Assembly (NCBI GenBank): GCA_029862745.1
Contig: JAOTWS010000005.1
Location: 62,001-126,000 of the forward strand
Length of the DNA stretch: 64,000 nucleotides
Source: Nitrosopumilus sp.
GTDB taxonomy: Archaea > Thermoproteota > Nitrososphaeria > Nitrososphaerales > Nitrosopumilaceae
Direction: 5' to 3'
Part shown: in pieces, positions 1-64,000 of the stretch
Numbering within the stretch: the first letter of the stretch is position 1
Layout: each line of letters begins with the position of its first letter
Program-made: the position numbers and the translations under genes
The notes under the pieces: generated by a model
Told to the model about the DNA's origin: nothing
The model's input: only the letters and a program-made list of their open reading frames with translations
The model's database searches: none

Positions 1-2
1 AG

Positions 3-890
3 AAACTCACTAGAGGATTTGCATTTAAAATTTCTGAAATTATTGGTCCAGGAAAAGATATTCCAGCACCTGATGTTTACACAACAGGAAAGGAGATGAC
101 ACAAATCATGGATACTTTTGGGAAATTAAATGGTAACATTTCAACACCAGGTGTAATTACAGGAAAACCAATTTCAATGGGTGGTTCACTTGCAAGAAAT
201 GTTGCAACTGGATTGGGAGCAGCATATTGTATACGAGAAGCTGCAAATACACTAAAAATTAATCTTAAAACTGCCAAAGTTATTTTACAAGGATTTGGAA
301 ATGCATCTACCTTTGCAGGTATCTATTTGGAAAAGATGGGAGCTAAAATAATTGGTGCAAGTGATTCTAAAGGTTCTATTTTGTTTGAAAAGGGATTTCA
401 AGTTAGTAAACTCATGGAGTATAAAGAAAAAACTGGTTCTGTTGTTGGATTTCCTGGCAGTAAAAAAGTTTCAACTGAAGAATTACTTACTGCTAAATGC
501 GATGTTTTAGTTCCTGGTGCTTTGGAGAATCAAATCACTGCAAATATTGCCAAGAATCTCCAATGTAAAATTCTTGCAGAAGCTGCAAATGGTCCAACGT
601 TACCCGAAGCAGATCCAATAATAGAACAAAAGAAAATTTTAGTAATTCCAGATATTTTGGCAAACTCTGGTGGTGTTTGTATTTCATACCTTGAATGGGT
701 GCAAAATAACATGGGTTACTATTGGACATTTGATGAAGTTGCTAACAAGATGGAGGCAAATATTACTAAAGGATTCAAAGATGCCTATGCTCTCTCAAAG
801 AAACACAAGATTGACATGAGAAAGGCGACTATGGTCTTGGCAGTAGAGCGAGTCCTAGAGGCCTTTAATCAAAAAGGCATCTGGCCATAA
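3..890 (+). CDS. gdhA: Glutamate dehydrogenase, 5'-truncated by window edge
   Basis: The reading frame is open from base 3 and encodes the last 295 residues of a Glu/Leu/Phe/Val dehydrogenase. About 125-130 N-terminal residues of a typical 420-residue enzyme, including the catalytic lysine region, lie outside the window. Visible are the entry to the dinucleotide-binding domain (a GFGNAST loop), the segment ALENQITANIA, and the C-terminal AEAANGPTLPEAD and PDILANSGGVCISYLEW stretches typical of hexameric archaeal enzymes. It interconverts 2-oxoglutarate plus ammonium and glutamate, the main ammonium assimilation step in the cytoplasm. It ends 2 bp before a convergent TOPRIM gene. Identity is secure; NAD versus NADP preference cannot be read with confidence. 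Confidence 0.95.
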   Translation, partial: KLTRGFAFKISEIIGPGKDIPAPDVYTTGKEMTQIMDTFGKLNGNISTPGVITGKPISMGGSLARNVATGLGAAYCIREAANTLKINLKTAKVILQGFGNASTFAGIYLEKMGAKIIGASDSKGSILFEKGFQVSKLMEYKEKTGSVVGFPGSKKVSTEELLTAKCDVLVPGALENQITANIAKNLQCKILAEAANGPTLPEADPIIEQKKILVIPDILANSGGVCISYLEWVQNNMGYYWTFDEVANKMEANITKGFKDAYALSKKHKIDMRKATMVLAVERVLEAFNQKGIWP

Positions 891-892
891 GC

Positions 893-1270
893 TTATGCCA
901 GAAAAGATTCATAGCTTACTAGTTGCTCTATAAACATTATTTTTCCTTTTGTTATAACTCGAAGTTTTCTTTTGAAAGAAAGATCCACTTTGGTTCTCCT
1001 TTGCAGCAACTGAATTGTTTTTCCAGTTAATATTCTACCTTTTCTATCTCTATCAAAAAGAATAATCAGTCTATGATAACCTGCAGCCGAGTCTACAAAA
1101 TTCATAATTCTACCAAATCTATAAAATTCTAAAATTTTTCCTTGATATCCCAGTTTTCTTAATGCATTTGAGTCTCTCTTTCCTTCAACTACTACCGCAC
1201 TTTTATTCATAGAGTTTAATTCAAAAATAAAGTCTTTTAATTCTAATATTTCTTGTTCGGAAACTAACAT
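893..1270 (-). CDS. Small stand-alone TOPRIM-domain protein
   Basis: The 125-residue protein is essentially a single TOPRIM fold. VVVEGKRD carries the conserved Glu (E29) and LFDRDRKG the DxD pair (D73, D75) that bind Mg2+ in primases, topoisomerases and RNase M5-type nucleases. The C-terminal half (about 80-125) is basic. Archaea encode several such mini-TOPRIM proteins related to the RNase M5/DnaG module, but no precise function can be assigned from sequence. The start is an ATG 49 bp from the divergent amidotransferase start, so the two genes share a short promoter region. Its 3' end abuts gdhA. A nucleic-acid phosphotransfer or nuclease role is inference from the fold. Confidence 0.85.
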   Translation of the reverse strand: MLVSEQEILELKDFIFELNSMNKSAVVVEGKRDSNALRKLGYQGKILEFYRFGRIMNFVDSAAGYHRLIILFDRDRKGRILTGKTIQLLQRRTKVDLSFKRKLRVITKGKIMFIEQLVSYESFLA

Positions 1271-1319
1271 ACGCTTTAATCCCTTTTAAGATATTAAGCA
1301 CTTTTGTTAATGGAACATA

Positions 1320-2003
1320 ATGTCTGATGTCTTACTTGTTCAAAATACTCAAATAGAAGGTTCTGGATATCTAGGTGATCTTCTTAAAAGCGACGGTTTT
1401 GAAATCATTTCAGTCAATGCAAAACATGAGCCATTTCCAGACTCACAATTTTCTTTGGTTATAATTTTAGGTGGACCTGAAAGTGCAAATGATGACTTAC
1501 ATTATCTTCAAGCAGAACAGCATCTAATCAAAAATTATGTCGAAAAAAATATTCCTGTTCTTGGAATCTGTTTAGGTTCTCAGTTAATTGCTAAAACTTT
1601 TGGTGGAAAAGTATACCGAGGACCAAAAAAAGAGATTGGGTTTTACAACGATTTGAAAATTGTTAATAATTCTAATTTTTTTTCTGGCTTCAAAAATCCA
1701 TTCACAGTATTTCATTGGCATGCTGATACATTTGATTTGCCTCAAGGGGCCATCAGATTGGCCTCATCTGATCATTATCCAAATCAAGCATTTCAATACA
1801 AAAGCGCAATAGGGTTGCAATTCCATTTGGAAATAAATGAAGCGATGGTAAATCTATGGCTTGACAATACTGAAGAAAAATTGAAAAAAATCCCTGATAT
1901 AGATCCACAAAAAATCCGTTTTGATATAATTGAAAATATTTCAACTGTGAAATCAAATATGAATAGTTTTTACAATAATTTCAAATCCTCTTTCAACCTT
2001 TGA
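1320..2003 (+). CDS. Class I glutamine amidotransferase (GMP synthase-like, stand-alone)
   Basis: This 227-residue type-1 GATase domain has an intact catalytic triad: the nucleophile C84 in LGICLGSQ, and H169 and E171 in GLQFHLEI. The oxyanion-strand motif ILGGPESAND (about 49-58) is also present. Such stand-alone GATases hydrolyse glutamine or act on gamma-glutamyl compounds; the acceptor is unknown. It is not the GuaA subunit itself because no ATP-pyrophosphatase domain follows and the next gene is a CoA ligase. The start is the ATG at 1320. The C-terminal 50 residues are helical, Lys/Asn-rich and without recognised motif. Confidence 0.85.
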   Translation: MSDVLLVQNTQIEGSGYLGDLLKSDGFEIISVNAKHEPFPDSQFSLVIILGGPESANDDLHYLQAEQHLIKNYVEKNIPVLGICLGSQLIAKTFGGKVYRGPKKEIGFYNDLKIVNNSNFFSGFKNPFTVFHWHADTFDLPQGAIRLASSDHYPNQAFQYKSAIGLQFHLEINEAMVNLWLDNTEEKLKKIPDIDPQKIRFDIIENISTVKSNMNSFYNNFKSSFNL

Positions 2004-2008
2004 CCAAA

Positions 2009-2019
2009 GTTTAATATAG
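2009..2019 (+). promoter_or_regulatory. TATA box for the 3-hydroxypropionyl-CoA synthetase gene
   Basis: An AT-rich TTTAATATA element sits about 30 bp before the GTG/ATG start pair at 2043/2046. That is the usual archaeal TATA-to-start spacing for a leaderless transcript, and no Shine-Dalgarno sequence precedes the start. Confidence 0.5.
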
Positions 2020-2045
2020 TTAATTTTAATTCCATGGATTGAGTG

Positions 2046-4163
2046 ATGGCTGCAGTAAAGAAAATTTTTGAAGAAATTATTCAAACCGATCACAAAGTCA
2101 TCACCGAAGAATTATCTAAATCTATTCTCAAGACGTATGGTGTTAAAGTTCCACCTTTTGCACTTGTGACTTCTGCTGAAGAGGCTGCAAAAGAAGCCAA
2201 GAAAATTGGTTTCCCTCTTGTTATGAAAGTAGTCTCACCTCAAATCTTACACAAAACAGATGTTGGCGGTGTTAAAGTTGGATTAGATAATGTCAATGAT
2301 GTAAAAAAAACATTCAAGGATATGTATGGTAGACTATCCAAAAAGAAAGGAGTTGATGTTAAAGGAATTCTTCTTGAAAAGATGGTTCCAAAAGGTGTTG
2401 AATTAATTGTTGGTATTCAAAACGACCCACAGTTTGGTCCAGTAATTATGGTTGGACTAGGTGGAATTATGACTGAAGTGATGAAAGATGTTGCATTTAG
2501 AATGTTACCAATAACTACTTCTGATGCAAAATCTATGCTTAACGAACTCAAGGGTGCAGCATTACTCAAGGGATTCAGAGGAAGTGACTCAATTGATCTT
2601 ACCATGACTGCAAAAATGTTAGTAGACATTGGAAAATTAGGTGTAGAAAATGCCGATTATATTAACAGTATTGACTTTAACCCTGTAGTTGTTTATCCAA
2701 AATCACATTTTGTAGTGGATGCAAAAATTATTCTAAATAATGAACTCAAAAAGAATTCCATCTCAAAAGCCAAACCAAATATTACATCAATGGAGTTATT
2801 CTTTACTCCTGAATCAGTTGCATTAGTTGGTGCATCTGCAACGCCTGGAAAGATTGGTAATTCTGTATTGAATGCACTTGGCAAACAAGATTATAAAGGT
2901 AAAGTATATCCAATTAATCCCAAACAAGAGTCAATTCTTGGGATCAAATGCTATCCATCACTAGATGCAATAACAGAAAAGGTTGATCTGGTTGTTGTTT
3001 GTGTTGATCTTGCAGCATGTGGACCAATTATGAAAACTTGTGCAGAAAAAGAAATTCATAATGTTGTAATAGTTTCTGGTGGCGGCAAAGAGCTTGGTGG
3101 TGACAGAGCCGCAATGGAATCTGAAGTAAAAGAATTATCATTAAAACACAAAATTCGTGTAATTGGTCCAAATTGTATCGGAATGTTTAATGCTGCAAAT
3201 CGTCTTGATTGTGCATTTCAAGGACAAGAGAGAATGATACGTTCAAAATTAGGAAATGTTGCATTTTTCTCACAAAGTGGAACTATGGGAATTAGTATGT
3301 TAGAAAGTGCTGACGTGTTTGGTTTATCCAAGATGATTAGTTTTGGTAACCGTTCTGATGTTGATGAAGCAGATATGATATGGTATGCTGCAAATGATCC
3401 TCAAACAAAAGTAATTGGATTATATGTTGAAGGATTTGGTGATGGTAGAAAATTCATCAATACTGCTAAACGCGTAATGAATGAGACAAAGAAACCCGTC
3501 GTAATTTGGAAGAGTGGACGAACTGCTGCAGGTGCAAAACAAGCTGCATCACATACAGGCTCACTTGGAGGTTCAAATGCAATAATTATGGGTGCATTTA
3601 AACAAGCGGGAATCATTTCAGTTGACAGTTATCAAGAACTGGTTGGAGTTTTAAAGGCATTAGCATGGCAACCTCCTGCAAAGGGTAATCGTGTTGCTAT
3701 GACTAGCAATGGTGCTGGTCCAATGATTGGTGGAATTGATCAATTAGAAAGATTAGGTCTTACAATAGGAAAGTTGTCACCAGCAATTCTCAAAAAAATA
3801 AAGGATCGTTTCCCACCCACTGTTCCTATTCATAACGGAAATCCGGCAGATGTAGGTGGCGGTGCAACTGCAGATGACTATAGATTTGTCATTGAACAAT
3901 TTTTAGATGAAAAAAATATTGACATTGCTATGCCATGGTTTGTCTTTCAAGATGATCCGCTTGAAGAAACAATTGTTGATTATCTAGCTGAACTCTCAAA
4001 GAAAAAAGTAAAGCCAATTTTAGCTGGCGGTAATGGTGGTCCATACACTGAAAAAATGACAAAATTAATTGAGAATCACCATGTTCCAGTTTATCATGAT
4101 CTCAGGACTTGGGTTGCAGCTGCAGCTGCATTATCTCAATGGGGCAAAGTACGCGGAAAATAG
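2046..4163 (+). CDS. 3-hydroxypropionate-CoA ligase (ADP-forming)
   Basis: The product (705 residues) is an ADP-forming acyl-CoA synthetase with fused subunits in beta-alpha order. Residues about 10-235 form an ATP-grasp domain ([19 protein letters not shown]). From about 250 there is a CoA-binding Rossmann domain ([16 protein letters not shown]), followed by the succinyl-CoA-ligase-like domain containing the phospho-histidine site [10 protein letters not shown] (H503). In Nitrosopumilus maritimus the homologue paired with the adjacent dehydratase (Nmar_1309/Nmar_1308) is the 3-hydroxypropionyl-CoA synthetase of the energy-efficient 3HP/4HB cycle. Synteny here makes that substrate much more likely than acetate or 4-hydroxybutyrate. 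The start may be GTG 2043, giving one more residue. Confidence 0.9.
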
Positions 4164-4174
4164 ATAACATTTAA

Positions 4175-4960
<786 letters not shown>

Positions 4961-5017
4961 CTATTTCTAATTTCATTTTTATTTTATTCAAAAAATATAG
5001 TTAGAGTTTCTATAACT

Positions 5018-5542
5018 CTAATTTACAGTAATCAATCCAATTCTCCATGGGTGCCATGAGCAATGGTATTTGTAGATCCCTTCTTCATCAAATGTGTATT
5101 CAAATTTGTCACCTGTGTTCAGTGGCGGACTGTTGAAGATATCTGTGACTTTTCCAGAATCATCTTGACTTTGAATATTGTGTGGTACTGAGTCATTATT
5201 AACCCATGTGACTGTAACCCCTACAGGAATCTCTAGATTCAATGGCAAGTAAAATCCAACATTAGTAATGCCTGAATTTCCATTAGGAATTACCACTGTT
5301 GCATCTATGTTTTTAGAAAATCTCGTCTCTGAATCTTCTATCACCAAGACATCATTTTCTATCAAAAATTTTATAGCATTTAGGAATTAAGTCTCTGAAA
5401 TAACTCCTTGACCATACCATAACGCATTATTTTTTATCCACTCTGGAATCATCTCTGCATTTGCAATATTTGTTGAAATAGAAACTAGCAGGATTGAAAA
5501 CATCATTGTCAGAATAATTATTTTTCTTGGTATTTGTTCCAT
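5018..5542 (-). pseudogene. Secreted cupredoxin gene interrupted by an in-frame TAA
   Basis: Reading from the ATG at 5542 gives a signal peptide (IIILTMMFSILLVSI...ANA) and then the thaumarchaeal linker module IPEWIKNNALWYGQGVISET. A TAA stop at 5387-5389 follows. The same frame continues with FLNAIKFLIENDVLVIED, the expected second half of that module, and a plastocyanin-like domain with VPHNIQ and YKYHCSWHPW copper-site segments. The downstream part alone (5018-5365, TTG start) would be a 115-residue cytoplasmic cupredoxin without a signal peptide, which makes little sense. The usual axial Met of HPWMxG is Arg here (HPWRIG). Either a recent nonsense mutation (for example GAA to TAA) or a sequencing error explains it. 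A second ATG at 5551 is also in frame. Confidence 0.75.
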
Positions 5543-5793
5543 GTTTAACATGGTTTAACAATGATTTTAATTGATTGGTCTATTCTTAGATTTGATTTTT
5601 ATCTTTTTTATGTAGGTGCTAAATAATTTTCATGATCTTTTAAAAAAATAAAAAATGTTACATGAAAGAACTTAAATTTCAAACAACTGATAACACCATA
5701 TCTTTATTGGTACCGTTAGATTCTGATTTTAATGAACATGATTATCATAATTGAAATTCAATTAATCCTTTGAAATATATGATTTCCTAAGAT

Positions 5794-6201
5794 ATGTCTA
5801 TGAATTTCTCCAATCACACTCAACAAAAAACATGTGTGAGAGATATTATGAATAATTCAGTTATTTCCATTGATTCCTCCGTTACTGCAGCTAATGCTGC
5901 AAGAATGATGGAATATACTGGAATTGGAGCTGTTATTGTTTTAGAAAATAATTTACCTGTTGGGATTGTAACTGATAGGGATCTTGCTATAAAAATTACG
6001 GCTCATTCTTTTCCTGTATCGACTCTAGTTAGAAGAATAATGTCTTCTCCTTTGATCTCAATCGATCCAACTTCTGATCTATCTATAGCTTCTGATCTCA
6101 TGTCTACAAGAAATGTCAGAAAATTACCTGTAATTGATGACGACAAAGTTGTTGGAATACTCACCCCAAGTGATCTACTTAAATACATTACAAATTACTA
6201 G
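5794..6201 (+). CDS. Tandem CBS-domain protein
   Basis: The protein (135 residues) is a pair of CBS motifs: CBS1 at about 14-70 (VRDIMNNSVISIDSS...GIVTDRDLA) and CBS2 at about 79-135 (VRRIMSSPLISIDPT...GILTPSDLL). Such two-CBS proteins form a Bateman module that binds adenine nucleotides or similar ligands and signals cellular energy state. With no attached catalytic domain, the partner is unknown. It stands alone, 88 bp upstream of the Fe-S carrier gene. An AT-rich element near 5771-5783 may be its promoter. Confidence 0.88.
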   Translation: MSMNFSNHTQQKTCVRDIMNNSVISIDSSVTAANAARMMEYTGIGAVIVLENNLPVGIVTDRDLAIKITAHSFPVSTLVRRIMSSPLISIDPTSDLSIASDLMSTRNVRKLPVIDDDKVVGILTPSDLLKYITNY

Positions 6202-6256
6202 AATAGACTGGAATATTGATAATTTCTTTTATTACTAGTGTGATGGGTGGGAAAAG

Positions 6257-6266
6257 CTTATTATAA
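6257..6266 (+). promoter_or_regulatory. TATA box for the A-type Fe-S carrier gene
   Basis: The element CTTATTATAA lies about 28 bp before the ATG at 6290, fitting a leaderless transcript. There is no ribosome binding site in between. Confidence 0.45.
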
Positions 6267-6289
6267 TTTGAAACATCATTTTCTTCATT

Positions 6290-6640
6290 ATGGCAACTGA
6301 ACAAACACAAAAGATGATTACAGTTACTGCGAAAGCAGCTGAAAAAATCCATGAATTTATGAAAGAAGAAGCCGAGTCTCCTGAGTACCTTAGGGTATAT
6401 GTTCAAGGTGGCGGTTGTTCTGGTCTGTCCTACGGAATGGGTTTTGAGAAAGTACCAGAAGAGGATGACATCGTCATGGAAGAAAATGGAGTAAAACTCC
6501 TAGTTGACAGCTATAGCGTTGATCATCTACAAGGTGCAAATGTAGACTATATTGAAAGCCTAATGGGTTCTGGATTTAAAATCAATAATCCAAATGTTAC
6601 AAAATCCTGTTCATGCGGTCACTCATTTAGCACTGAATAA
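6290..6640 (+). CDS. A-type iron-sulfur cluster carrier (IscA/ErpA/HesB family)
   Basis: This 116-residue protein carries the three invariant cysteines of A-type carriers: C43 in GGGCSGLSYG and C107/C109 in SCSCGHSF. The fold pattern (ITVTAKAAEKIHEFM at the start, LLVDSYSVDHLQGANVDYIE in the middle) matches the HesB family over its full length. It would receive and deliver Fe-S clusters to apo-proteins in the cytoplasm. No other suf/isc gene is adjacent, so it is expressed alone. The nearby methylthiotransferase, which needs two Fe4S4 clusters, is a plausible client but not specifically linked. Confidence 0.93.
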   Translation: MATEQTQKMITVTAKAAEKIHEFMKEEAESPEYLRVYVQGGGCSGLSYGMGFEKVPEEDDIVMEENGVKLLVDSYSVDHLQGANVDYIESLMGSGFKINNPNVTKSCSCGHSFSTE

Positions 6641-6740
6641 ACAATTTTTTTATTTTTAATTTTTAGTTCACTTCTAGCGATGCTGTAGATGCATATTTTC
6701 TGAAAAAAATTTCTATTTTTTGAGTAATTTTTGCGATACC

Positions 6741-6787
6741 TTATATATCGAAAGTAGAGACCAAAATTATGAAAATAAAGGAGATGA
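6741..6787 (+). promoter_or_regulatory. TATA box and strong Shine-Dalgarno before dnaG
   Basis: TTATATAT at 6741-6748 is a TATA box. GGAGATGA at 6780-6787 is a strong ribosome-binding site ending 4 nt before the ATG at 6792. Together they indicate a leadered mRNA, unlike most genes here, and they fix the start at 6792 rather than the in-frame TTG at 6720, which would lie upstream of the TATA box. Confidence 0.65.
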
Positions 6788-6791
6788 ACCT

Positions 6792-7937
6792 ATGTCCGGT
6801 AAATCAGGAATTGTCAAATATCACGTTAAACTTTCCTATGAAGTTGATGGACTTGTTGAAAGGGCAGACATAATCGGAGCTATCTTTGGCCAAACAGAAG
6901 GACTGTTGGGCCCTGAGATGAATCTGAATGAACTGCAACGGGTTTCTAAGGTAGGTCGCATTGAAGTAAATGCAAAATCTACATCAAACACAACACTTGG
7001 TGATGCGTTAATTCCTATGAGTACGGATATTGATACTTGTGCATTAATTGCAGCAGGAATTGAAAGTATTGACAAGGTTGGCCCCTTTGATTGCAAATTC
7101 AAATTGGAAGCAATTGATGATGTTCGTGCTGCAAAGAAAGAAGATATTGTAAGACGTGCAAAAGAGATCAAGCAAAAATGGGCAACTAAGACTGTTAGTG
7201 AGGGTGAAAGCATGCTAAATGATGTTCATCAGGGTGATACTGGAAAACTAGCAACCTATGGGCCATCAAAACTAACCTGTAGTTCTGGTCTGTTTACTTC
7301 TAATTGGGTTATTCTGGTTGAAGGAAGAGCTGATGTAATCAATCTTTTAAGATCTGGATATGATAATGCACTTGCAATTGAAGGTGCAAAAATTGATGAA
7401 TCTATCAAAGAACTATGTAATTCAAAAGATACTGTTGTTGCTTTCATCGATGGTGATAGAGCAGGTGGATTTATTCTCAAAGAACTCAAATCTGTAGTTA
7501 CATTAGATTATGAATTACGAGCAGACAAAGATGTCGAAGTTGAAGAATTAACTCCACAAAGAATTGACGAGATTCTGAGACCTGTTGCTGATGAAATCAA
7601 ACATGGGAAATCAACACCCATACTCAAAAATGAAGATGATAAACCAGTTGCAGAAATGGCAGCAAAGGTTTTCTCAAATCTTAATGAAACTCTTGAAGCA
7701 GTTGCATTAGACGGTGATCAGAATGAAATATTTAAAGTTCCAATCAGTGAAGTTGTAAGCAAATTATCTACACAATCTGGAATCAAATACCTTCTATTGG
7801 ATGGAATTATCACTCAAAGGCTTTTGGAAGGTGCCAAAACTGCTGGTGTTGAATATATCATTGGTCATAGAATTGCCAAGCTATCAAACTCTGATGGAAT
7901 GACGCTTAAAACATTCGGTGATTTAGGCATATCTTAG
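6792..7937 (+). CDS. dnaG: Archaeal DnaG (TOPRIM primase-like, exosome-associated)
   Basis: The 381-residue product matches archaeal DnaG over its full length. The N-terminal domain begins SGIVKYHVKLSYEVDG. A TOPRIM domain follows at about 170-250, with E177 in VEGRAD and D220/D222 in FIDGDRAGG. The C-terminal region includes LLLDGIITQRLLEGA and GHRIAKL. In archaea this protein synthesises RNA primers weakly and is a core subunit of the RNA exosome, where it promotes poly(A)-rich RNA binding; the PriSL enzyme is the main replicative primase. It is followed after 8 bp by the riboflavin kinase gene, probably co-transcribed. Confidence 0.95.
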   Translation: MSGKSGIVKYHVKLSYEVDGLVERADIIGAIFGQTEGLLGPEMNLNELQRVSKVGRIEVNAKSTSNTTLGDALIPMSTDIDTCALIAAGIESIDKVGPFDCKFKLEAIDDVRAAKKEDIVRRAKEIKQKWATKTVSEGESMLNDVHQGDTGKLATYGPSKLTCSSGLFTSNWVILVEGRADVINLLRSGYDNALAIEGAKIDESIKELCNSKDTVVAFIDGDRAGGFILKELKSVVTLDYELRADKDVEVEELTPQRIDEILRPVADEIKHGKSTPILKNEDDKPVAEMAAKVFSNLNETLEAVALDGDQNEIFKVPISEVVSKLSTQSGIKYLLLDGIITQRLLEGAKTAGVEYIIGHRIAKLSNSDGMTLKTFGDLGIS

Positions 7938-7945
7938 GATCTTAG

Positions 7946-8629
7946 ATGACTGAATTAAAGATTCAGCACATCCTAACTCTTTCTTATTTATTATCAAAAG
8001 GTGCCAAACACAACTATGTTTCTATTACTACTTCATCACTTGGAAAGAATATCCATAAATCTCAACAAGCAGCATCAAAACATCTTGTTGAATTAGAACA
8101 AAATCAATTTATTGAGAGAATAATTAATGGGAGAAATATATCTGTAAAAATTACTCCAAAAGGATTTTCTGAGATGGTAAAACTCTCATCTATTTTACAA
8201 AAAAGTTTGGATTCATCACCATCTCATGTTGAACTAAAAGGAACATTGATTTCTGGAATGGGTGAGGGCGCATATTATATGGGATTAAAAGGATATACAA
8301 AACAGTTCCAATCAAAAATTGGATACATCCCATTCCCTGGAACTCTTAATGTTTTACTGGATCAAAAAATCCATCAAGCAGCAGTAAAACAATTTGAAAC
8401 TTTGGATGGCATTAAAATTGACAGCTTTTCAGATGGTAAAAGAACATATGGTTGGGTTAAATGTTTTACCGCTAAACTAAATAATTCTATAAACTGCGAA
8501 TTGATTATACTTGAGCGCACACACCATGATACATCGATCATTGAATTAATCTCAAAATACTGTTTGAGAAAAACTGCGAAATTAAAAGATGGTTCTAAAG
8601 TTTTAATTAAAATTTCAATAAATTCCTAG
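7946..8629 (+). CDS. ribK: CTP-dependent archaeal riboflavin kinase with N-terminal winged helix
   Basis: Residues about 1-90 form a MarR-like winged helix (SLGKNIHKSQQAASKHLVEL, ITPKGFSEM). Residues about 95-220 are the archaeal riboflavin kinase fold: GTLISGMGEGAYYMG, YIPFPGTLNVLLD, and a C-terminal basic segment. Archaeal RibK uses CTP rather than ATP to make FMN. The HTH fusion is common in archaeal RibK and may give flavin-responsive autoregulation (inference). Its 3' end overlaps the convergent FAD synthetase gene by 4 bp, so the two steps of FMN/FAD synthesis are encoded tail to tail. Confidence 0.92.
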   Translation: MTELKIQHILTLSYLLSKGAKHNYVSITTSSLGKNIHKSQQAASKHLVELEQNQFIERIINGRNISVKITPKGFSEMVKLSSILQKSLDSSPSHVELKGTLISGMGEGAYYMGLKGYTKQFQSKIGYIPFPGTLNVLLDQKIHQAAVKQFETLDGIKIDSFSDGKRTYGWVKCFTAKLNNSINCELIILERTHHDTSIIELISKYCLRKTAKLKDGSKVLIKISINS

Positions 8630-9243
8630 AGTCCATGAATTGATTCACCGTACTCTTTCTCTATCTTAGAACTAGAACTTTCTGGAATTGGAGATTGCAA
8701 TCTTGCAACTTTTGCATCCAAATTTATTTTCTTACATCCTTCTGTAATGAATTGCTCTTGATGAATTTGGTCATACCCTAATGCGATAATTTGGGGCTTG
8801 ACGTGTTTTACCGTCTTGAAAATATCATCTTCTTGTCCTATCAAACAAAGATCTACCATAGAAAGTGAGTTTACTAATTCCTGTCTCTGATTTTGTGTAT
8901 GAAGTGGTGTCCTTTTCTTCATCTTAATTGCTGTGTTATCCGTTGCCACAACTACCACTAGAACATCACCAAGTTTTTTTGCGGCATTTAATGTGTATAT
9001 ATGACCTGGATGAATTATGTCAAATACTCCTCCTGCTAATACAATTTTTAATGAATCTCTACCAATTCCAGTTAGTGTTTTTCTGTCTTTATTTACAAGT
9101 TGTTTTTTAATTAACTTGTCTATCTTAGAGTTGACTTCATCAGATGATAACATTATTTTTTCCATAATTATTTCAAATGGTGCCTTTTCCTGAATTTCGC
9201 CTATGTAAATAGCAGAAAGAATTAATTTTTCATTTTTTTCCAA
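8626..9243 (-). CDS. ribL: Archaeal FAD synthetase (cytidylyltransferase family) with N-terminal HTH
   Basis: The nucleotidyltransferase domain begins at about residue 66 with VLAGGVFDIIHPGHIYTL, containing the HxGH signature (H78, H81). It continues with VVVVATDNTAIKMKKR and ALGYDQIHQE, as in archaeal RibL, which adenylylates FMN to FAD. Residues 1-62 look like a winged-helix domain (IMLSSDEVNSKIDKLIKK), lengthening it beyond the usual 140-150 residues. Both this gene and convergent ribK therefore carry HTH domains. The start is the ATG at 9243. The family also includes glycerol-3-phosphate cytidylyltransferases, but the pairing with ribK favours FAD synthetase. Confidence 0.88.
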   Translation of the reverse strand: MEKNEKLILSAIYIGEIQEKAPFEIIMEKIMLSSDEVNSKIDKLIKKQLVNKDRKTLTGIGRDSLKIVLAGGVFDIIHPGHIYTLNAAKKLGDVLVVVVATDNTAIKMKKRTPLHTQNQRQELVNSLSMVDLCLIGQEDDIFKTVKHVKPQIIALGYDQIHQEQFITEGCKKINLDAKVARLQSPIPESSSSKIEKEYGESIHGL

Positions 9244-9287
9244 TGCTTTTTTATTTTTAAGACCTCTCTTTAATTCATTACTAAAAA

Positions 9288-10325
9288 TTACATTTTTGGT
9301 TCAAGGCCTTTTGCCAATCTTAATGCATCTACAAGACCATCTGCATACCCTATACTCAAAATTGCTACTTCTTCTTGACCATCTTCTAGAAATTTTTCTG
9401 CATCTTGAACATACAGCTCTGCATTTTCTAAAATCCCATGAAATTCTTTTTGTTCTTTATAATATGGTGTAATTTCTTCAAGTGCGTCTCTTACCATTGG
9501 GACATACTTTTTCATCATCTGAATTGAAATCTTTTTTGTTTTTTCACTGTTATCATACGGTTCATCTACACACTGACCAAATATTTTGAGTGCATCTGAT
9601 TCTGTAAAGTGTAATCTTCCCGGAATAATTATTGTATGTGGAGGTTTACCAAAATTAATCTTCATTAAACTAGAAATTTTACCTGAAATTATTTTTTGAT
9701 CCTTGAATCCAATTCTAGATGCAACTATTACATATGTAGATAAATTTACGACATTTCTTTTTTGTCCTTTTTCTGTTTCTACTAATATCTCTAATGCATC
9801 TTTAGGATCTAAAAAGAAATTCTTGTCTTGATTATATTCTAAAAGTAACATAGTATGATTTCCTTCAATGATATTTTTGTAAATTATATAGTAAGGAGTT
9901 GTGAGTGATTTAATTTCATTCATAATTGTTGCAATTCTTCCAACTTTGTAAAAATGTAAACCACATTCACCAATAATTGAAGTAAGAGATGAAGATGCGT
10001 GAATAGAGTGTGTCTTTATTTTTTCTTCTATTGCTCTAGTTCTTAATTCGATATGTGTTGTTGCAATGTATGGATCTCCGTATGCTAACAAGATCACTTT
10101 CTTCTTCTTTGCATTTTCTAAAATCTCTTTACCATCTTCAATCATCCATCTTTTAGCTAGTATGAATTCACCTTTTGTAGCATTTTTGATTTTAATTAAA
10201 TCAGATTTTCCAATTGGACTGGTAAATTGTTCCAGATATACAGTATCTGCCTTTGATAAAGCATCTAATGCTTCAATAGGAATTGATTTAAATCCAGAAA
10301 TTCCTAAACCTATAAACCACAACAT
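9288..10325 (-). CDS. dphB: Diphthine synthase fused to a C-terminal DUF357 domain
   Basis: Residues 1 to about 265 are a tetrapyrrole-methylase-fold diphthine synthase: WFIGLGISGFKSIPIEAL at the start, an AYGDPYIATTH SAM-site segment, and PHTIIIPGRLHFTESDAL near the end. The enzyme methylates the 3-amino-3-carboxypropyl-histidine on EF-2 during diphthamide synthesis. Residues about 270-345 are an additional helical domain (KYVPMVRDALEEITPYY, SIGYADGLVDALRLAKG) that matches the archaeal DUF357 pattern. That domain is usually encoded separately. The start overlaps the stop of the upstream lysK by 1 bp, placing a translation-factor modification gene at the end of a lysW-lysX-lysK operon. Confidence 0.88.
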   Translation of the reverse strand: MLWFIGLGISGFKSIPIEALDALSKADTVYLEQFTSPIGKSDLIKIKNATKGEFILAKRWMIEDGKEILENAKKKKVILLAYGDPYIATTHIELRTRAIEEKIKTHSIHASSSLTSIIGECGLHFYKVGRIATIMNEIKSLTTPYYIIYKNIIEGNHTMLLLEYNQDKNFFLDPKDALEILVETEKGQKRNVVNLSTYVIVASRIGFKDQKIISGKISSLMKINFGKPPHTIIIPGRLHFTESDALKIFGQCVDEPYDNSEKTKKISIQMMKKYVPMVRDALEEITPYYKEQKEFHGILENAELYVQDAEKFLEDGQEEVAILSIGYADGLVDALRLAKGLEPKM

Positions 10326-11452
10326 TACTGAATATTTCTGTCGTGAAGTCTTTTTAAATGCTGTAGGGTCTTTTTGAGAATTTCTATACCTCTTAAATAT
10401 TCATCAATTGAGACTTTCTCATCAATTGTATGTGCTTCATGTGGATCACCTGGACCATATGTAACCACTGGAATATTCCATTGATTGCCTAAAACATTCA
10501 TGTCTCCTGTACCTGTTTTTCTAATTAGGGTTGGTCTTGAGTGCTCTGCTTCCATAATTCCAAGAGTAAATGCTCTTACTAATGGTGAAGTATGAGATGC
10601 CTCAAATGGCTCTGTCTCATCAAGAATTGAGTAGAATGCCTCAACTTCTCTTTCTTGGGCAATTTCTTTTACTAGTGTAGCAATTTTTTGTTCAATAGTT
10701 TTACAGTTCATATCTACTGGAATTCTAATGTCAAATGTGGTCTCACAATCTTTTGGTGTTACATTATGACTTGTTCCACCTTTAATTTCTGTCATTGTTA
10801 TAGTAAGTAGCATCCCTTTGGATTTACCTTCTTGATTCATCTCTAATCTTTCTTTGAGTTCTTTTACAAAAATCATCGATTCTTGAATTGCATTTTTTGA
10901 AAGCCACGGTGCACTTGCATGAGAACTATCATCTACACTGATTTTAAGATTAATTGCTAATCTTCCTTTATACGCGATTGTAACTTGTTTAATTCCACTT
11001 GGCTCTCCAAAAACTGCATAATCAATACCCATCTCTTTTTTTACAAGATTTTTAATTCCTGTGGCGTTCCCTTCTTCATCTACAGCTCCTACAAAAAATA
11101 CTGTTCCGTTGTTATTTTGAATTGATGCTGCAGCAAATAACATTGCCATCAATGGTGCCTTTGCATCTGATGCACCACGCCCATAAAGAGCATCTCCCTC
11201 TTTTCTTACTTTGACTTTTCCTGGAACTACATCCATATGTCCACATAACATGATCTTTGGTGATCCAGAACCTTTTTTTGCAATTATATTTCCTACTTCA
11301 TCAATTTGAATATCTTCAAACCCTAAATCATCACATTTGTCAGCTAAAAATTCCGCCATTGGTTTTTCACTAAGAGATGGTGTGTAAAGTCTTAATGCTT
11401 TTTCAAGCATCTTAACTGCAAATCTTGGTGTAACTGTAAAATTTGTGTCCAA
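10325..11452 (-). CDS. lysK: [LysW]-lysine/ornithine hydrolase (M20 peptidase family)
   Basis: The protein (375 residues) is a zinc M20 deacylase. CGHMDVVPG gives H72 and D74, GRGASDAK gives the bridging D96, and AVDEEGNATG gives the catalytic Glu pair. Its position directly after lysW and lysX identifies it as LysK, which releases lysine (or ornithine) from the LysW carrier, rather than a general carboxypeptidase or DapE. It starts at TTG 11452, 3 nt after the lysX stop; an in-frame ATG at 11413 would remove 13 residues. It overlaps dphB by 1 bp, consistent with one transcript. Confidence 0.9.
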   Translation of the reverse strand: MDTNFTVTPRFAVKMLEKALRLYTPSLSEKPMAEFLADKCDDLGFEDIQIDEVGNIIAKKGSGSPKIMLCGHMDVVPGKVKVRKEGDALYGRGASDAKAPLMAMLFAAASIQNNNGTVFFVGAVDEEGNATGIKNLVKKEMGIDYAVFGEPSGIKQVTIAYKGRLAINLKISVDDSSHASAPWLSKNAIQESMIFVKELKERLEMNQEGKSKGMLLTITMTEIKGGTSHNVTPKDCETTFDIRIPVDMNCKTIEQKIATLVKEIAQEREVEAFYSILDETEPFEASHTSPLVRAFTLGIMEAEHSRPTLIRKTGTGDMNVLGNQWNIPVVTYGPGDPHEAHTIDEKVSIDEYLRGIEILKKTLQHLKRLHDRNIQ

Positions 11453-11455
11453 TTC

Positions 11456-12298
11456 TTATTTGTCTATCTTCCGTGCATAATCAAGCATTGCTGATGGGAT
11501 GTCTACTCCACATACTCTTACAGTGTTCTTGTATTCTGTTGTATTGTTGACCTCGTGGACAACTAGTCCTTTCTCATCACTTTCCATTAAATCTACACCT
11601 ACGATATCTCCTTGAACTGCTTGTTTTGCCTTTATACACATTTCTTCCATTTCTTGTGTTATTTTGCATGGTTCGGCTGTTCCTCCAAGTGCCATGTTAG
11701 TTTTCCAATGTTTTGAAATTCTATAAATTGCTGCAATTATTTTATCTCCTACCATTATTGCTCTAATGTCTCTTGGTGGTCTTTGTACAAACTCTTCTAA
11801 GTAGTGAATCTGATAAATTGGATACATATTTTCTCTGCTCTCAAGAATTCCATCTGCAGAATCCGTATCGTTTAATTTTGAAATTAATCTTCCCCAACTA
11901 CCGACTGTTGGTTTGATGACTCTTGGAAATCCTTGAGTTTGCAAAGCTTCCAATGCTGATTCTTTTGAAAACGCAACAGTTGCATCAGGTGTTGGAACTC
12001 CAAATTTTTTTAATAACATATGTGTAAATAATTTATTTCCTGCAAAAACACCCGTGTTAAGGCAATTGATCACTTTAACACCAAGTCCTTCAAGTGCTGC
12101 AGTTGAATGAAGATTTCTGTAATAACTTACACATCTCTGAATGACTACCCCATAATCCTCGGGTTTTTTTTCTAAATCTAATGCTAACTTCTTACAATCA
12201 ACCATCTGTATGTTGATGTTCTTTTTTTTACCTGCTTCTAACAGGGCTTTTTCTTCCCAACGGATGGTATCGTAAAGAATAGTAACGTCAGGACTCAC
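11456..12298 (-). CDS. lysX: LysX/ArgX-family LysW ligase, copy 1 (ATP-grasp)
   Basis: This RimK-type ATP-grasp ligase of 280 residues attaches the alpha-amino group of 2-aminoadipate (LysX) or glutamate (ArgX) to the carrier LysW. Visible are PRVIKPTVGSWGR (ATP-grasp loop), FVQRPPRDIRAIMVGD and HEVNNTTEYKNTVRV, the end-domain motif in which NNT binds metal/ATP. The GTG start at 12298 overlaps the lysW stop (GTGA); a TTG at 12307 is less likely. The copy at 24577-25434 is clearly paralogous. The TTEYKNTVRV motif here versus TVEFKGLARV there probably reflects different substrates. By context with lysK I favour aminoadipate for this copy, at low certainty. Confidence 0.88.
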   Translation of the reverse strand: MSPDVTILYDTIRWEEKALLEAGKKKNINIQMVDCKKLALDLEKKPEDYGVVIQRCVSYYRNLHSTAALEGLGVKVINCLNTGVFAGNKLFTHMLLKKFGVPTPDATVAFSKESALEALQTQGFPRVIKPTVGSWGRLISKLNDTDSADGILESRENMYPIYQIHYLEEFVQRPPRDIRAIMVGDKIIAAIYRISKHWKTNMALGGTAEPCKITQEMEEMCIKAKQAVQGDIVGVDLMESDEKGLVVHEVNNTTEYKNTVRVCGVDIPSAMLDYARKIDK

Positions 12299-12462
12299 TG
12301 TCCCCAATCCTCGCCAACCGTTTGGGCAGGCTTTAGTTGGAAACCGTCTGATTTTTTTTCTAATTCAAAACTTGCGCCACATTCCGGACATGTTACAATT
12401 TCCCCCTCAAGTGCATCACTTGGAACAGAAATGTCTGCATCACATTCTTCACATTTTGACAT
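12295..12462 (-). CDS. lysW: LysW amino-group carrier protein, copy 1, with C-terminal Gln
   Basis: A 55-residue acidic zinc-ribbon protein with C4/C7 (MSKCEEC) and C25/C28 (TCPECG). It ends in VGEDWGQ. LysW carries biosynthetic intermediates of lysine and arginine through a link to its C-terminal glutamate in the conserved EDWGE tail. Here the last codon is CAG, so the tail is EDWGQ. The coding frame, the zinc ligands and the 4-bp GTGA overlap with lysX are otherwise intact, so the gene looks functional. The second LysW in this window ends in EDWGE. Whether Gln is deamidated, used otherwise, or marks a dead carrier cannot be decided from sequence. Confidence 0.88.
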   Translation of the reverse strand: MSKCEECDADISVPSDALEGEIVTCPECGASFELEKKSDGFQLKPAQTVGEDWGQ

Positions 12463-12946
12463 ATTTTATCTCAATTAATCCTCTTTATTTATCATTAATT
12501 ATCTTTATTATCGTATTTTTCCTAACAAATTCATTATCTTCCAAAATTACCACTAATTTATAAAAACAGTAATGAGAATATGTATTTTATCTTATTATTC
12601 GTTTTTGTAAAATAGTTGTATTTTGAATTAAATGATTCCTCTGCAAAATCTACCTTTATTGATGAATGGCAGTCACAAGGGAGAATAATGTGGTTAGATG
12701 CATTTGATAATCAAGTTTCATCCATGGCAATTTTTGAAGCCTCAGAATAAGAAGAAAAGGACTTTTTTAAAGCATGAAGGCATCTGTTCAGAATATGCCC
12801 ATTTATGAAATGAATCAATGTGATGTAATACTAATTATATCCGTTTTATCGGAATGATTGATAGAAATTCTTAATTTTTTAAATTATGAATTAAAAATTT
12901 AGTGCATCCATGTTTAATTGAATAAAATAAAAATAGAAAAGAGGGT
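12463..12946. other. Gene-poor spacer with a possible 44-codon ORF or gene remnant
   Basis: No convincing gene lies in this 480-bp stretch. From 12616 (TTG) to 12750 on the plus strand there is an open frame of 44 codons with plausible protein-like content (ELNDSSAKSTFIDEWQ, IMWLDAFDNQVSSMAIFEA). It is preceded in frame by a TAG and has no clear promoter. It could be a fragment of a decayed gene. The rest is very AT-rich. Confidence 0.3.
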
Positions 12947-14062
12947 CTAAACTCTTAGACTGATTCTAGATCTTGCAGTAATTACAACAATGCTTATAAT
13001 CGCAACCATCAATACCATCATTGCAACAGTACCAAATTCTGGGACAACTGTTGCAACAGTATCAATTTTTTCAAGAATTACATCCACTTGTGAATTAACT
13101 TTAGAGATGGATTCCTTGTCTTTAATCATATTTCGGAGATCTTCTCTTAACATGATTTCTACTTCCTCCATCAGTTCTTTTTGGTCTAATTCAATGAGAG
13201 GAGCTTCGAGAAATTCAAAGTTATCAAGATATGCTTTTGTAGCAAGGCTTAGTGCCAAGTCCGTATTACCATTACCATACTCTAGTTTTGTTTGCTCAAG
13301 TAGTTCTCTTATGTTTTTGACATAATCTAATAGATTGTTTCCTTCATCTTCAACACCTAAGACTTCATCAAGTTCATGAATTATACTCTTCACTATATTT
13401 TCAACTTGCAAAGGATCTGCTTTTGCATCATATGCTGCCCAAAGATCTATGTAAAATTCATCAATCTCTTCGGCCATGTGTGAGTCAATATCTGGTTTTA
13501 TTTCGCTGAAAATCTGTTGTGATCTCCATACAAATGCAGAACCATCCTGGAATTCAGCCATTTCGGCGATGACTCCATCAGATACTGCCTCGCCATACTC
13601 TGCTATCGATGTTTCAAGTAAGACTTTCATTAATTCAGTCTTAAATGCCGTTTCTTTACTCAATTCATCTCCAACAACAGTTGAACGTGCTATTGCAATT
13701 ACGCCTTTTGCATCATCAATCGCTTGCTGAGCCTGTGCACGTGTTACCTTGGTGTTTACCTTATCTTTTAGTTCCATCAATGTTTTTTGAACTTGAGCAT
13801 CAAGGTTAGAATCTGATGCCTTTAGTGTAGGTTTCATTGAATCATACAGCTCTGAAATTGGATGTGTTGCATGAATTAACGCAAGTTCCGCATTTTTATC
13901 ATCAAGATTTTGTTCTAATGCCCAAAAATGCCCAAGTGTTTCCTCAAGGGAAGAAGCAAAGTCGACTTTGTCTTGATAGGATTCTGCAGAAACTACTTGT
14001 GAAAAAGCAGTAGTGAGAAGAACAGAAGTCATCAGAAATGTCAATATTGTAACTTTTGTCAT
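12947..14062 (-). CDS. PEFG-CTERM surface protein related to the FTR1 extracytoplasmic domain
   Basis: The 371-residue protein starts with a signal peptide (VTILTFLMTSVLLTTAFSQVVSA). It is rich in acidic helices and ends with VVPEFGTVAMMVLMVAIIS followed by a short basic tail (TARSRISLRV). That is the thaumarchaeal PEFG-CTERM signal recognised by an archaeosortase-type enzyme. A central repeat (KAYLDNFEFLEAPLIELDQ...LREDLRNMIKDKESI) closely resembles two repeats in the N-terminal part of the FTR1 permease encoded at 16282-18489. A role as surface iron-binding or iron-delivery partner is inference from this shared domain and proximity. It has its own promoter region (14063-14174 separates it from the HyuA-like gene). 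Confidence 0.85.
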   Translation of the reverse strand: MTKVTILTFLMTSVLLTTAFSQVVSAESYQDKVDFASSLEETLGHFWALEQNLDDKNAELALIHATHPISELYDSMKPTLKASDSNLDAQVQKTLMELKDKVNTKVTRAQAQQAIDDAKGVIAIARSTVVGDELSKETAFKTELMKVLLETSIAEYGEAVSDGVIAEMAEFQDGSAFVWRSQQIFSEIKPDIDSHMAEEIDEFYIDLWAAYDAKADPLQVENIVKSIIHELDEVLGVEDEGNNLLDYVKNIRELLEQTKLEYGNGNTDLALSLATKAYLDNFEFLEAPLIELDQKELMEEVEIMLREDLRNMIKDKESISKVNSQVDVILEKIDTVATVVPEFGTVAMMVLMVAIISIVVITARSRISLRV

Positions 14063-14174
14063 TAGTCGTTAACTATAGAATATCGATTTAAAGGGTTGGT
14101 GTATTCTTTGAATTTATTCTAAATGTGTAGAATTGTAACTACGTGAAAAATTAACTATGGATTTCTATATTATT

Positions 14175-16301
14175 TTATAATTCAATTACAATTGATGCTC
14201 GTTCATTTTCATCTAACTCTTGTTTGACTGCATTGAGTATGTGGGAAGATGATGTTAAACTAGAATAATCAATCAATTTTAAATCATTGATCAGATATAC
14301 TTGCGGGGCAACATCATTATTCCTAGATTCTAGAAAATCATCTAATTCCTCAAGTATGGACATTTTTCCACCTTGGAAAATCTTTCCATTTTTTAAATAT
14401 TTTTTCATTTTACCGAATCTATCAAGTATGAGAAATGGATGACGATGTTTTTTACTAAAAAGATGTTTTTCGGTAATATGTCCAGCAAATACTAGATAAT
14501 GATCAGATTCAAAACTAAGATCAGTTAATTCTTCTGAAATTTGGAGTATTTCACTGGCTCTACTTTTTGCTTCATGTAATGTGAAAACATTCTTTGTGGT
14601 TTCTACACTGTCGAGTTCTACATTTCCGATAGCAGTTATTCGTAAAATAGATTTGTCGGGGATATATTGACTATCAATTACAATTGATTCAGGAACTGCT
14701 CCTTTACCAATCATCATTGCATGAATTTTTTTATGTGCCTGGTTGATCAATTCTGGAGTTGGATCAATTAATGTCTGTTCAACTTCTTCTTGCAGCATTG
14801 ATGATGCAACACCAATAGATGATATGACTTCGGCATGTTTTGCCTTTTGGTATTGTAATTGTAGTTGTTTTGCCACAAATGGTACCAATACAGATGCACC
14901 CCCTCCACCACCAACTATTTTTGTTGTTTGAGGATTTAGTTTAAATTCTTTTATAACTTTACTAATTGTTTTCATTATCTCAAAAGAGGATGTTTGGATT
15001 ATGGACTGGGCAATTTCGATAAATGTCACACCCAGTTCTTTTGCTAGAATCTCAATAGCAATTTTTGCAGATTCTTTGTTTGCAAATGCATAGTCATCAC
15101 CATCAATCATCCCCAAAGCGTTAGCAGCGCATGTGTTTGTAATAGCATATAGTCCACTTTTGCACTCAATTACGACATATTCATCATCGTTTTCTTTAGG
15201 TCTAATCCTAGTTACTTTCCCTTTTTTTAGTTCTTCAGGATCTGCAAAGCAGGAATATTTTAGTCCAGCAATATGGGCACTTCTAGGCCCTATCTTCCAC
15301 ACTCTATTGTCTTTGAGTCTAACCATGCTACCTCCTGCAACTCCTAAAATTCTCACATCCATAGAACGAACACATGTTGGATGATCTTTAATTGTGACAT
15401 ACTGAAATTCGGGTTTCCCATTTTTAATTATACAGATATTGGTACTAGTTCCACCTACCTCTACAAAGATACCATTAGTGACTTTAAGATGAAGAAGTGC
15501 CCCTGCTACACTTGCTGCAGGACCAGACAGGATAGTGAGGATAGGTTTTATTTTAAAAGTATCGATGCTTGTGACGCCTCCATCACCTTTCATTATCATT
15601 AATGGTGCTTTAACTCCTACATCGCGAATTGCTTGTTCTACAAAATTTGCAACTTGGAAAGTTTTAGGTAACACACTTGCATTAATTGCACCTGTAAGTG
15701 TTCGTATTTCAAGCCCATAGGTTCCAGAAATTTCATGCGATGCAGTAGATGGCATATTAAGGTCTGCGGCATTTTTCATTACAAACAATTCATTTGAAGG
15801 ATCATCTACACCAAATGACTCGGTCGCAACAATCACTTTTGCACCCTTATTCTTTAGATCTTGTATAGCATCTTTCACTTCTTCTTCAGAAATCAAATGG
15901 GAAGTATCCAAAAATGTATGACATATCTTGATGTCTTGCTCAGAATTAATTTTTGTATCTTGCAAATTTGTGCGTTTGATGACATCTTTCTTTTCAGGAC
16001 CAACACCCATAGCAATTATTCCAACTTTGGAAGTGTCCGATTCTAACAGAGCATTGATTGCCTGAGTAGTACTATGAGAAATCAATTCTATGTCTTCTAA
16101 ATTAATTTTAGATTCATTCAAAATATTTGAGATAGTCTGCACTATTCCTTCAGAAACCCCTTTCTTGGAGGTGTGGGTGGTGGGTACAGTGGATTTTGAA
16201 ACAATCAATCCCGTTTTATTATCTATTGCAACAGCTTTTGTAAAAGTTCCACCCACATCAATTCCAATTCTAATTCTTTGTTTATTGGGTATTTTTAACA
16301 C
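14175..16301 (-). CDS. Hydantoinase/oxoprolinase family (HyuA-like) ASKHA ATPase
   Basis: The 708-residue product starts with an ASKHA phosphate-binding loop (IRIGIDVGGTFTKAVAIDN). It contains ELISHSTTQAINALLE, a second glycine-rich core (ILSGPAASVAGALLH, FVEVGGTSTNICII) and KIVGGGGGASVLVPFVA, all typical of HyuA/oxoprolinase A-type subunits. Such enzymes cleave cyclic amides with ATP, usually with a HyuB partner that is not present here. The GTG start lies inside the end of the FTR1 gene (20-bp overlap), so it is translated from the same mRNA. A biochemical link to iron uptake is not known to me; the substrate is unassigned. Confidence 0.85.
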   Translation of the reverse strand: MLKIPNKQRIRIGIDVGGTFTKAVAIDNKTGLIVSKSTVPTTHTSKKGVSEGIVQTISNILNESKINLEDIELISHSTTQAINALLESDTSKVGIIAMGVGPEKKDVIKRTNLQDTKINSEQDIKICHTFLDTSHLISEEEVKDAIQDLKNKGAKVIVATESFGVDDPSNELFVMKNAADLNMPSTASHEISGTYGLEIRTLTGAINASVLPKTFQVANFVEQAIRDVGVKAPLMIMKGDGGVTSIDTFKIKPILTILSGPAASVAGALLHLKVTNGIFVEVGGTSTNICIIKNGKPEFQYVTIKDHPTCVRSMDVRILGVAGGSMVRLKDNRVWKIGPRSAHIAGLKYSCFADPEELKKGKVTRIRPKENDDEYVVIECKSGLYAITNTCAANALGMIDGDDYAFANKESAKIAIEILAKELGVTFIEIAQSIIQTSSFEIMKTISKVIKEFKLNPQTTKIVGGGGGASVLVPFVAKQLQLQYQKAKHAEVISSIGVASSMLQEEVEQTLIDPTPELINQAHKKIHAMMIGKGAVPESIVIDSQYIPDKSILRITAIGNVELDSVETTKNVFTLHEAKSRASEILQISEELTDLSFESDHYLVFAGHITEKHLFSKKHRHPFLILDRFGKMKKYLKNGKIFQGGKMSILEELDDFLESRNNDVAPQVYLINDLKLIDYSSLTSSSHILNAVKQELDENERASIVIEL

Positions 16302-18489
16302 CTCTAGATTTTCTCATAGATGCCAGTTGTCTTTCTTTATTGGGCCTTAACACCAATACATATGACGATGCAAGTAAATAAACTCCCAATAGCATTGCTT
16401 GTGCAATTACAGTTTCTAATGTGGGATAAATTCCAGTCATAGCTGCTAGGTTGATGTCCAATCTAGGAATTATTCCGATCATACTAGTGTATGGAATAAT
16501 ATCTAGTATCTGAAGTTCTCGTATGGCATTTCCTAAAAATGCAATTGATAGATATGCACCAACACCCATAGTCAATCCAAACAAGGCGCGTAATGGTAAT
16601 CGTTTTCCAAGTTTTTTCATCACATAATATAACCCCAATAATGAAATAATACCCAAAACAAAACCCAAACCTACATACATTTCCATGTATTTTGCAAAAC
16701 CCGACATCGCTTGATAGAACAAGACAGTTTCAAATCCTTCTCGATAGACGGTAAAAAATGAAAGCATTACAAAAACCATAACACTACCAGTTGTAGTTGC
16801 CTGCCACACCTTGGCCTTTACAAACTCCATCCATTTTTTATGTTCAATTTTATTTAAAACCCAAAAACTCACATAAAACAAAACAGCAGTTGCAGACAAT
16901 GCAGCTATTGCTTCAATTAATTCCCGATTAGCCCCTGAAATTTCAATTATATACGATGCAATAATCCAAGTAATTGCAGTTGCTGCAAATGCTGCAATGA
17001 CGCCATAGTAGATGTATTTTTTCAGTTGATTATTCCTTGATGCTTCAAGATACGTCATAATTGCACCAAGAATTAAGACAGATTCTAATCCTTCTCGGAA
17101 AATTATTGCAAATGACGAAGTAAATGCTATTGAAGGCGCCAAAGAACCTGTTCCGCTTACAAGTCTTTCAGATTCATCCAAATTCCTATTTATTTCAATC
17201 ACTACATCTCTTACTTTTTCCAAATCTTCTTTTTTATCGATAAGATTTCGCAGTTCTGCAAATTGATATTCTACCTCCAGAGTGAAATCAGGATCTATTG
17301 CCCTTAGTGGAATCTCTACAAATTCATAACTGTCCAAATATGCTATTCTTGCTGTAGCATAAGCAGACTGGAAGTCGCCGTCACCATAAAAAATTACCAC
17401 ATCATCCAAGGAATCTCTGATAAAATCAACTTCATTTCTAACTATAGATTTTGCTTCTTCAGTTGAATCACCCATTTTTTTAAGATCCTGATCTGAAATC
17501 TCAGTTTGTGTTAATACAGATGAGTTTATGATTAATTGTTTAGAGATCAAAGATTGTGATTTGTTAAGATCCGGAACAATTTTTTCATCTAAAAATTGCT
17601 TAATCTCATTAGATGTCTTTTTATTTTTTATCATGTCACGTAAATTTTCACGCATGTCAATCTCAAGAGTATAAAGTAAATCCTTGTCAATTTTTTCAAT
17701 TGTTGGTTCTAAGTATTCAAAATTATCAAGATACGCAATGATGGCTTTTTCTTCAGCCATAACATAGTCTCCTGAATTAAGTGATTCAACAAGTTCGTCA
17801 TATATCTTGTAGATGTTTTGATATAGTTCTAATTGATCAAGGGCAACAGTCTGAGTGCCTAAAACATCTTTTTGTATGGCAGTAATCAAACTACTTACTT
17901 TTACAAAATCTTCCTTTTTCTCTGCAAGATTGTTTAGATCCTTGAAAAAAGATTCAATTTCTAGATTAAGCCTATCATCAAAAGTTGTTTCATCAAGCAA
18001 ACTTTCAGATTTTTGGATTAGTTTTAGAGCAATTTGGTATGATACTTCATCATTGTTTTGAACTCCCTTCTGATATCGCTCATCTGCAATTGACAGCAAA
18101 TTGACAATCACATAATTTATTGAATCTTGTTCATGTGGAATTTTTCGGAGTAAGTTTAGATTTTTATCAATTTCTGACAATATTTCAGCATTTGAATTAA
18201 TTTTTGAATTTAGATCTAACAATGAAATATGAATCTCATCTACATGTTCATAACCCGTCATTCTGAGTGTTTGGATATATTTGCCAAAAATTTCTGAAGA
18301 GAATGTAGAGTATTTCTTTGCATCTTCTAAATTATTTAAAATCAAACTGTCTTTGGTTTGATCTAATCCCAAGGACGTAGATTCAATAGCGGTTCTAATA
18401 TCTCCCGAGTTTGAATATGCATATACCCCATCAATACTGATTGTAAATACAAAAAATGCAAGAAATATTACTATAATTCTAGTTTCCAT
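16282..18489 (-). CDS. FTR1-family high-affinity iron permease with large extracytoplasmic domain
   Basis: The 735-residue product has a signal peptide (IIVIFLAFFVFTISIDGVYA). About 430 residues of acidic helical extracytoplasmic sequence follow, with two YLDxxExxE-type repeats (AYLDNFEYLEPTIEKID and AYLDSYEFVEIPLRAID). The C-terminal FTR1 permease of about seven membrane segments carries both iron-binding REGxE motifs (FREGLESVLILG and YREGFETVLFYQA). It should import ferric iron across the cytoplasmic membrane. The start at ATG 18489 is chosen because it begins directly with the signal peptide; an in-frame upstream start would add 20 residues before it. The 3' end overlaps the HyuA-like gene by 20 bp. 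Confidence 0.92.
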   Translation of the reverse strand: METRIIVIFLAFFVFTISIDGVYAYSNSGDIRTAIESTSLGLDQTKDSLILNNLEDAKKYSTFSSEIFGKYIQTLRMTGYEHVDEIHISLLDLNSKINSNAEILSEIDKNLNLLRKIPHEQDSINYVIVNLLSIADERYQKGVQNNDEVSYQIALKLIQKSESLLDETTFDDRLNLEIESFFKDLNNLAEKKEDFVKVSSLITAIQKDVLGTQTVALDQLELYQNIYKIYDELVESLNSGDYVMAEEKAIIAYLDNFEYLEPTIEKIDKDLLYTLEIDMRENLRDMIKNKKTSNEIKQFLDEKIVPDLNKSQSLISKQLIINSSVLTQTEISDQDLKKMGDSTEEAKSIVRNEVDFIRDSLDDVVIFYGDGDFQSAYATARIAYLDSYEFVEIPLRAIDPDFTLEVEYQFAELRNLIDKKEDLEKVRDVVIEINRNLDESERLVSGTGSLAPSIAFTSSFAIIFREGLESVLILGAIMTYLEASRNNQLKKYIYYGVIAAFAATAITWIIASYIIEISGANRELIEAIAALSATAVLFYVSFWVLNKIEHKKWMEFVKAKVWQATTTGSVMVFVMLSFFTVYREGFETVLFYQAMSGFAKYMEMYVGLGFVLGIISLLGLYYVMKKLGKRLPLRALFGLTMGVGAYLSIAFLGNAIRELQILDIIPYTSMIGIIPRLDINLAAMTGIYPTLETVIAQAMLLGVYLLASSYVLVLRPNKERQLASMRKSRGVKNTQ

Positions 18490-18707
18490 AATGAACAAGT
18501 CGAAAATTCTATAGAAGGTATTTAAATTTCTGATTAATTCTACAATCATAGAATGAAAATATTTTAGATATGTAATTAAAATTCTAGAAGTTTATTCTAA
18601 AACTAAATCCTGCACTTCTGAAATTACTGGTTTTTTATTAAATAGATTACTTTAAAATTTTTTAGGATAAAAAAATGGATCCATTGTAGACCAAAAAATT
18701 TGATATT

Positions 18708-18980
18708 ATGCATAAGATCTTTAATGAATTATCTGATCTAGAATCCCGGCATATTTTATTTTCAATTATCAATAAATCAAAAAGCGTAGTTGCAATGTAA
18801 AAAGAATTGACAATTCCTAGTAGTTCAGTGTATAAAAAAATTCAAGATCTTGAAGGAAATACATTAATTTATTCTCAAATAACATTTACAAAGAATAAAC
18901 TCAAAACAAGATTGTATTGGAGTAGAATAACTAATACAAAAATCATCATTTCTAAATTTGAATCTATAATTACATTTTAA
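18708..18980 (+). pseudogene. Winged-helix regulator gene with premature TAA
   Basis: The frame from ATG 18708 reads MHKIFNELSDLESRHILFSI and INKSKSVVAM, then TAA at 18798-18800. It resumes in the same frame with KELTIPSSSVYKKIQDLE, a clear recognition-helix segment, and continues to a stop at 18978. The whole 90-codon frame looks like a small ArsR-like winged-helix regulator of a type frequent in thaumarchaea. The single internal stop, with the rest intact, points to a young pseudogene. It lies near the iron locus, but a regulatory link is speculative. Confidence 0.6.
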
Positions 18981-19193
18981 AAAATTACCATGAGCGAATT
19001 GCTTATGTTCAAAATTTATCTACTGACTATTATTTTTACGATTTATCTAAAATCCCATATACTAAAGGCAAGTGTATGAAATACTATGTTACACAGCAGG
19101 AATAATTTGTGTATACAAATATTCAGTGATTGCTATGAAAAATCAAATTTGAGTGTGTAATTATAATCTGTTTAAAAGTAAAAATAAAAAGTT

Positions 19194-19322
19194 TTATGCA
19201 AATAATGTTGTCTCTATCTTTTGTACTGGATGTTTGAATACATCGTTGTGAATTGTAGCAGTTATCTCTTTCTTAAAGATCATATCACATCTGTAACATT
19301 TCCAGACTGTTGTGGTTTGCAT
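19194..19322 (-). CDS. Small CxxC protein (42 residues)
   Basis: An open frame of 42 residues starting MQTTTVWKCYRCDMIFKK contains one CxxC pair (C9, C12) and two histidines downstream in TIHNDVFKH, giving a possible C2H2-type zinc site. It starts at ATG 19322 in an otherwise gene-poor region. Coding is supported by the finger-like residue pattern only. Many thaumarchaeal genomes carry such tiny zinc proteins of unknown role. Confidence 0.5.
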   Translation of the reverse strand: MQTTTVWKCYRCDMIFKKEITATIHNDVFKHPVQKIETTLFA

Positions 19323-19838
19323 AATGTGATATTTTTTCTTAAAATATAATACTGTCGTATGAATCATCACTAGATACAGGATAGGATGAAATCAATTTTC
19401 TGGTTATTATGTTATACTTTAGAATTGGGCCAAAGTTTACCCAATCCTATATGATATGATAGCTTAAACGGTTAGATGACTCTGTCGTATGAATTACTAT
19501 TGATATGAACAAATTTGTATAAAAGAAAGCGGTAGAATTTATCCATACAAATGATCAGCAGGATCTAAATACTATCACACTAATCAAACGTTATCCTAAT
19601 CTTTACAGGATCTGTCACCAAGATACTACCGGTAGTTTTTGGTCTTAAGATCCAAAATTATATTTCTCTTTTTCAAATTAAATTTAAAACAATTTACCCT
19701 CTAGCTTCTATTACCTATGAGTTTCTGATCTTCCCATCTTCATCATAATCTTTGATACTATGAAATTTCATGATGTCCGTAAGAATTTAACATAGGTGAT
19801 TTTTGTTGATCTATTGATATTTCCCAAAAACACACAGA
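19323..19838. other. Gene-free region with short repeats and palindromes
   Basis: No gene found. It contains a 13-bp direct repeat (CTGTCGTATGAAT at 19352-19364 and 19482-19494) and a perfect 12-bp palindrome, ACTACCGGTAGT, at 19625-19636. A TTTTGG/CCAAAA inverted pair then flanks a TCTTAAGAT loop just after it. These could be protein-binding sites, a terminator-like hairpin or relics of decayed sequence. Confidence 0.35.
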
Positions 19839-20999
19839 TTACTTAGATATTTTTCTCTCAAGTCTGTCTTCTAGTGGTATTTCAATTAAATCTCCCATTC
19901 TGAGATTCTTTAATCCATACGCAACTGCTTTTGCACCTTCATCGTCTTTTTCTAAACCTAGTAATGACATTAAATACGCTGCACCTGTTTTTCCTGCTAG
20001 TTCTCCAAAAACAATTCGTCGTCTGTTTCCTACTGCTCTAGGTGGAATTGGCTCATACGCTGCAGGGTTTCTAAGAATTGCTGCAAGATGTGTACCGGCT
20101 TTGTGTTTGTATGCTGAGCTCCCAACAATTGGTTTAGAATCATAAGGTACAATCTTTGTGTATTCTTCAATTAATCTAGATAGATCAAGTAGCATGTCTA
20201 ATCTCAAATCATTTGGTGATTTGTAAAGATATGTTAAGGCTACTGCCACTTCTGCAAGAGGTGGAATTCCTGTTCTTTCTCCAATACCGTCAATGGTAGT
20301 ATGAATTTGATCAACTCCTGCATCACATGCTGAAAATGCATTTGCAAGTGCAAAACCAATATCATTGTGAACGTGTGCATCTAATGGTACATCTACTACC
20401 TCTCTGACTTTCTTAACAAAATTGAACATCCCAATAGGACGCAAAATTCCAACAGTATCTGGAAGACTAATTCTATCAACACCTGCTTTTTCTATTGCCG
20501 TGCAAACTTTTAGCAAAAATTCTGGCTCTGCTCTACTTCCATCTTCTACAGTAAATCTGATTTTAAGACCGTGAGACTTTGCATACTCTACAGTTCCAAC
20601 TGCTCTCTCAAGTGCCTCTTCTCTTGAAATTCGTAGTTTGTCTTTTAGATGTATATCTGAAATTCCTAAATATGCTGCACACCACTTTGCATCACAATCT
20701 AATGAAGTATCTATGTCTTCTTTTAGTGCTCGTCCATGGGAAACAATATCTGCTTTTAATCCTTGTTTGATAATTGTCTTAGTTGCCTCTTTGTGGTCGC
20801 CTGATACAACTGGTGATATTTCTATTTGATCTACACCAAAATAATCTAACATCCACGCAATCTGAATCCTTTGTTTGTTTGTAAACGAAACACCAGGGTG
20901 TTGTTCCCCTTCTCGTAAAGTACTATCTAATATTCGTATCTTCTTTGGAGTCTTGTCATATGCATTGTAGATGTTTGCATAGTGATTCGGATCTTTCAT
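19839..20999 (-). CDS. Homocitrate synthase (LysS-type; isopropylmalate-synthase family)
   Basis: This 386-residue HMG-CoA-lyase-like TIM barrel has the family signature RILDSTLREGEQHPGV (about 22-37), the metal-binding HVHNDIGFALANA and the GIGERTGIPPLAEV segment. It lacks the C-terminal LeuA allosteric domain, as expected for the LysS/homocitrate synthase type. It condenses acetyl-CoA with 2-oxoglutarate, the first step of the aminoadipate route to lysine. Its position next to the lysW-lysXYZJ cluster supports homocitrate over 2-isopropylmalate. It is transcribed separately from a TATA box at 21026-21033 and is probably leaderless. Confidence 0.9.
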   Translation of the reverse strand: MKDPNHYANIYNAYDKTPKKIRILDSTLREGEQHPGVSFTNKQRIQIAWMLDYFGVDQIEISPVVSGDHKEATKTIIKQGLKADIVSHGRALKEDIDTSLDCDAKWCAAYLGISDIHLKDKLRISREEALERAVGTVEYAKSHGLKIRFTVEDGSRAEPEFLLKVCTAIEKAGVDRISLPDTVGILRPIGMFNFVKKVREVVDVPLDAHVHNDIGFALANAFSACDAGVDQIHTTIDGIGERTGIPPLAEVAVALTYLYKSPNDLRLDMLLDLSRLIEEYTKIVPYDSKPIVGSSAYKHKAGTHLAAILRNPAAYEPIPPRAVGNRRRIVFGELAGKTGAAYLMSLLGLEKDDEGAKAVAYGLKNLRMGDLIEIPLEDRLERKISK

Positions 21000-21025
21000 T
21001 ACTAAAATCGGTGAACTAGATCGAT

Positions 21026-21033
21026 GATATAAA
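21026..21033 (-). promoter_or_regulatory. TATA box for the homocitrate synthase gene
   Basis: On the minus strand the element TTTATATC is centred 30 bp before the ATG at 20999. It fits a leaderless transcript and separates this gene from the lrp-ended operon upstream. Confidence 0.5.
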
Positions 21034-21115
21034 CATATTCGTACTATTTTCGTTGGAAATAACTAGAAATGATCCTATATTAGTTCATTATTCAATTTAT
21101 AATACGAAAGTCGTT

Positions 21116-21535
21116 TTACACTATTTTTCTCAAAATTATTACGGTATTGGTATCTACAACACCTGGAATTTTTCTTAATGCGTCAATTGTATTGTTGATC
21201 TCAGAAATACTTGAACCACTCATTATTGTTGTAATGTCATATTGTCCCGTTATCTCATAAACTGTTTTTATTCCGTCCAACTTGGCAAGCTTCAGAGAAA
21301 CTTTGGATGTGTCCATTGCGGAATCTACTGAAACTAAAACAATTGCACTTGTTGTATTTTCCTCGCCAAGTTCTAAAGTAAATTTTTTAATAGTTTTGTT
21401 ATCAACTAAATTTTTTACACGTCTTCTAACTGCTGATTCTGATAACTTTAATTTTTTTCCAATGTCTACAAATGATTCTCTTGCATCTTCTTTGAGGTAA
21501 CCAATAATTTTTTCATCTATACTGTCTTTATACAT
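21116..21535 (-). CDS. Lrp/AsnC-family regulator (LysM-like)
   Basis: The protein (139 residues) has an N-terminal winged helix (FVDIGKKLKLSESAVRRRV, about 20-38) and a C-terminal RAM/AsnC ligand domain (about 65-139; KTVYEITGQYDITTIMSG, RKIPGVVDTNTVIIL). It is the last gene of the arginine/lysine operon and overlaps the lysJ 3' end by 8 bp. In Sulfolobus an Lrp-type protein called LysM controls the lysine cluster, so lysine- or arginine-responsive control of this operon is a reasonable inference from location. Confidence 0.88.
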   Translation of the reverse strand: MYKDSIDEKIIGYLKEDARESFVDIGKKLKLSESAVRRRVKNLVDNKTIKKFTLELGEENTTSAIVLVSVDSAMDTSKVSLKLAKLDGIKTVYEITGQYDITTIMSGSSISEINNTIDALRKIPGVVDTNTVIILRKIV

Positions 21536-22703
21536 TAAGTTTTTTCTCCTCTTCAGTTAGTACAATATCTAAAATATCTAAAACTTTTCTTATATCATCT
21601 TCGGATATTACTAAAGGAGGAAGAATTCTTAGTATGTTTCTGCCTGAGTATAGCATGAGAACTCCTTTTTTTATCAATGCCATCAAAATACCTTTTACTT
21701 CAAATTTCATCTCTACTCCTATCATTAGTCCCATCCCTCTGACTTCTCTAATTATGGTGTGTTTCTCTTTTAGTTTTTCTAAACCCTCTCTGAATATTTT
21801 TCCCATTTTTTCAGAATTTTCAATCAATCCATCCTCAGTTAATGCCTTAAGTGCTGCAATTCCTGCTGCACAAGATAATGGGTTACCACCAAATGTTGAT
21901 GAGTGTTCTCCTTTACTCATTGTAGCTAAAATATCGTGTCTTACAAGTGTGGCTCCCATTGGAACTCCACCTGCAATTCCTTTTGCAAGGCACAAAATAT
22001 CTGGAGCTGTATTCCAATGATCACAAGCCCAAATTCGTCCAGTTCTACCAAGACCAGCTTGTATTTCGTCGAAGATTAACAGAATTCCTTTTTCATCACA
22101 AAGTTTTCTTACTTCTTGCAAAAATCTCTCTGGTGCAACATTTATTCCACTTTCACCCTGTATTGGTTCTAAAATCACAAATGCAGTATCTTTATCAATT
22201 ACTGAACGAAGAGATTCAATATCTCCAAATGATGCGAAGGAAACTTTCTCAACAAGTGGTTCAAATGCTTTTTTATATTTTGGATTAAATGTTAATGATA
22301 ATGCTCCCAGTGATTTTCCATGGTATGATCCTTTCATTGCCACCATTCCTTTTTTACCTGTAAACTTTCTTGCAAATTTTATAGCTGCTTCAATTGCTTC
22401 TGCACCGCTGTTGTTTAGATGAACTTGTGTGAGTCCTTTTGGTGCTAATTTGATAAGTATTTGTAAAAATTCCTCTCTTGTCTTGTTGTATAATGAACTG
22501 TGAACTGTAATGATTTTGTCAATCTGTTCTTTGATTGCATTGTTCACTCTTTGATTTTGATGACCCACTAGTGATACTCCATACCCTCCCATACAATCGA
22601 TGTATTCTTTTCCGTCTACATCCCATACATGACATCCTACCCCTTTTTCAATTGTTACTGGAAACCTCTGATAGAGATTTCCCATGAATTGATCTTCACT
22701 CAT
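21528..22703 (-). CDS. lysJ: [LysW]-aminoadipate semialdehyde / glutamate semialdehyde aminotransferase
   Basis: A 391-residue class III PLP aminotransferase. GSYHGKSLGALSLTFNPKY, the PLP-ring Asp region LIFDEIQAGLGRTG and the Schiff-base lysine in LCLAKGIAGGVPMGA are present. It overlaps the kinase gene start by 8 bp and sits between lysZ and the Lrp gene. In archaea this enzyme works on both LysW-aminoadipate semialdehyde (lysine) and LysW-glutamate semialdehyde (ornithine), so it is LysJ/ArgD bifunctional by context. Confidence 0.92.
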   Translation of the reverse strand: MSEDQFMGNLYQRFPVTIEKGVGCHVWDVDGKEYIDCMGGYGVSLVGHQNQRVNNAIKEQIDKIITVHSSLYNKTREEFLQILIKLAPKGLTQVHLNNSGAEAIEAAIKFARKFTGKKGMVAMKGSYHGKSLGALSLTFNPKYKKAFEPLVEKVSFASFGDIESLRSVIDKDTAFVILEPIQGESGINVAPERFLQEVRKLCDEKGILLIFDEIQAGLGRTGRIWACDHWNTAPDILCLAKGIAGGVPMGATLVRHDILATMSKGEHSSTFGGNPLSCAAGIAALKALTEDGLIENSEKMGKIFREGLEKLKEKHTIIREVRGMGLMIGVEMKFEVKGILMALIKKGVLMLYSGRNILRILPPLVISEDDIRKVLDILDIVLTEEEKKLNV

Positions 22704-23499
22704 TTTTTATTACCGTACAGTTATCATGTGCAATTGCCGCTGATATAGGATTTTCTTTTTGACCGTTTGCAATCAATGCCTCTTTTACTCCCATATCTAG
22801 TGCTTCAGTAGATGCTAGGATCTTCTTTTCCATACCTGGTCCAATTTTTGATCTGATCTCTTTTGCTTCAGCAAGCGTCAGTTTTGTAACTAACATATCA
22901 TCCATTAGTAATCCATCTACATTTGTGATGAATAATACTCTGCTACAACCCACTTTGCCTGCTACATATGCTGCAGCTCTGTCTCCGTCAACGTTGAGGA
23001 ATTCTGATTCTTCGCTGATGGCAATGGGTGAAATTACAGGTGTTAATCCTTGCTCTAAGAGTAATTTGATAAATTTGGAGTTGACATCGGTGATTTTTCC
23101 AGTATATCCGCCGTCAATTGCCTGTTTTCTACCTTTTTCATTCATTATGAGAAGTTTCTTTTTTCTATCGGCTTGAATTATTTTTGCATCTACTCCTGAA
23201 AGACCAATTGCATTAACGCCATTTTTCTGAAGCATCTGAACTATTGTTTTGTTTATTCTGCCAGACATTACCATTGTAAAAATCTCTGCAGTTTCTTTAT
23301 CCGTATATCTACTTTTGATTCCACTTGGTGATGTTACAAACTTTGGTTCTTTTCCAAGTTGTTTACAAACTTTTGTGACTTCTTTACCTCCACCATGAAC
23401 TAGAATTATTCCTTCAGTCTCTGCAATTTTTTTAATGTCTGTAATTATGGACGGGTGGAGATTATCAACAACACTTCCACCAATCTTAATTGTGATCAT
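22696..23499 (-). CDS. lysZ: [LysW]-aminoadipate / glutamate kinase
   Basis: This 267-residue amino-acid kinase family protein begins MITIKIGGSVVDNL and has IILVHGGGKEVTKVC, the ArgB/LysZ nucleotide and substrate loops, and FLNVDGDRAAAYVAGKVG near the C-terminus. It phosphorylates the side-chain carboxylate of the LysW-bound intermediate. It is separated from the reductase gene by 2 bp and overlaps lysJ, so it is inside the same operon. The single copy in this window presumably serves both lysine and arginine routes. Confidence 0.92.
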   Translation of the reverse strand: MITIKIGGSVVDNLHPSIITDIKKIAETEGIILVHGGGKEVTKVCKQLGKEPKFVTSPSGIKSRYTDKETAEIFTMVMSGRINKTIVQMLQKNGVNAIGLSGVDAKIIQADRKKKLLIMNEKGRKQAIDGGYTGKITDVNSKFIKLLLEQGLTPVISPIAISEESEFLNVDGDRAAAYVAGKVGCSRVLFITNVDGLLMDDMLVTKLTLAEAKEIRSKIGPGMEKKILASTEALDMGVKEALIANGQKENPISAAIAHDNCTVIKNE

Positions 23500-23501
23500 T
23501 T

Positions 23502-24551
23502 CTAAACAGGAGTTAGTGGAGTATATCTTAGTCCATCCATTTCATCAAAGCCACACATAACATTCATGTTTTGAATAGCAGATCCCGCTGCACCTTTCAT
23601 CAGATTGTCTGATGCAGACATTGCAATTAATCTATTGTTGTCTTCATCTATATCAAAACCAATATCACAAAAGTTTGAACCAACAAGGAATTTTGGATCT
23701 GGGAATTTGTATAATCCTTTTTTATCTCGAATCAGTCTGATGAATTTCTCTTCTCCATAAACTTCACGATATAATTTCCACAATTCTTTTTCTCCAATAT
23801 CTTTTTTCAAGAATGTGTGATTTGTACACAAGATACCACGAACTACGTCAACTGCATGCGGACTCATCGAAACGCGAATTTTCTTTCCTGCAATTTCGCT
23901 TAATTCTTGTTCAATCTCACCAGTATGTCTATGCTTTGCTGGTTTATATGGTCTGATAACTCCTGCTCTCATTGCATGTGCAGTTCCTGAACCAGAACCT
24001 GCACCTGATGAACCAATCTTTGAATCAACTATGATGTGTTCAGTGTCAATAATATCATTTCTGATTAATGGTGCAAGTGCAAGTATTGATGTTACTGCCA
24101 TACATCCTGGACATGAAACAAGCTGTGCTTTTTTGATTTGCTCTCTGTGTAATTCAGGAACTCCAAAAACTGATTTTGTTAAATAATCTGGATGTGGATG
24201 TTCCCAGCCATACCATTTGTCATATGCTTCTTGATTGTGTAATCTATAGTCTGCACTCAAATCAATTATTTTGATTCCTCTGTCATATAGTGCCTTTACA
24301 ATCTCAGTCGCAGTCCCATGAGGAACTGCTGTGAACACTACATCACATTTGTCAGTTAATTTGTCATAATCTAATTCTGAAAAAGTCAGATCGGTAAATC
24401 CTTTCAGACTTGGTTGAACTCTGTGAAGATATTCTCCAACATGTTGTCTTGATGTTACCATGCTGATCTCAACATCTGGGTGATTGACTAAAAGACGAAG
24501 CGTCTCTCCACCTACATAACCTGATGCTCCTACTATACCTACCTTCAACAT
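23502..24551 (-). CDS. lysY: [LysW]-aminoadipyl / glutamyl phosphate reductase
   Basis: The 349-residue protein matches ArgC/LysY. It has an N-terminal Rossmann motif, VGIVGASGYVGGETLRLL, the catalytic cysteine in LVSCPGCMAVTS, and the conserved histidine stretch PAKHRHTGEIEQEL. It reduces the acyl phosphate made by LysZ to the semialdehyde with NADPH. The gene sits between lysX (25-bp gap) and lysZ. The start at ATG 24551 begins directly with the Rossmann strand. Confidence 0.93.
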   Translation of the reverse strand: MLKVGIVGASGYVGGETLRLLVNHPDVEISMVTSRQHVGEYLHRVQPSLKGFTDLTFSELDYDKLTDKCDVVFTAVPHGTATEIVKALYDRGIKIIDLSADYRLHNQEAYDKWYGWEHPHPDYLTKSVFGVPELHREQIKKAQLVSCPGCMAVTSILALAPLIRNDIIDTEHIIVDSKIGSSGAGSGSGTAHAMRAGVIRPYKPAKHRHTGEIEQELSEIAGKKIRVSMSPHAVDVVRGILCTNHTFLKKDIGEKELWKLYREVYGEEKFIRLIRDKKGLYKFPDPKFLVGSNFCDIGFDIDEDNNRLIAMSASDNLMKGAAGSAIQNMNVMCGFDEMDGLRYTPLTPV

Positions 24552-24576
24552 AAACCTCCTCGTGAAGACCTATAAT

Positions 24577-25434
24577 TTATTTCCTAACGTAATCTAGCGT
24601 AAATTTTACCATTTCTTGTGGTATATTTCGTTGCGCAACTCTTGCCAGTCCCTTGAATTCAACTGTGTTGTTGACTTCATGAATGACTAAACCTTTCTTG
24701 TCATCCTCCATCATGTCAATCCCTAAAATTCCACCACCCATTGCTTTTGATGCTTTGATTGCCATATCTTCCATCTCTTTTGTGATCTTACAAAGTTCTG
24801 GATCTGCACCCAATGCGATATTTGTCTTAAAACCACCAGATGATTTTCTGTACATGGCTGCAATGGCTTGGTCTCCTATTGTAATAATCCTGATGTCTCT
24901 TGGTGGTCTTTTGATTAATTCTTGTAAATAGTAAATCCTGTCGTGTGGACTATCTGTAATGTCTCTAATTTCAAAAACTGCTTCCATCGTGTCTTTGTCT
25001 TTTAATGGCATTACTCCTCTTCCCCAACTTCCAATTACTGGTTTGATTACCAGAGGAAATCCAACTTTTTCTAAATTCACTGCTGCACTCTCACTTGAGA
25101 ATGAAAAATATGTTTTTGGTGTTGGAATGTTATGTTTTTTCAATAATAATGTCATAAACATTTTATTTCCACAAATATTTGCAACTTCAAACTTATTTAG
25201 TACTGGAATATCTAAAAATTCTAGACTTGCTGTAAAATGAAGACCTCTGAAATAACTAACACATCTTTCTAAGACAACATCTCCTAAATCATAGTCTTCT
25301 TTTTTACTATCTGTGTTGATTTGAGTGATTTTTGCGTCTAACATCACTACATTGTGTCCTAGATCGATTGCTTCTTTCTGAAGCATCTTTTCTTCCGCTC
25401 TTAGGCGGTCAAACACGATACAGACCTTTGACAT
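24577..25434 (-). CDS. LysX/ArgX-family LysW ligase, copy 2 (ATP-grasp)
   Basis: A 285-residue ATP-grasp ligase paralogous to the one at 11456-12298. Shared landmarks are PLVIKPVIGSWGRGVMPL, LIKRPPRDIRIITIGD and VIHEVNNTVEFKGLARV. It couples the first substrate to LysW. The operon contains argG just upstream and the shared lysYZJ downstream, so this copy may be the glutamate-specific ArgX while copy 1 is LysX. That division is inference from context and the differing VEFKG/TEYKN motif. The ATG at 25434 shares one base with the lysW stop (TAATG). Confidence 0.9.
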   Translation of the reverse strand: MSKVCIVFDRLRAEEKMLQKEAIDLGHNVVMLDAKITQINTDSKKEDYDLGDVVLERCVSYFRGLHFTASLEFLDIPVLNKFEVANICGNKMFMTLLLKKHNIPTPKTYFSFSSESAAVNLEKVGFPLVIKPVIGSWGRGVMPLKDKDTMEAVFEIRDITDSPHDRIYYLQELIKRPPRDIRIITIGDQAIAAMYRKSSGGFKTNIALGADPELCKITKEMEDMAIKASKAMGGGILGIDMMEDDKKGLVIHEVNNTVEFKGLARVAQRNIPQEMVKFTLDYVRK

Positions 25435-25601
25435 TACTCTCCCCAGTCTTCGCCTACGCTTTCTGCTTGCTTAAGCTCAACATTTGATCCATCTTTTTTT
25501 GCGATTTCAAAGTCAGCACCACAATCAGGACAGGAGACTATTTCTCCAACTGAGGCATCCTCTGGGATATTTATTATTGCATCACATTCTGGGCATTTCA
25601 T
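25434..25601 (-). CDS. lysW: LysW amino-group carrier protein, copy 2 (canonical EDWGE tail)
   Basis: This 55-residue zinc-ribbon carrier starts MKCPECDAIINIPEDA, has a second cysteine pair in VSCPDCGADFE, and ends in VGEDWGE. The terminal Glu is the residue that links to aminoadipate or glutamate in characterised LysW. It overlaps the argG stop by 4 bp (ATGA) and the ligase start by 1 bp, so translation is tightly coupled. It differs from copy 1 in the last residue and through much of the middle region. Confidence 0.93.
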   Translation of the reverse strand: MKCPECDAIINIPEDASVGEIVSCPDCGADFEIAKKDGSNVELKQAESVGEDWGE

Positions 25602-26797
25602 ATTTTTTTTGAACTTTTCTTTTGTAATTTATTAGCTTCTGTAGACTGCATTCCCCATAACTCTACAAATCCTTTAGCCGATCTTTGATCAAATGTAGAT
25701 TCTGTTCCATATGTAGCAATCTTGTGACTATACAACGAGTTCTTGGACTTTCTTCCTACAACTCTGAGACTTCCTTTGAATAACTTGAGTTTCACAGTCC
25801 CAGTAACTGGTTTTTGTGATGCTTCAATAAATCCATCTAAATCTGATTTAAGTGGATCTTGCCATAATCCTGAATATGTTAAATATGCCCATTCATCATC
25901 TATTAATGATTTAAATTTATTTTCATGTTTAGTGTGTACCATTTTTTCTAAATCCATATGTGCTTCAATTAGGCAGGTTGCTGCTGGGGTTTCATAAACT
26001 TCTCTTGATTTAATTCCAACAACTCTGTCTTCGATATGGTCTACAATCCCAACACCTGCATCACCTGCTTTCTTGTTCATATACTCAATTAATTTTTGAC
26101 CTTCCATTATCTTTCCGTCCACACCAATTGGGATTCCTTGTTGAAATTGTATCTCTAAGTATGTTGGCTTATCTGGCAAGTTTTTTGTTTTAACCCAAAT
26201 GAATGCATCATCTGGTGGTTCGTTGTATGGGTCTTCTAATACCCCACCTTCAATTGCACGTCCCCATAAGTTTTGATCAATACTGAATCTTTTTGCAACA
26301 GCATCAATTTCTATACCGTGCTTTTTTGCAAATTTTAATTCAGTTTTTCTGTCTAGATTTTTATCTCTAATTGGAGCTATGATTGGAAGGTCCGAACCAG
26401 AACGTAGTGTGATATCAAAACGTACTTGATCATTTCCTTTACCTGAACAACCATGTGCAAGTGATGTGACTTTTTCTTTTTTTGCAATTTCTAATACTTT
26501 TTCTGCGATAAGTGGTCTTGCAAGAGCTGTTGCAAGACAATACTTTTTCTGATAAAGTGCATTGGCTTTAATTGCTGGAAAGATGTAATTTTTGACAAAT
26601 TCTTTCCGTGCATCTACATTGTAGTGTTTTTTTACTCCGAGTTTTTTTGCTTTGGCTGCAATTTTTTTACTGTCATCACCCTGTCCTACATCTACTGTTA
26701 CTGTGATTACATCCATGTCGTGTTCTTCTTGTAGGTATTTTACAACAACTGAAGTATCTAATCCTCCAGAAAATGCAAGAATTCCTTTTTGAGTCAT
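25598..26797 (-). CDS. argG: Argininosuccinate synthase
   Basis: The 399-residue product has the N-type ATP pyrophosphatase loop ILAFSGGLDTSVVVKYL (about 6-22), the HGCSGKGNDQVRFD segment and RAIEGGVLEDPYNEPPDDAF, all diagnostic of ArgG. It joins citrulline and aspartate in arginine synthesis. It is the first gene of the operon argG-lysW-lysX/argX-lysY-lysZ-lysJ-lrp, and shares a 132-bp divergent promoter region with the ABC transporter. The C-terminus is lysine-rich (KLQKKSSKKI). Confidence 0.96.
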   Translation of the reverse strand: MTQKGILAFSGGLDTSVVVKYLQEEHDMDVITVTVDVGQGDDSKKIAAKAKKLGVKKHYNVDARKEFVKNYIFPAIKANALYQKKYCLATALARPLIAEKVLEIAKKEKVTSLAHGCSGKGNDQVRFDITLRSGSDLPIIAPIRDKNLDRKTELKFAKKHGIEIDAVAKRFSIDQNLWGRAIEGGVLEDPYNEPPDDAFIWVKTKNLPDKPTYLEIQFQQGIPIGVDGKIMEGQKLIEYMNKKAGDAGVGIVDHIEDRVVGIKSREVYETPAATCLIEAHMDLEKMVHTKHENKFKSLIDDEWAYLTYSGLWQDPLKSDLDGFIEASQKPVTGTVKLKLFKGSLRVVGRKSKNSLYSHKIATYGTESTFDQRSAKGFVELWGMQSTEANKLQKKSSKKI

Positions 26798-26929
26798 AAA
26801 ACATCTTTTCCGTCGTAATTTGGAATTTATCTTTTGTGTTGGCGGATAATTTGATAATTTTGAAAAAATTTCTGACTAGCTTGAGCTAAAATTCGATGAT
26901 TATTTAACCGTGAAATATAACGCTGTTTT

Positions 26930-27958
26930 ATGAAGTCTCGATCGCTGATTTTTGCCAGTACTGTAGGAATTATTTTGCTTTCTGCACTGGGGATTGCTCT
27001 TAATTCTGGTGATACTATATATGAAAACAAGATTCGCATCGCTTATTTTCCAAATATAGGGCATGTTATCCCAATAGTTGGGATGGAAAAAGGCTTTTTT
27101 GCAAAAAGTTTAGGAGATGATGTTAAAATTGAATCTAGAGTTTTTGATAGCGGACCTCAAGCAATAGAATCATTGTTTGCAAATTCTATAGATCTTGCTT
27201 ATGTAGGACCTGGCCCAGCAATTACTGGATTTTTGAATTCAGAGAATCACAACGTAAAGATTCTTGCAGGTGCAGCAAGTGGTGGTGCTAGTTTTATTGT
27301 TCATCCTGATTCTCAAATCCTATCTGCCTCTGATTTTGCAGGAAAAAAAATTGCAACACCTCAAATTGGAAACACTCAGGATGTTTCACTGAGAAGCTAT
27401 TTGTTTGAAAATGGATTAAAATCAGCTGATAAAGGTGGTTCTGTAGTTATTTACAATATTCCAAATCCTGATATTTACACCTTATTTGTAAAAGGTGATA
27501 TTGATGGTGCATGGGTTGCAGAACCATGGGCAACTATTTTAGAAACTGAACTTGGTGGAAAAAGATTATTTTATGAAGAGGATCTGTGGCCAAACAAAAA
27601 GTTTGCATCTGTTCTTTTAATTGGGAATGTTGATTATGTTGAGAATCACTTGCAAGTGGTTTCTAATTTCTTAACATCTCATCATGAAACAGCTACTTGG
27701 ATTAATCAAAACCCCGTAGAAACTAGAATTATCTTTAATGATTTTATAAAATCTCATCTGGGAAAATCATTATCTGATGATGTTGTGGATATTGCGTTGT
27801 CTAATCTTGTAATTACTGATGATCCTCAAAGTGACTCTGTTTATTCCTTTGCAAAAAAAGCTGATGCGCTAGGGTACTTGGGAAGAAATGGTTATGATTT
27901 GACTGGAATTTTTTATTCTTTTGATTCAAATCCTGGTTTGAAGGAGATAACTAGATGA
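26930..27958 (+). CDS. ABC transporter substrate-binding protein (NMT1/SsuA/TauA-like)
   Basis: The 342-residue protein has an N-terminal hydrophobic signal or anchor (LIFASTVGIILLSALGIAL). The NMT1-type periplasmic fold follows: IRIAYFPNIGHVIPIVGMEKG, IDLAYVGPGPAITGFL, and GDIDGAWVAEPWATI. No lipobox cysteine is visible, so it is probably anchored by the uncleaved segment. This family binds small anions or heterocycles such as sulfonates, nitrate, bicarbonate or thiamine precursors; the ligand cannot be chosen from sequence. It overlaps the ATPase gene by 4 bp and starts a three-gene operon. Confidence 0.9.
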   Translation: MKSRSLIFASTVGIILLSALGIALNSGDTIYENKIRIAYFPNIGHVIPIVGMEKGFFAKSLGDDVKIESRVFDSGPQAIESLFANSIDLAYVGPGPAITGFLNSENHNVKILAGAASGGASFIVHPDSQILSASDFAGKKIATPQIGNTQDVSLRSYLFENGLKSADKGGSVVIYNIPNPDIYTLFVKGDIDGAWVAEPWATILETELGGKRLFYEEDLWPNKKFASVLLIGNVDYVENHLQVVSNFLTSHHETATWINQNPVETRIIFNDFIKSHLGKSLSDDVVDIALSNLVITDDPQSDSVYSFAKKADALGYLGRNGYDLTGIFYSFDSNPGLKEITR

Positions 27959-28719
27959 CTAAACTTGAGGCAAAAAATATTGTAAAATATTTCAGTCATG
28001 ATTCTCACAAACTCAAGGCATTAGGAGGAGTAAATCTCAAAGTTGAGGCAGGAGATTTTGTATGTTTGGTAGGTCCTTCTGGATGTGGAAAATCTACATT
28101 TTTACGTATAGTTGCAGGTTTGGAGAAGCCCGATGAAGGACAAATTCTCTTTGATGGACATCCAGTTGATGAAACTGGACCTGAAAGAATTATGGTCTTC
28201 CAAGAAGGTGCATTATTCCCTTGGCTCAAGGTTCAAGATAATGTGGAATTTGGATTGAAAATGTCAGGTATTCCAAAAGAAGAGAGAGCAAAGATATCTC
28301 ATAGATATCTTGATATGATGCAATTGACTAAATTTGCCGATTCATACACTTTTCAACTTTCAACTGGAATGAAGCAGAGAGTAGCTATTGCTAGAGCACT
28401 TGTAATGGATCCTGATATCTTATTAATGGATGAACCGTTTGCAGCACTTGATGCCCAGACTCGTGATTTATTGCTAGTTGAGATGCAGTTGATTTGGGAA
28501 AAGACAAAAAAAACAATTTTGTTTGTGACTCATAGTGTTTCTGAAGCTGCAGTACTTGGAACCAAAATCGTAATCTTTAGCAATCGTCCATCTGTAATTA
28601 AAAAAGAGATTGATAATGATTTTCCAAGACCTAGAGTCACTGAGGATGAATCCTTAGTTAAACTTCAGCAGGATGTTTTGAAAGAACTCAGACCTGAAAT
28701 AAAAATAAGCAAGCAGTGA
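27955..28719 (+). CDS. ABC transporter ATPase (SsuB/TauB-like)
   Basis: A 254-residue ABC ATPase: Walker A GPSGCGKST, Q-loop VFQEGALFPWLKVQDN, signature LSTGMKQRVAIARAL (Thr in place of the usual Gly/Ser-Gly order), Walker B ILLMDEPFAALD and a switch histidine in FVTHSVSEA. It drives import through the permease encoded next. It overlaps the binding-protein gene (ATGA), and its stop overlaps a possible GTG start of the permease. This subfamily groups with nitrate/sulfonate/bicarbonate importers. Confidence 0.93.
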   Translation: MTKLEAKNIVKYFSHDSHKLKALGGVNLKVEAGDFVCLVGPSGCGKSTFLRIVAGLEKPDEGQILFDGHPVDETGPERIMVFQEGALFPWLKVQDNVEFGLKMSGIPKEERAKISHRYLDMMQLTKFADSYTFQLSTGMKQRVAIARALVMDPDILLMDEPFAALDAQTRDLLLVEMQLIWEKTKKTILFVTHSVSEAAVLGTKIVIFSNRPSVIKKEIDNDFPRPRVTEDESLVKLQQDVLKELRPEIKISKQ

Positions 28720-28724
28720 TAACT

Positions 28725-29483
28725 ATGGCAAAAAATTTCGCACCTCATAGAATTATATTTTATCTTGGGATAGTTGTGATTTGGCAGCTTGTCTCAATGG
28801 GTGGAATTTGGCCTGACAATATCTTTCCATCTCCATTTGAAGTAGCTGAAGATTTGGCATATGGCGCAGTAGATGGAAGTTTGTTCTACGGAATTGCAAC
28901 TAGTATGTGGAGGCTATTAATTGGTTTGGCAATCGCAATTGCTGGCGGCATTATACTTGGAATTTTCATGGCAAGAGTTGAAGTGGTAAACCAAACTGTA
29001 GGTTCGCTGGTTTTAGGACTCCAATCAATTCCTTCAGTTGCTTGGGTTCCTCTTGCAATTCTTTGGTTTGGATTAACTGATGGTGGAATTATTTTTGTAA
29101 CTGCAATTGGTGCAGTTTTTGCGGTTACCATCAATACCTATACTGGTGTCAAGAACATCAATCCTCATTTTATTGAAGCAGCAAGGAATATGGGAGCAAA
29201 AGGAACTCAGTTAATCACAGCTGTATTAATTCCAGCAGCATTTCCATACATGATTTCAGGTTTTAAACAAGGTTGGGCATTTGCATGGAGAGGTGTAATT
29301 GGGGCTGAATTGTTATTTTCATATTTGGGATTGGGCTTTTTGCTAAATGCTGGCCGTTCTCTAACTGATGTATCTCAGGTAATTGCGATAATGATTGTAA
29401 TTATGGGAATTGGTTTAGTAATTGATGGACTTGTTTTCAAAAAATTGGAAAATAAAGTAATGTCTAGATGGGGATTACGATAG
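28725..29483 (+). CDS. ABC transporter permease (SsuC/TauC-like)
   Basis: A membrane protein of about 250 residues and six hydrophobic segments. The EAA loop that contacts the ATPase is HFIEAARNMGAKGTQLITAV, followed by LIPAAFPYMISGFKQGWAFA. It belongs to the NitT/TauT permease class. The start is either ATG 28725 or GTG 28716 (overlapping the ATPase stop as GTGA); the three extra residues make no functional difference. It completes the importer with the two preceding genes. Confidence 0.92.
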   Translation: MAKNFAPHRIIFYLGIVVIWQLVSMGGIWPDNIFPSPFEVAEDLAYGAVDGSLFYGIATSMWRLLIGLAIAIAGGIILGIFMARVEVVNQTVGSLVLGLQSIPSVAWVPLAILWFGLTDGGIIFVTAIGAVFAVTINTYTGVKNINPHFIEAARNMGAKGTQLITAVLIPAAFPYMISGFKQGWAFAWRGVIGAELLFSYLGLGFLLNAGRSLTDVSQVIAIMIVIMGIGLVIDGLVFKKLENKVMSRWGLR

Positions 29484-29650
29484 TTTTTTTATTCTAATCT
29501 AACAAAAGATTCTAAAAAATAGACATAAGAGGAAATTCTTAATGCCTAGTAGAATTTGTTTCAAAAATTGAGATATATTATTTTCTTATTTATTGGCACT
29601 AGAATTATTTTTATCACTAGGTTAAATATAATAAATTAATCAAAATAGTC

Positions 29651-29836
29651 ATGGCAGAAGAACAAGAATGGGCAAATTTGCTTGCAGAAATTTTTGACAA
29701 GCTTACACAAAAACACGCCTCAATCACTTATGATTTTGAAAATCTTGAGATGCAAGGCAAGGTTGAAAAGGAAGGCAAGGTAATCCCAACAGGTACGGTT
29801 TCCCTAAATGGAAAACTGACAATTACAGCAAAATGA
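29651..29836 (+). CDS. Small conserved-type hypothetical protein (61 residues)
   Basis: The protein starts MAEEQEWANLLAEIFDKLT, has an amphipathic N-terminal helix and then short beta strands (ITYDFENLEMQGKVEK, TVSLNGKLTITAK). A TATA-like TTAAATATAA lies about 25 bp before the ATG, giving a leaderless start. It overlaps the next ORF by 4 bp (ATGA), so both are read together. I do not recognise the family; no catalytic motif is visible. Confidence 0.7.
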   Translation: MAEEQEWANLLAEIFDKLTQKHASITYDFENLEMQGKVEKEGKVIPTGTVSLNGKLTITAK

Positions 29837-30216
29837 GGCGGCAGATGAGAATGGCCTCTTTTGATCTCCCAGCCAACTTTTTATCTTTCTTACAACATGG
29901 AAGTCTAAAGATTACATGTGATGGTATACCATCAATTAATTTTATGGCTGAGGGGAGATCTAGAATTGTAGATGTTATTGACATTCCAATTGAAATTACA
30001 AAAAGACCTGGTCTCATCAAAGGATTATCAGAAGCAAAAGAACTTGCAAAAAATCTAAAACAAGAAAACATTACACTTGAAATCCGATTACAAGGAGAGC
30101 CAGTACTCAAGCTTGGAGAAAAGGCAAATCCAAAACTAGCAAAGATTGTCACGCTTAGTGGTGATATCGAGATAACTGACTTGAGAAAATTAAAAAAATT
30201 GAGTGATGAGTTTTAA
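29833..30216 (+). CDS. Hypothetical protein co-transcribed with the small ORF upstream
   Basis: This 127-residue, mostly alpha/beta protein contains SFDLPANFLSFLQHGSLKIT, a hydrophobic central block and a C-terminal basic helix (DLRKLKKLSDEF). There is no signal peptide or membrane segment, so it is cytoplasmic. The start is the ATG at 29833 that overlaps the previous stop; a second ATG six residues in (MASFDL) is a good alternative. The function is not recognised. The pair together could be a small two-subunit complex (inference only from overlap). Confidence 0.7.
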   Translation: MRRQMRMASFDLPANFLSFLQHGSLKITCDGIPSINFMAEGRSRIVDVIDIPIEITKRPGLIKGLSEAKELAKNLKQENITLEIRLQGEPVLKLGEKANPKLAKIVTLSGDIEITDLRKLKKLSDEF

Positions 30217-30352
30217 GAATATTTTAAATGAGATAAAAATACAAATGAGTTAGAAATTTTCATACAATCAATTTCTTTTTTAACACATTTATTTTCTGAT
30301 CTTCTCATTACCACTAGAATATTCTTTTGTTATTTATTAAATAATATTTTAG

Positions 30353-30544
30353 ATGATAACAATTGTGAATCAAAATTATTCGAGCAGAGAAGACTTGTTG
30401 GCAAATTGCCCTAAATGTAGAAAACCTTCTTTGGTATTATTGAAATCTGCATCAGGAAGAAAAAGAGAAGACTTGCTGTCATGCAAAAGTTGCAATTTAG
30501 CAATATTTGCAGAGGAACTAAAGAAGAAACTGTTTACTATTTAA
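30353..30544 (+). CDS. Small zinc-ribbon protein (63 residues)
   Basis: Two CxxC pairs, C19/C22 (NCPKCRK) and C44/C47 (SCKSCNLA), separated by 21 residues form a classic zinc ribbon, with a basic helix at the end (FAEELKKKLF). It resembles zinc-binding domains of transcription or translation accessory proteins, but no specific family is recognisable. It is monocistronic, with AT-rich promoter-like sequence before the ATG at 30353. Confidence 0.7.
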   Translation: MITIVNQNYSSREDLLANCPKCRKPSLVLLKSASGRKREDLLSCKSCNLAIFAEELKKKLFTI

Positions 30545-30820
30545 GAAAGAATATAAAATATAAAATCTAGTCTATATCTTCTTACATGAAAAGATTCATC
30601 TATATCTATTTATCGAATATTTTACTAACACTCTAAAAGTTATTTAGAAAAAATACTAATCATGTTCTTGATGGATAAAAAACATCTTAATCTTGGTAAT
30701 CGTTAATAAATTAAATCATCAGTTTTTTTTGGTGGTAACCTAGTAATGGTAAAATATAATCTAGTGCTAACTTAAATTATATCTGTTTGAGTTAAAATAC
30801 TGATTCCGAAACATAAGAAT

Positions 30821-31552
30821 GTGAAAAAAATCATTGCTCTGATGTTTGTTATTACAATAATGTCATCTAGTTCGGCATATGGACATAAACTAATTACCCA
30901 TGATGATAAGCACAGAAATTTAGAGAATGCGTTGGAGATTTCAGACCACAAGATTTCATGGGCCATCTACGAAAATCTTGGTCCATATGAAGAAAAGTTT
31001 TATTCATTTGAAGCAAAATCTGGAGATTCTTTTTACGCAAGTATAGTTATTCCTAAAATTGCTGGATTGGAAGAGTATTCTCCCACACTTGTTCTGATAA
31101 ATAGTAACTATATTGAACAAGATGACAATCTACTGGAGAGTCAGGCAGTAATGGAAAAAGTTGACTATGATGAAGGTTTTCCAGGAATCGAATTTTATGA
31201 GCCATTTGGTCAAGTAACATACTGGGAAAGACAGGAGATAAAAACCACCCTTACTACTGAAGGCAAATATTATCTCATAGTTTTAGATGAGAAAAATCAG
31301 GTTGGAAAATATAGCCTAGCTGTAGGGACTATTGAAGACTTTTCAGGAGAAGATCTGTTTACAACTCTTCCAACTGCTTGGCTCGAAACAAAACTGTTTG
31401 TGGAAGATTATGCATCTGTTGCGATATTTGTTTTGGTACTAATTGGAATTGTTGCACTTCCTATCATAGTTATTAGAAGAAAAATAAATAGATCAAAGAC
31501 AAACATATCTTCATCAGGCAATGTCTTGGTTAAGAAACGCAAGATGAAGTAA
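30821..31552 (+). CDS. Secreted, C-terminally membrane-anchored protein
   Basis: A 243-residue protein with a signal peptide (KKIIALMFVITIMSSSSAYG), an extracytoplasmic beta-rich domain of about 165 residues (EEKFYSFEAKSGDSFYASI, TTEGKYYLIVLDEKNQVGKY) and one C-terminal membrane helix (ASVAIFVLVLIGIVALPIIV). A basic cytoplasmic tail follows. The GSSFY/KYYLIV pattern is like bacterial pre-peptidase or jelly-roll binding domains, but weakly. The start is a GTG. The function is unknown; an envelope adhesion or sensing role is possible. Confidence 0.75.
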   Translation: MKKIIALMFVITIMSSSSAYGHKLITHDDKHRNLENALEISDHKISWAIYENLGPYEEKFYSFEAKSGDSFYASIVIPKIAGLEEYSPTLVLINSNYIEQDDNLLESQAVMEKVDYDEGFPGIEFYEPFGQVTYWERQEIKTTLTTEGKYYLIVLDEKNQVGKYSLAVGTIEDFSGEDLFTTLPTAWLETKLFVEDYASVAIFVLVLIGIVALPIIVIRRKINRSKTNISSSGNVLVKKRKMK

Positions 31553-31805
31553 AAAAACAAATTTTAGATGATTTGAATAATATAAAAAAATCAAATAATG
31601 GTTTTGATATGTCTATAGAAATTCTTCATAATCCTTCTTCCACTGAAGGATTCTTGTTTTTGCAAACCAAAACAATATGGATTTAATCGTAATGGGCTCG
31701 CACGGCAGATCAGGATTTAAAAAATTGGTTCTTGAAAGTGTGGTATCTGGAGTTATAAAAAAAACTGATTGCTCCGTGTTAATTGCCAAACCGTCAAAAT
31801 CATAA
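31553..31805 (+). pseudogene. Universal stress protein (UspA) fragment with frameshift
   Basis: Immediately after the preceding stop, one frame reads QILDDLNNIKKSNNGFDMSI and EILHNPSSTEGFL. The other frame then continues FANQNNMDLIVMGSHGRSGF, FKKLVLESVVSGVIKKTD and CSVLIAKPSKS to a stop at 31803-31805. Together these are the C-terminal half of a UspA domain, including the ATP-binding GSHGRSG. The frame change falls in or next to a run of five T near 31658. The N-terminal half is missing, so this is a truncated, frameshifted relic. Confidence 0.7.
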
Positions 31806-31837
31806 AAAAATTTTATAAAAACACAAACTAAAAAAAA

Positions 31838-32029
31838 TCATGCAAAGACTCTCTCCAAAATATGTAATGTAATCTGCAATATATCCAACAATAAGATAGT
31901 ATATTCAAAGATCCTATTTCTAATATATTTACAGACATTCCTGAAATTATTGTCTTTACCGATGTACTTGTCATACCTTGACACAAACCCGAAAAATGTA
32001 GCCATTAGAAAACCGACTAGAGTAAACAC
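31838..32029 (-). CDS. Possible small membrane protein (63 residues)
   Basis: The frame starts at GTG 32029 with a hydrophobic segment (MFTLVGFLMATFFGFVS), then a basic stretch (RYDKYIGKDNNFRNVCKYI) and a second hydrophobic segment (YTILLLDILQITLHIL). On the minus strand a TTATATTA box near 32048-32054 sits about 22 bp before the GTG, which supports expression as a leaderless gene. It could instead be a remnant of a larger membrane protein. No family is recognised. The rest of 31806-32221 shows nothing else. Confidence 0.35.
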   Translation of the reverse strand: MFTLVGFLMATFFGFVSRYDKYIGKDNNFRNVCKYIRNRIFEYTILLLDILQITLHILERVFA

Positions 32030-32221
32030 TTCTAAAAAATCTAATTAGTAATATAAGAAGGAATAACGCAAAAGCTTATTCTATTTCCAGTGTCTATCTT
32101 GTCTGCAATTATTTTAGATAAAATATAAAAAATCATCCTGAATAGTAACCTCTAAAAAAATAAAATTTAACGATTGATCGAATGTTCTAGGTGTAATACT
32201 ATAATTTAAAATTGTTCAAAA

Positions 32222-33559
32222 CTATGAATTTGACTGCAAGATTAACTTTCTATTTGAACGTTTAATCATATACACGGATACAAAAATAGATACTATGTTT
32301 GCAAATGGGATTGCCCACCATATGCCAGTTACACCCAAAATTTGAGGGAAGATTACTAAACCAATCACTGCAAAAATAAAACTATATGATAGCGCAACAA
32401 GTAATGAGAGCTTGGGTTTTTCAAGAGCTGTAAGATATGCAGAAGCAAGTATGTTTATACCAATGAATATGTATGACAATCCATAGATTTGTAACGCCTC
32501 AAGTGAAATTGTGGATAATTGCTGATTGTTGTTTACAAAAAGTCCAACAACATACTCACCAAACACCAAAACTATGAAGTAAAAAACAATACCTGCGGCA
32601 GTTGAGATTGTAATTGCAATTTTCAGTGTATCTGTTACTCTTTTTGCTAGTTTGGCTCCGTAATTATAGCTCACCATTGGTTGAAGTGCCATTGAAAACC
32701 CAAAATTCACCATAAGCATCATCAAAGATATAAAAGAGATAATCGCAAATGCTGCAACGCCAATTTCTCCAATAAACTGCAACAACATCAGATTGAATAT
32801 TAAAATGACACTTCCAGAGGAAAATTCCGATAAACTTTCTGACACTCCGTTATGTAGAATTTTTTTTATTGTAATGATTTTGAAAACTGGTTTGCCATAT
32901 GAAAGAGATAACTTTTTTCTCAAAAAATATGTTGCCAGTATGATGATGCTAGACGTAAAGGATATTCCAGTTGCCCATGCCGCACCGGCCAGTCCCATGT
33001 CAAAAACCGTCAGAAATACATATGTCAGAACCACATTTACTACAGATGCTATTCCGGTGGACTTTATAGGAAAAATAGAATCACCGACATTTCTTATGAA
33101 AAATTCCAAAACAAAACTTGTCAAAATCAATCCAAAAAATATCAAAATTACTGAAAAATACTCTCTGGTCAACTCATAAAGTGAACCTGTTGCACCAAGC
33201 AATCCTGTTATATCATCTACAAAAATCAAGACAGTACTAGAAATTATGATTGAAAGAATGATACACAGAGCCAGTGCAAGATTAAACACATGTTTTGCCT
33301 CTGTTTTGTTGTCTTGCCCTAAATATTTGCCAACAAGTGCGGAACTGCCAGAGGCAACAATAATTCCTGTAGCACCAATCATGATGAACACGGGAAAGAC
33401 AAGATTAACTGCAGCTAGTCCCTCTAAGCCAATAAATTGACCAATCAAAATTCCATCTATGAAAAATGCACTCATAGTCAAGAGATTTGTGAGTATTGCA
33501 GGGATTGCAAACTTGACAAAAACTTTTGAGACCTTCCCTTCTGCAAATATTTTTTCCAT
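32222..33559 (-). CDS. MATE-family multidrug/Na+ efflux transporter
   Basis: The 445-residue protein has twelve hydrophobic segments in two halves and MatE signatures: VKFAIPAILTNLLTMSAFFI with DGILIGQFIGLEGLAAVNLV at the N-terminus, and SMALQPMVSYNYGAKLAK in the second half. Typical MATE length is 440-460. It would export cationic drugs or metabolites using Na+ or H+. It is monocistronic, flanked by gene-poor DNA. Confidence 0.93.
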   Translation of the reverse strand: MEKIFAEGKVSKVFVKFAIPAILTNLLTMSAFFIDGILIGQFIGLEGLAAVNLVFPVFIMIGATGIIVASGSSALVGKYLGQDNKTEAKHVFNLALALCIILSIIISSTVLIFVDDITGLLGATGSLYELTREYFSVILIFFGLILTSFVLEFFIRNVGDSIFPIKSTGIASVVNVVLTYVFLTVFDMGLAGAAWATGISFTSSIIILATYFLRKKLSLSYGKPVFKIITIKKILHNGVSESLSEFSSGSVILIFNLMLLQFIGEIGVAAFAIISFISLMMLMVNFGFSMALQPMVSYNYGAKLAKRVTDTLKIAITISTAAGIVFYFIVLVFGEYVVGLFVNNNQQLSTISLEALQIYGLSYIFIGINILASAYLTALEKPKLSLLVALSYSFIFAVIGLVIFPQILGVTGIWWAIPFANIVSIFVSVYMIKRSNRKLILQSNS

Positions 33560-33944
33560 TTTTCTAATCCCTTTTCCTACGCCTTCGTTTCTATGTGAGT
33601 ATTAAAAGAACACTAATTATTCTATCTGAATAATGTATTGAGAGTGGATGATGATAATTTAATGCTCTCTGAATGACACCGCAAAAAGTATCCTGATCAG
33701 TACCATGTAATGAACATTAAGTATTTCTTCAAACTTTTCAGTTTCACGTGAATACCATTTTTATAACATTAACTCTATCCAACCACAATTTGCATAGGAT
33801 TACAGTTAATAATGTGTTTATCATTTCCATTTGAAAATCTATTTTTTTACAAAATACCATTTGGTTTTTTTAATTTGAAGTTTTTTTAATGTAATATAAC
33901 ATACCTCTTAGTATCCATTAGATGTATGTTTACTATATCCTAAT
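33560..33944. other. Gene-free AT-rich spacer
   Basis: About 385 bp without a usable reading frame or recognisable RNA on either strand. It holds the promoter region of the MATE gene and the 3' side of a convergent-free minus-strand small gene. No repeats were noticed. Confidence 0.5.
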
Positions 33945-34211
33945 TTAAAAATTCGATATTTCTTCTAGTTTATTCACACGATCTTGTTGTGTTTCTAAGT
34001 CCTTACGTGCTTTGTCAAGTCCCTTTTTTGCATTTTCCATGTTCTTTTGAGCCTGTTTTGCGATTGCAGGCCATTTTGAATATTGTTTTATACGCTCTTC
34101 ATAAATTACTACTTCAGATCGTTTATCCTCCACTATTCTTTGTAAAAATTCTAAACGTGCCTGATCTCCTTTTAATTTTTGGTTTTTTTCTATTTTCTTT
34201 GAACGTGCCAT
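33945..34211 (-). CDS. Small coiled-coil protein
   Basis: An 88-residue, highly charged protein starting MARSKKIEKNQKLKGDQARL that is almost entirely alpha-helical with heptad-like spacing (AKQAQKNMENAKKGLDKARK, DLETQQDRVNKLEEISNF). No catalytic motif is visible. It is very basic at the N-terminus. An in-frame ATG two codons upstream (34217) is possible. A TTATAT box about 20 bp upstream suggests its own leaderless transcript. The function is unknown. Confidence 0.65.
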   Translation of the reverse strand: MARSKKIEKNQKLKGDQARLEFLQRIVEDKRSEVVIYEERIKQYSKWPAIAKQAQKNMENAKKGLDKARKDLETQQDRVNKLEEISNF

Positions 34212-34432
34212 GTACATTAGGTTACAATATAATTATTAAAATTTTTGATACAGAATTTAGAAATATCTTTATAACATCTTCCTGCATAATTGACAACATT
34301 TGTTTTAATGAAATATTCTGATTTTTTTATATGTTCATGTAGATTAAGATAATCTTGAATCTTATTTATTTATTATTGATAACTGTAAATGTTCTCAAAC
34401 ATGTACGTAGAAAGTATGCCTTCGAACTTTTT

Positions 34433-35533
34433 TTATTTTCTGATCTTTAGTGATATCATAAATGCACAAATTATTACTGCAATTGCAAAATACATTACTG
34501 AAAAATAATCAAAAGTAAATGCGATACTTCCTGCAATTACCGGACCTACAACAGTTGCAATGGATACTGTAGAACTAAATATTCCAGTTGATGTGGAACG
34601 TGGATTATTTTCCATTAGATGAAAGTTTCCACCAATAAACAAAAATGCCCATGTACCACCAACAAGTGCCATAAACGGCATTGTCATCCACCATTCTGTC
34701 ACAAACAATAGCCCTACAAATACAAATGTTGTGCAGCCAACACCCATTTTGAATTTAGTTATATTTGAGAGATTTATTTTACTTGCCATCACATTCATCA
34801 AAATAAATGCTGTTAACGTATTCGCAACATACACGATTGATATTTGATAAAGTTCAGCACCCCATTTTTCCATTAATATTATTGGAAAAATTGTCCATAC
34901 AGCTGTTGCACCAATATGTCTTAGTAATAATGATGTGAATAGAAATTTGTTTTTCGAAATTACTCTTTTCATAGTTCCTGGTGCCAGTTCTTTTATTTGT
35001 TCTGGGTTTGGTAGTTTGATTGTAAAGAGCAATCCAATAATAAATGAGGCTGAACTAATCAAGAAAATTAATTTTAAATCATTTGCAAATCCAGCTGCTG
35101 CAATTCCAGCAAGCCATCCTAATGCATGAAATGAAATTACTGTAGCTGCTCTTTTTTTATCAGTATTTGCCTCATATGTATATGCAATCATTGCAGGAAT
35201 CATTATCCCACTTGCAATTCCAGCTGCAATTCTTACAAGGAAAAACATTGTAAGATCATCTGCAAAATAATGCAATCCAAAGGCTATGGCACACCCAATA
35301 AAGCCAATTCTGATGAATTTGAGTCTGGTTCCTTTCTTGTCTGAATGTCTACCAAAATAAATCTCGGAGAGAATCTGGGCAAAACTAAACGATGCAACCA
35401 AAAGTCCTATCTCAAAAACCGAATTTGTGACCTCTTTGGCAATTATAGGCATGAATACAAATATAATTGAAATTCCTGCGTGTTGAAAAAAAGTTGCACT
35501 ACGAACTAGATTGTTGACTTGAAGTTTTAGCAT
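34433..35533 (-). CDS. Major facilitator superfamily transporter
   Basis: The 366-residue product has about 11-12 hydrophobic segments and the MFS loop 2-3 motif (EIYFGRHSDKKGTRLKFI, matching GxLaDrxGrkxxl). The second half begins RVISKNKFLFTSLLLRHIGA. It is probably an exporter of the drug/metabolite type, but no substrate-defining residues are recognised. It is divergent from the metH-N gene with an 88-bp spacer, so the two could share regulation. Confidence 0.9.
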   Translation of the reverse strand: MLKLQVNNLVRSATFFQHAGISIIFVFMPIIAKEVTNSVFEIGLLVASFSFAQILSEIYFGRHSDKKGTRLKFIRIGFIGCAIAFGLHYFADDLTMFFLVRIAAGIASGIMIPAMIAYTYEANTDKKRAATVISFHALGWLAGIAAAGFANDLKLIFLISSASFIIGLLFTIKLPNPEQIKELAPGTMKRVISKNKFLFTSLLLRHIGATAVWTIFPIILMEKWGAELYQISIVYVANTLTAFILMNVMASKINLSNITKFKMGVGCTTFVFVGLLFVTEWWMTMPFMALVGGTWAFLFIGGNFHLMENNPRSTSTGIFSSTVSIATVVGPVIAGSIAFTFDYFSVMYFAIAVIICAFMISLKIRK

Positions 35534-35621
35534 AAATACACTTCAAATTGTTTTTCACCTAATTTCAACATACGTTTCAATCAAACATGTCTCTGTAGAT
35601 TTTTCTGAAAAGAGTTAAACT

Positions 35622-36602
35622 GTGCATCGCATTTTTGAAATTAAATTGTCTGAAAAAGAACCTTTCTTGGATGCATTAAAACATAGAGTCTTGCTTTTTG
35701 ATGGAGCAATGGGAACTGAGATTCAAAAATATGATCCAAAACCAGAGGACTTTCCAAACAGCCAAGATGGATTTAATGATGGGTTGGTATTAACACATCC
35801 TGAATGGATTAAACAGATTCACAGAAATTATTTGGATGCAGGTGCTGATTGTATTGAAACAAATTCTTTCGGTTCAAACAAAATCAAATTAGATGAATAT
35901 GGATTTGGTAATGAGACAATTGAGTTTAATAAAAAAATTGCAACACTTGCACGCGAAGTATGTAATGAATACTCTGACAAGCCACGTTATGTGATTGGCT
36001 CTATGGGTCCAACTGGCTATCTTCCAAGTTCAAATGATCCTGATTTAGGTCAAAAACCTCTTAATGAAATACGTGAGGCCTTTGAGCTTCAAGCAGAAGG
36101 GCTAATTCTTGGCGGTGTTGATGCATTACTTATTGAAACAAGTCAAGATATCTTAGAAGTGAAATTAGTAATTGAAGCATCTCACAACGCAATGAAAAAA
36201 ACTAGCAAAAAAACTCCGATAATTTGTAATACTACATTGGATCAATATGGTAAGATGCTACTTGGTACAAATATTCAAGCTGCATACACTACTGTCTCTG
36301 ATATGGGAATTGATGTGTTTGGATTGAATTGCTCAACTGGGCCAATTGAGATGACTCCAAGCATCCGATGGCTTGATGAGCAAAACCAACATGATGTACT
36401 TGTTGTTCCAAATGCAGGAATGCCAGAGAATATTGGAGGAAAGGCAGTATATAAGATGACTCCTGAAAAAATGGGTGAGGCTTTGGGGGATTTTCTTAAT
36501 GAATACAAAAAAATTCGAATTATTGGTGGGTGCTGTGGTACAAATCCTGAGCACATTAAAGTCCTAAGGAAAGTAATTGACGAAAAAACCCGTTCTATCT
36601 AG
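35622..36602 (+). CDS. Methionine synthase, homocysteine S-methyltransferase subunit (MetH N-part)
   Basis: A 326-residue Hcy-binding TIM barrel: LLFDGAMGTEIQKYDP at the start, DAGADCIETNSFGSNKIKL, LNCSTGP, and the zinc-binding GGCCGTNPEHIK near the C-terminus (with an earlier Cys in the LNCSTGP strand). It corresponds to the first module of cobalamin-dependent MetH. The other modules are in the next gene 37 bp downstream, so methionine synthase is split in two. It activates homocysteine for methyl transfer from methylcobalamin. The start is GTG. Confidence 0.92.
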   Translation: MHRIFEIKLSEKEPFLDALKHRVLLFDGAMGTEIQKYDPKPEDFPNSQDGFNDGLVLTHPEWIKQIHRNYLDAGADCIETNSFGSNKIKLDEYGFGNETIEFNKKIATLAREVCNEYSDKPRYVIGSMGPTGYLPSSNDPDLGQKPLNEIREAFELQAEGLILGGVDALLIETSQDILEVKLVIEASHNAMKKTSKKTPIICNTTLDQYGKMLLGTNIQAAYTTVSDMGIDVFGLNCSTGPIEMTPSIRWLDEQNQHDVLVVPNAGMPENIGGKAVYKMTPEKMGEALGDFLNEYKKIRIIGGCCGTNPEHIKVLRKVIDEKTRSI

Positions 36603-36639
36603 GGTTAAGTATTTAGAAAAAGGGTGGTGATTTTACACA

Positions 36640-39138
36640 ATGACCATTCCTAGAGTGAGCTCTGCATTAAAGGCAGTTGATCTAAAACAAATTCCTGGAC
36701 CTCTGATTATTGGAGAAAGAATTAACACTCAAGGTTCTCGTAAGGCAAAGGAATTGGTTCTTAATGATGATTATGATGGTCTAGTTGATCTGGGGAGAAT
36801 TCAGGTTGAAGATGGAGCTCACTGTCTTGATGTATGTGTTGCAACTACCGAACGTTCTGATGAACGAGAGTTCATGTTGAATCTTGTCAAAAGATTGAGC
36901 TTGGAAATTGATGCTCCTCTTGTAATTGATTCAACTGATCCTGAAATCATTGAAGCAGCAGTTACGCAAATTCCTGGCAGACCTATAATCAACTCAATCA
37001 ATCTTGAGGGTGATGGAAGCAGATTTGAAAAGTTAGCTCCTGTGATGGCAAAGTATGGATTACCTGCCATTGCATTGTGTATTGGACCCAAAGGTATGGC
37101 AAAGACTCCTCAAGAAAAATTGGAAACTGCTGAGTTACTTTTTGAGACAGGAAAAAAATATGGATTGAAAATTGAACAGTTTATTTTTGATGTTCTTACA
37201 TTTACACTTGCAACTGGTGAGGATGAATTTATTGATGCGGGAAAAAACACCTTAGAGGGAATCCGTCTTGTCAAAGAAAAATTCCCTCATGCGTTTACAA
37301 CACTGGGTCTTAGTAACATCAGTTTTGGTTTAACACCATATGCTAGAAAAATTTTAAATTCTGTATTTTTATATCATGCAGTAAAAATCGGACTTGATAC
37401 TGCCATTGTTAATGCAAAAGAGATCATCCCTTATGGTGAAATTGATCCAAAAGAGAAAAAACTTGCCGAAGATCTGATCTTTAACACTCAGCCAAATGCT
37501 CTATCTGATTTAATATCTTATTTTGAAAACACAGGTTCTCAAAATGTAATTGCTTCAAAAAAAATTTCTGTTGATTCCTCTTGGCCTCCTGGTAAACGTG
37601 CTAATTTTAGAATCATCAATAGGTTAAAGGATGGAATTCAAAATGATGTTGTTTCTGCGATTGCAGACAAGATTAAAAAAAATGAATTAATCAATGATAA
37701 TGATGGTATTTTATCTTTGGATCTTCCACAAGTAGTAACACATAATGGTGCAATTAGAACTCTTAATGAAGACTTACTTCCTGCAATGAAGGAAGTTGGT
37801 GATAAGTTTGGCGCAGGGGAATTAATTTTGCCGTTTGTCCTCAAATCTGCTGAATGTATGAAGGCAGCAGTTAGCGAACTTGAGAAATATCTTGTAAAAG
37901 AAGAAGGAACAAGTAAGGGTAAACTTGTATTGGGTACAGTATATGGTGATGTTCACGATATAGGAAAGAATCTTGTAAAAACAATTTTTCAAAATAATGG
38001 TTATTCTGTGTATGATTTAGGAAAACAAGTTCCCCTGCAAAAATTTTTGGAAAAAATTGATGAAGTAAACCCTGATGCCGTTGGTCTTTCTGCATTGCTT
38101 GTTTCTACATCAAAGCAGATGAAATTTTTTGTCGATCATGCAAGAAAAAACAACATGACTATCCCCATTCTTTGTGGTGGTGCCGCAATTAACAGTAATT
38201 ACATTAATCGAATTGCAAAGGAAGACGGAATTTACGAGCCAGGTGTATTTTACTGCAATACAATGTTTGAGGGTCTTAAAACAATGGATATTTTAATTTC
38301 AGATGGAAAATCAAAACTTTTAGCTGATTGGAAAGAAAAGGTGAAACGTTGGAAAGAAAAACCAACTGAAACTATAGATCAAGACACTCTTCCAAAGAGT
38401 GAGATTCAACCTGTCACACCTCCTGTCCCTAAGATAATTGGAGAACCAATACGTCTAAAACTAGATCAAATTAACATGGATGAAGTTTGGACTATGATTG
38501 ACAAGAAATCTCTTTTCAAACTGTCTTGGGGGTTAAGGGGAAAGACTGGTGCAGAATCTGAATCTGCACATGATCAACTACTAACTGAATGGAAAATCCG
38601 AATAATACGAGATAATCTATTTGAGCCTGAAATAGTATATGGCTATTTCAAATGTCACAACAAAGGAAGAAAATTACTTGTTGAGAATCATGATGGAGAT
38701 TATGTGGAATTCGAATTTCCTCGTTCTACTAAACCTGATCATCTGTGCCTTACTGATTATTTTGGTAAAGATGACATTGTGGCATTTCAATCTGTAACTG
38801 TTGGAAACAAAGTATCAGAAATAATAGATCAGTGGAATAAAGAAGACAAGTACACTGATGCTTACTATCTTCATGGATTGGCAGTAGAAGTTGCAGAGGC
38901 CTTGGCAGAATGGGTAAATAGAAAAATAAAATCTGAACTAAATTTGAGTGAGGGCGGTTTGAGGTATAGTTGGGGATTTCCTAGCTGCCCTGATGTTGCA
39001 CAGCATCACTTGGTATGGAAACTTTTACAACCTGAAAAGTCTGGAATGACTCTAACTGAATCTGGTCAGATAATCCCTGAACAGTCAACTGCTGCAATTG
39101 TAATTCATCATCCAAAAACAAAATACTTTGTACTGTAA
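36640..39138 (+). CDS. metH: Methionine synthase, folate/cobalamin/activation subunit (MetH C-part)
   Basis: This 832-residue protein has a pterin-binding barrel (about 15-290; GPLIIGERINTQGSRKAKEL, LVIDSTDPEIIEAA). Next come the cobalamin cap and binding domains (about 340-560, with GTVYGDVHDIGKNL containing the DxHxxG motif that coordinates cobalt, and ILCGGAAINSNYI). The last part is the AdoMet-dependent activation domain (about 620-832; RYSWGFPSCPDVAQHHLVW). It takes methyl from a tetrahydropterin/folate to cobalamin. It needs the preceding gene for the homocysteine half. Reactivation would use SAM and a reductant. Confidence 0.94.
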   Translation: MTIPRVSSALKAVDLKQIPGPLIIGERINTQGSRKAKELVLNDDYDGLVDLGRIQVEDGAHCLDVCVATTERSDEREFMLNLVKRLSLEIDAPLVIDSTDPEIIEAAVTQIPGRPIINSINLEGDGSRFEKLAPVMAKYGLPAIALCIGPKGMAKTPQEKLETAELLFETGKKYGLKIEQFIFDVLTFTLATGEDEFIDAGKNTLEGIRLVKEKFPHAFTTLGLSNISFGLTPYARKILNSVFLYHAVKIGLDTAIVNAKEIIPYGEIDPKEKKLAEDLIFNTQPNALSDLISYFENTGSQNVIASKKISVDSSWPPGKRANFRIINRLKDGIQNDVVSAIADKIKKNELINDNDGILSLDLPQVVTHNGAIRTLNEDLLPAMKEVGDKFGAGELILPFVLKSAECMKAAVSELEKYLVKEEGTSKGKLVLGTVYGDVHDIGKNLVKTIFQNNGYSVYDLGKQVPLQKFLEKIDEVNPDAVGLSALLVSTSKQMKFFVDHARKNNMTIPILCGGAAINSNYINRIAKEDGIYEPGVFYCNTMFEGLKTMDILISDGKSKLLADWKEKVKRWKEKPTETIDQDTLPKSEIQPVTPPVPKIIGEPIRLKLDQINMDEVWTMIDKKSLFKLSWGLRGKTGAESESAHDQLLTEWKIRIIRDNLFEPEIVYGYFKCHNKGRKLLVENHDGDYVEFEFPRSTKPDHLCLTDYFGKDDIVAFQSVTVGNKVSEIIDQWNKEDKYTDAYYLHGLAVEVAEALAEWVNRKIKSELNLSEGGLRYSWGFPSCPDVAQHHLVWKLLQPEKSGMTLTESGQIIPEQSTAAIVIHHPKTKYFVL

Positions 39139-39177
39139 TACATGCTGTATTGTGTATTAATAAGAACAGTCTGTGTA

Positions 39178-39315
39178 TTACTGTGCGTATCTTTTGATAT
39201 TACCTTGGTCTACAATATTTCTAGTTATTTTATCATGACATGAACATTTACAAAACCTGTAAAAATCTCCGTCATGCTCTAAAGTGCATGTTATACATCC
39301 TTTACCTTCTGCCAT
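39178..39315 (-). CDS. Small cysteine-rich protein (45 residues)
   Basis: The frame starts MAEGKGCITCTLEHDGDFYR and has five cysteines (C7, C10, C22, C24, C26) plus H14 and H27, enough for one or two metal sites. It begins at ATG 39315 and ends at 39178. The Cys/His density makes coding likely despite the small size. The family is not recognised. Convergent with metH, it sits in an otherwise empty 380-bp stretch; the remaining 39316-39517 shows nothing. Confidence 0.55.
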   Translation of the reverse strand: MAEGKGCITCTLEHDGDFYRFCKCSCHDKITRNIVDQGNIKRYAQ

Positions 39316-39517
39316 TTTTGTAGGATAATTATATCGAATATTTTTAGTTTTTTATAAAAATTAGTTTAAATTTAGAATTTTGTTATATCCTAAAAGGGAT
39401 AACTCTGATATATTATGACTAGTTTACCTCATTAGATTTTACCCTGACTTTCTAAAATAATAAATTTGGATTAATCTCTTTTTCTTCTATCTTTTGTATA
39501 ATATTTAATCCTATATT

Positions 39518-40255
39518 CTAAACTTTGATTTTTCCTAAAAACTCATCTAGTCCACTAAAGTCACTTGGAGATGTAATTAGAATATCACCTGTAATTGTAT
39601 ATATTTTTTTAACAAATTCATCAAACTCTTGGCTATACAATGCTAAATCTAAGTTCAGAAATTTTGCAGATTTTATATTTTTCTCAGAAGGAAACAAGAT
39701 GATTGGAATTACTGAAAATCCTTTGAGATTATTTGATAGATTCTGAACTTGCTCAATGTTTTGGACAACCTGAGTCATGAATCCCTTTGGTTTTGCTTCT
39801 ATCTTCTTTCTAACCTTTAAAAAATTAGGTTTGTTTGAAATTGAAAGGTACAAGTCAATTTTTGAATCAAACCCTTTATCTCTTAATTTTCCCACAATTG
39901 TGCTTGGAATTAAACCTGAATCTTGTTTTCCTGTTTGTGATGGATCTCCCATTAATACTAGAATTCCTGAAAAACCTATAGTAATGCAATTCTCTACAAA
40001 TTTTAAAACCTCCTCTTCACTCTTATCGCGAACCCTTAGACTTACAGTAATTGATAAATTTGGAATTTTTTTTTTAATTATTTCTCCAATCTTAATTGGA
40101 GACACTCTTTGATGTCCCAATACATTTTCAGTAAGATGAATTGCATCACATTTTTTTGATATAATTTTTATTTTTTCAATAAATTTTAGAATGGATTCAT
40201 CAATATCCACATCCGGTAAAATTTTGGGAGGATTTGCTTCATATCTAATTGTCAT
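39518..40255 (-). CDS. Methylenetetrahydrofolate reductase-like TIM barrel protein
   Basis: A 245-residue protein with MTHFR-family features: TIRYEANPPKILPDVDIDES at the start, DAIHLTENVLGHQRVSPIKI, and GFSGILVLMGDPSQTGKQDS, matching the GDPP loop region of MetF. It is shorter than classical MetF (about 290), and some flavin-site residues are not obvious. The neighbouring split methionine synthase supports a role in supplying methyl-tetrahydropterin/folate for methionine. A different C1-reductase substrate remains possible. Confidence 0.75.
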   Translation of the reverse strand: MTIRYEANPPKILPDVDIDESILKFIEKIKIISKKCDAIHLTENVLGHQRVSPIKIGEIIKKKIPNLSITVSLRVRDKSEEEVLKFVENCITIGFSGILVLMGDPSQTGKQDSGLIPSTIVGKLRDKGFDSKIDLYLSISNKPNFLKVRKKIEAKPKGFMTQVVQNIEQVQNLSNNLKGFSVIPIILFPSEKNIKSAKFLNLDLALYSQEFDEFVKKIYTITGDILITSPSDFSGLDEFLGKIKV

Positions 40256-40328
40256 ATTGTAATTTTTTTATCCTTGGTTAAAACCTTTGAATACTAAAAA
40301 CCATATGGAGTAGTAGGAAAGAAACTAA

Positions 40329-40877
40329 ATGCACTTAGATGAATTAAAATCAATACTTTCAACTTCAATTAACCCTGATATTCAATTTGATAAAAAATAT
40401 CGTTTAGCTTCAATACTCGTAATAATTTACGGTGATGATCCAATAATTGTAATGACTGAAAAACCGCAAGACATGAAATTTCATGCTGGTGAGATATCAT
40501 TTCCTGGTGGAAAATTAGATGAAAATGATTCGGATCTTTTAGAAACTGCATTACGAGAAACAAATGAAGAAATTGGATTGGTTGTTACCAGAGATCAAGT
40601 TATAGGTCAACTAGAACCAGTTGTTACTTTGAATTCTGGTTTTCTGATTTTACCTTTTGTATCGATAGTGGACAAGATCCCAACTCTTTCAGCTAACTGC
40701 GAGGTTGAAAAAATTTTTCATATTCCTTTGGAATCCTTTTTAAAAACTGGAGCAAGGGATCCTGATCCTACTCACAATATTATTCAAGAAATGTATACAT
40801 TTGAGTATCAAAACCAAATTGTTTGGGGAGCTTCTGCGAGAATCCTCAAACAGATTCAAAGTTGCCTGAAATCCTGA
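40329..40877 (+). CDS. Nudix hydrolase, CoA-pyrophosphatase type
   Basis: The 182-residue protein carries a Nudix box, FPGGKLDENDSDLLETAL followed by RETNEEIGL (about 58-86), with the two-residue insertion usual in CoA diphosphatases. The upstream MKFHAGEISFPGG matches the NUDT7/8-type HxGEISFPGG motif. It should cleave CoA or its derivatives to phosphopantetheine and 3',5'-ADP, a housekeeping clean-up role. It has its own start 73 bp from the divergent MTHFR-like gene. Confidence 0.88.
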   Translation: MHLDELKSILSTSINPDIQFDKKYRLASILVIIYGDDPIIVMTEKPQDMKFHAGEISFPGGKLDENDSDLLETALRETNEEIGLVVTRDQVIGQLEPVVTLNSGFLILPFVSIVDKIPTLSANCEVEKIFHIPLESFLKTGARDPDPTHNIIQEMYTFEYQNQIVWGASARILKQIQSCLKS

Positions 40878-40914
40878 GATTCATTTAAAAAGAGCTTTTC
40901 GTGCCTGAAAGTCT

Positions 40915-41073
40915 ATGGCTGCTCGTAAGTCCTCACCTAGAAAGATTCGTCTATTGAAAAAGACTAGACAAACTTCCGCAGTACCAGCTTGGATTATTCT
41001 CAAAACAAAGAGAAATGTTAGAACAAATCCAAAACGTAGGGCTTGGAGATCAACTGATGTGGAGGTAGGATAA
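40915..41073 (+). CDS. rpl39e: Ribosomal protein L39e
   Basis: A 52-residue, strongly basic protein: MAARKSSPRKIRLLKKTRQT, then VPAWIILKTKRNVRTNPKRR and AWRSTDVEVG. This is the full-length archaeal/eukaryal L39e pattern that lines the ribosomal exit tunnel. A CATTTAAAAAG element at about 40881-40891 serves as the promoter. The stop TAA is directly followed by the ATG of L31e with no spacer. Confidence 0.95.
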   Translation: MAARKSSPRKIRLLKKTRQTSAVPAWIILKTKRNVRTNPKRRAWRSTDVEVG

Positions 41074-41499
41074 ATGTCTCAAGAATTAGAAAGAGTCTAT
41101 ACAATTAATCTTGGAAAGGTTTTACTTTCGCAATCCCAACACAGAGCAGTTAGAGCAATCAATATGATTAAAGAATTTGCTCGTCATCACATGAAAGTTG
41201 AAACTGTTAAAATCGAAGAAGAATTGGCTCATCTTATATGGTCTAAAGGTGTTCGAAGTCCTCCAAGGAAAGTCAGAGTAAGAATGAGTAAAACTGATGA
41301 TGGTTTCATCCTTGTTTCTATATATGACGAAACAATAGAATCTAAAGAAGTCACTGAGAAGAAATCTAAGGTAGAAGACCCAGTTAAAGAAGCACCAAAG
41401 AAAGAAGACCCAGTTAAAGAAGCACCAAAGAAAGAAGACCCAGTTAAAGAAGCACCAAAGAAAGAAGACCCAGTTAAAGAAGCACCAAAGAAAGAATAA
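41074..41499 (+). CDS. rpl31e: Ribosomal protein L31e with repetitive C-terminal tail
   Basis: Residues 1 to about 90 are L31e (ERVYTINLGKVLLSQSQHRA, RAINMIKEFARHHMKVETVK, SPPRKVRVRMSKTDDGF). Residues about 91-141 are an added charged tail, mostly four copies of EDPVKEAPKK. L31e is a large-subunit protein near the exit tunnel and binds chaperones there in other organisms. The tail is absent from ordinary L31e proteins, which are 80-95 residues. It directly follows L39e in the operon. Confidence 0.93.
   Translation: MSQELERVYTINLGKVLLSQSQHRAVRAINMIKEFARHHMKVETVKIEEELAHLIWSKGVRSPPRKVRVRMSKTDDGFILVSIYDETIESKEVTEKKSKVEDPVKEAPKKEDPVKEAPKKEDPVKEAPKKEDPVKEAPKKE
41374..41493 (+). repeat. Four perfect 30-bp tandem repeats in the L31e gene
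   Basis: Four consecutive identical 30-bp units encode EDPVKEAPKK each. The units are identical at DNA level, including third positions, so the array is young or being homogenised. It stays in frame with the ribosomal protein. Confidence 0.95.
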
Positions 41500-41531
41500 C
41501 TATTTCAAAATTATAATTTTAAAAAATTATC

Positions 41532-42482
41532 TTATTCTAGTTGATATAATTCTAATTTGCAGTCTATACTACAATCTGGTGTAGACCAATCAAGTGTATT
41601 TTCCTGTGGGATTATTCCAAGTGGATCATAACCATCAAATTTTGTCATCCCTTGAATTGATGATAACATTACAACTTTGGATTCATCCGCAGTTGATGAC
41701 ATATCTATCTGTGAATTACTTTCATCCAGTATTCCTGCTGTGATCTTGGTGATTGAGTTTAAGATTCCTACTGGAATATTATTTCCTCCAACAACATACA
41801 ACATCGAACGTTTAACTGAATTTGGAGGTGCATTTCCATATAACATTTTTAGTGAATCCCTTAATGAATCCTCTATGTTTTGTCCCTCTTTGCTTGTTGT
41901 GATGATGCTTGTATCTTTTACTATATCTGATGAACTTAATGATTCCACTACATGCAAAATTGCAGAGTTTGCAATCTCATAGCATGCTTTTGGACTCAGT
42001 TCTGGGTTGCTCTCTAATAATGAATCATTATCAAGCACAACGGTGCATTGAGAGTTTTCTCTGATCCTCTTTAATGATACTCCTGAATTAAAAATTCTGT
42101 CTTTTTCATATTTGAAAGGCATGATTGCAAATGAAACTAATCCAATACCTGCATCTTTACATATCTCTGATACTACGGGTGCCATAGCAGAACCCGCTTT
42201 TCCAGCCAAGTTACTCATTAAGATAATTGTTGAATATCCTGAAATCTTTGATTTTATTTCATCTATGAGGCTGTAAGTTGAACCTCTGATTAATTGTACA
42301 GATGGATTGATTACTGAACCAGTTGAAACGTGGATAGATATATTCTCAGTTGAGTGATCTTTTACATCATTACTAATTACTAGACAATCTAAATTCAGGG
42401 CATTTTTTGCTTTAATTGCTAACTTTGAGCCTACTCCACCTAAACCTATGACCAAAACTGGTTCTTTGACTTGAAAACTCAT
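41532..42482 (-). CDS. Divergent FtsZ/tubulin-superfamily protein
   Basis: The 316-residue product follows the FtsZ fold: an N-terminal nucleotide loop VLVIGLGGVGSKLAIKAKNA, and APVVSEICKDAGIGLVSFAI with PFKYEKDRI after it, as in FtsZ. But the tubulin signature GGGTGSG is replaced by NLAGKAGSA (about 91-99), and other GTP-contact residues differ. Thaumarchaea divide mainly with Cdv proteins and encode a degenerate FtsZ homologue whose role is not established. This gene fits that description. Whether it binds GTP or polymerises is uncertain. Confidence 0.8.
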   Translation of the reverse strand: MSFQVKEPVLVIGLGGVGSKLAIKAKNALNLDCLVISNDVKDHSTENISIHVSTGSVINPSVQLIRGSTYSLIDEIKSKISGYSTIILMSNLAGKAGSAMAPVVSEICKDAGIGLVSFAIMPFKYEKDRIFNSGVSLKRIRENSQCTVVLDNDSLLESNPELSPKACYEIANSAILHVVESLSSSDIVKDTSIITTSKEGQNIEDSLRDSLKMLYGNAPPNSVKRSMLYVVGGNNIPVGILNSITKITAGILDESNSQIDMSSTADESKVVMLSSIQGMTKFDGYDPLGIIPQENTLDWSTPDCSIDCKLELYQLE

Positions 42483-42555
42483 TTCTACTCTTCTCTTCTA
42501 ATTTGGATAAAAAACCTTCTTACGTTTTTTTAATCAAATTACAGATCGAAAAAAT

Positions 42556-43824
42556 TTAACTTACGATCTTCCCAATTAACCTCTTTACGGTGGCATCAGT
42601 GATTTCAACCATGTGTGACTCACCAATGCATACTTTGTCTCTAACAGATACAGGCTTGTAGGCAAAGTTTCTACCTTTAATACCTTCATCTGTCATTTCA
42701 TCAAATATCACTTTACCTTTCCAACCGATCCATTTTTTGTTGCTCTCAGTTGACATTTTGCTGATCTGCTCAAAAATTATCTTACTTCTTCGTTTGATCT
42801 CTGCGGCATCCAATTGTTTCCATTCTGCAGCATCTGTGCCTGGTCTTGCACTATATTTTGATAGATTTACTACGTCAGGCTTTGTTTCATCAAGCAAAGC
42901 AATCGTTTTTTGAAACTCTTCTTCAGTTTCTGAAGGGAATCCGACTATGATATCTGTTGAAATTGTGAATTGTCCAAATCTTTCTTTTACTTTTTTTACA
43001 ATTTCTCTAAACGCTTCTGCTGTGTGACCTCGTTTCATATCTTGAAGAACTTTGTCACTTCCACATTGTACTGGAACATGTATGAATTTGAAGACTTTGG
43101 CATTATCAAAAGATTTGATTAACCTTTCCTTGATTCTTGGCAAGTACATTGGATTCATCATGCCAACTCTGACCATAAAATTTTCTGGAATATCTACAAC
43201 TGCATTTATCAGTGACGGCAAGTCAGTTCCAATATCGAATCCATAACACCCATTATCTGTAGATGTTAACCACACCTCTTTACATCCTTCTCTGATTTCT
43301 GTTTCAACTTGTCTTACGATGTCTCCTAGTCTATAACTTGAAAGATCTCCTTTGGATAATTTAGTCTGACAAAATGTACATTCACTCATACAACCACTTG
43401 CAATCTCTACAATTCCTACTGCTGGATTTAACCTAACTTTAGGAAGTCCAACCTTTGATAAATCCGAATCTTCTAATGCTATTTGCTTTTTCCCATTTAT
43501 TGTTGAATTAATCACCTGAAGTGTTTTTCCTAGTGAGTTAGGCCCTAAGAGACTGGCTTTTTCTGAAAATCTCTCAACTATATCTTTCTCTGCTTTGGGG
43601 AGACACCCAGCAACAATTAGTGGCTTTGACTTTAATGATTTTATTTTGTACATCATCTTGTTTGCAGTTGAATCTTTGACAGAACACGTAACTATAATAT
43701 TCAGATCTGACTCGGATGAATTGCCAACTAAAGTGTGCCCTCCGTTTAGAATCAATCCTGAAATCATCTCTGAATCTGCAAAGCTTGCAGAACATCCATA
43801 GGCTTCTACGAAAATCTTTGCCAT
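42556..43824 (-). CDS. tRNA t6A37 methylthiotransferase (eukaryal/archaeal MtaB type)
   Basis: The protein (422 residues) has the MiaB-family layout. The N-terminal UPF0004 cluster cysteines are C11, C47 and C74. The radical-SAM CxxxCxxC is GCMSECTFCQTK (C145, C149, C152), followed by VWLTSTDNGCYG and a C-terminal TRAM-like segment. Archaeal members of this group resemble CDKAL1 and add methylthio to t6A at tRNA position 37. It needs two Fe4S4 clusters. It is 4 bp from the fumarase-family gene and likely co-transcribed with it. Confidence 0.92.
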   Translation of the reverse strand: MAKIFVEAYGCSASFADSEMISGLILNGGHTLVGNSSESDLNIIVTCSVKDSTANKMMYKIKSLKSKPLIVAGCLPKAEKDIVERFSEKASLLGPNSLGKTLQVINSTINGKKQIALEDSDLSKVGLPKVRLNPAVGIVEIASGCMSECTFCQTKLSKGDLSSYRLGDIVRQVETEIREGCKEVWLTSTDNGCYGFDIGTDLPSLINAVVDIPENFMVRVGMMNPMYLPRIKERLIKSFDNAKVFKFIHVPVQCGSDKVLQDMKRGHTAEAFREIVKKVKERFGQFTISTDIIVGFPSETEEEFQKTIALLDETKPDVVNLSKYSARPGTDAAEWKQLDAAEIKRRSKIIFEQISKMSTESNKKWIGWKGKVIFDEMTDEGIKGRNFAYKPVSVRDKVCIGESHMVEITDATVKRLIGKIVS

Positions 43825-43827
43825 AAT

Positions 43828-45189
43828 TTACCCGAATAGAGAATCAATCTCTTTGTTACTCATTAGTTTCTTTGAAACAACAAGTTCTCTGATAGTCTTT
43901 CCGGTTTTTAATGATTCTTTGAAAAGCTCTGCTGACTTTAGATATCCTATTTTTGGAGTTAACAATGTTACAATTACTGGACTGTTCTCAATATCTGCAC
44001 GTAATTTTTCTTTGTTTGCAGTTAACCCGTCAATTAGATTTGCAGAAAATATCGGTAAGAAATTCTTGAGCATATCAGTTGATTCTAACATGCACTTTAG
44101 CATTCCAGGCAACATGACGTTTAACTCAAACTGTCCTCCTTGCACTGCATATGAAACCGCTGTATCGTTTCCAACAATGTTAAAACATACCATGTTCATA
44201 CATTCTGCCAAAGATGGATTGACTTTTCCCGGCATAATTGATGAACCTGCATGCACTGCTGGGATTCCTAACTCTGCCAATCCTGCGATTGGACCTGATG
44301 CCATTAATCGGATATCGTTTGCAATCTTTCCTATTTCTAATGCCAAGTTTCGTAGATTCCCTGACAAATTTGCTACTGCAAATTTACTCTGCAAACCGTG
44401 TTGCATATCTCTTTCAGGTCTAAGTGGAATCTTTAAAATTTTTCCAAGTTCTGCAATGGCAATCTTTCTATAACCTTTTGGCGTATTTGCACCAGTCCCT
44501 ACTGCGGTTCCACCAAGTGCAACATTTTGTAATTCTTTTTGTGATGCAATGATTGCTTCTCTTGCTTTGGTGATTGATGTTGCATAAGCTGCAAACTCAC
44601 TTCCTAATGTTACTGGTAATGCATCCATGAGATGGGTTCTACCTATTTTCTTATATGATGAAAATTCTTTTGCTTTTTTAGATAATGATTTTATCAAAAT
44701 ATCTATCGCTGGAATTGTATCTTTTAGATTCATTAAAATTGCAACATGCATGGCAGTTGGATATGTATCGTTACTTGATTGAGACATGTTGACATGATCA
44801 TTTGGATGCAGGAATTCATTTTGTCCTTTCTTTTTGTGTAAAATTTCTAGAGCTATATTTGCAATCACCTCATTAGAATTCATGTTGAACGCCGTACCTG
44901 CACCAGAGTTTATCATATCTACCACAAATTGATCAATATATTTTCCAGACAAAATCTTGTCACATGCAGCAACTATGGCTTTACCACGTTTAACATCAAT
45001 AGCTTTTGTCTTCATATTTGCAACTGCTGCTGAGCGTTTGATCATTACAAATGATTTTATCAGATTCTCGTGACTTTTGTTTCCTGTCACATGATATTGT
45101 TTGATTGCTCTACCTGTAAATGCACCATAATATGCGTCAGCAGGAATTTTGACTTTTCCTAATGAATCCTCATCTAATCTAAATTTCAT
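43828..45189 (-). CDS. Fumarase class II / aspartate ammonia-lyase family enzyme
   Basis: The 453-residue enzyme of the fumarase/aspartase superfamily has SGAGTAFNMNSNEVIANIAL, HPNDHVNMSQSSNDTYPTA, KIGRTHLMDALPVTLG and the signature GSSIMPGKVNP. Class II fumarases and aspartases are hard to separate by eye. In these autotrophs fumarate hydratase is needed in the oxaloacetate/succinate branch, so FumC is favoured. The ATG at 45189 is chosen because MKFRLDEDSLGKVKIPADAY is the normal family start; upstream in-frame sequence would add 11 residues. It is divergent from nirK. Confidence 0.88.
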   Translation of the reverse strand: MKFRLDEDSLGKVKIPADAYYGAFTGRAIKQYHVTGNKSHENLIKSFVMIKRSAAVANMKTKAIDVKRGKAIVAACDKILSGKYIDQFVVDMINSGAGTAFNMNSNEVIANIALEILHKKKGQNEFLHPNDHVNMSQSSNDTYPTAMHVAILMNLKDTIPAIDILIKSLSKKAKEFSSYKKIGRTHLMDALPVTLGSEFAAYATSITKAREAIIASQKELQNVALGGTAVGTGANTPKGYRKIAIAELGKILKIPLRPERDMQHGLQSKFAVANLSGNLRNLALEIGKIANDIRLMASGPIAGLAELGIPAVHAGSSIMPGKVNPSLAECMNMVCFNIVGNDTAVSYAVQGGQFELNVMLPGMLKCMLESTDMLKNFLPIFSANLIDGLTANKEKLRADIENSPVIVTLLTPKIGYLKSAELFKESLKTGKTIRELVVSKKLMSNKEIDSLFG

Positions 45190-45261
45190 GATGATTTTGA
45201 TAATTTCTTCACCTTTATTCATTCCTTTCCAGATAATCTCATAGATTGATAATGGGAATTA

Positions 45262-45268
45262 TTATATA
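45262..45268 (+). promoter_or_regulatory. TATA box for the NirK-type oxidase gene
   Basis: TTATATA is centred 26 bp upstream of the ATG at 45291, with no Shine-Dalgarno sequence between, as expected for a strongly expressed leaderless mRNA. Confidence 0.55.
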
Positions 45269-45290
45269 GGATTCACTAGTCACCGTGCTT

Positions 45291-46694
45291 ATGAATAAGC
45301 GCGTTAGTATGCTCTTTACTATTGCAGCAGTAGCTGTAATGGGAGCAACCTTATTCGGAAGCACATACACACAGACCCAAATTGGCGGACAATCACTTGA
45401 CATCAATAAAATGGATGTCGATGTAATTGAACAAATCCACCAAATGGGCGGTTTGCAGCTTGTAATGCCACAGGCATTCGCAGAAACTGATTGTGGTGAA
45501 TTATCAAAAACTGGACGCAACTTAGTTGAGTTCAATTTGACTGGTGAAAGTGTCACCCTTCCAATCATGGGAGGAAAAACTTACAACGCCATGACCTTTA
45601 GTGGACAAGTCCCAGGACCAACACTAAGAGTAACACAAGGTGATGTTGTAAAAATGACATTAACAATTCCATCAGATGAAATTACTGGTCACGGTAACGA
45701 CATGCATTCATCACAAATTTCTTCATCAGCTTTTGAATCAGTTAACCCTGGTGAAACAAGTCAGTACTGTTATATCGCTGAAGCAGCTGGTGTCTTCAAA
45801 TACCATTGTTCTGGTGTTAAACTAATTGGTATGGACCAACACGTCTTTTCCGGCATGTACGGAATTGCAATCGTTGATCCAGCTGATGGTTACAACAAAT
45901 TAATGGTCGAGAAAACCAGCGGAAGCGGTGAATTAGACAGAAAGTTCTACGATGCAGATGCATTAGAGTTCCAACTCCAATACAATCAATTGTACCTAAC
46001 ACCTGAAGGTAATTATGATGCAGGAGCAATGTTCTTGCATCACAACACTGCAACAGTTGTTAACGGAATGCAATTCAGTTATGTACCAAACATGCTCCAC
46101 AACATCCTCGTTAAGGGCGATGCAAACAAGAACATCTTTGTTGCACAACCATGGAATGGACTTGAACACAAGCAATACCAATCACAACTCTTGTTTGTTG
46201 AAAATGATCAACATGTGAGACTCTTTGTTGAAAACCATGGTAATGAACCAGTATTTTTCCATATAGTTGGAGAAATCTTGGACAGAGTTACACAAGGTAA
46301 CAGAGTACAATCCGCAGCAACTGAAACATGGTTGCTCGGTGGATCACAGAACATGATTGTTGACTTGGTCTTTGATGAACCAGGTGCATACGCAGCAGTT
46401 AACCACGATTATGCAGCACTTTACACTGGTGCAGCTACAGTATTTGTAGCAGGTGATCCATTTGGATTAAACCCAAGATTGGTTGATGCAGGAATAATTC
46501 CAGCACCAGTACCATCATATGCATATGCATTGGGCAACCCAAGTGATGCTGTCCCTCCAATGGGAAAGAACAGTATTGCACACCCAGCAGTAAACATTCA
46601 TGGTCTATACACTGATGAAGTAGCTTCTGAAATGAAAGATGCAGGTATGATTCCTTTATGGGAAGTAATACCAACATTACCACCAGTACCTTAG
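45291..46694 (+). CDS. nirK: NirK-type copper nitrite reductase / two-domain multicopper oxidase
   Basis: The 467-residue product has a signal peptide (MLFTIAAVAVMGATLFGS), then two cupredoxin domains. In domain 1, H134-GND-M-H139 matches the type-1/type-2 ligand pair with the catalytic Asp (D137) of NirK. YHCSGVKLIGMDQHVFSGM supplies H172 (type 2), C173, H184 and M189 (type 1). In domain 2, EPVFFHIVGE carries the second-site histidine. In ammonia-oxidising archaea this protein is abundant and linked to nitrite/NO chemistry; its exact role is debated. Codons are more C-ending than in neighbours, consistent with high expression. The preceding GTG 45285 is an unlikely start. Confidence 0.95.
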   Translation: MNKRVSMLFTIAAVAVMGATLFGSTYTQTQIGGQSLDINKMDVDVIEQIHQMGGLQLVMPQAFAETDCGELSKTGRNLVEFNLTGESVTLPIMGGKTYNAMTFSGQVPGPTLRVTQGDVVKMTLTIPSDEITGHGNDMHSSQISSSAFESVNPGETSQYCYIAEAAGVFKYHCSGVKLIGMDQHVFSGMYGIAIVDPADGYNKLMVEKTSGSGELDRKFYDADALEFQLQYNQLYLTPEGNYDAGAMFLHHNTATVVNGMQFSYVPNMLHNILVKGDANKNIFVAQPWNGLEHKQYQSQLLFVENDQHVRLFVENHGNEPVFFHIVGEILDRVTQGNRVQSAATETWLLGGSQNMIVDLVFDEPGAYAAVNHDYAALYTGAATVFVAGDPFGLNPRLVDAGIIPAPVPSYAYALGNPSDAVPPMGKNSIAHPAVNIHGLYTDEVASEMKDAGMIPLWEVIPTLPPVP

Positions 46695-46768
46695 ATTGGT
46701 ACTAATCTCAATCTTTTTCTCTTTTTCATTCACAATCAATTATATTTCGTAATTCTATCTATTAGATT

Positions 46769-47701
46769 ATGGGATTTAACGAGTCGGTGCTTATTTGTGA
46801 CGAAGTCGATCCTATCTTGACCAAAATTTTAGAAGATAATGGATTAAACGTTTCATATGAACCTGAAATTACTGCTCAACAAATTTTAGAAAAAATCTCA
46901 AACTTCAATATTGTAATTGTTAGAAGTAGAACTATTATTACAAAAGAAATGATTGACAAAGCAGATAATTGTAAGATCATTGCAAGAGTTGGAGTTGGAT
47001 TAGACAATGTGGATCAAAATGCAGCAAAGGAAAAAAATATTCGAGTAATTAATGCAGTAGAAGGAGCAATGAATGCTGTTGCAGAATTAGTTCTTGGCCT
47101 GATGTTGTCTCTTGCAAGACAAACTACACGAGGTGATAGAGCAATCCGAAATGGACAATGGCTCAAAAAAGAACTCAAAGGAACAGAACTGCGTGGAAAA
47201 TATCTTGGGATTATTGGTTTAGGGAATATTGGAAAAAGATTGGCGAGACTTGCTCGCGGACTAAACATGAATATCATTGGTTATGATGTTATTTCAATTG
47301 ATGAAGAGTTTTCCAAAGAAGTTGGATTGATGAAAGCTGATTTGGCTACTCTTTTACAAAGTTCTGATTATGTCTCAATTCATGTACCACTTCTAAATTC
47401 AACTTATCATCTTTTAGATGCACAAAAAATGTCTACCATGAAAAAAACTGCCAAAATTATCAATACATCAAGAGGCGGTGTAGTTGATGAAGATGCACTC
47501 TATGAGGCAATTACGAATGGGACTTTAGGTGGTGCTGCTTTGGATGTGTTTGAAAAAGAACCTGCTGTTGGACACAAATTAGCTGAATTAGACAATGTGA
47601 TTTTAACACCTCACATTGGAGCCCAAACAAAAGAGGCACAATCGCTGGCTGCAAATGTGATCGGTGAAAAAATCATTCAGATTTTGCGTGGTGTAATCTA
47701 G
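46769..47701 (+). CDS. serA: D-3-phosphoglycerate dehydrogenase-like 2-hydroxyacid dehydrogenase
   Basis: A 310-residue D-2-hydroxyacid dehydrogenase with a Rossmann motif, YLGIIGLGNIGKRLARLARG, the GVGLDNVDQNAA substrate loop, NTSRGGVVDEDALYEAI and a catalytic His in LTPHIGAQTKEA. The sequence pattern fits short SerA proteins lacking the C-terminal ACT domain; serine synthesis is the likely role. Other 2-hydroxyacids remain possible. It begins at ATG 46769, 74 bp after nirK. Confidence 0.85.
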   Translation: MGFNESVLICDEVDPILTKILEDNGLNVSYEPEITAQQILEKISNFNIVIVRSRTIITKEMIDKADNCKIIARVGVGLDNVDQNAAKEKNIRVINAVEGAMNAVAELVLGLMLSLARQTTRGDRAIRNGQWLKKELKGTELRGKYLGIIGLGNIGKRLARLARGLNMNIIGYDVISIDEEFSKEVGLMKADLATLLQSSDYVSIHVPLLNSTYHLLDAQKMSTMKKTAKIINTSRGGVVDEDALYEAITNGTLGGAALDVFEKEPAVGHKLAELDNVILTPHIGAQTKEAQSLAANVIGEKIIQILRGVI

Positions 47702-47815
47702 ATTTTCATACATAAGTTATGCGTGAGTTATAAAAATAAGTAAAAAAATTGACTTTTGCGTGATTAATTATACTCTCATTGTTTTTAACGTGTATTTGGA
47801 GGTGAAAATATTGTA

Positions 47816-48679
47816 ATGAGTGACTATGTTGTAGAGAAATTAATCTCTAAAAGAACTTCTTTTCTTAATGTTAATACTTTTTTAAAAATCACGTTGGGCT
47901 TGGTGTTGTTTACAATTCTTTCTTTCGCTCTTGTATATGCAGAAACAATTTCAGTCGATGTTGATGGAACTACCTATGATGTAGAGTACACTGCAACTGG
48001 AATGACTGTGTCTGCAATTGAGGCTGACTTGGATTTCATCTCTTTGATTCTGGCAGTAGATGTTACTGATTCACCTGGAATTCTTGATATCACACTAGAC
48101 CGCTCCTTCTTTGATTCTACTTTTAATGGATTAGATGAAGATTTTATTATTTTGGCAGATGGAACTGAGCCAACTTTTACAGAAACTACAAGTAATTCTC
48201 AAAGTCGAATACTCCGTATTGACTTGCCTTCAGGAACTGAAGATGTAGAAATTATTGGTTCTGCATTTGGAAATCCATCAATTCCTGTTGAAGAACCAGT
48301 AATTGAAGAACCAGTAATTGAAGAACCAGTAATTGAAGAACCAGTAATTGAAGAACCAGTAATTGAAGAACCAGTAATTGAAGAACCAGTAATTGAAGAA
48401 CCAGTAATTGATGATAACCCCATTGTGACAACACCTAAGATTCAATGTGGTCCTGGAACTATTCTCAAAGATGGAGCATGTGTACTTGATCAAAGATGTG
48501 GTCCTGGAACTATTCTCAAAGATGGAACATGTGTACTTGATTCAACATCAAAGCCAACACAGACTTCTGTAAAAGGAATGGGTAAAGAACTGGTAATGGG
48601 AGTGGTAGTGGCATTTATAGTTGCTGGAACTGTTGGATTAATTTTGGGTATAATGTCTAAAGCAAGTAAGAGCAATTAG
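47816..48679 (+). CDS. Membrane-anchored surface protein with EEPVI repeats
   Basis: The 287-residue protein has an N-terminal hydrophobic signal/anchor (FLKITLGLVLFTILSFALVYA), an extracytoplasmic beta domain (about 45-155), and an acidic spacer of eight EEPVI units (about 159-198). Two copies of CGPGTILKDGxCVLD follow, each with two cysteines (period 51 bp). A C-terminal membrane helix (LVMGVVVAFIVAGTVGLILG) ends it. It probably holds the folded domain away from the membrane on a stiff acidic spacer. The small Cys-containing repeat resembles those of other thaumarchaeal surface proteins. The ligand is unknown. Confidence 0.8.
   Translation: MSDYVVEKLISKRTSFLNVNTFLKITLGLVLFTILSFALVYAETISVDVDGTTYDVEYTATGMTVSAIEADLDFISLILAVDVTDSPGILDITLDRSFFDSTFNGLDEDFIILADGTEPTFTETTSNSQSRILRIDLPSGTEDVEIIGSAFGNPSIPVEEPVIEEPVIEEPVIEEPVIEEPVIEEPVIEEPVIEEPVIDDNPIVTTPKIQCGPGTILKDGACVLDQRCGPGTILKDGTCVLDSTSKPTQTSVKGMGKELVMGVVVAFIVAGTVGLILGIMSKASKSN
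48290..48409 (+). repeat. Eight perfect 15-bp tandem repeats (EEPVI)
   Basis: Eight identical units GAAGAACCAGTAATT, coding EEPVI, occupy 120 bp in frame. A second, longer duplication with 51-bp period (about 48446-48541) follows it. The perfect identity predicts unit-number variation between strains. Confidence 0.95.
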
Positions 48680-49191
48680 TCACAAGACAAATCTTCTACA
48701 TTCATCATTTTATCAAAATCAAATCCTGAAATCTGAATATTTGATGCGTATGGAATTATTCCTATAATGGGGGTTTCCGTGTGTATTACAACAATGAGAT
48801 TATTGGGATCAAGTCTTATATCTCCTCCATCAAATTCAAAATCCATTGACATGAAAATATGCTGAGCTGAAACAATCTCTTCTGATGAAAAAACCCCATC
48901 TTGTATAGTTGATGAGAATGGATTGATCGTTAGTGGTTTTACCGTAAATGTTCCTATGTGCTTTGCTTCATAGAATGTTTTTACTTCTAATTTCTTAAAA
49001 CTCGTCCAAAATGGAGTTGCATTACAAAACTCCATATTCCCTGAATTAGACAATGTAAAAAAAGAAAATGTTCCAGGACCGTTCCATCTATATTCCATCT
49101 GCTGAATTCCAATAATATTCAATCCTGAAACTGCAAAAGGTATGACGATTACTATAATTGCTGTTATTGTGATGATGGTGTGTTTATTCAT
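48676..49191 (-). CDS. Membrane-anchored hypothetical protein
   Basis: The 171-residue protein has one N-terminal membrane segment (IITITAIIVIVIPFAVSGL). A beta-rich domain with two cysteines (MEFCNATPFW and DLSCD at the very end) that could form a disulfide outside the cell follows it. No motif is recognised. It overlaps the upstream secreted-protein gene by 4 bp (ATGA) and its 3' end overlaps the convergent repeat protein by 4 bp. A partner role with the upstream protein is inference from the overlap. Confidence 0.7.
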   Translation of the reverse strand: MNKHTIITITAIIVIVIPFAVSGLNIIGIQQMEYRWNGPGTFSFFTLSNSGNMEFCNATPFWTSFKKLEVKTFYEAKHIGTFTVKPLTINPFSSTIQDGVFSSEEIVSAQHIFMSMDFEFDGGDIRLDPNNLIVVIHTETPIIGIIPYASNIQISGFDFDKMMNVEDLSCD

Positions 49192-49841
49192 ATTTCATTT
49201 TCTGTCTCTATTGGAAATTCGATAATGTTGCGATTTACTAAATAGTTTATTGCCTTACTGAGTTCATCATCTGTGATTGATTCCTCTACCCACCAGTATC
49301 CGATATTTTTTACCCATTCTGGTATCTTGATACTATACACATTACTCTCATTGATTTCAAAAGGTATGCTGACTAGTTTATTATCTACATATCTTTCAAA
49401 TGCGTCCATTAGAAATCCATCTGAAATATTTCCTGAAAGCCAATTACTCATTATCGGTTTTATTAATTCTGGAATGCAAGTATTATCTGAATCAATTAAT
49501 TCAAACTCTGCTGTTACCTTACTATTTTGATACTCAACATCTATGAAATATTTACCTAATGGAAACACTTCTTTTTCAAATGGAATCAATGATGGAATTG
49601 GATTCTCTAAACCAGTGATCTGAATAGGAATTGCACTACTTCCTTTTCCTGCCTCATCTCTTATGTGTATGATTGCAGGGTTTCCTGTAACTTCTGAAAC
49701 TTTGATCGTATAAAATAATTTTTCACAATAAGTGTATGTTGTTTTTTCCATAATTATAGAGACTGTTTGTTCTGCATGTACTTGAGGCAAAAATACAATG
49801 ACACAAAGTGCAACAAATAATGCATATATTTTCATCAACAT
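49188..49841 (-). CDS. Secreted protein with C-terminal IPEWVKN linker module
   Basis: A 217-residue protein with a signal peptide (KIYALFVALCVIVFLPQVHA), an Ig-like beta domain (SIIMEKTTYTYCEKLFYTIK, FPLGKYFIDVEYQNSKVTAE), and a C-terminal module IPEWVKNIGYWWVEESITDD, then LSKAINYLVNRNIIEFP. The same module, in the form IPEWIKNNALWYGQGVISET, occurs in the broken cupredoxin at 5018-5542. It is common in thaumarchaeal exported proteins and of unknown function. The first ATG (49841) or a second ATG two codons later may be used. Confidence 0.75.
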   Translation of the reverse strand: MLMKIYALFVALCVIVFLPQVHAEQTVSIIMEKTTYTYCEKLFYTIKVSEVTGNPAIIHIRDEAGKGSSAIPIQITGLENPIPSLIPFEKEVFPLGKYFIDVEYQNSKVTAEFELIDSDNTCIPELIKPIMSNWLSGNISDGFLMDAFERYVDNKLVSIPFEINESNVYSIKIPEWVKNIGYWWVEESITDDELSKAINYLVNRNIIEFPIETENEI

Positions 49842-49941
49842 CTTAGTTTGATCTGCTCAATAAAAATCTCCAATCCATACTGAGGAATCTTTTTTAACCA
49901 CTCAAGTGTGTTTTATTTATCGAGTTTTCTGCGGAAGCAAA

Positions 49942-49977
49942 CTCTTTGAGTGCGTGGACTGAAACCCCACTCAAGAG
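49942..49977. ncRNA. Possible small structured RNA between divergent genes
   Basis: CTCTTTGAGTG (49942-49952) pairs with CACTCAAGAG (49968-49977) with one bulged T. Inside, GG pairs with CC around an ACTGAAAC loop. On the plus strand it is preceded by a TATA-like TTTATTTATC at about 49911-49920 and followed by a T-rich TTTTTATT. It lies between two divergently transcribed genes, so it is not a terminator for either. A plus-strand RNA of about 50-60 nt is the best guess; a protein-binding inverted repeat is the alternative. No tRNA, C/D or H/ACA signature is clear. Confidence 0.3.
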
Positions 49978-50067
49978 AATTTTTATTAACTAACATTAAT
50001 TGGGTGTCGTCCAAAATGAAACACTAATCTTACTTCTATGATTAGATAATTACAAGTTGTCATAAAC

Positions 50068-50316
50068 ATGACAACATTAAAATATTATCTTGGTGAGCAT
50101 CATATCGTGAAACAAAAATCTGTTTTGGATTCGATATCATTTCAGGCACTTCCTAGAGCCGAAAGACAAGTGACCTATTTTTGTAGATTGTGTAGAAATT
50201 ATGGAATAAAAACTAGAAAGGCACATCTTCAAAATCATCATAATGCCTCTCGTGATACAGTGACTAAGCGTAGTAATGGTGATTTAGTAAATACTATATT
50301 CATAGAATCAAAATAG
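50068..50316 (+). CDS. Small C2H2-type zinc finger protein
   Basis: The 82-residue protein contains FCRLCRNYGIKTRKAHLQNHH: C39, C42, then H53 with H57 or H58, a single C2H2-type finger. The N-terminus is helical and the C-terminus polar. Such one-finger proteins are typical small DNA/RNA-binding proteins of thaumarchaea. It starts at ATG 50068 and stands 46 bp upstream of the L15e gene, but shows no functional tie. Confidence 0.65.
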   Translation: MTTLKYYLGEHHIVKQKSVLDSISFQALPRAERQVTYFCRLCRNYGIKTRKAHLQNHHNASRDTVTKRSNGDLVNTIFIESK

Positions 50317-50362
50317 TTCTCTAAGCATTTGAGTTATTAATGGGAATTTCATCAATTCCGTT

Positions 50363-50818
50363 ATGCCTAGTATTCAAGATCAAAGCTGGATCAAACTTTG
50401 GAAAGAGAACAGTCCTGAAATACGTGATCGTGTAGTTGGGTGGCGAAAACAAGCTGCAGTTACTCGTATTGACAAACCAAGTAGATTACAAAGGGCTAGA
50501 AGATTAGGCTACAAAGCAAAGCAAGGTATTATCGTTGTTAGGATGAGGGTTGGTACTGGTGGTATGAGAAAACAAAGACCCACTGGTGGCAGAAGACCAA
50601 AACATCTTGGTGTTACAAGAATAAAGGCTGACGATGATATGAAAACTGTTGCAAATAGAAGAGCTATTCAAAGATATCCAAACATGAAATTTTTAGGCTC
50701 TTACTTTATCTATAAAGATGGAAAACATTATTGGTTTGAAGTCATCTTGGCCGATCCATTACATCCAAGAATTATTCAAGATAAAGAATTAAACAAACGA
50801 ATATCTCATACTGCATAA
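50363..50818 (+). CDS. rpl15e: Ribosomal protein L15e
   Basis: The 151-residue protein is a full-length L15e: QDQSWIKLWKENSPEIRDRV, RLGYKAKQGIIVVRMRVGTG, GMRKQRPTGGRRPKHLGVTR and a C-terminal FLGSYFIYKDGKHYWFEVIL. It is a core protein of the archaeal/eukaryal large subunit. The signal-peptide protein gene begins 1 bp after its stop, so the two are likely co-transcribed. Confidence 0.96.
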   Translation: MPSIQDQSWIKLWKENSPEIRDRVVGWRKQAAVTRIDKPSRLQRARRLGYKAKQGIIVVRMRVGTGGMRKQRPTGGRRPKHLGVTRIKADDDMKTVANRRAIQRYPNMKFLGSYFIYKDGKHYWFEVILADPLHPRIIQDKELNKRISHTA

Positions 50819-50819
50819 G

Positions 50820-51365
50820 TTGAAAATTGTATTTTTAATTCCACTTACATTTCTTCTTGTATTGACTCCTGCTTATGGTCAATTATCTGATGCAACTGGA
50901 TTAGTAAATCGACTACATGTGGAATCAAACGGAAATATTTTTGAAGTTGAAGTCGTTTCAAATTTTGAAATTTATAATTTTGAATTTGATGTATCTGAAG
51001 ATAGATTGACTTTACATATCAATAGTGGATTAAAAAATAACTTAGGTGAATTGCAAATTCCTAAGGACCTTTTGGGAAGTAATCTTACATTTAATCTAAA
51101 TGATCAGCAATTTTTTCCAAAAATAAAATCAAATGAAAAAATCTCTTTTGTAACATTGAACTTTACAGGAACTGGAAATAACAAATTGGATATCTCTGGA
51201 CGCACTAATCTTTCCGGACTAACTGATATGGAACAAAACGAATTCATTTTTGCCTCTGAAGAACCAGAGGATGATTATTTCTGGTGGTTACTATTGGCAG
51301 GTTCATTATGTGTTTCAGGATTCATTATAGCGGTGAAGAAAAGAAAGAAATCCTTGACTAAATGA
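50820..51365 (+). CDS. Secreted protein with C-terminal membrane anchor
   Basis: A 181-residue protein with a signal peptide (KIVFLIPLTFLLVLTPAYG), a beta-rich ectodomain (about 20-150, with EVEVVSNFEIYNFEFDVSED) and a C-terminal membrane helix (WWLLLAGSLCVSGFIIAV) before a basic tail KKRKKSLTK. The TTG at 50820 is the only sensible start giving the signal peptide. No family is recognised. Its placement directly after a ribosomal protein gene is conserved-looking but unexplained. Confidence 0.75.
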   Translation: MKIVFLIPLTFLLVLTPAYGQLSDATGLVNRLHVESNGNIFEVEVVSNFEIYNFEFDVSEDRLTLHINSGLKNNLGELQIPKDLLGSNLTFNLNDQQFFPKIKSNEKISFVTLNFTGTGNNKLDISGRTNLSGLTDMEQNEFIFASEEPEDDYFWWLLLAGSLCVSGFIIAVKKRKKSLTK

Positions 51366-51470
51366 AATTTACTATTTTATCCAATCTGTAAAAAATTCTA
51401 TGTTGGAATTCATATTTGTCCTACAACTTGATAGTGATGCTTTTAGTTCATTAACACAAAATACAATCAA

Positions 51471-51689
51471 ATGTCAGATTGTGCTCATACCTGGAGAAAA
51501 AAACTGCGATTACAGAAATTAATGATTATTGCAAGAAAAGAATTAAAATCAGGCAAAGATGTCTCTCAAGTCTATAAAATACTTGATGAACAAATGAGTA
51601 TTCGTTGGAGATTTGTCAGTACCACTAAAAAACAGTATCTTGATGATGTGACAAAAATTTTGACAAATCAATATGTTTTGAACATATGA
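51471..51689 (+). CDS. Small basic hypothetical protein (72 residues)
   Basis: It begins MSDCAHTWRKKLRLQKLMII and is helical and basic, with a Cys/His pair near the N-terminus. There is no signal peptide or known motif. Its stop is 2 bp from the convergent thioredoxin-like gene. A nucleic-acid-binding role is possible from its charge but not shown. Confidence 0.6.
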   Translation: MSDCAHTWRKKLRLQKLMIIARKELKSGKDVSQVYKILDEQMSIRWRFVSTTKKQYLDDVTKILTNQYVLNI

Positions 51690-51690
51690 T

Positions 51691-52353
51691 TTAGTTTTCG
51701 TTTAATAATTTTTGAATCATCGTCTCAATATGTCCTGCTTGTCCAAATGAGACATCTCTGAGTATTCCTTTTCTATCTACTAGTATTGTTGATGGTGTTC
51801 CTTGAAGAGCAAATTTTTCAAAAGTTTCTGCAGAATATTCTTTTGATTTCATGTAGCTTTTTACCTTCTCAATGATTTGTTTTTTGTATTCTTCCGGTTG
51901 TGAGTCAAATTCAGGAATTTGTGGATAGATAAATTGTAAAATTTTTTCTTGACTTATTTCCTCAGATGTCTTTGTTAAATTATCCATCGCTAATGGAAAT
52001 GGTATCTTAAATGGTAACTTACCATCCTTTAATTGACCATACATTGAAAGTGCGTTTTTTGTTTCTCCAATCACCTCACCTGTTTCTACAAGCATCTTCA
52101 AATTATCCAATGTATTCTTGTCAAAATCTTCAAAGGCAGTTGCAATCCCTAAAACCCGCACTCCTTCATCTTTGTACTTGTTGTAAATGTTAATAGCCTC
52201 TGGAATTGCATGCATGAAACATCCAGGACAGTTTACCTGAAAGACTTCAACTAGTACGATATGATCTTTTTCTTGTTCAAAGTTTGTTGGAGCACCTTGT
52301 ACCCATTCTGAAACTCCAAAATTTGGTGCCTTTTCACCAATTATTGCACTCAT
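51691..52353 (-). CDS. Thioredoxin-fold redoxin / TlpA-like protein
   Basis: This 220-residue protein has the redoxin core IVLVEVFQVNCPGCFMHAIP with a CPGC active site (C42, C45), GVRVLGIATAFEDFDKNTL, and a cis-Pro strand QGTPSTILVDRKGI. There is a helical insertion of about 70 residues in the middle. It lacks a signal peptide, so it acts in the cytoplasm or at the membrane face. It could be a peroxidase or thiol-disulfide reductase; CPGC is unusual compared with CGPC and CPHC. Confidence 0.85.
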   Translation of the reverse strand: MSAIIGEKAPNFGVSEWVQGAPTNFEQEKDHIVLVEVFQVNCPGCFMHAIPEAINIYNKYKDEGVRVLGIATAFEDFDKNTLDNLKMLVETGEVIGETKNALSMYGQLKDGKLPFKIPFPLAMDNLTKTSEEISQEKILQFIYPQIPEFDSQPEEYKKQIIEKVKSYMKSKEYSAETFEKFALQGTPSTILVDRKGILRDVSFGQAGHIETMIQKLLNEN

Positions 52354-52452
52354 CGCGTACCATTATTTTTTTTCCATTAAATACATAACTCTACTAATTT
52401 TAGATCCTTTTTCAAGTAGCCTAATATAGGACACAGAAAATTCAAAAACAAA

Positions 52453-52941
52453 TTGCAAGTAGTAACTGATGAACGATTAGCGCTTTTTTCGGAAATGGAA
52501 TCAAAATATGAGCAAAAAAACACTGATTATTTTGTTTCTCTTTTGGAACATCCTGATTATGTGATAAGAACAAGGGCAACTTGCATTTTAGTTGATTTTG
52601 GTGGAGAAGATAAAATCCCATATATTGCTAAAGTCTTAAAAAATGATGAAAATGAATTGGTACGACATGAAGCCGCCTTTTCTTTAGGTCAGATGTCATA
52701 TTCTAGTGCAATTTCGCCACTAGCAGATGCAACTCTTAATGATCCTAGCATGTTTGTGAGACATGAGGCTGCAATTGCTTTGGGTGTTGTTGGAAATAAG
52801 GAGGCAAAAGAGACTTTGCTAAAGGCATTAAATGACACAGATATATCAGTAGTAGAATCTGCAGTTGTAGCACTATCTAATATTGAATTTATGGAAAAGT
52901 TAAGTAAGAATGAAAAGTTTGCAAAGTTAACAGGTGGATGA
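52453..52941 (+). CDS. HEAT-repeat (PBS lyase-like) protein
   Basis: A 162-residue protein made of helical HEAT-like repeats, for example DYVIRTRATCILVDFGGEDK, LVRHEAAFSLGQMSYSSAIS, MFVRHEAAIALGVVGNKEAK and ISVVESAVVALSNIEF. The pattern is a scaffold for protein binding. A CTAATATAGG TATA element at about 52420-52428 lies 29 bp before the TTG at 52453, favouring this leaderless start over ATG 52495. The next gene begins 1 bp after its stop. Confidence 0.85.
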   Translation: MQVVTDERLALFSEMESKYEQKNTDYFVSLLEHPDYVIRTRATCILVDFGGEDKIPYIAKVLKNDENELVRHEAAFSLGQMSYSSAISPLADATLNDPSMFVRHEAAIALGVVGNKEAKETLLKALNDTDISVVESAVVALSNIEFMEKLSKNEKFAKLTGG

Positions 52942-52942
52942 G

Positions 52943-54256
52943 ATGAATTTCGCATACGGGGTAATTGTAATTGTTGGTATTTTAGTTGCAATATCAATTG
53001 GGTTTATTATAATGGATCCCAATTTTATTATTGAACCACGAGTTGTTGAAGAGAAACCTAGTCCTTGTACTTTGGAATGGATACCGATGTGTGGTATTGA
53101 TGGTGTAACGTATGGTAACTTATGTATGCTAAATGCTGCTGATATAAAATTAGCACACAAAGGTGAATGTAGTGTTGATGCCCCCATAGTCAAACCACGA
53201 GTTGAAACTATGGAAAAAGAAATCTCAGTTCATCCTAATATCCTGACAAGTGTAGCAACTGTTGGTGATAGTTTGTCAATTGAAGTTGAATTTAGATCTG
53301 ATGATGGCATTATCGTAGACCACGTAAATTACGATATTTTTGCTACCCAAGATGGAAATACAATTCTATCGGAGATTGGTTCTCATAGACATCCAGGGAA
53401 ACATCCAATTCATGAAACTAAATTGTTAGGTGAATCTGATGTTGAAATTAAAGTCATTATTCAAGGCTTAGGTCATGATGAAGAAATCACTGGACCAAAA
53501 GGACATGAACATATGATTACTGTGACTCCTCAAGTATCACAAGTTTCTGTATCTTCTGGAATGGTTGTAGTACCAGAGACTTACATTGTTTCTACTTCTC
53601 AAGGATCTAGCATTCCAGGATGTGAAGATACAAATTCTTGTTATTTACCATATGAAATTACAATATCTGCTGGTGACAAAGTTACTTGGATTAATGATGA
53701 TTCAGCAACTCACACAGTAACTAGCGGAAATATTCCTGATGGTACCGACGGAGTATTTGATTCTGGATTGTTCATGGCAGGAACTACTTTTGAATTTACA
53801 TTTGACAAGGCAGCAACATATGATTATTTTTGTCTGGTTCATCCCTGGATGACTGGTAAAGTAATTGTTAATGAAGTTAAAGACATGATAATTTCAGAAC
53901 CTGAATCCATGTCTATTCCAACAAAGGAAGAACCATCTTCTGAGTTGGAAATGATGGATACAACTATAGTTTCAATTCCAATAGGTGTTGCAGTTCCAGG
54001 ATGTGAAGATACAAATTCTTGTTATTTACCATATGAAATTACAATATCTGCTGGTGACAAAGTTACTTGGATTAATGATGATTCAGCAACTCACACAGTA
54101 ACTAGCGGAAATGCTAGTGCCGGATTTACTGGAGTATTTGATTCTGGATTGTTCATGGCAGGAACTACTTTTGAATTTACATTTGACAAGGCAGCAACAT
54201 ATGATTATTTTTGTCTGGTTCATCCCTGGATGACTGGTAAAATTACAGTAACGTAG
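52943..54256 (+). CDS. Membrane-anchored protein with Kazal domain and two cupredoxin domains
   Basis: The 437-residue product starts with a membrane helix (YGVIVIVGILVAISIGFIIM). A Kazal-type cysteine motif follows (CTLEWIPMCGIDGVTYGNLC, ending KGEC), then a beta domain (about 90-195) and two plastocyanin-like domains that are near copies of each other. Both keep copper ligands: His in SATHTVTSG and Cys/His/Met in YFCLVHPWMTG. It could hold two type-1 copper sites outside the membrane, for electron transfer in ammonia oxidation respiration (inference). The ATG at 52943 is preferred to the GTG at 52934. Confidence 0.85.
   Translation: MNFAYGVIVIVGILVAISIGFIIMDPNFIIEPRVVEEKPSPCTLEWIPMCGIDGVTYGNLCMLNAADIKLAHKGECSVDAPIVKPRVETMEKEISVHPNILTSVATVGDSLSIEVEFRSDDGIIVDHVNYDIFATQDGNTILSEIGSHRHPGKHPIHETKLLGESDVEIKVIIQGLGHDEEITGPKGHEHMITVTPQVSQVSVSSGMVVVPETYIVSTSQGSSIPGCEDTNSCYLPYEITISAGDKVTWINDDSATHTVTSGNIPDGTDGVFDSGLFMAGTTFEFTFDKAATYDYFCLVHPWMTGKVIVNEVKDMIISEPESMSIPTKEEPSSELEMMDTTIVSIPIGVAVPGCEDTNSCYLPYEITISAGDKVTWINDDSATHTVTSGNASAGFTGVFDSGLFMAGTTFEFTFDKAATYDYFCLVHPWMTGKITVT
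53613..54241 (+). repeat. Near-identical 248-bp direct repeat encoding the two cupredoxin domains
   Basis: Copy A 53613-53860 and copy B 53994-54241 (period 381 bp) are identical except for about 20 bp in the middle, where NIPDGTDG in A is NASAGFTG in B. The identity includes synonymous sites. Confidence 0.9.
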
Positions 54257-54308
54257 ATTTTTTATTCTATGGTGATATTAACTACTAATCATTTTTTCCA
54301 TGTTTACA

Positions 54309-54453
54309 CTATTTGCCATATGTAGTAATGTATTCTAAATCTGTACAAGGTCGTCTTTGATCAGGAATAATGATTAGTTTTACACTTTCTACATCTTGCA
54401 ATAACATTACCTGATGTTTTTAATTCCAAATAATCCTTTAAAACAGAATGTAC
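54309..54453 (-). pseudogene. Degenerate small zinc-ribbon-like ORF
   Basis: On the minus strand one frame reads VHSVLKDYLELKTSGNVIAR and CRKC. The adjacent frame continues KLIIIPDQRRPCTDLEYITT to a stop at 54309-54311. Dropping one A after the CRKC codons joins them into a single coherent protein end with three cysteines. There is no in-frame ATG start. I read this as a frameshifted remnant; short length keeps confidence low. Confidence 0.3.
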
Positions 54454-54462
54454 ATTAAATTT

Positions 54463-54873
54463 CTATTTTTGTTCTTTGATAAAATCTACAATGGAAAGAA
54501 TTTTTCCCATTTCTGCAAGATGACCATAACTCTTTTTCCCACGACCAATTATCGATTTTTTTAATGGTTCATTGTTTACGGTACAAAATAATAGTTTTCC
54601 ATTATCTAGAGGAATTGATATTCTCTTTATCTTTTCATACGATGAAATAGAGTACAATCCTGAACCTATATACTGTTTAACATTGGTATTTCCTTTCCAG
54701 CCGTTGAGTGCTCTCATAATAGTTTGTTTTGTCTCTTCAACTGGAACAATATTTTTCAATCCCTTTCTTTGACTATTCCACAAAATTTCACCATTAGCAT
54801 CAGCTACGGCTGCAAATCTAATGGACTCATTGAAATCCATTAACATGTTTAGGAGTTTTTCGTACTTGTCCAT
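54463..54873 (-). CDS. Thaumarchaeal hypothetical protein, paralogue pair A, copy 1
   Basis: The 136-residue protein starts MDKYEKLLNMLMDFNESIRF and has an alternating strand/helix pattern with AAVADANGEILWNSQRKGL and KRISIPLDNGKLLFCTVNNE. It clearly shares ancestry with the neighbour at 54973-55377 (same N-terminal motif, ILWNS, and C-terminal EMGKILSIVDF). The pattern recalls small PAS- or roadblock-like sensory folds, but I cannot assign the family. No membrane segment is present. Confidence 0.7.
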   Translation of the reverse strand: MDKYEKLLNMLMDFNESIRFAAVADANGEILWNSQRKGLKNIVPVEETKQTIMRALNGWKGNTNVKQYIGSGLYSISSYEKIKRISIPLDNGKLLFCTVNNEPLKKSIIGRGKKSYGHLAEMGKILSIVDFIKEQK

Positions 54874-54972
54874 AAATTATATGATTCATTTCTGTTAATA
54901 AATATTCCAAATGATCTCTTTAGTGTCTAACTGTTTGAAATTGTCTCATTATTGAAACGAGCATCTTCAGTT

Positions 54973-55377
54973 CTACTCAAATGTGTTCACAAAGTCAACT
55001 ATGGATAATATTTTTCCCATTTCGACCATCTTCCCATAACTTTTCTTTTTTGTATTTTTCATAGGTGTGTTATCTACACTCATAAACAATAAGTGAAAGG
55101 CATCAATTGGAAGCGTGACTCTTTTTGTTTTCTCAAAAGATGTAATATGGTACAATGGATCTCCTAACGCATTACGATCTGCAGCCTTACACCTATCAAT
55201 CCAATCATCGGATTCTCGTTTTAGAGCCTTTTTGGTTTCAGCTATTGGGACTTGAAGTTTTGCGTCCTTTCTTTTAGAATTCCATAATATGTCTCCTGAT
55301 GTATTACTAATTATTGCAAGTCTAATTGATTCATCAAAATCCATCAACATATTGAGAACTTTCTCATATCGCCCCAT
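54973..55377 (-). CDS. Thaumarchaeal hypothetical protein, paralogue pair A, copy 2
   Basis: The 134-residue tandem paralogue of the previous gene starts MGRYEKVLNMLMDFDESIRL and ends VEMGKILSIVDFVNTFE. It is divergent enough (most surface residues differ) to be an old duplication. It is divergently transcribed from the DICT-like gene at 55466 with an 88-bp spacer, so the two may share control. The function is unknown. Confidence 0.7.
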   Translation of the reverse strand: MGRYEKVLNMLMDFDESIRLAIISNTSGDILWNSKRKDAKLQVPIAETKKALKRESDDWIDRCKAADRNALGDPLYHITSFEKTKRVTLPIDAFHLLFMSVDNTPMKNTKKKSYGKMVEMGKILSIVDFVNTFE

Positions 55378-55465
55378 GGATATTGTATGATTCTAGATAA
55401 TAAAAACAATTTGTTAAAATGCTGTGAAAGATTAACTTATATCTGATTTTGGAATTATATTTAAC

Positions 55466-56011
55466 ATGGGAAGACATTATGAAGGGTTTGTAGGTGAAGT
55501 TTGGGAAGAATTCCCACAGCTAGCTGAATGGCATGATCTAGATCCATCAGTTCTTCCAATGTGGACTATGGATCAGTTTATTGAGGCTGGATATCATAAT
55601 TTTCATGCAGAAAGAAAGCAGTTGTTTCATATTAGTAAATTAATTGAAAAATACGCTCAAGAGAATAGTCAGCCACTACTTGCAACTTTTGAAAAAATTG
55701 CAAGATATAAATTTGTTCAAAAAAGATATCAGAAACTAATTGAGCAGATTCCAAAGATCTGGGTTATAGCAGATTTTGATGAAACCCCTATTGATACCCC
55801 TCAAAAAATTGATGTAATAAATTGTAATGATACTATTCTCCATGATGTTTGGAGTGTAATAACTAGAGGGCCATTTGGACCATTTGGTTTGATAGCAGAA
55901 GAATACGAGAATGGAAAATTCAGAGGTTTTTTTACTTTAAATCCAACTGTATGCAGACATGCTGTTGGTAAAATGGGTAAAATTCTAGGTAAGAAATTTA
56001 CTCTCCAATGA
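55466..56011 (+). CDS. DICT-like sensory-domain protein, paralogue pair B, copy 1
   Basis: A 181-residue soluble protein whose middle and C-terminal parts (LLATFEKIARYKFVQKRYQK, IWVIADFDETP, VWSVITRGPFGPFGLIAEEY) resemble DICT sensory domains, found mainly in bacterial signalling proteins. The N-terminal part is a shared family segment (EVWEEFPQLAEWHDLD). It is convergent with its paralogue at 56036. With no attached output domain, it may sense a ligand for a separate partner. The DICT assignment is by pattern only. Confidence 0.6.
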   Translation: MGRHYEGFVGEVWEEFPQLAEWHDLDPSVLPMWTMDQFIEAGYHNFHAERKQLFHISKLIEKYAQENSQPLLATFEKIARYKFVQKRYQKLIEQIPKIWVIADFDETPIDTPQKIDVINCNDTILHDVWSVITRGPFGPFGLIAEEYENGKFRGFFTLNPTVCRHAVGKMGKILGKKFTLQ

Positions 56012-56035
56012 TTTTTAGAAATCAGTTTGTGAAAA

Positions 56036-56608
56036 TTATTTTATAAAATCAATCTTTGATCTTAGGCTTTGATTCATCTTGTTTATTACATTTTGAATTA
56101 CTTGAGTACTAATTGAAAAGAATCCTGAAAACTTACCATCTCCCATATCCTCTGCAACTAAACCAAATGGACCGTTAGGACCTCTAGTTACTACTATCCA
56201 CATATCTGAAATATTTGTTCCATCACAACTAATGACTTCAGCTACTCTAGGTGGTTGAGGCTGTAAAAATGGATTGTTGAAATTTCCAATAATCCATGCT
56301 TTTGGTATTTTCTCAAGAATCTCTATATAGCGATCTTCAACATACTTGAATCTCTTTTCAGTCTCGAACGCTGCCAGTAGTGGAGCATTATGTTTTACTG
56401 CATAGTTCTCAAGTAAAATGCTAATTCTGTATAGATCTTTTCTTGAGGTGGTGTACCTTACATGCCCTGCATTCATCCATTCCTCTAGTGTCCAAAGAAT
56501 ATTATGATCAGTAACATCTGTTTCTTTTATTTCTGATAAAGCAGGAAACTCCTCGTATATCTCTGCCAAGAAACTGTTGTATCTTTGGTTCATGACGTGT
56601 TCATTCAT
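56036..56608 (-). CDS. DICT-like sensory-domain protein, paralogue pair B, copy 2
   Basis: The 190-residue paralogue of the gene at 55466 shares EIYEEFPALSE, LLAAFETEKRFKYVEDRY, IPKAWIIGNFN, and MWIVVTRGPNGPFGLVAED with it. The start is the ATG at 56608. The two are tail to tail with a 24-bp gap. The shared TRGPxGPFGL block is the strongest hallmark. The function is unknown. Confidence 0.6.
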   Translation of the reverse strand: MNEHVMNQRYNSFLAEIYEEFPALSEIKETDVTDHNILWTLEEWMNAGHVRYTTSRKDLYRISILLENYAVKHNAPLLAAFETEKRFKYVEDRYIEILEKIPKAWIIGNFNNPFLQPQPPRVAEVISCDGTNISDMWIVVTRGPNGPFGLVAEDMGDGKFSGFFSISTQVIQNVINKMNQSLRSKIDFIK

Positions 56609-56735
56609 TCATGATATTTAACCACTGTTATTCTAATTTTCATCTAGTTGCTCATAAAATAGAATCACAAAAAACTAAAGATATTTTCAAATTATAATAA
56701 TGATTTAGATATATTATCTGTATTGTTACTTATAC

Positions 56736-58802
56736 TTAGATTGCTATAGCTTTACTACCTTGTTCTGTAGATTCAAATTTGTAAATTTGCTCTACTGTTG
56801 AATCTTCGAAGATTTCTGTGTCATGTGTGATTATTAGAAATTGCATTTGTGATTCCACATTTGAAACATTTGATAATTGTGATAAAACCCCTACTAGTAA
56901 TTTTTTTCTTTCAGCATCTAGATGAGTTGTAGGCTCGTCAAGAATCATTAAATTCAGATTTGATGCACCTAGAAGACTGGCCATACCTAATCGTAATGCC
57001 AATGCAACACTTACTTTCTCCCCACCACTAAGTGATTCTAACTCTAATGTCTCATTTTTTGCATAACATGTAATGGATATGTCTCTAGTTTTTTCTGATA
57101 ATGAAATTCTTTGAATTTTTGTATTAAGCAGTGTGAGGTACTCTGAAGATTTGGCAGATATTGTATTTAATGCCCATGATCTTAGACTTGTTGCAACAGG
57201 TCCATCTCTGCTAAAAATATTTGTCTGAATCTCATCTAGGTTTGTTATGTATTCTTTCACAATTTTTAGTTCTGAAATTGTATTTTGAATTATTTTGATC
57301 TGATCTTCACCTTTAGAAATTTTTTCGGAAATTGCGCCAATTAACTGATCAATTTGAGATAATTGCATTTGTTTTTCATCAACTGTTTTTTTGAGATTCA
57401 AAAATTCTTGTTCATTGAATCCACTGATTTCAATTTCCATCTTTGAAATATTTTCAAATATCATTTTTGCATGAGAATCAATTTGAGATATTTCTAGTAA
57501 GCTTCCTTCTGATGAGGGAATTTTCTGTTTTTTAATTTCTATGTCTCTCTGAATCTTCATTAATTCTTCTTTATTGCTAATTGAATAAGCCCTAAGTGTT
57601 GCTTCTGCATCTCTAGCATTTTGTAATTTTTCTGAAAATTCTTTTCTTTTTTGTACGTACAATGTCTTATCTTTTTCTATTGAATTAATTTTTTCTTGTA
57701 TTGTGATAATTTCTTGTTTGATGTGTTCTTCTTGAAATAGCGGATTTAATTTTTCTACATTTGAATCACAAACTGGACATTTGTTATCTTTTAGGTGAAG
57801 TTTGGATGCCAGCAACTGTTTTTCCTTTAATGATGCTATTTGGTTACCGTATTCCTGAATTTTCTTTACGGTATCCTCAATTGCCTGTTCTATTTTTTCT
57901 ATTTTAGATTCCAAGTCTGTTTTTAGATTTGCATGCTCAAAACATCCTTCACAATCATGTATCTTACGCTCATTTTCATTGATTTCATGTTGAATTTCCT
58001 GGATTGCCTCTTTTGCATATGATGCTAATTCTTTTTTTCTTAATTCTAGCTGATTAATTTTGTCAATTTTTGGAGATTCTGTTTCTATTTTTTTTCTTAA
58101 TTCATTAACTTCATTTTGTAATCTTTTTTGTTCTAATTCTAATTTATTTTTTTCAGGTATTCTTTCTTGAATTTCTTTTTTATTTTGTTCTAAATTTCGT
58201 ACTAGTATTTCTATATGTGTATCGTCATATCCAAGATCACCTCTTATTTTTTCACGAAATACTTTATTTACTAATTTCATTGATTCTGATGCTACATCAA
58301 GTTTATCAATTCCTATTATTGCATTGAGTAACTCTTTGAATTCTTTTGGTTTTGAATTGATAATTGTATTTAATTCTCCTTGTTGTACAATTGATGCTAT
58401 TTTTAATTTTTCAAAATCCAAACCAATAGTTTTTTCTATCTCTTGTGTCATCGACTCACCAAATTGTTTTCTTTCACCTGCAGCAATTTCCATTCGTTCA
58501 TCTCCTAATATTTCTGAAAATGTTGCAGCAAGACTTCCCTTGCTATCTATTTTTCTAACCGCCTCGTATTGTTTTCCATTTATTGAAAATCCTATTTTTG
58601 AAAATCCTTGATTTGCCCCTCGTTTAATCAAACTTTTATTTGATTTTCTAGTATGTTGTCCAAACAATGCAAATGTAATTGCATCTATAATGCTAGATTT
58701 TCCTGCACCATTATCTCCAACAAAAACTGTAACTCCGTTTTCAAATTCTAATTTTGTATTTGAGTGTGCAAGAAAATCTCCTAACTCTATTGATGTGATC
58801 AT
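56736..58802 (-). CDS. rad50: DNA double-strand break repair ATPase Rad50
   Basis: A 688-residue SMC-like ATPase: Walker A VFVGDNGAGKSSIIDAITFA (about 27-46), Q-loop IVQQGELN, zinc hook CPVC (C342, C345) in the middle of a long coiled coil, signature LESLSGGEKVSVALALRLG, and Walker B LMILDEPTTHLD near the end. It forms the Mre11-Rad50 complex that tethers and processes DNA ends. The coiled coil is short relative to Pyrococcus Rad50 (about 880 residues). A second CxxC pair (C284, C287) lies before the hook. It overlaps mre11 by 4 bp. Confidence 0.95.
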   Translation of the reverse strand: MITSIELGDFLAHSNTKLEFENGVTVFVGDNGAGKSSIIDAITFALFGQHTRKSNKSLIKRGANQGFSKIGFSINGKQYEAVRKIDSKGSLAATFSEILGDERMEIAAGERKQFGESMTQEIEKTIGLDFEKLKIASIVQQGELNTIINSKPKEFKELLNAIIGIDKLDVASESMKLVNKVFREKIRGDLGYDDTHIEILVRNLEQNKKEIQERIPEKNKLELEQKRLQNEVNELRKKIETESPKIDKINQLELRKKELASYAKEAIQEIQHEINENERKIHDCEGCFEHANLKTDLESKIEKIEQAIEDTVKKIQEYGNQIASLKEKQLLASKLHLKDNKCPVCDSNVEKLNPLFQEEHIKQEIITIQEKINSIEKDKTLYVQKRKEFSEKLQNARDAEATLRAYSISNKEELMKIQRDIEIKKQKIPSSEGSLLEISQIDSHAKMIFENISKMEIEISGFNEQEFLNLKKTVDEKQMQLSQIDQLIGAISEKISKGEDQIKIIQNTISELKIVKEYITNLDEIQTNIFSRDGPVATSLRSWALNTISAKSSEYLTLLNTKIQRISLSEKTRDISITCYAKNETLELESLSGGEKVSVALALRLGMASLLGASNLNLMILDEPTTHLDAERKKLLVGVLSQLSNVSNVESQMQFLIITHDTEIFEDSTVEQIYKFESTEQGSKAIAI

Positions 58803-59941
58803 AAATTTTTCTCCTTTTTGAATTTTTCAAAATTTTCAAAAATTATTTGTGAAGCTTCTTTGATTTCACCTGTTGCTAAGATTGGAAGTAATTCTTTTAT
58901 TGCAAAATTTGCTGATTGTTCAGAACCTAGAGCATCAACTGATAATCTGTACATTTCATCGTCAATTACACTTGGTCTGTCTAAGAATACTGATGAATCT
59001 GAAACTTGTTTTGTGTTGATTCTCCAAAAACATCTAAGAACAAGCGAATTCAACCTTGCAATTTGTATCTGAATATGTTCTGTTTCTATACTGTCTCCTT
59101 GAATTTTTATCTCCACTATTGGCTTTTTTGTAGTGTTAGAAATTTTTTCTGAAATATCATCGATAGTTTTTACTAATTCTTCATATTTGGTTTTAAATGA
59201 AAACTGTGGTCTTATATCAAGCTCAACCCAATTTGTTTTTGCCTCTTTAGAAGAAATGTCAACTTGGAAAAAACCTTTCTTTGTTTCTTTGATTCCCTCA
59301 CTAGTAGTTGACTCTATTGATCCAGGGTATGCTATTGGTCCGTTAAGATGATTAAACTCTTTGATATCTTTATCATGAAGATGTCCCATTGCATAATATG
59401 TGAAATTTTTAGGCAAGTCTGTTGATTGCAGTTCTCCTGCAAATTTGTTGAACTCTGTAATTCCTTGATGCAAAACTAGAATCTTGTGTCCTGAATGGTT
59501 CTGTGCAATTTTATCTATATTTTTAAATTTATCCTCATATTGTGAAATTTCTGCTTTTCTAATTTTATCAAGTCCTACAATCAGCGAACCCTTGTATTCA
59601 AATGGATTTCCTTGACCTATATATTTTGAAAATCCTAGATTGTGATAAACATATGGAATTGGAGTTGTTCTTATTCTACTGATGTCATGTTCACCCAAAA
59701 TAAAAAATGAATCAATATTATTTTCTTTTAACCGCTTTAATCCATTTGCCATTTGTACAATTGCAGTACCATTTGGGTTAGGTACATGAAAAATATCCCC
59801 TGCAAATATTACAAAATTCACATGATCCTTTATTGATATGTCTATTGCTTGATTGAATACATCATACACATCTTGCATTCGTTCCTCTGAGCCATATTGT
59901 ACTAAACCCAAATGTGTATCTGAAATATGAGAAAATAACAT
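58799..59941 (-). CDS. mre11: DNA double-strand break repair nuclease Mre11
   Basis: A 380-residue metallophosphoesterase with all family motifs: HISDTHLGLVQYG (start), VIFAGDIFHVPNP, ILGEHDISRI (GEHD in place of the usual GNHD), VLHQGI, and YAMGHLHDKDI. The C-terminal 130 residues would hold the capping and Rad50-binding parts. It starts at ATG 59941 overlapping the herA stop by 1 bp and its stop overlaps rad50. It makes initial cuts at broken DNA ends in homologous recombination. Confidence 0.95.
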   Translation of the reverse strand: MLFSHISDTHLGLVQYGSEERMQDVYDVFNQAIDISIKDHVNFVIFAGDIFHVPNPNGTAIVQMANGLKRLKENNIDSFFILGEHDISRIRTTPIPYVYHNLGFSKYIGQGNPFEYKGSLIVGLDKIRKAEISQYEDKFKNIDKIAQNHSGHKILVLHQGITEFNKFAGELQSTDLPKNFTYYAMGHLHDKDIKEFNHLNGPIAYPGSIESTTSEGIKETKKGFFQVDISSKEAKTNWVELDIRPQFSFKTKYEELVKTIDDISEKISNTTKKPIVEIKIQGDSIETEHIQIQIARLNSLVLRCFWRINTKQVSDSSVFLDRPSVIDDEMYRLSVDALGSEQSANFAIKELLPILATGEIKEASQIIFENFEKFKKEKNL

Positions 59942-61473
59942 TAGTCTAATAACAAGTCTTTTTGAACAAGTCCCTGTGTTGATTCCACTGCAACTTCATT
60001 CATTCTGTTTGCCCTTGCCCATGCATTGACTGCACTTTGATCTGCTCCCATTATTTTCTCCTTTACTTCTTCCACATGCACTAGCGATGGAAGATTTGTC
60101 CATTGCCCGACAAGAATCGCATCTCCAACATTGAGTGATGTTAATTGGGCGATTAATTCCCGGCTAGTTGATTCTGTTGCTGAGGCTATTTGGCGCTGAT
60201 CATCCTCCTGAATGATCTTCATAATTGCAAAAGAACCCATCTGACTTAATATGTTTAGATCAACGCTTCGTGGTCTTTGTGACACAATTCCTAGGCCTAA
60301 CCCAAACTTTCTTCCCTCTCTTGCAATTTTTGCAGCCCAATATTTTGCACTGGTATCGTGTTCTTTTGGAATGAATACATGTGCTTCTTCTATAATTACA
60401 AAAATTGGTGAATTGAATCTATACGCTCTTTCTCTCTTTGCCTTTCCATGTTTTGCAATACTTGCATCTTTTCTGTCTTTGAGTAATTGTTGCAAGTAAA
60501 ATGCAACTGCAACATTAGCCTGTTTTTCTGAAAGCTCTGAAATATTGAGAATATTTGTCCTGCCTTCTTTTATAAAACTAATTGGATCCCCCATGTTAGG
60601 ATCTAAAATATCTTCAAATCTTCTTTGGGCTTCTTCTATAATATCTTGAACTCTATACGCAGATGTTCTAATTTCTTTTATTTTTTTATCTTCTGAATTT
60701 ACTATAAAATCTACTTCATTTTCTAATTTAATCCAAAATTCTTTTGATTCTCTAACTTGTTTTGTAAATGCCATTCTTAAAACACGTTGTTGGACATTGG
60801 CACCATCTCTTATTTCTAAAACCTCTGAGAATTGATCTGCATCTAATAGTCGTGGATTTATCTTTGCATCAATTATGTTGATCCGAGGGATGTTGAGAGA
60901 TGTATAGTCGTTATGATAATCAAAAATTACTATGGTACCGTTTAATTTTGAAATCTGTTTTGTAACTAATGAAACTAGATTACTTTTCCCCATTCCCGTC
61001 ATTGCTAATATTCCTAAATGTCTTGAAACAATTTTATCTAAATTCACTTTTGCATCAATTGTTTTGTTTCGTAAAAGACTTCCAATTTTTACCCATCCTT
61101 CTTTTTTTGGACTGAAGATTTCTTCTAGGTCTTGTTTATTTGGTAAAGTAATTTCTGCGCCTGGAATTGGTGGGATTGCTGGAATTGTTGATTGACCTCT
61201 TCTTAAACTCTCTAAAAATCCTAAAACTCCAATATGTGCAGTGAATGTCTTGTCTCTCTTGTTTAATTCTGCAATCTCTATACTTTCTTCAGCTTCATCA
61301 AAATTCCTAACATCTGTAAATGCGGCACTTGATACTGAGGATCTCTCGACTAATCCGAGAACTTCACCTTCGTCTGTATTAATTTTGATGTATTCTCCTA
61401 CTGAAAGAGCTCTTGATGTTATTGCCGTGACAAATGTGGGTTTTGATTCCCCTATGACATAACCTAAACTCAA
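59941..61473 (-). CDS. herA: DNA end-resection bipolar helicase/ATPase HerA
   Basis: The 510-residue protein starts with a HAS-barrel-type beta domain (residues 1 to about 90), then the FtsK/VirB4-like ATPase: Walker A LAMTGMGKSNLVSL (about 173-186), Walker B FVIIEEAHVFIP, and the arginine-containing SQMGSFAIMKIIQEDD segment. It works as a hexamer with NurA to resect DNA ends in both polarities. It starts at TTG 61473, overlapping the nurA stop (TTGA). This coupling supports the start even though TTG is rare. Confidence 0.95.
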   Translation of the reverse strand: MSLGYVIGESKPTFVTAITSRALSVGEYIKINTDEGEVLGLVERSSVSSAAFTDVRNFDEAEESIEIAELNKRDKTFTAHIGVLGFLESLRRGQSTIPAIPPIPGAEITLPNKQDLEEIFSPKKEGWVKIGSLLRNKTIDAKVNLDKIVSRHLGILAMTGMGKSNLVSLVTKQISKLNGTIVIFDYHNDYTSLNIPRINIIDAKINPRLLDADQFSEVLEIRDGANVQQRVLRMAFTKQVRESKEFWIKLENEVDFIVNSEDKKIKEIRTSAYRVQDIIEEAQRRFEDILDPNMGDPISFIKEGRTNILNISELSEKQANVAVAFYLQQLLKDRKDASIAKHGKAKRERAYRFNSPIFVIIEEAHVFIPKEHDTSAKYWAAKIAREGRKFGLGLGIVSQRPRSVDLNILSQMGSFAIMKIIQEDDQRQIASATESTSRELIAQLTSLNVGDAILVGQWTNLPSLVHVEEVKEKIMGADQSAVNAWARANRMNEVAVESTQGLVQKDLLLD

Positions 61474-62306
61474 CCTAATACCTCACGTGAACCTATCTCA
61501 TTACTTAATCCTAATAAACTGACCATTTTTGCAAGTTCCTTATCTGATATTTTACAGTTATTATGAGCAAGCTTTAATGCATAAGGATATCCACCTATAC
61601 TGGTCTTATACAATTTGTTCAATAATGATTTGATCTCTATTTCATCATGATCATTTCCTAATAATTCTAACTTGATTATAGGTGTGGAGTCACTAAGTCT
61701 AACAAATGTTGATGATATTACTTTGTTCGAACCATATTTTTTTTCTACAAATATTTTGCTAAACCCTGGACCTTTTGTTATATGATTGTAATAAAAAATA
61801 TCCCCTGCCAGAGAACCTAGACTTTCAAATTGTTTCTTTGTATTTGATGTCTTTGCAATAAATATTACATTATTTCGCTTCTTCATTGTTTTAACAATTA
61901 GTGTATCTAGTGATGATTGTCTTGTCATAAATTGAGAATGAAGTGAGCCATCCATTAAAACCAAGTCTACTTTATCCACTGTCTGTTCACATGCATCAAT
62001 CTCCATCTTACTTGCGATTCTTGAAAGATCTGTATCTGAACCCAGACCTGAATCATGCAGATCCACTAGTACTTCACCATCTGATTTGATCGAAACTGCA
62101 GTAGTTGCCCAAAGCTCAATTCCTTGAAATTTAGTATTGTTAAAACTACTATCTATGCCTGCCATTGATACTTCTTCTTTTATAGGCGTAAATTCTATCC
62201 AGTTTTCTCTTGCTTTTTGTAAAATTTGTTCAAATTTTGGTCCCCTTAAAATAGATAGTATCTTCTCTCTGTTGATAATTGCATCCTTGTAAACTGTATT
62301 TAGCAC
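61470..62306 (-). CDS. nurA: 5'-3' nuclease NurA
   Basis: The 278-residue protein has the NurA motifs: SMAGIDSSFNNTKFQGIELW with the first catalytic Asp, LVLMDGSLHSQFM with a second, and VIFIAKTSNTKKQFESL. It has an RNase H-like fold that degrades the 5' strand inside the HerA ring. It is the first gene of the nurA-herA-mre11-rad50 operon, with a GTG start at 62306. An earlier start is not available in frame. Confidence 0.93.
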   Translation of the reverse strand: MLNTVYKDAIINREKILSILRGPKFEQILQKARENWIEFTPIKEEVSMAGIDSSFNNTKFQGIELWATTAVSIKSDGEVLVDLHDSGLGSDTDLSRIASKMEIDACEQTVDKVDLVLMDGSLHSQFMTRQSSLDTLIVKTMKKRNNVIFIAKTSNTKKQFESLGSLAGDIFYYNHITKGPGFSKIFVEKKYGSNKVISSTFVRLSDSTPIIKLELLGNDHDEIEIKSLLNKLYKTSIGGYPYALKLAHNNCKISDKELAKMVSLLGLSNEIGSREVLG

Positions 62307-62380
62307 AACAATACTTTGTTAGTTTGAATAAAATCTTTAGGTTATACTGAACTTTGACAAACTAGTTCTCTCAAAACCAC

Positions 62381-63370
62381 TTACCCAATTCTGCCTTTTA
62401 AGATTACTTTTTCACTAGTCCCAGAAGGTGTGCTAGTGTCGATGTATCTAATTTCGTATGTGTCTCCGATGTGGATTGTTTTGCCATCTATCTCTCGAGG
62501 AATCTTGATTACAACTTCAAATGTATTTGTGTTGGGTCCTGTCTCTACAAGATATCCTCTGTTTGCATCGAATTTTGGATTGGCAAGCGTACTTCTAATT
62601 CCACCTTCGCCTCTGAATTCTAATTTACTTAACTGTATTTTGTCTTCATTCTTTGAATCTCTGTTTGCATCAGGCTCGTAAATTCTTACAGTAAATTCAT
62701 GACCTATTCTAGAACCTCCTCCGGATGATTCAATACTTGCAAATGTCTTTGTAAGAGGAATAGATTTTACTACCACTCTTTTTTCACCAGCGTAATCAGA
62801 TGCATCTAAATATTTTATCAGGACAATGTCTTCTTGATTTAGTGGTTTTCCATTGATAGTATCAGGTAAGTCAAGTTTGATGTAAAACTGACCCGTATTT
62901 GATCCCGTCTCAATCATATTTTTGGGACCGCTAATTGGAACACCATTAATTGTGAATTCAAACAATCCCTGGGTTGATATCACCTCTACACCATCATGTG
63001 CCAAATTCAAATCTTGATCTGTAATGTAAAAATTCACTGTTGTCATACTTGATGCAGGTACGGTTTCTATTTCTTTTTCAGATGCATAAACTGATTTGAT
63101 TTCTCTTGACAAATCTGCAAATTTCACTGGGATGAATAGCATTCCTGCTTTTTGCATTTTTTCTGCTGTTCCTTGTTTTACACATGCAGCCAAACCATTT
63201 ATTCTTATTATTAACTCCAATCCTTCTTTACATATCACATCTTCTGCTGGCACCCCTCGTTTCATCTGTTTTCTTGGTGAATCTGTATCTCCATTTGCTG
63301 GAAATCCTATTGTAAATATGATGATTGAAAAAACAATCATCAAAGTAACATTCTTGAGATTATGCCTCAT
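62381..63370 (-). CDS. Secreted Ig-like-domain protein
   Basis: The 329-residue protein has a signal peptide (LMIVFSIIIFTIGFPANG). A short Cys motif common in thaumarchaeal exported proteins follows (PAEDVICKEGLELIIRINGL ending AACVKQG), then two related beta domains. Each has an ETGxNTxxFxVxI strand (IETGSNTGQFYIKLDL and VETGPNTNTFEVVIKI) and a YxDxS end. It is probably part of the cell surface or pseudoperiplasm. The ATG at 63370 is the start just before the signal peptide; an out-of-frame duplicate ATG lies at 63398. Confidence 0.75.
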   Translation of the reverse strand: MRHNLKNVTLMIVFSIIIFTIGFPANGDTDSPRKQMKRGVPAEDVICKEGLELIIRINGLAACVKQGTAEKMQKAGMLFIPVKFADLSREIKSVYASEKEIETVPASSMTTVNFYITDQDLNLAHDGVEVISTQGLFEFTINGVPISGPKNMIETGSNTGQFYIKLDLPDTINGKPLNQEDIVLIKYLDASDYAGEKRVVVKSIPLTKTFASIESSGGGSRIGHEFTVRIYEPDANRDSKNEDKIQLSKLEFRGEGGIRSTLANPKFDANRGYLVETGPNTNTFEVVIKIPREIDGKTIHIGDTYEIRYIDTSTPSGTSEKVILKGRIG

Positions 63371-63405
63371 CAGTAACATTCTTGAGATTATGCCTCATCA
63401 GTAAC
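63345..63405. repeat. 28-bp tandem duplication spanning the start codon
   Basis: Two perfect 28-bp copies (63345-63372 and 63373-63400) plus 5 bp of a third. The unit carries the start codon and first eight codons of the secreted protein. The upstream copy is out of frame (28 is not a multiple of 3) and gives a 12-codon ORF, MRHNLKNVTDEA, that ends inside the real gene. Confidence 0.9.
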
Positions 63406-63740
63406 TCCTGGAATTATTTTGTTAAAAAACATTAAGAATAACTCCTTCTAATAACCGCATCAAGTCTCCGATTTTATTATATTTATTAAATACTAATTTT
63501 TATTACCTGCTTAGTATTACTGTAATCTTGCTATTATTGTTGTGTATATACATTCGGCGTTGCATTTACAGATTATATTTTTCACACTGATATGTTTACA
63601 AAACACCTTGACATCTCTCAATTAGAATCTGATAAAGTCTCTAAGTTTTGATTACAAATAATATGATCTCTTATGACATCATGAAATTCTTGATGTACTA
63701 AAACCAAAAATGTTTTCCCAATACTATCTATGAAAATAAA
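63406..63740. other. Gene-free AT-rich spacer
   Basis: About 335 bp with the promoter region of the secreted protein gene. No reading frame, RNA signature or notable repeat was seen. Confidence 0.45.
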
Positions 63741-64000
63741 TAAGAAAAATTGTCTCTAGAAATTCTAATAATGAATACTGAAAAAACTGATTTCTGGGTG
63801 AATCCCTAATTCTGTGATTTCTTCTGAAAATGAAAATTTTATAGTTGATGAGGGTGAACGCTATATGATTTTGATGAAATTTACAAATGATTATGTTATT
63901 GAATTTTTTATCCATCAAGATAATGAGAATATGAACATTATAGGTGCAAATGTCTCCTCTGAGTTTGGAACCATTACAGTTATGATTTTTGGAATTTCGA
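63741..64000 (+). pseudogene. Decayed PEFG-CTERM-type protein gene, running off the window end
   Basis: One frame reads EKLSLEILIMNTEKTDFWVN plus P and stops at TAA (63807-63809). Removing one C of the preceding CCC continues the protein in the next frame as NSVISSENENFIVDEGERYM, KFTNDYVIEFFIHQDNENMN and then SSEFGTITVMIFGIS to the window edge. That ending is very like the PEFG-CTERM signal, with Ser for Pro. So it looks like the C-terminal part of a surface protein gene with a frameshift. The downstream frame alone could start at GTG 63814. It may continue past base 64000. Confidence 0.4.

Follow-up and report, generated by a model that had tools for sequence, protein, structure and literature searches.

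In the LysW pathway of lysine and arginine biosynthesis, archaea hold the substrate on the C-terminal residue of a small carrier protein, and the attachment residue is the defining feature of the carrier system. In haloarchaea, LysW ends in EDWGE, and the substrate is attached by its amine to the side-chain (gamma) carboxyl of the last Glu (PMC10433800). A metabolic model of the ammonia-oxidizing archaeon SCM1 gives the standard LysW pathway, in a description that mentions no maturation step (PMC6038301). A comparable use of the terminal residue is found in the bacterial modifier Pup, which is encoded with a terminal Gln in mycobacteria and with a terminal Glu in Corynebacterium. Dop acts both as the deamidase of PupQ and as the isopeptidase, and C. 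glutamicum, which makes PupE, retains dop (PMC8599861, PMC3511204).

The archaeal locus considered here encodes a LysW that ends in Gln. Such a tail is real, conserved and recurrent. Since attachment needs a gamma-carboxyl, which is absent from Gln, a LysW(Gln) implies a maturation step, and the Gln tail probably reflects one in a central biosynthetic pathway. If the carrier is indeed born unable to accept its substrate, then the synthesis of lysine, and in some species of arginine, relies on an amide removal that has gone unrecognised. A search of the open-access literature, with few subscription journals, turned up no account of a LysW that ends in Gln, so the novelty is uncertain.

The lysW1 gene and its genomic setting

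The window, that is, the whole stretch of 64,000 nucleotides of Nitrosopumilus sp. that was analysed, carries the following lysine/arginine genes:

10325-11452, minus strand: lysK, M20 family [LysW]-lysine hydrolase (TIGR01902, above cut-off)
11456-12298, minus strand: lysX1, ATP-grasp ligase with GSWGR intact (TIGR02144 LysX_arch, 329.9 bits, cut-off 275.6)
12295-12462, minus strand: lysW1, 55-aa amino-group carrier ending EDWGQ (translation, NCBIfam, Pfam)
12298-12300, minus strand: CAG, the terminal Gln codon of lysW1 (sequence; Glu at this place in all solved LysW)
19839-20999, minus strand: gene of the homocitrate synthase / isopropylmalate synthase family (LeuA/LysS best matches, all below cut-off)
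21528-22703, minus strand: lysJ/argD aminotransferase (TIGR00707, above cut-off; synteny)
22696-23499, minus strand: lysZ/argB kinase (open reading frame; named by recognition and synteny)
23502-24551, minus strand: lysY/argC reductase (open reading frame; named by recognition and synteny with the clusters of relatives)
24577-25434, minus strand: lysX2, ArgX-like, directly after lysW2 (open reading frame; LysX tree)
25434-25601, minus strand: lysW2, second carrier, ending EDWGE (open reading frame; genome-wide search)
25598-26797, minus strand: argG, argininosuccinate synthase (open reading frame; named by recognition and synteny)

Translation of 12295-12462 on the minus strand gives MSKCEECDADISVPSDALEGEIVTCPECGASFELEKKSDGFQLKPAQTVGEDWGQ followed by the stop codon, and the 3' end of the gene reads GAG GAT TGG GGA CAG TGA, with the TGA at 12297-12295. 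The initial annotation, made from the letters alone, had reported an EDWGQ end encoded by CAG together with intact zinc cysteines; both are borne out by the sequence and the translation, which contains four zinc Cys. The product scores 91 bits against NF041070 carrier_LysW_Arch of NCBIfam (cut-off 75) and 48.4 against the Pfam family Zn_ribbon_LysW, PF21344 (cut-off 27). It keeps EDWG but departs from the family in the last position, where Gln replaces the Glu of EDWGE, and so ranks as a variant and not as a standard LysW; the LysW structures in the PDB (3vpb, 3wwl, 5k2m) all terminate in DWGE.

The GTG start of lysX1 (12298-12296) overlaps the CAG/TGA of lysW1, so the two genes are coupled, as the same annotation had claimed, and lysW1 thus stands in the expected operon, overlapping a lysX1 with GSWGR that is followed by lysK. 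The overlap does not impose the Gln codon, as GAG would yield an identical GTG start; a codon forced in this way is also contradicted by Gln tails that have CAA or other stops. The closest solved relative of LysX1 is LysX 3vpd, and GSWGR is kept in at least 97% of 80 LysX, a set which had been chosen by that motif. Likewise, the best solved relative of the LysK in the window is 5xoy, a [LysW]-lysine hydrolase, and this gene is single copy in the genome. A genome-wide search finds only two LysW genes, lysW1 and lysW2, the second of which ends in EDWGE, as had been noted before. LysX2 forms a branch separate from LysX1 in the LysX tree.

The gene at 19839-20999 is presumed to be the entry to the aminoadipate route, and its homologue directly precedes lysW(Gln) in relatives. 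Its top scores are with 2-isopropylmalate synthase families, none of the LysS/LeuA equivalog cut-offs is reached, and its substrate is uncertain. Between this gene and lysW1 lie three minus-strand genes (12947-18549) that encode a 371-aa protein with no Pfam match, a hydantoinase/oxoprolinase and an FTR1-type iron permease. The spacing of lysW1 and lysW2 is 13.1 kb in the window versus about 5.8 kb in most relatives; hence the lysine/arginine cluster seems to have been split here by an insertion.

Conservation and recurrence of the Gln tail

All 30 copy-1 LysW of a first set from the genus (that of the window and 29 from congeners) end in EDWGQ. Of 80 named loci, most of them from MAGs of Nitrosopumilus, Nitrosarchaeum and other Nitrosopumilaceae, 77 have Gln and three have Glu. 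A pattern search for EDWGQ followed by a stop finds it in 211 of 300 genomes sampled from the class of the window, with 0 matches in the 300 genomes for the reversed pattern used as control. These 211 are among the 222 genomes of three families of the same order, namely f1, to which the window belongs (161/171), f8 (45/45) and f2 (5/6), while the class's other families have 0/78. Going by genus names, those f1 relatives that are named are ammonia-oxidizing archaea, and f2 and f8 presumably are ammonia oxidizers as well. Whether the copy beside lysX-lysK ends in Gln throughout the relatives was the question on which the initial annotation had made a new variant of the carrier system depend, and the counts of 30/30, 77/80 and 211/222 answer it in favour of such a variant. 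The same counts rule out a sequencing error or an isolated mutation.

Four further families of the phylum, f25, f30, f48 and f51, also have Gln-tailed LysW, and in three of them close relatives differ in this residue: f48 has Gln in G232 and Glu in G193; f30 has Gln in G116, G148 and G229 and Glu in G169 and G263; and a single genus of f25, g75, has Gln in G224 and G246 and Glu in G163. Similarly, Glu occupies the lysW1 position in at least four genomes of the window's own genus, three by direct reading (G020, G024, G031) and one by comparison of pattern matches (G045). At loci L185, L195, L201 and L072, within or near this genus, the LysW coupled to lysX1 ends in Glu (GAG), and these loci seem to have reverted from Gln to Glu. 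A quick tree of 80 LysX proteins, in which some forks are open, shows at least nine changes between Glu and Gln in the LysW next to them; the changes include close relatives in three families and the Glu returns in the window's genus. From these sequences, the Gln tail arose repeatedly elsewhere in the phylum.

In the loci sampled, the choice of residue is confined to these two. Of 168 distinct LysW loci, most of them retrieved through protein similarity, 115 have Gln at the end, 53 have Glu and none has any other residue. The Gln tails use both CAG and CAA, with all three stop codons, and hence it is the amino acid that is conserved and not an overlapping DNA signal. A pattern search of the phylum for other LysW tails, with a last codon starting with A or T, gave a match level like that of the control. 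It suggested some LysW tails with Cys or another last residue in the rest of the phylum, but the 16 regions inspected contained only chance matches outside LysW frames, and a Gln pattern match in G131 does not lie inside a LysW. The TRR of the tail pattern also accepts TGG, which produced a false second match in G066. A search of plasmids returned only four LysW, which are distant and from other phyla. In f8 genomes with two LysW (L241, L243, L053; G462, G080), the copy paired with LysX2 also ends in Gln, which differs from most of the window's family, and several f8 genomes have two Gln tails.

A profile search for LysW in 24 genomes shows that the Gln copy may stand alone. Five single-contig genomes (G066, G097, G428, G116, G232) have one LysW each, ending in Gln, and G462 has two, both Gln. 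G066, G097 and G428 share the gene order argG-lysX2-lysY-lysZ-lysJ-lrp-hcs-lysW(Gln)-lysX1-lysK-dphB, in which one Gln carrier stands alongside two LysX ligases and a Glu carrier is absent. DAP epimerase is absent from all 24 genomes and was found in nine control genomes; LysK scores above the TIGR01902 cut-off in every one of the 24. A failed duplicate would predict that there are no Gln-only genomes, and these exist; hence, by genetic inference, LysW(Gln) is almost certainly a functional carrier. On the same kind of inference, the sole carrier of G066, G097 and G428 most likely bears both lysine and arginine intermediates. In f25 (loci L244, L245, L300, L301), a second LysX-like gene adjoins lysY in the genomes with a sole Gln carrier.

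Proposed maturation of the carrier and its alternatives

Taken as a whole, the explanation that we favour as reasonably probable is that LysW(Gln) is an active carrier for lysine, and in some species also for arginine, which is made as a pro-form. The central part of it, that the Gln is deamidated to Glu before loading by LysX, is by sequence comparison and by analogy a good deal more probable than not. The side-chain amide of the terminal Gln would first be hydrolysed to give Glu. By the known chemistry of the family, LysX with ATP would then link alpha-aminoadipate or glutamate, through its amino group, to the gamma-carboxylate so formed; the bound substrate would be phosphorylated, reduced and aminated by LysZ, LysY and LysJ, as is also known; and LysK would cleave the gamma-amide, as it is known to do, to release free lysine or ornithine and a LysW with Glu. 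As release by LysK leaves Glu, the Gln would have to be removed just once per carrier molecule.

Among the options listed by the initial annotation, deamidation is the best supported, given that the only tails found are Glu and Gln, that the two interchange repeatedly, and that no dedicated partner gene is evident. No LysX residue tracks the Glu/Gln tail consistently across comparisons of 80 LysX, nor does any LysK residue in 63 LysK, and no gene near lysW is evidently common to all Gln lineages when neighbours are compared only by their order and by their resemblance to genes of the window. Since Glu and Gln swap repeatedly with the same LysX/LysK families and with neither a consistently tracking residue nor an evident extra gene, hydrolysis by something already present is the simplest reading. 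A dedicated deamidase was likewise not evident beside the Gln clusters, by the same two measures. A Dop/PafA homologue is rejected for this role, as PF03136 is found in 0/24 genomes, with C. glutamicum positive as the control. The second option of that annotation, an attachment chemistry special to LysX1, is weakened by the Gln on carriers paired with LysX2 and on sole carriers, and by the lack of any LysX residue that tracks it.

The likeliest enzyme for the deamidation may be LysK itself, because the bond that it cuts, a gamma-glutamyl amide, is also present in the side chain of Gln, only with NH3 where lysine would be; this assignment, which is by analogy, is a tentative one. Residues H72, D74, D96, E126, E127, E150 and H341 of LysK are invariant in the 63 sequences, with both tail types, and are positions whose metal and catalytic roles we take from what is understood of the M20 family. 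Against this assignment, Glu lineages have LysK as well, and its occurrence is thus no specific pointer to it.

The conversion could instead be carried out by an enzyme other than LysK, such as a separate amidase encoded elsewhere, or by slow spontaneous deamidation, with the rest of the pathway being standard. The interchange of Glu and Gln fits such a conversion equally well and LysK does not change in step with the tail, but there is neither an amidase neighbour evidently common to the Gln lineages nor a Dop/PafA homologue, and each independent gain of Gln would require the other enzyme to be present already. The spontaneous variant also has against it that the deamidation of Gln is normally very slow. 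We regard this alternative to deamidation by LysK as rather unlikely.

It is improbable that no Glu is formed in the first round and that LysX1, or LysK in reverse, swaps the Gln amide directly for the substrate amine with the release of NH3. The gamma-glutamyl transfer reaction of glutamine synthetase is a model for such a transamidation, and one LysX family does serve Gln and Glu copies without visible adaptation. However, the known LysX requires a free carboxylate and ATP, and we know of no ATP-grasp ligase that uses an amide in this way.

A further alternative is attachment of the substrate amine by a peptide bond to the alpha-carboxylate of the Gln, with the side-chain amide untouched. 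In its favour, a terminal Gln has a free alpha-carboxylate, LysX is a member of the RimK family, whose enzymes lengthen proteins at the C-terminus, and there are carboxypeptidases among the M20 hydrolases. Yet Gln and Glu carriers share the LysX family and LysY, LysZ, LysJ and LysK, even within a genome that has one LysK; the geometry of the substrate would shift in several enzymes, and neither LysX nor LysK bears a consistent trace of the repeated switching. This mode of attachment is therefore decidedly improbable.

The remaining option of the initial annotation, that LysW1 has lost its carrier function and that LysW2(Glu) serves both the lysine and the arginine routes, draws on the Glu copy in the window's genome but is very hard to sustain, as closed genomes with a sole Gln carrier retain the full lysine/arginine cluster without DAP epimerase, and the tail and its linkage to lysX1/lysK have been kept over whole families. 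Archaeal Gln-tRNA(Gln) is made through a Glu-tRNA(Gln) intermediate, and a CAG read partly as Glu by this means would give a Glu tail without deamidation; this is hardly credible, as every Gln codon would be affected, both CAG and CAA are used in Gln tails, and no reason is offered for the conservation of Gln at the tail.

Likeness to known carrier and modifier systems

The system in the window shares with the LysW/ArgW systems of Thermus thermophilus, Sulfolobus, Thermococcus and Natrinema the Zn-ribbon domain family, the EDWG tail, the coupling to lysX, the GSWGR of LysX and the LysY/Z/J/K cluster. These systems attach the substrate at Glu, whereas LysW1 has Gln in this place, which implies an extra maturation step. 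The one carrier with two ligases in G066, G097 and G428 is likewise seen in the common carrier of Sulfolobus (one LysW with LysX and ArgX). Unlike in Sulfolobus, this sole carrier ends in Gln, and in the window's genome each ligase has its own carrier, the one for LysX1 ending in Gln and the one for LysX2 in Glu.

With Pup of Actinobacteria, LysW shares the logic of a small protein that is ligated by the gamma-carboxyl of a C-terminal Glu and whose encoded terminal residue, Gln or Glu, differs between lineages; for LysW this trait has changed at least nine times. In Pup, the isopeptide hydrolase Dop also deamidates the Gln, which for LysK is only proposed. Pup is unrelated to the Zn-ribbon LysW, its target is a protein lysine and that of LysW is a metabolite, and it uses the glutamine-synthetase-like PafA/Dop where LysW uses an ATP-grasp ligase and an M20 metallohydrolase. 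By analogy, then, LysW(Gln) would resemble Pup/Dop in logic and not in membership. If true, this would be an independent parallel to the Gln/Glu switch of Pup: it is conceivable, though we advance it with reserve, that a whole lineage of abundant archaea makes its carrier for lysine, and in some members for arginine, as an inactive Gln pro-protein, the amide of which is removed by LysK, the hydrolase that also releases the product. Such a system would be the equivalent of Pup/Dop with a metallohydrolase, and would have several independent origins.
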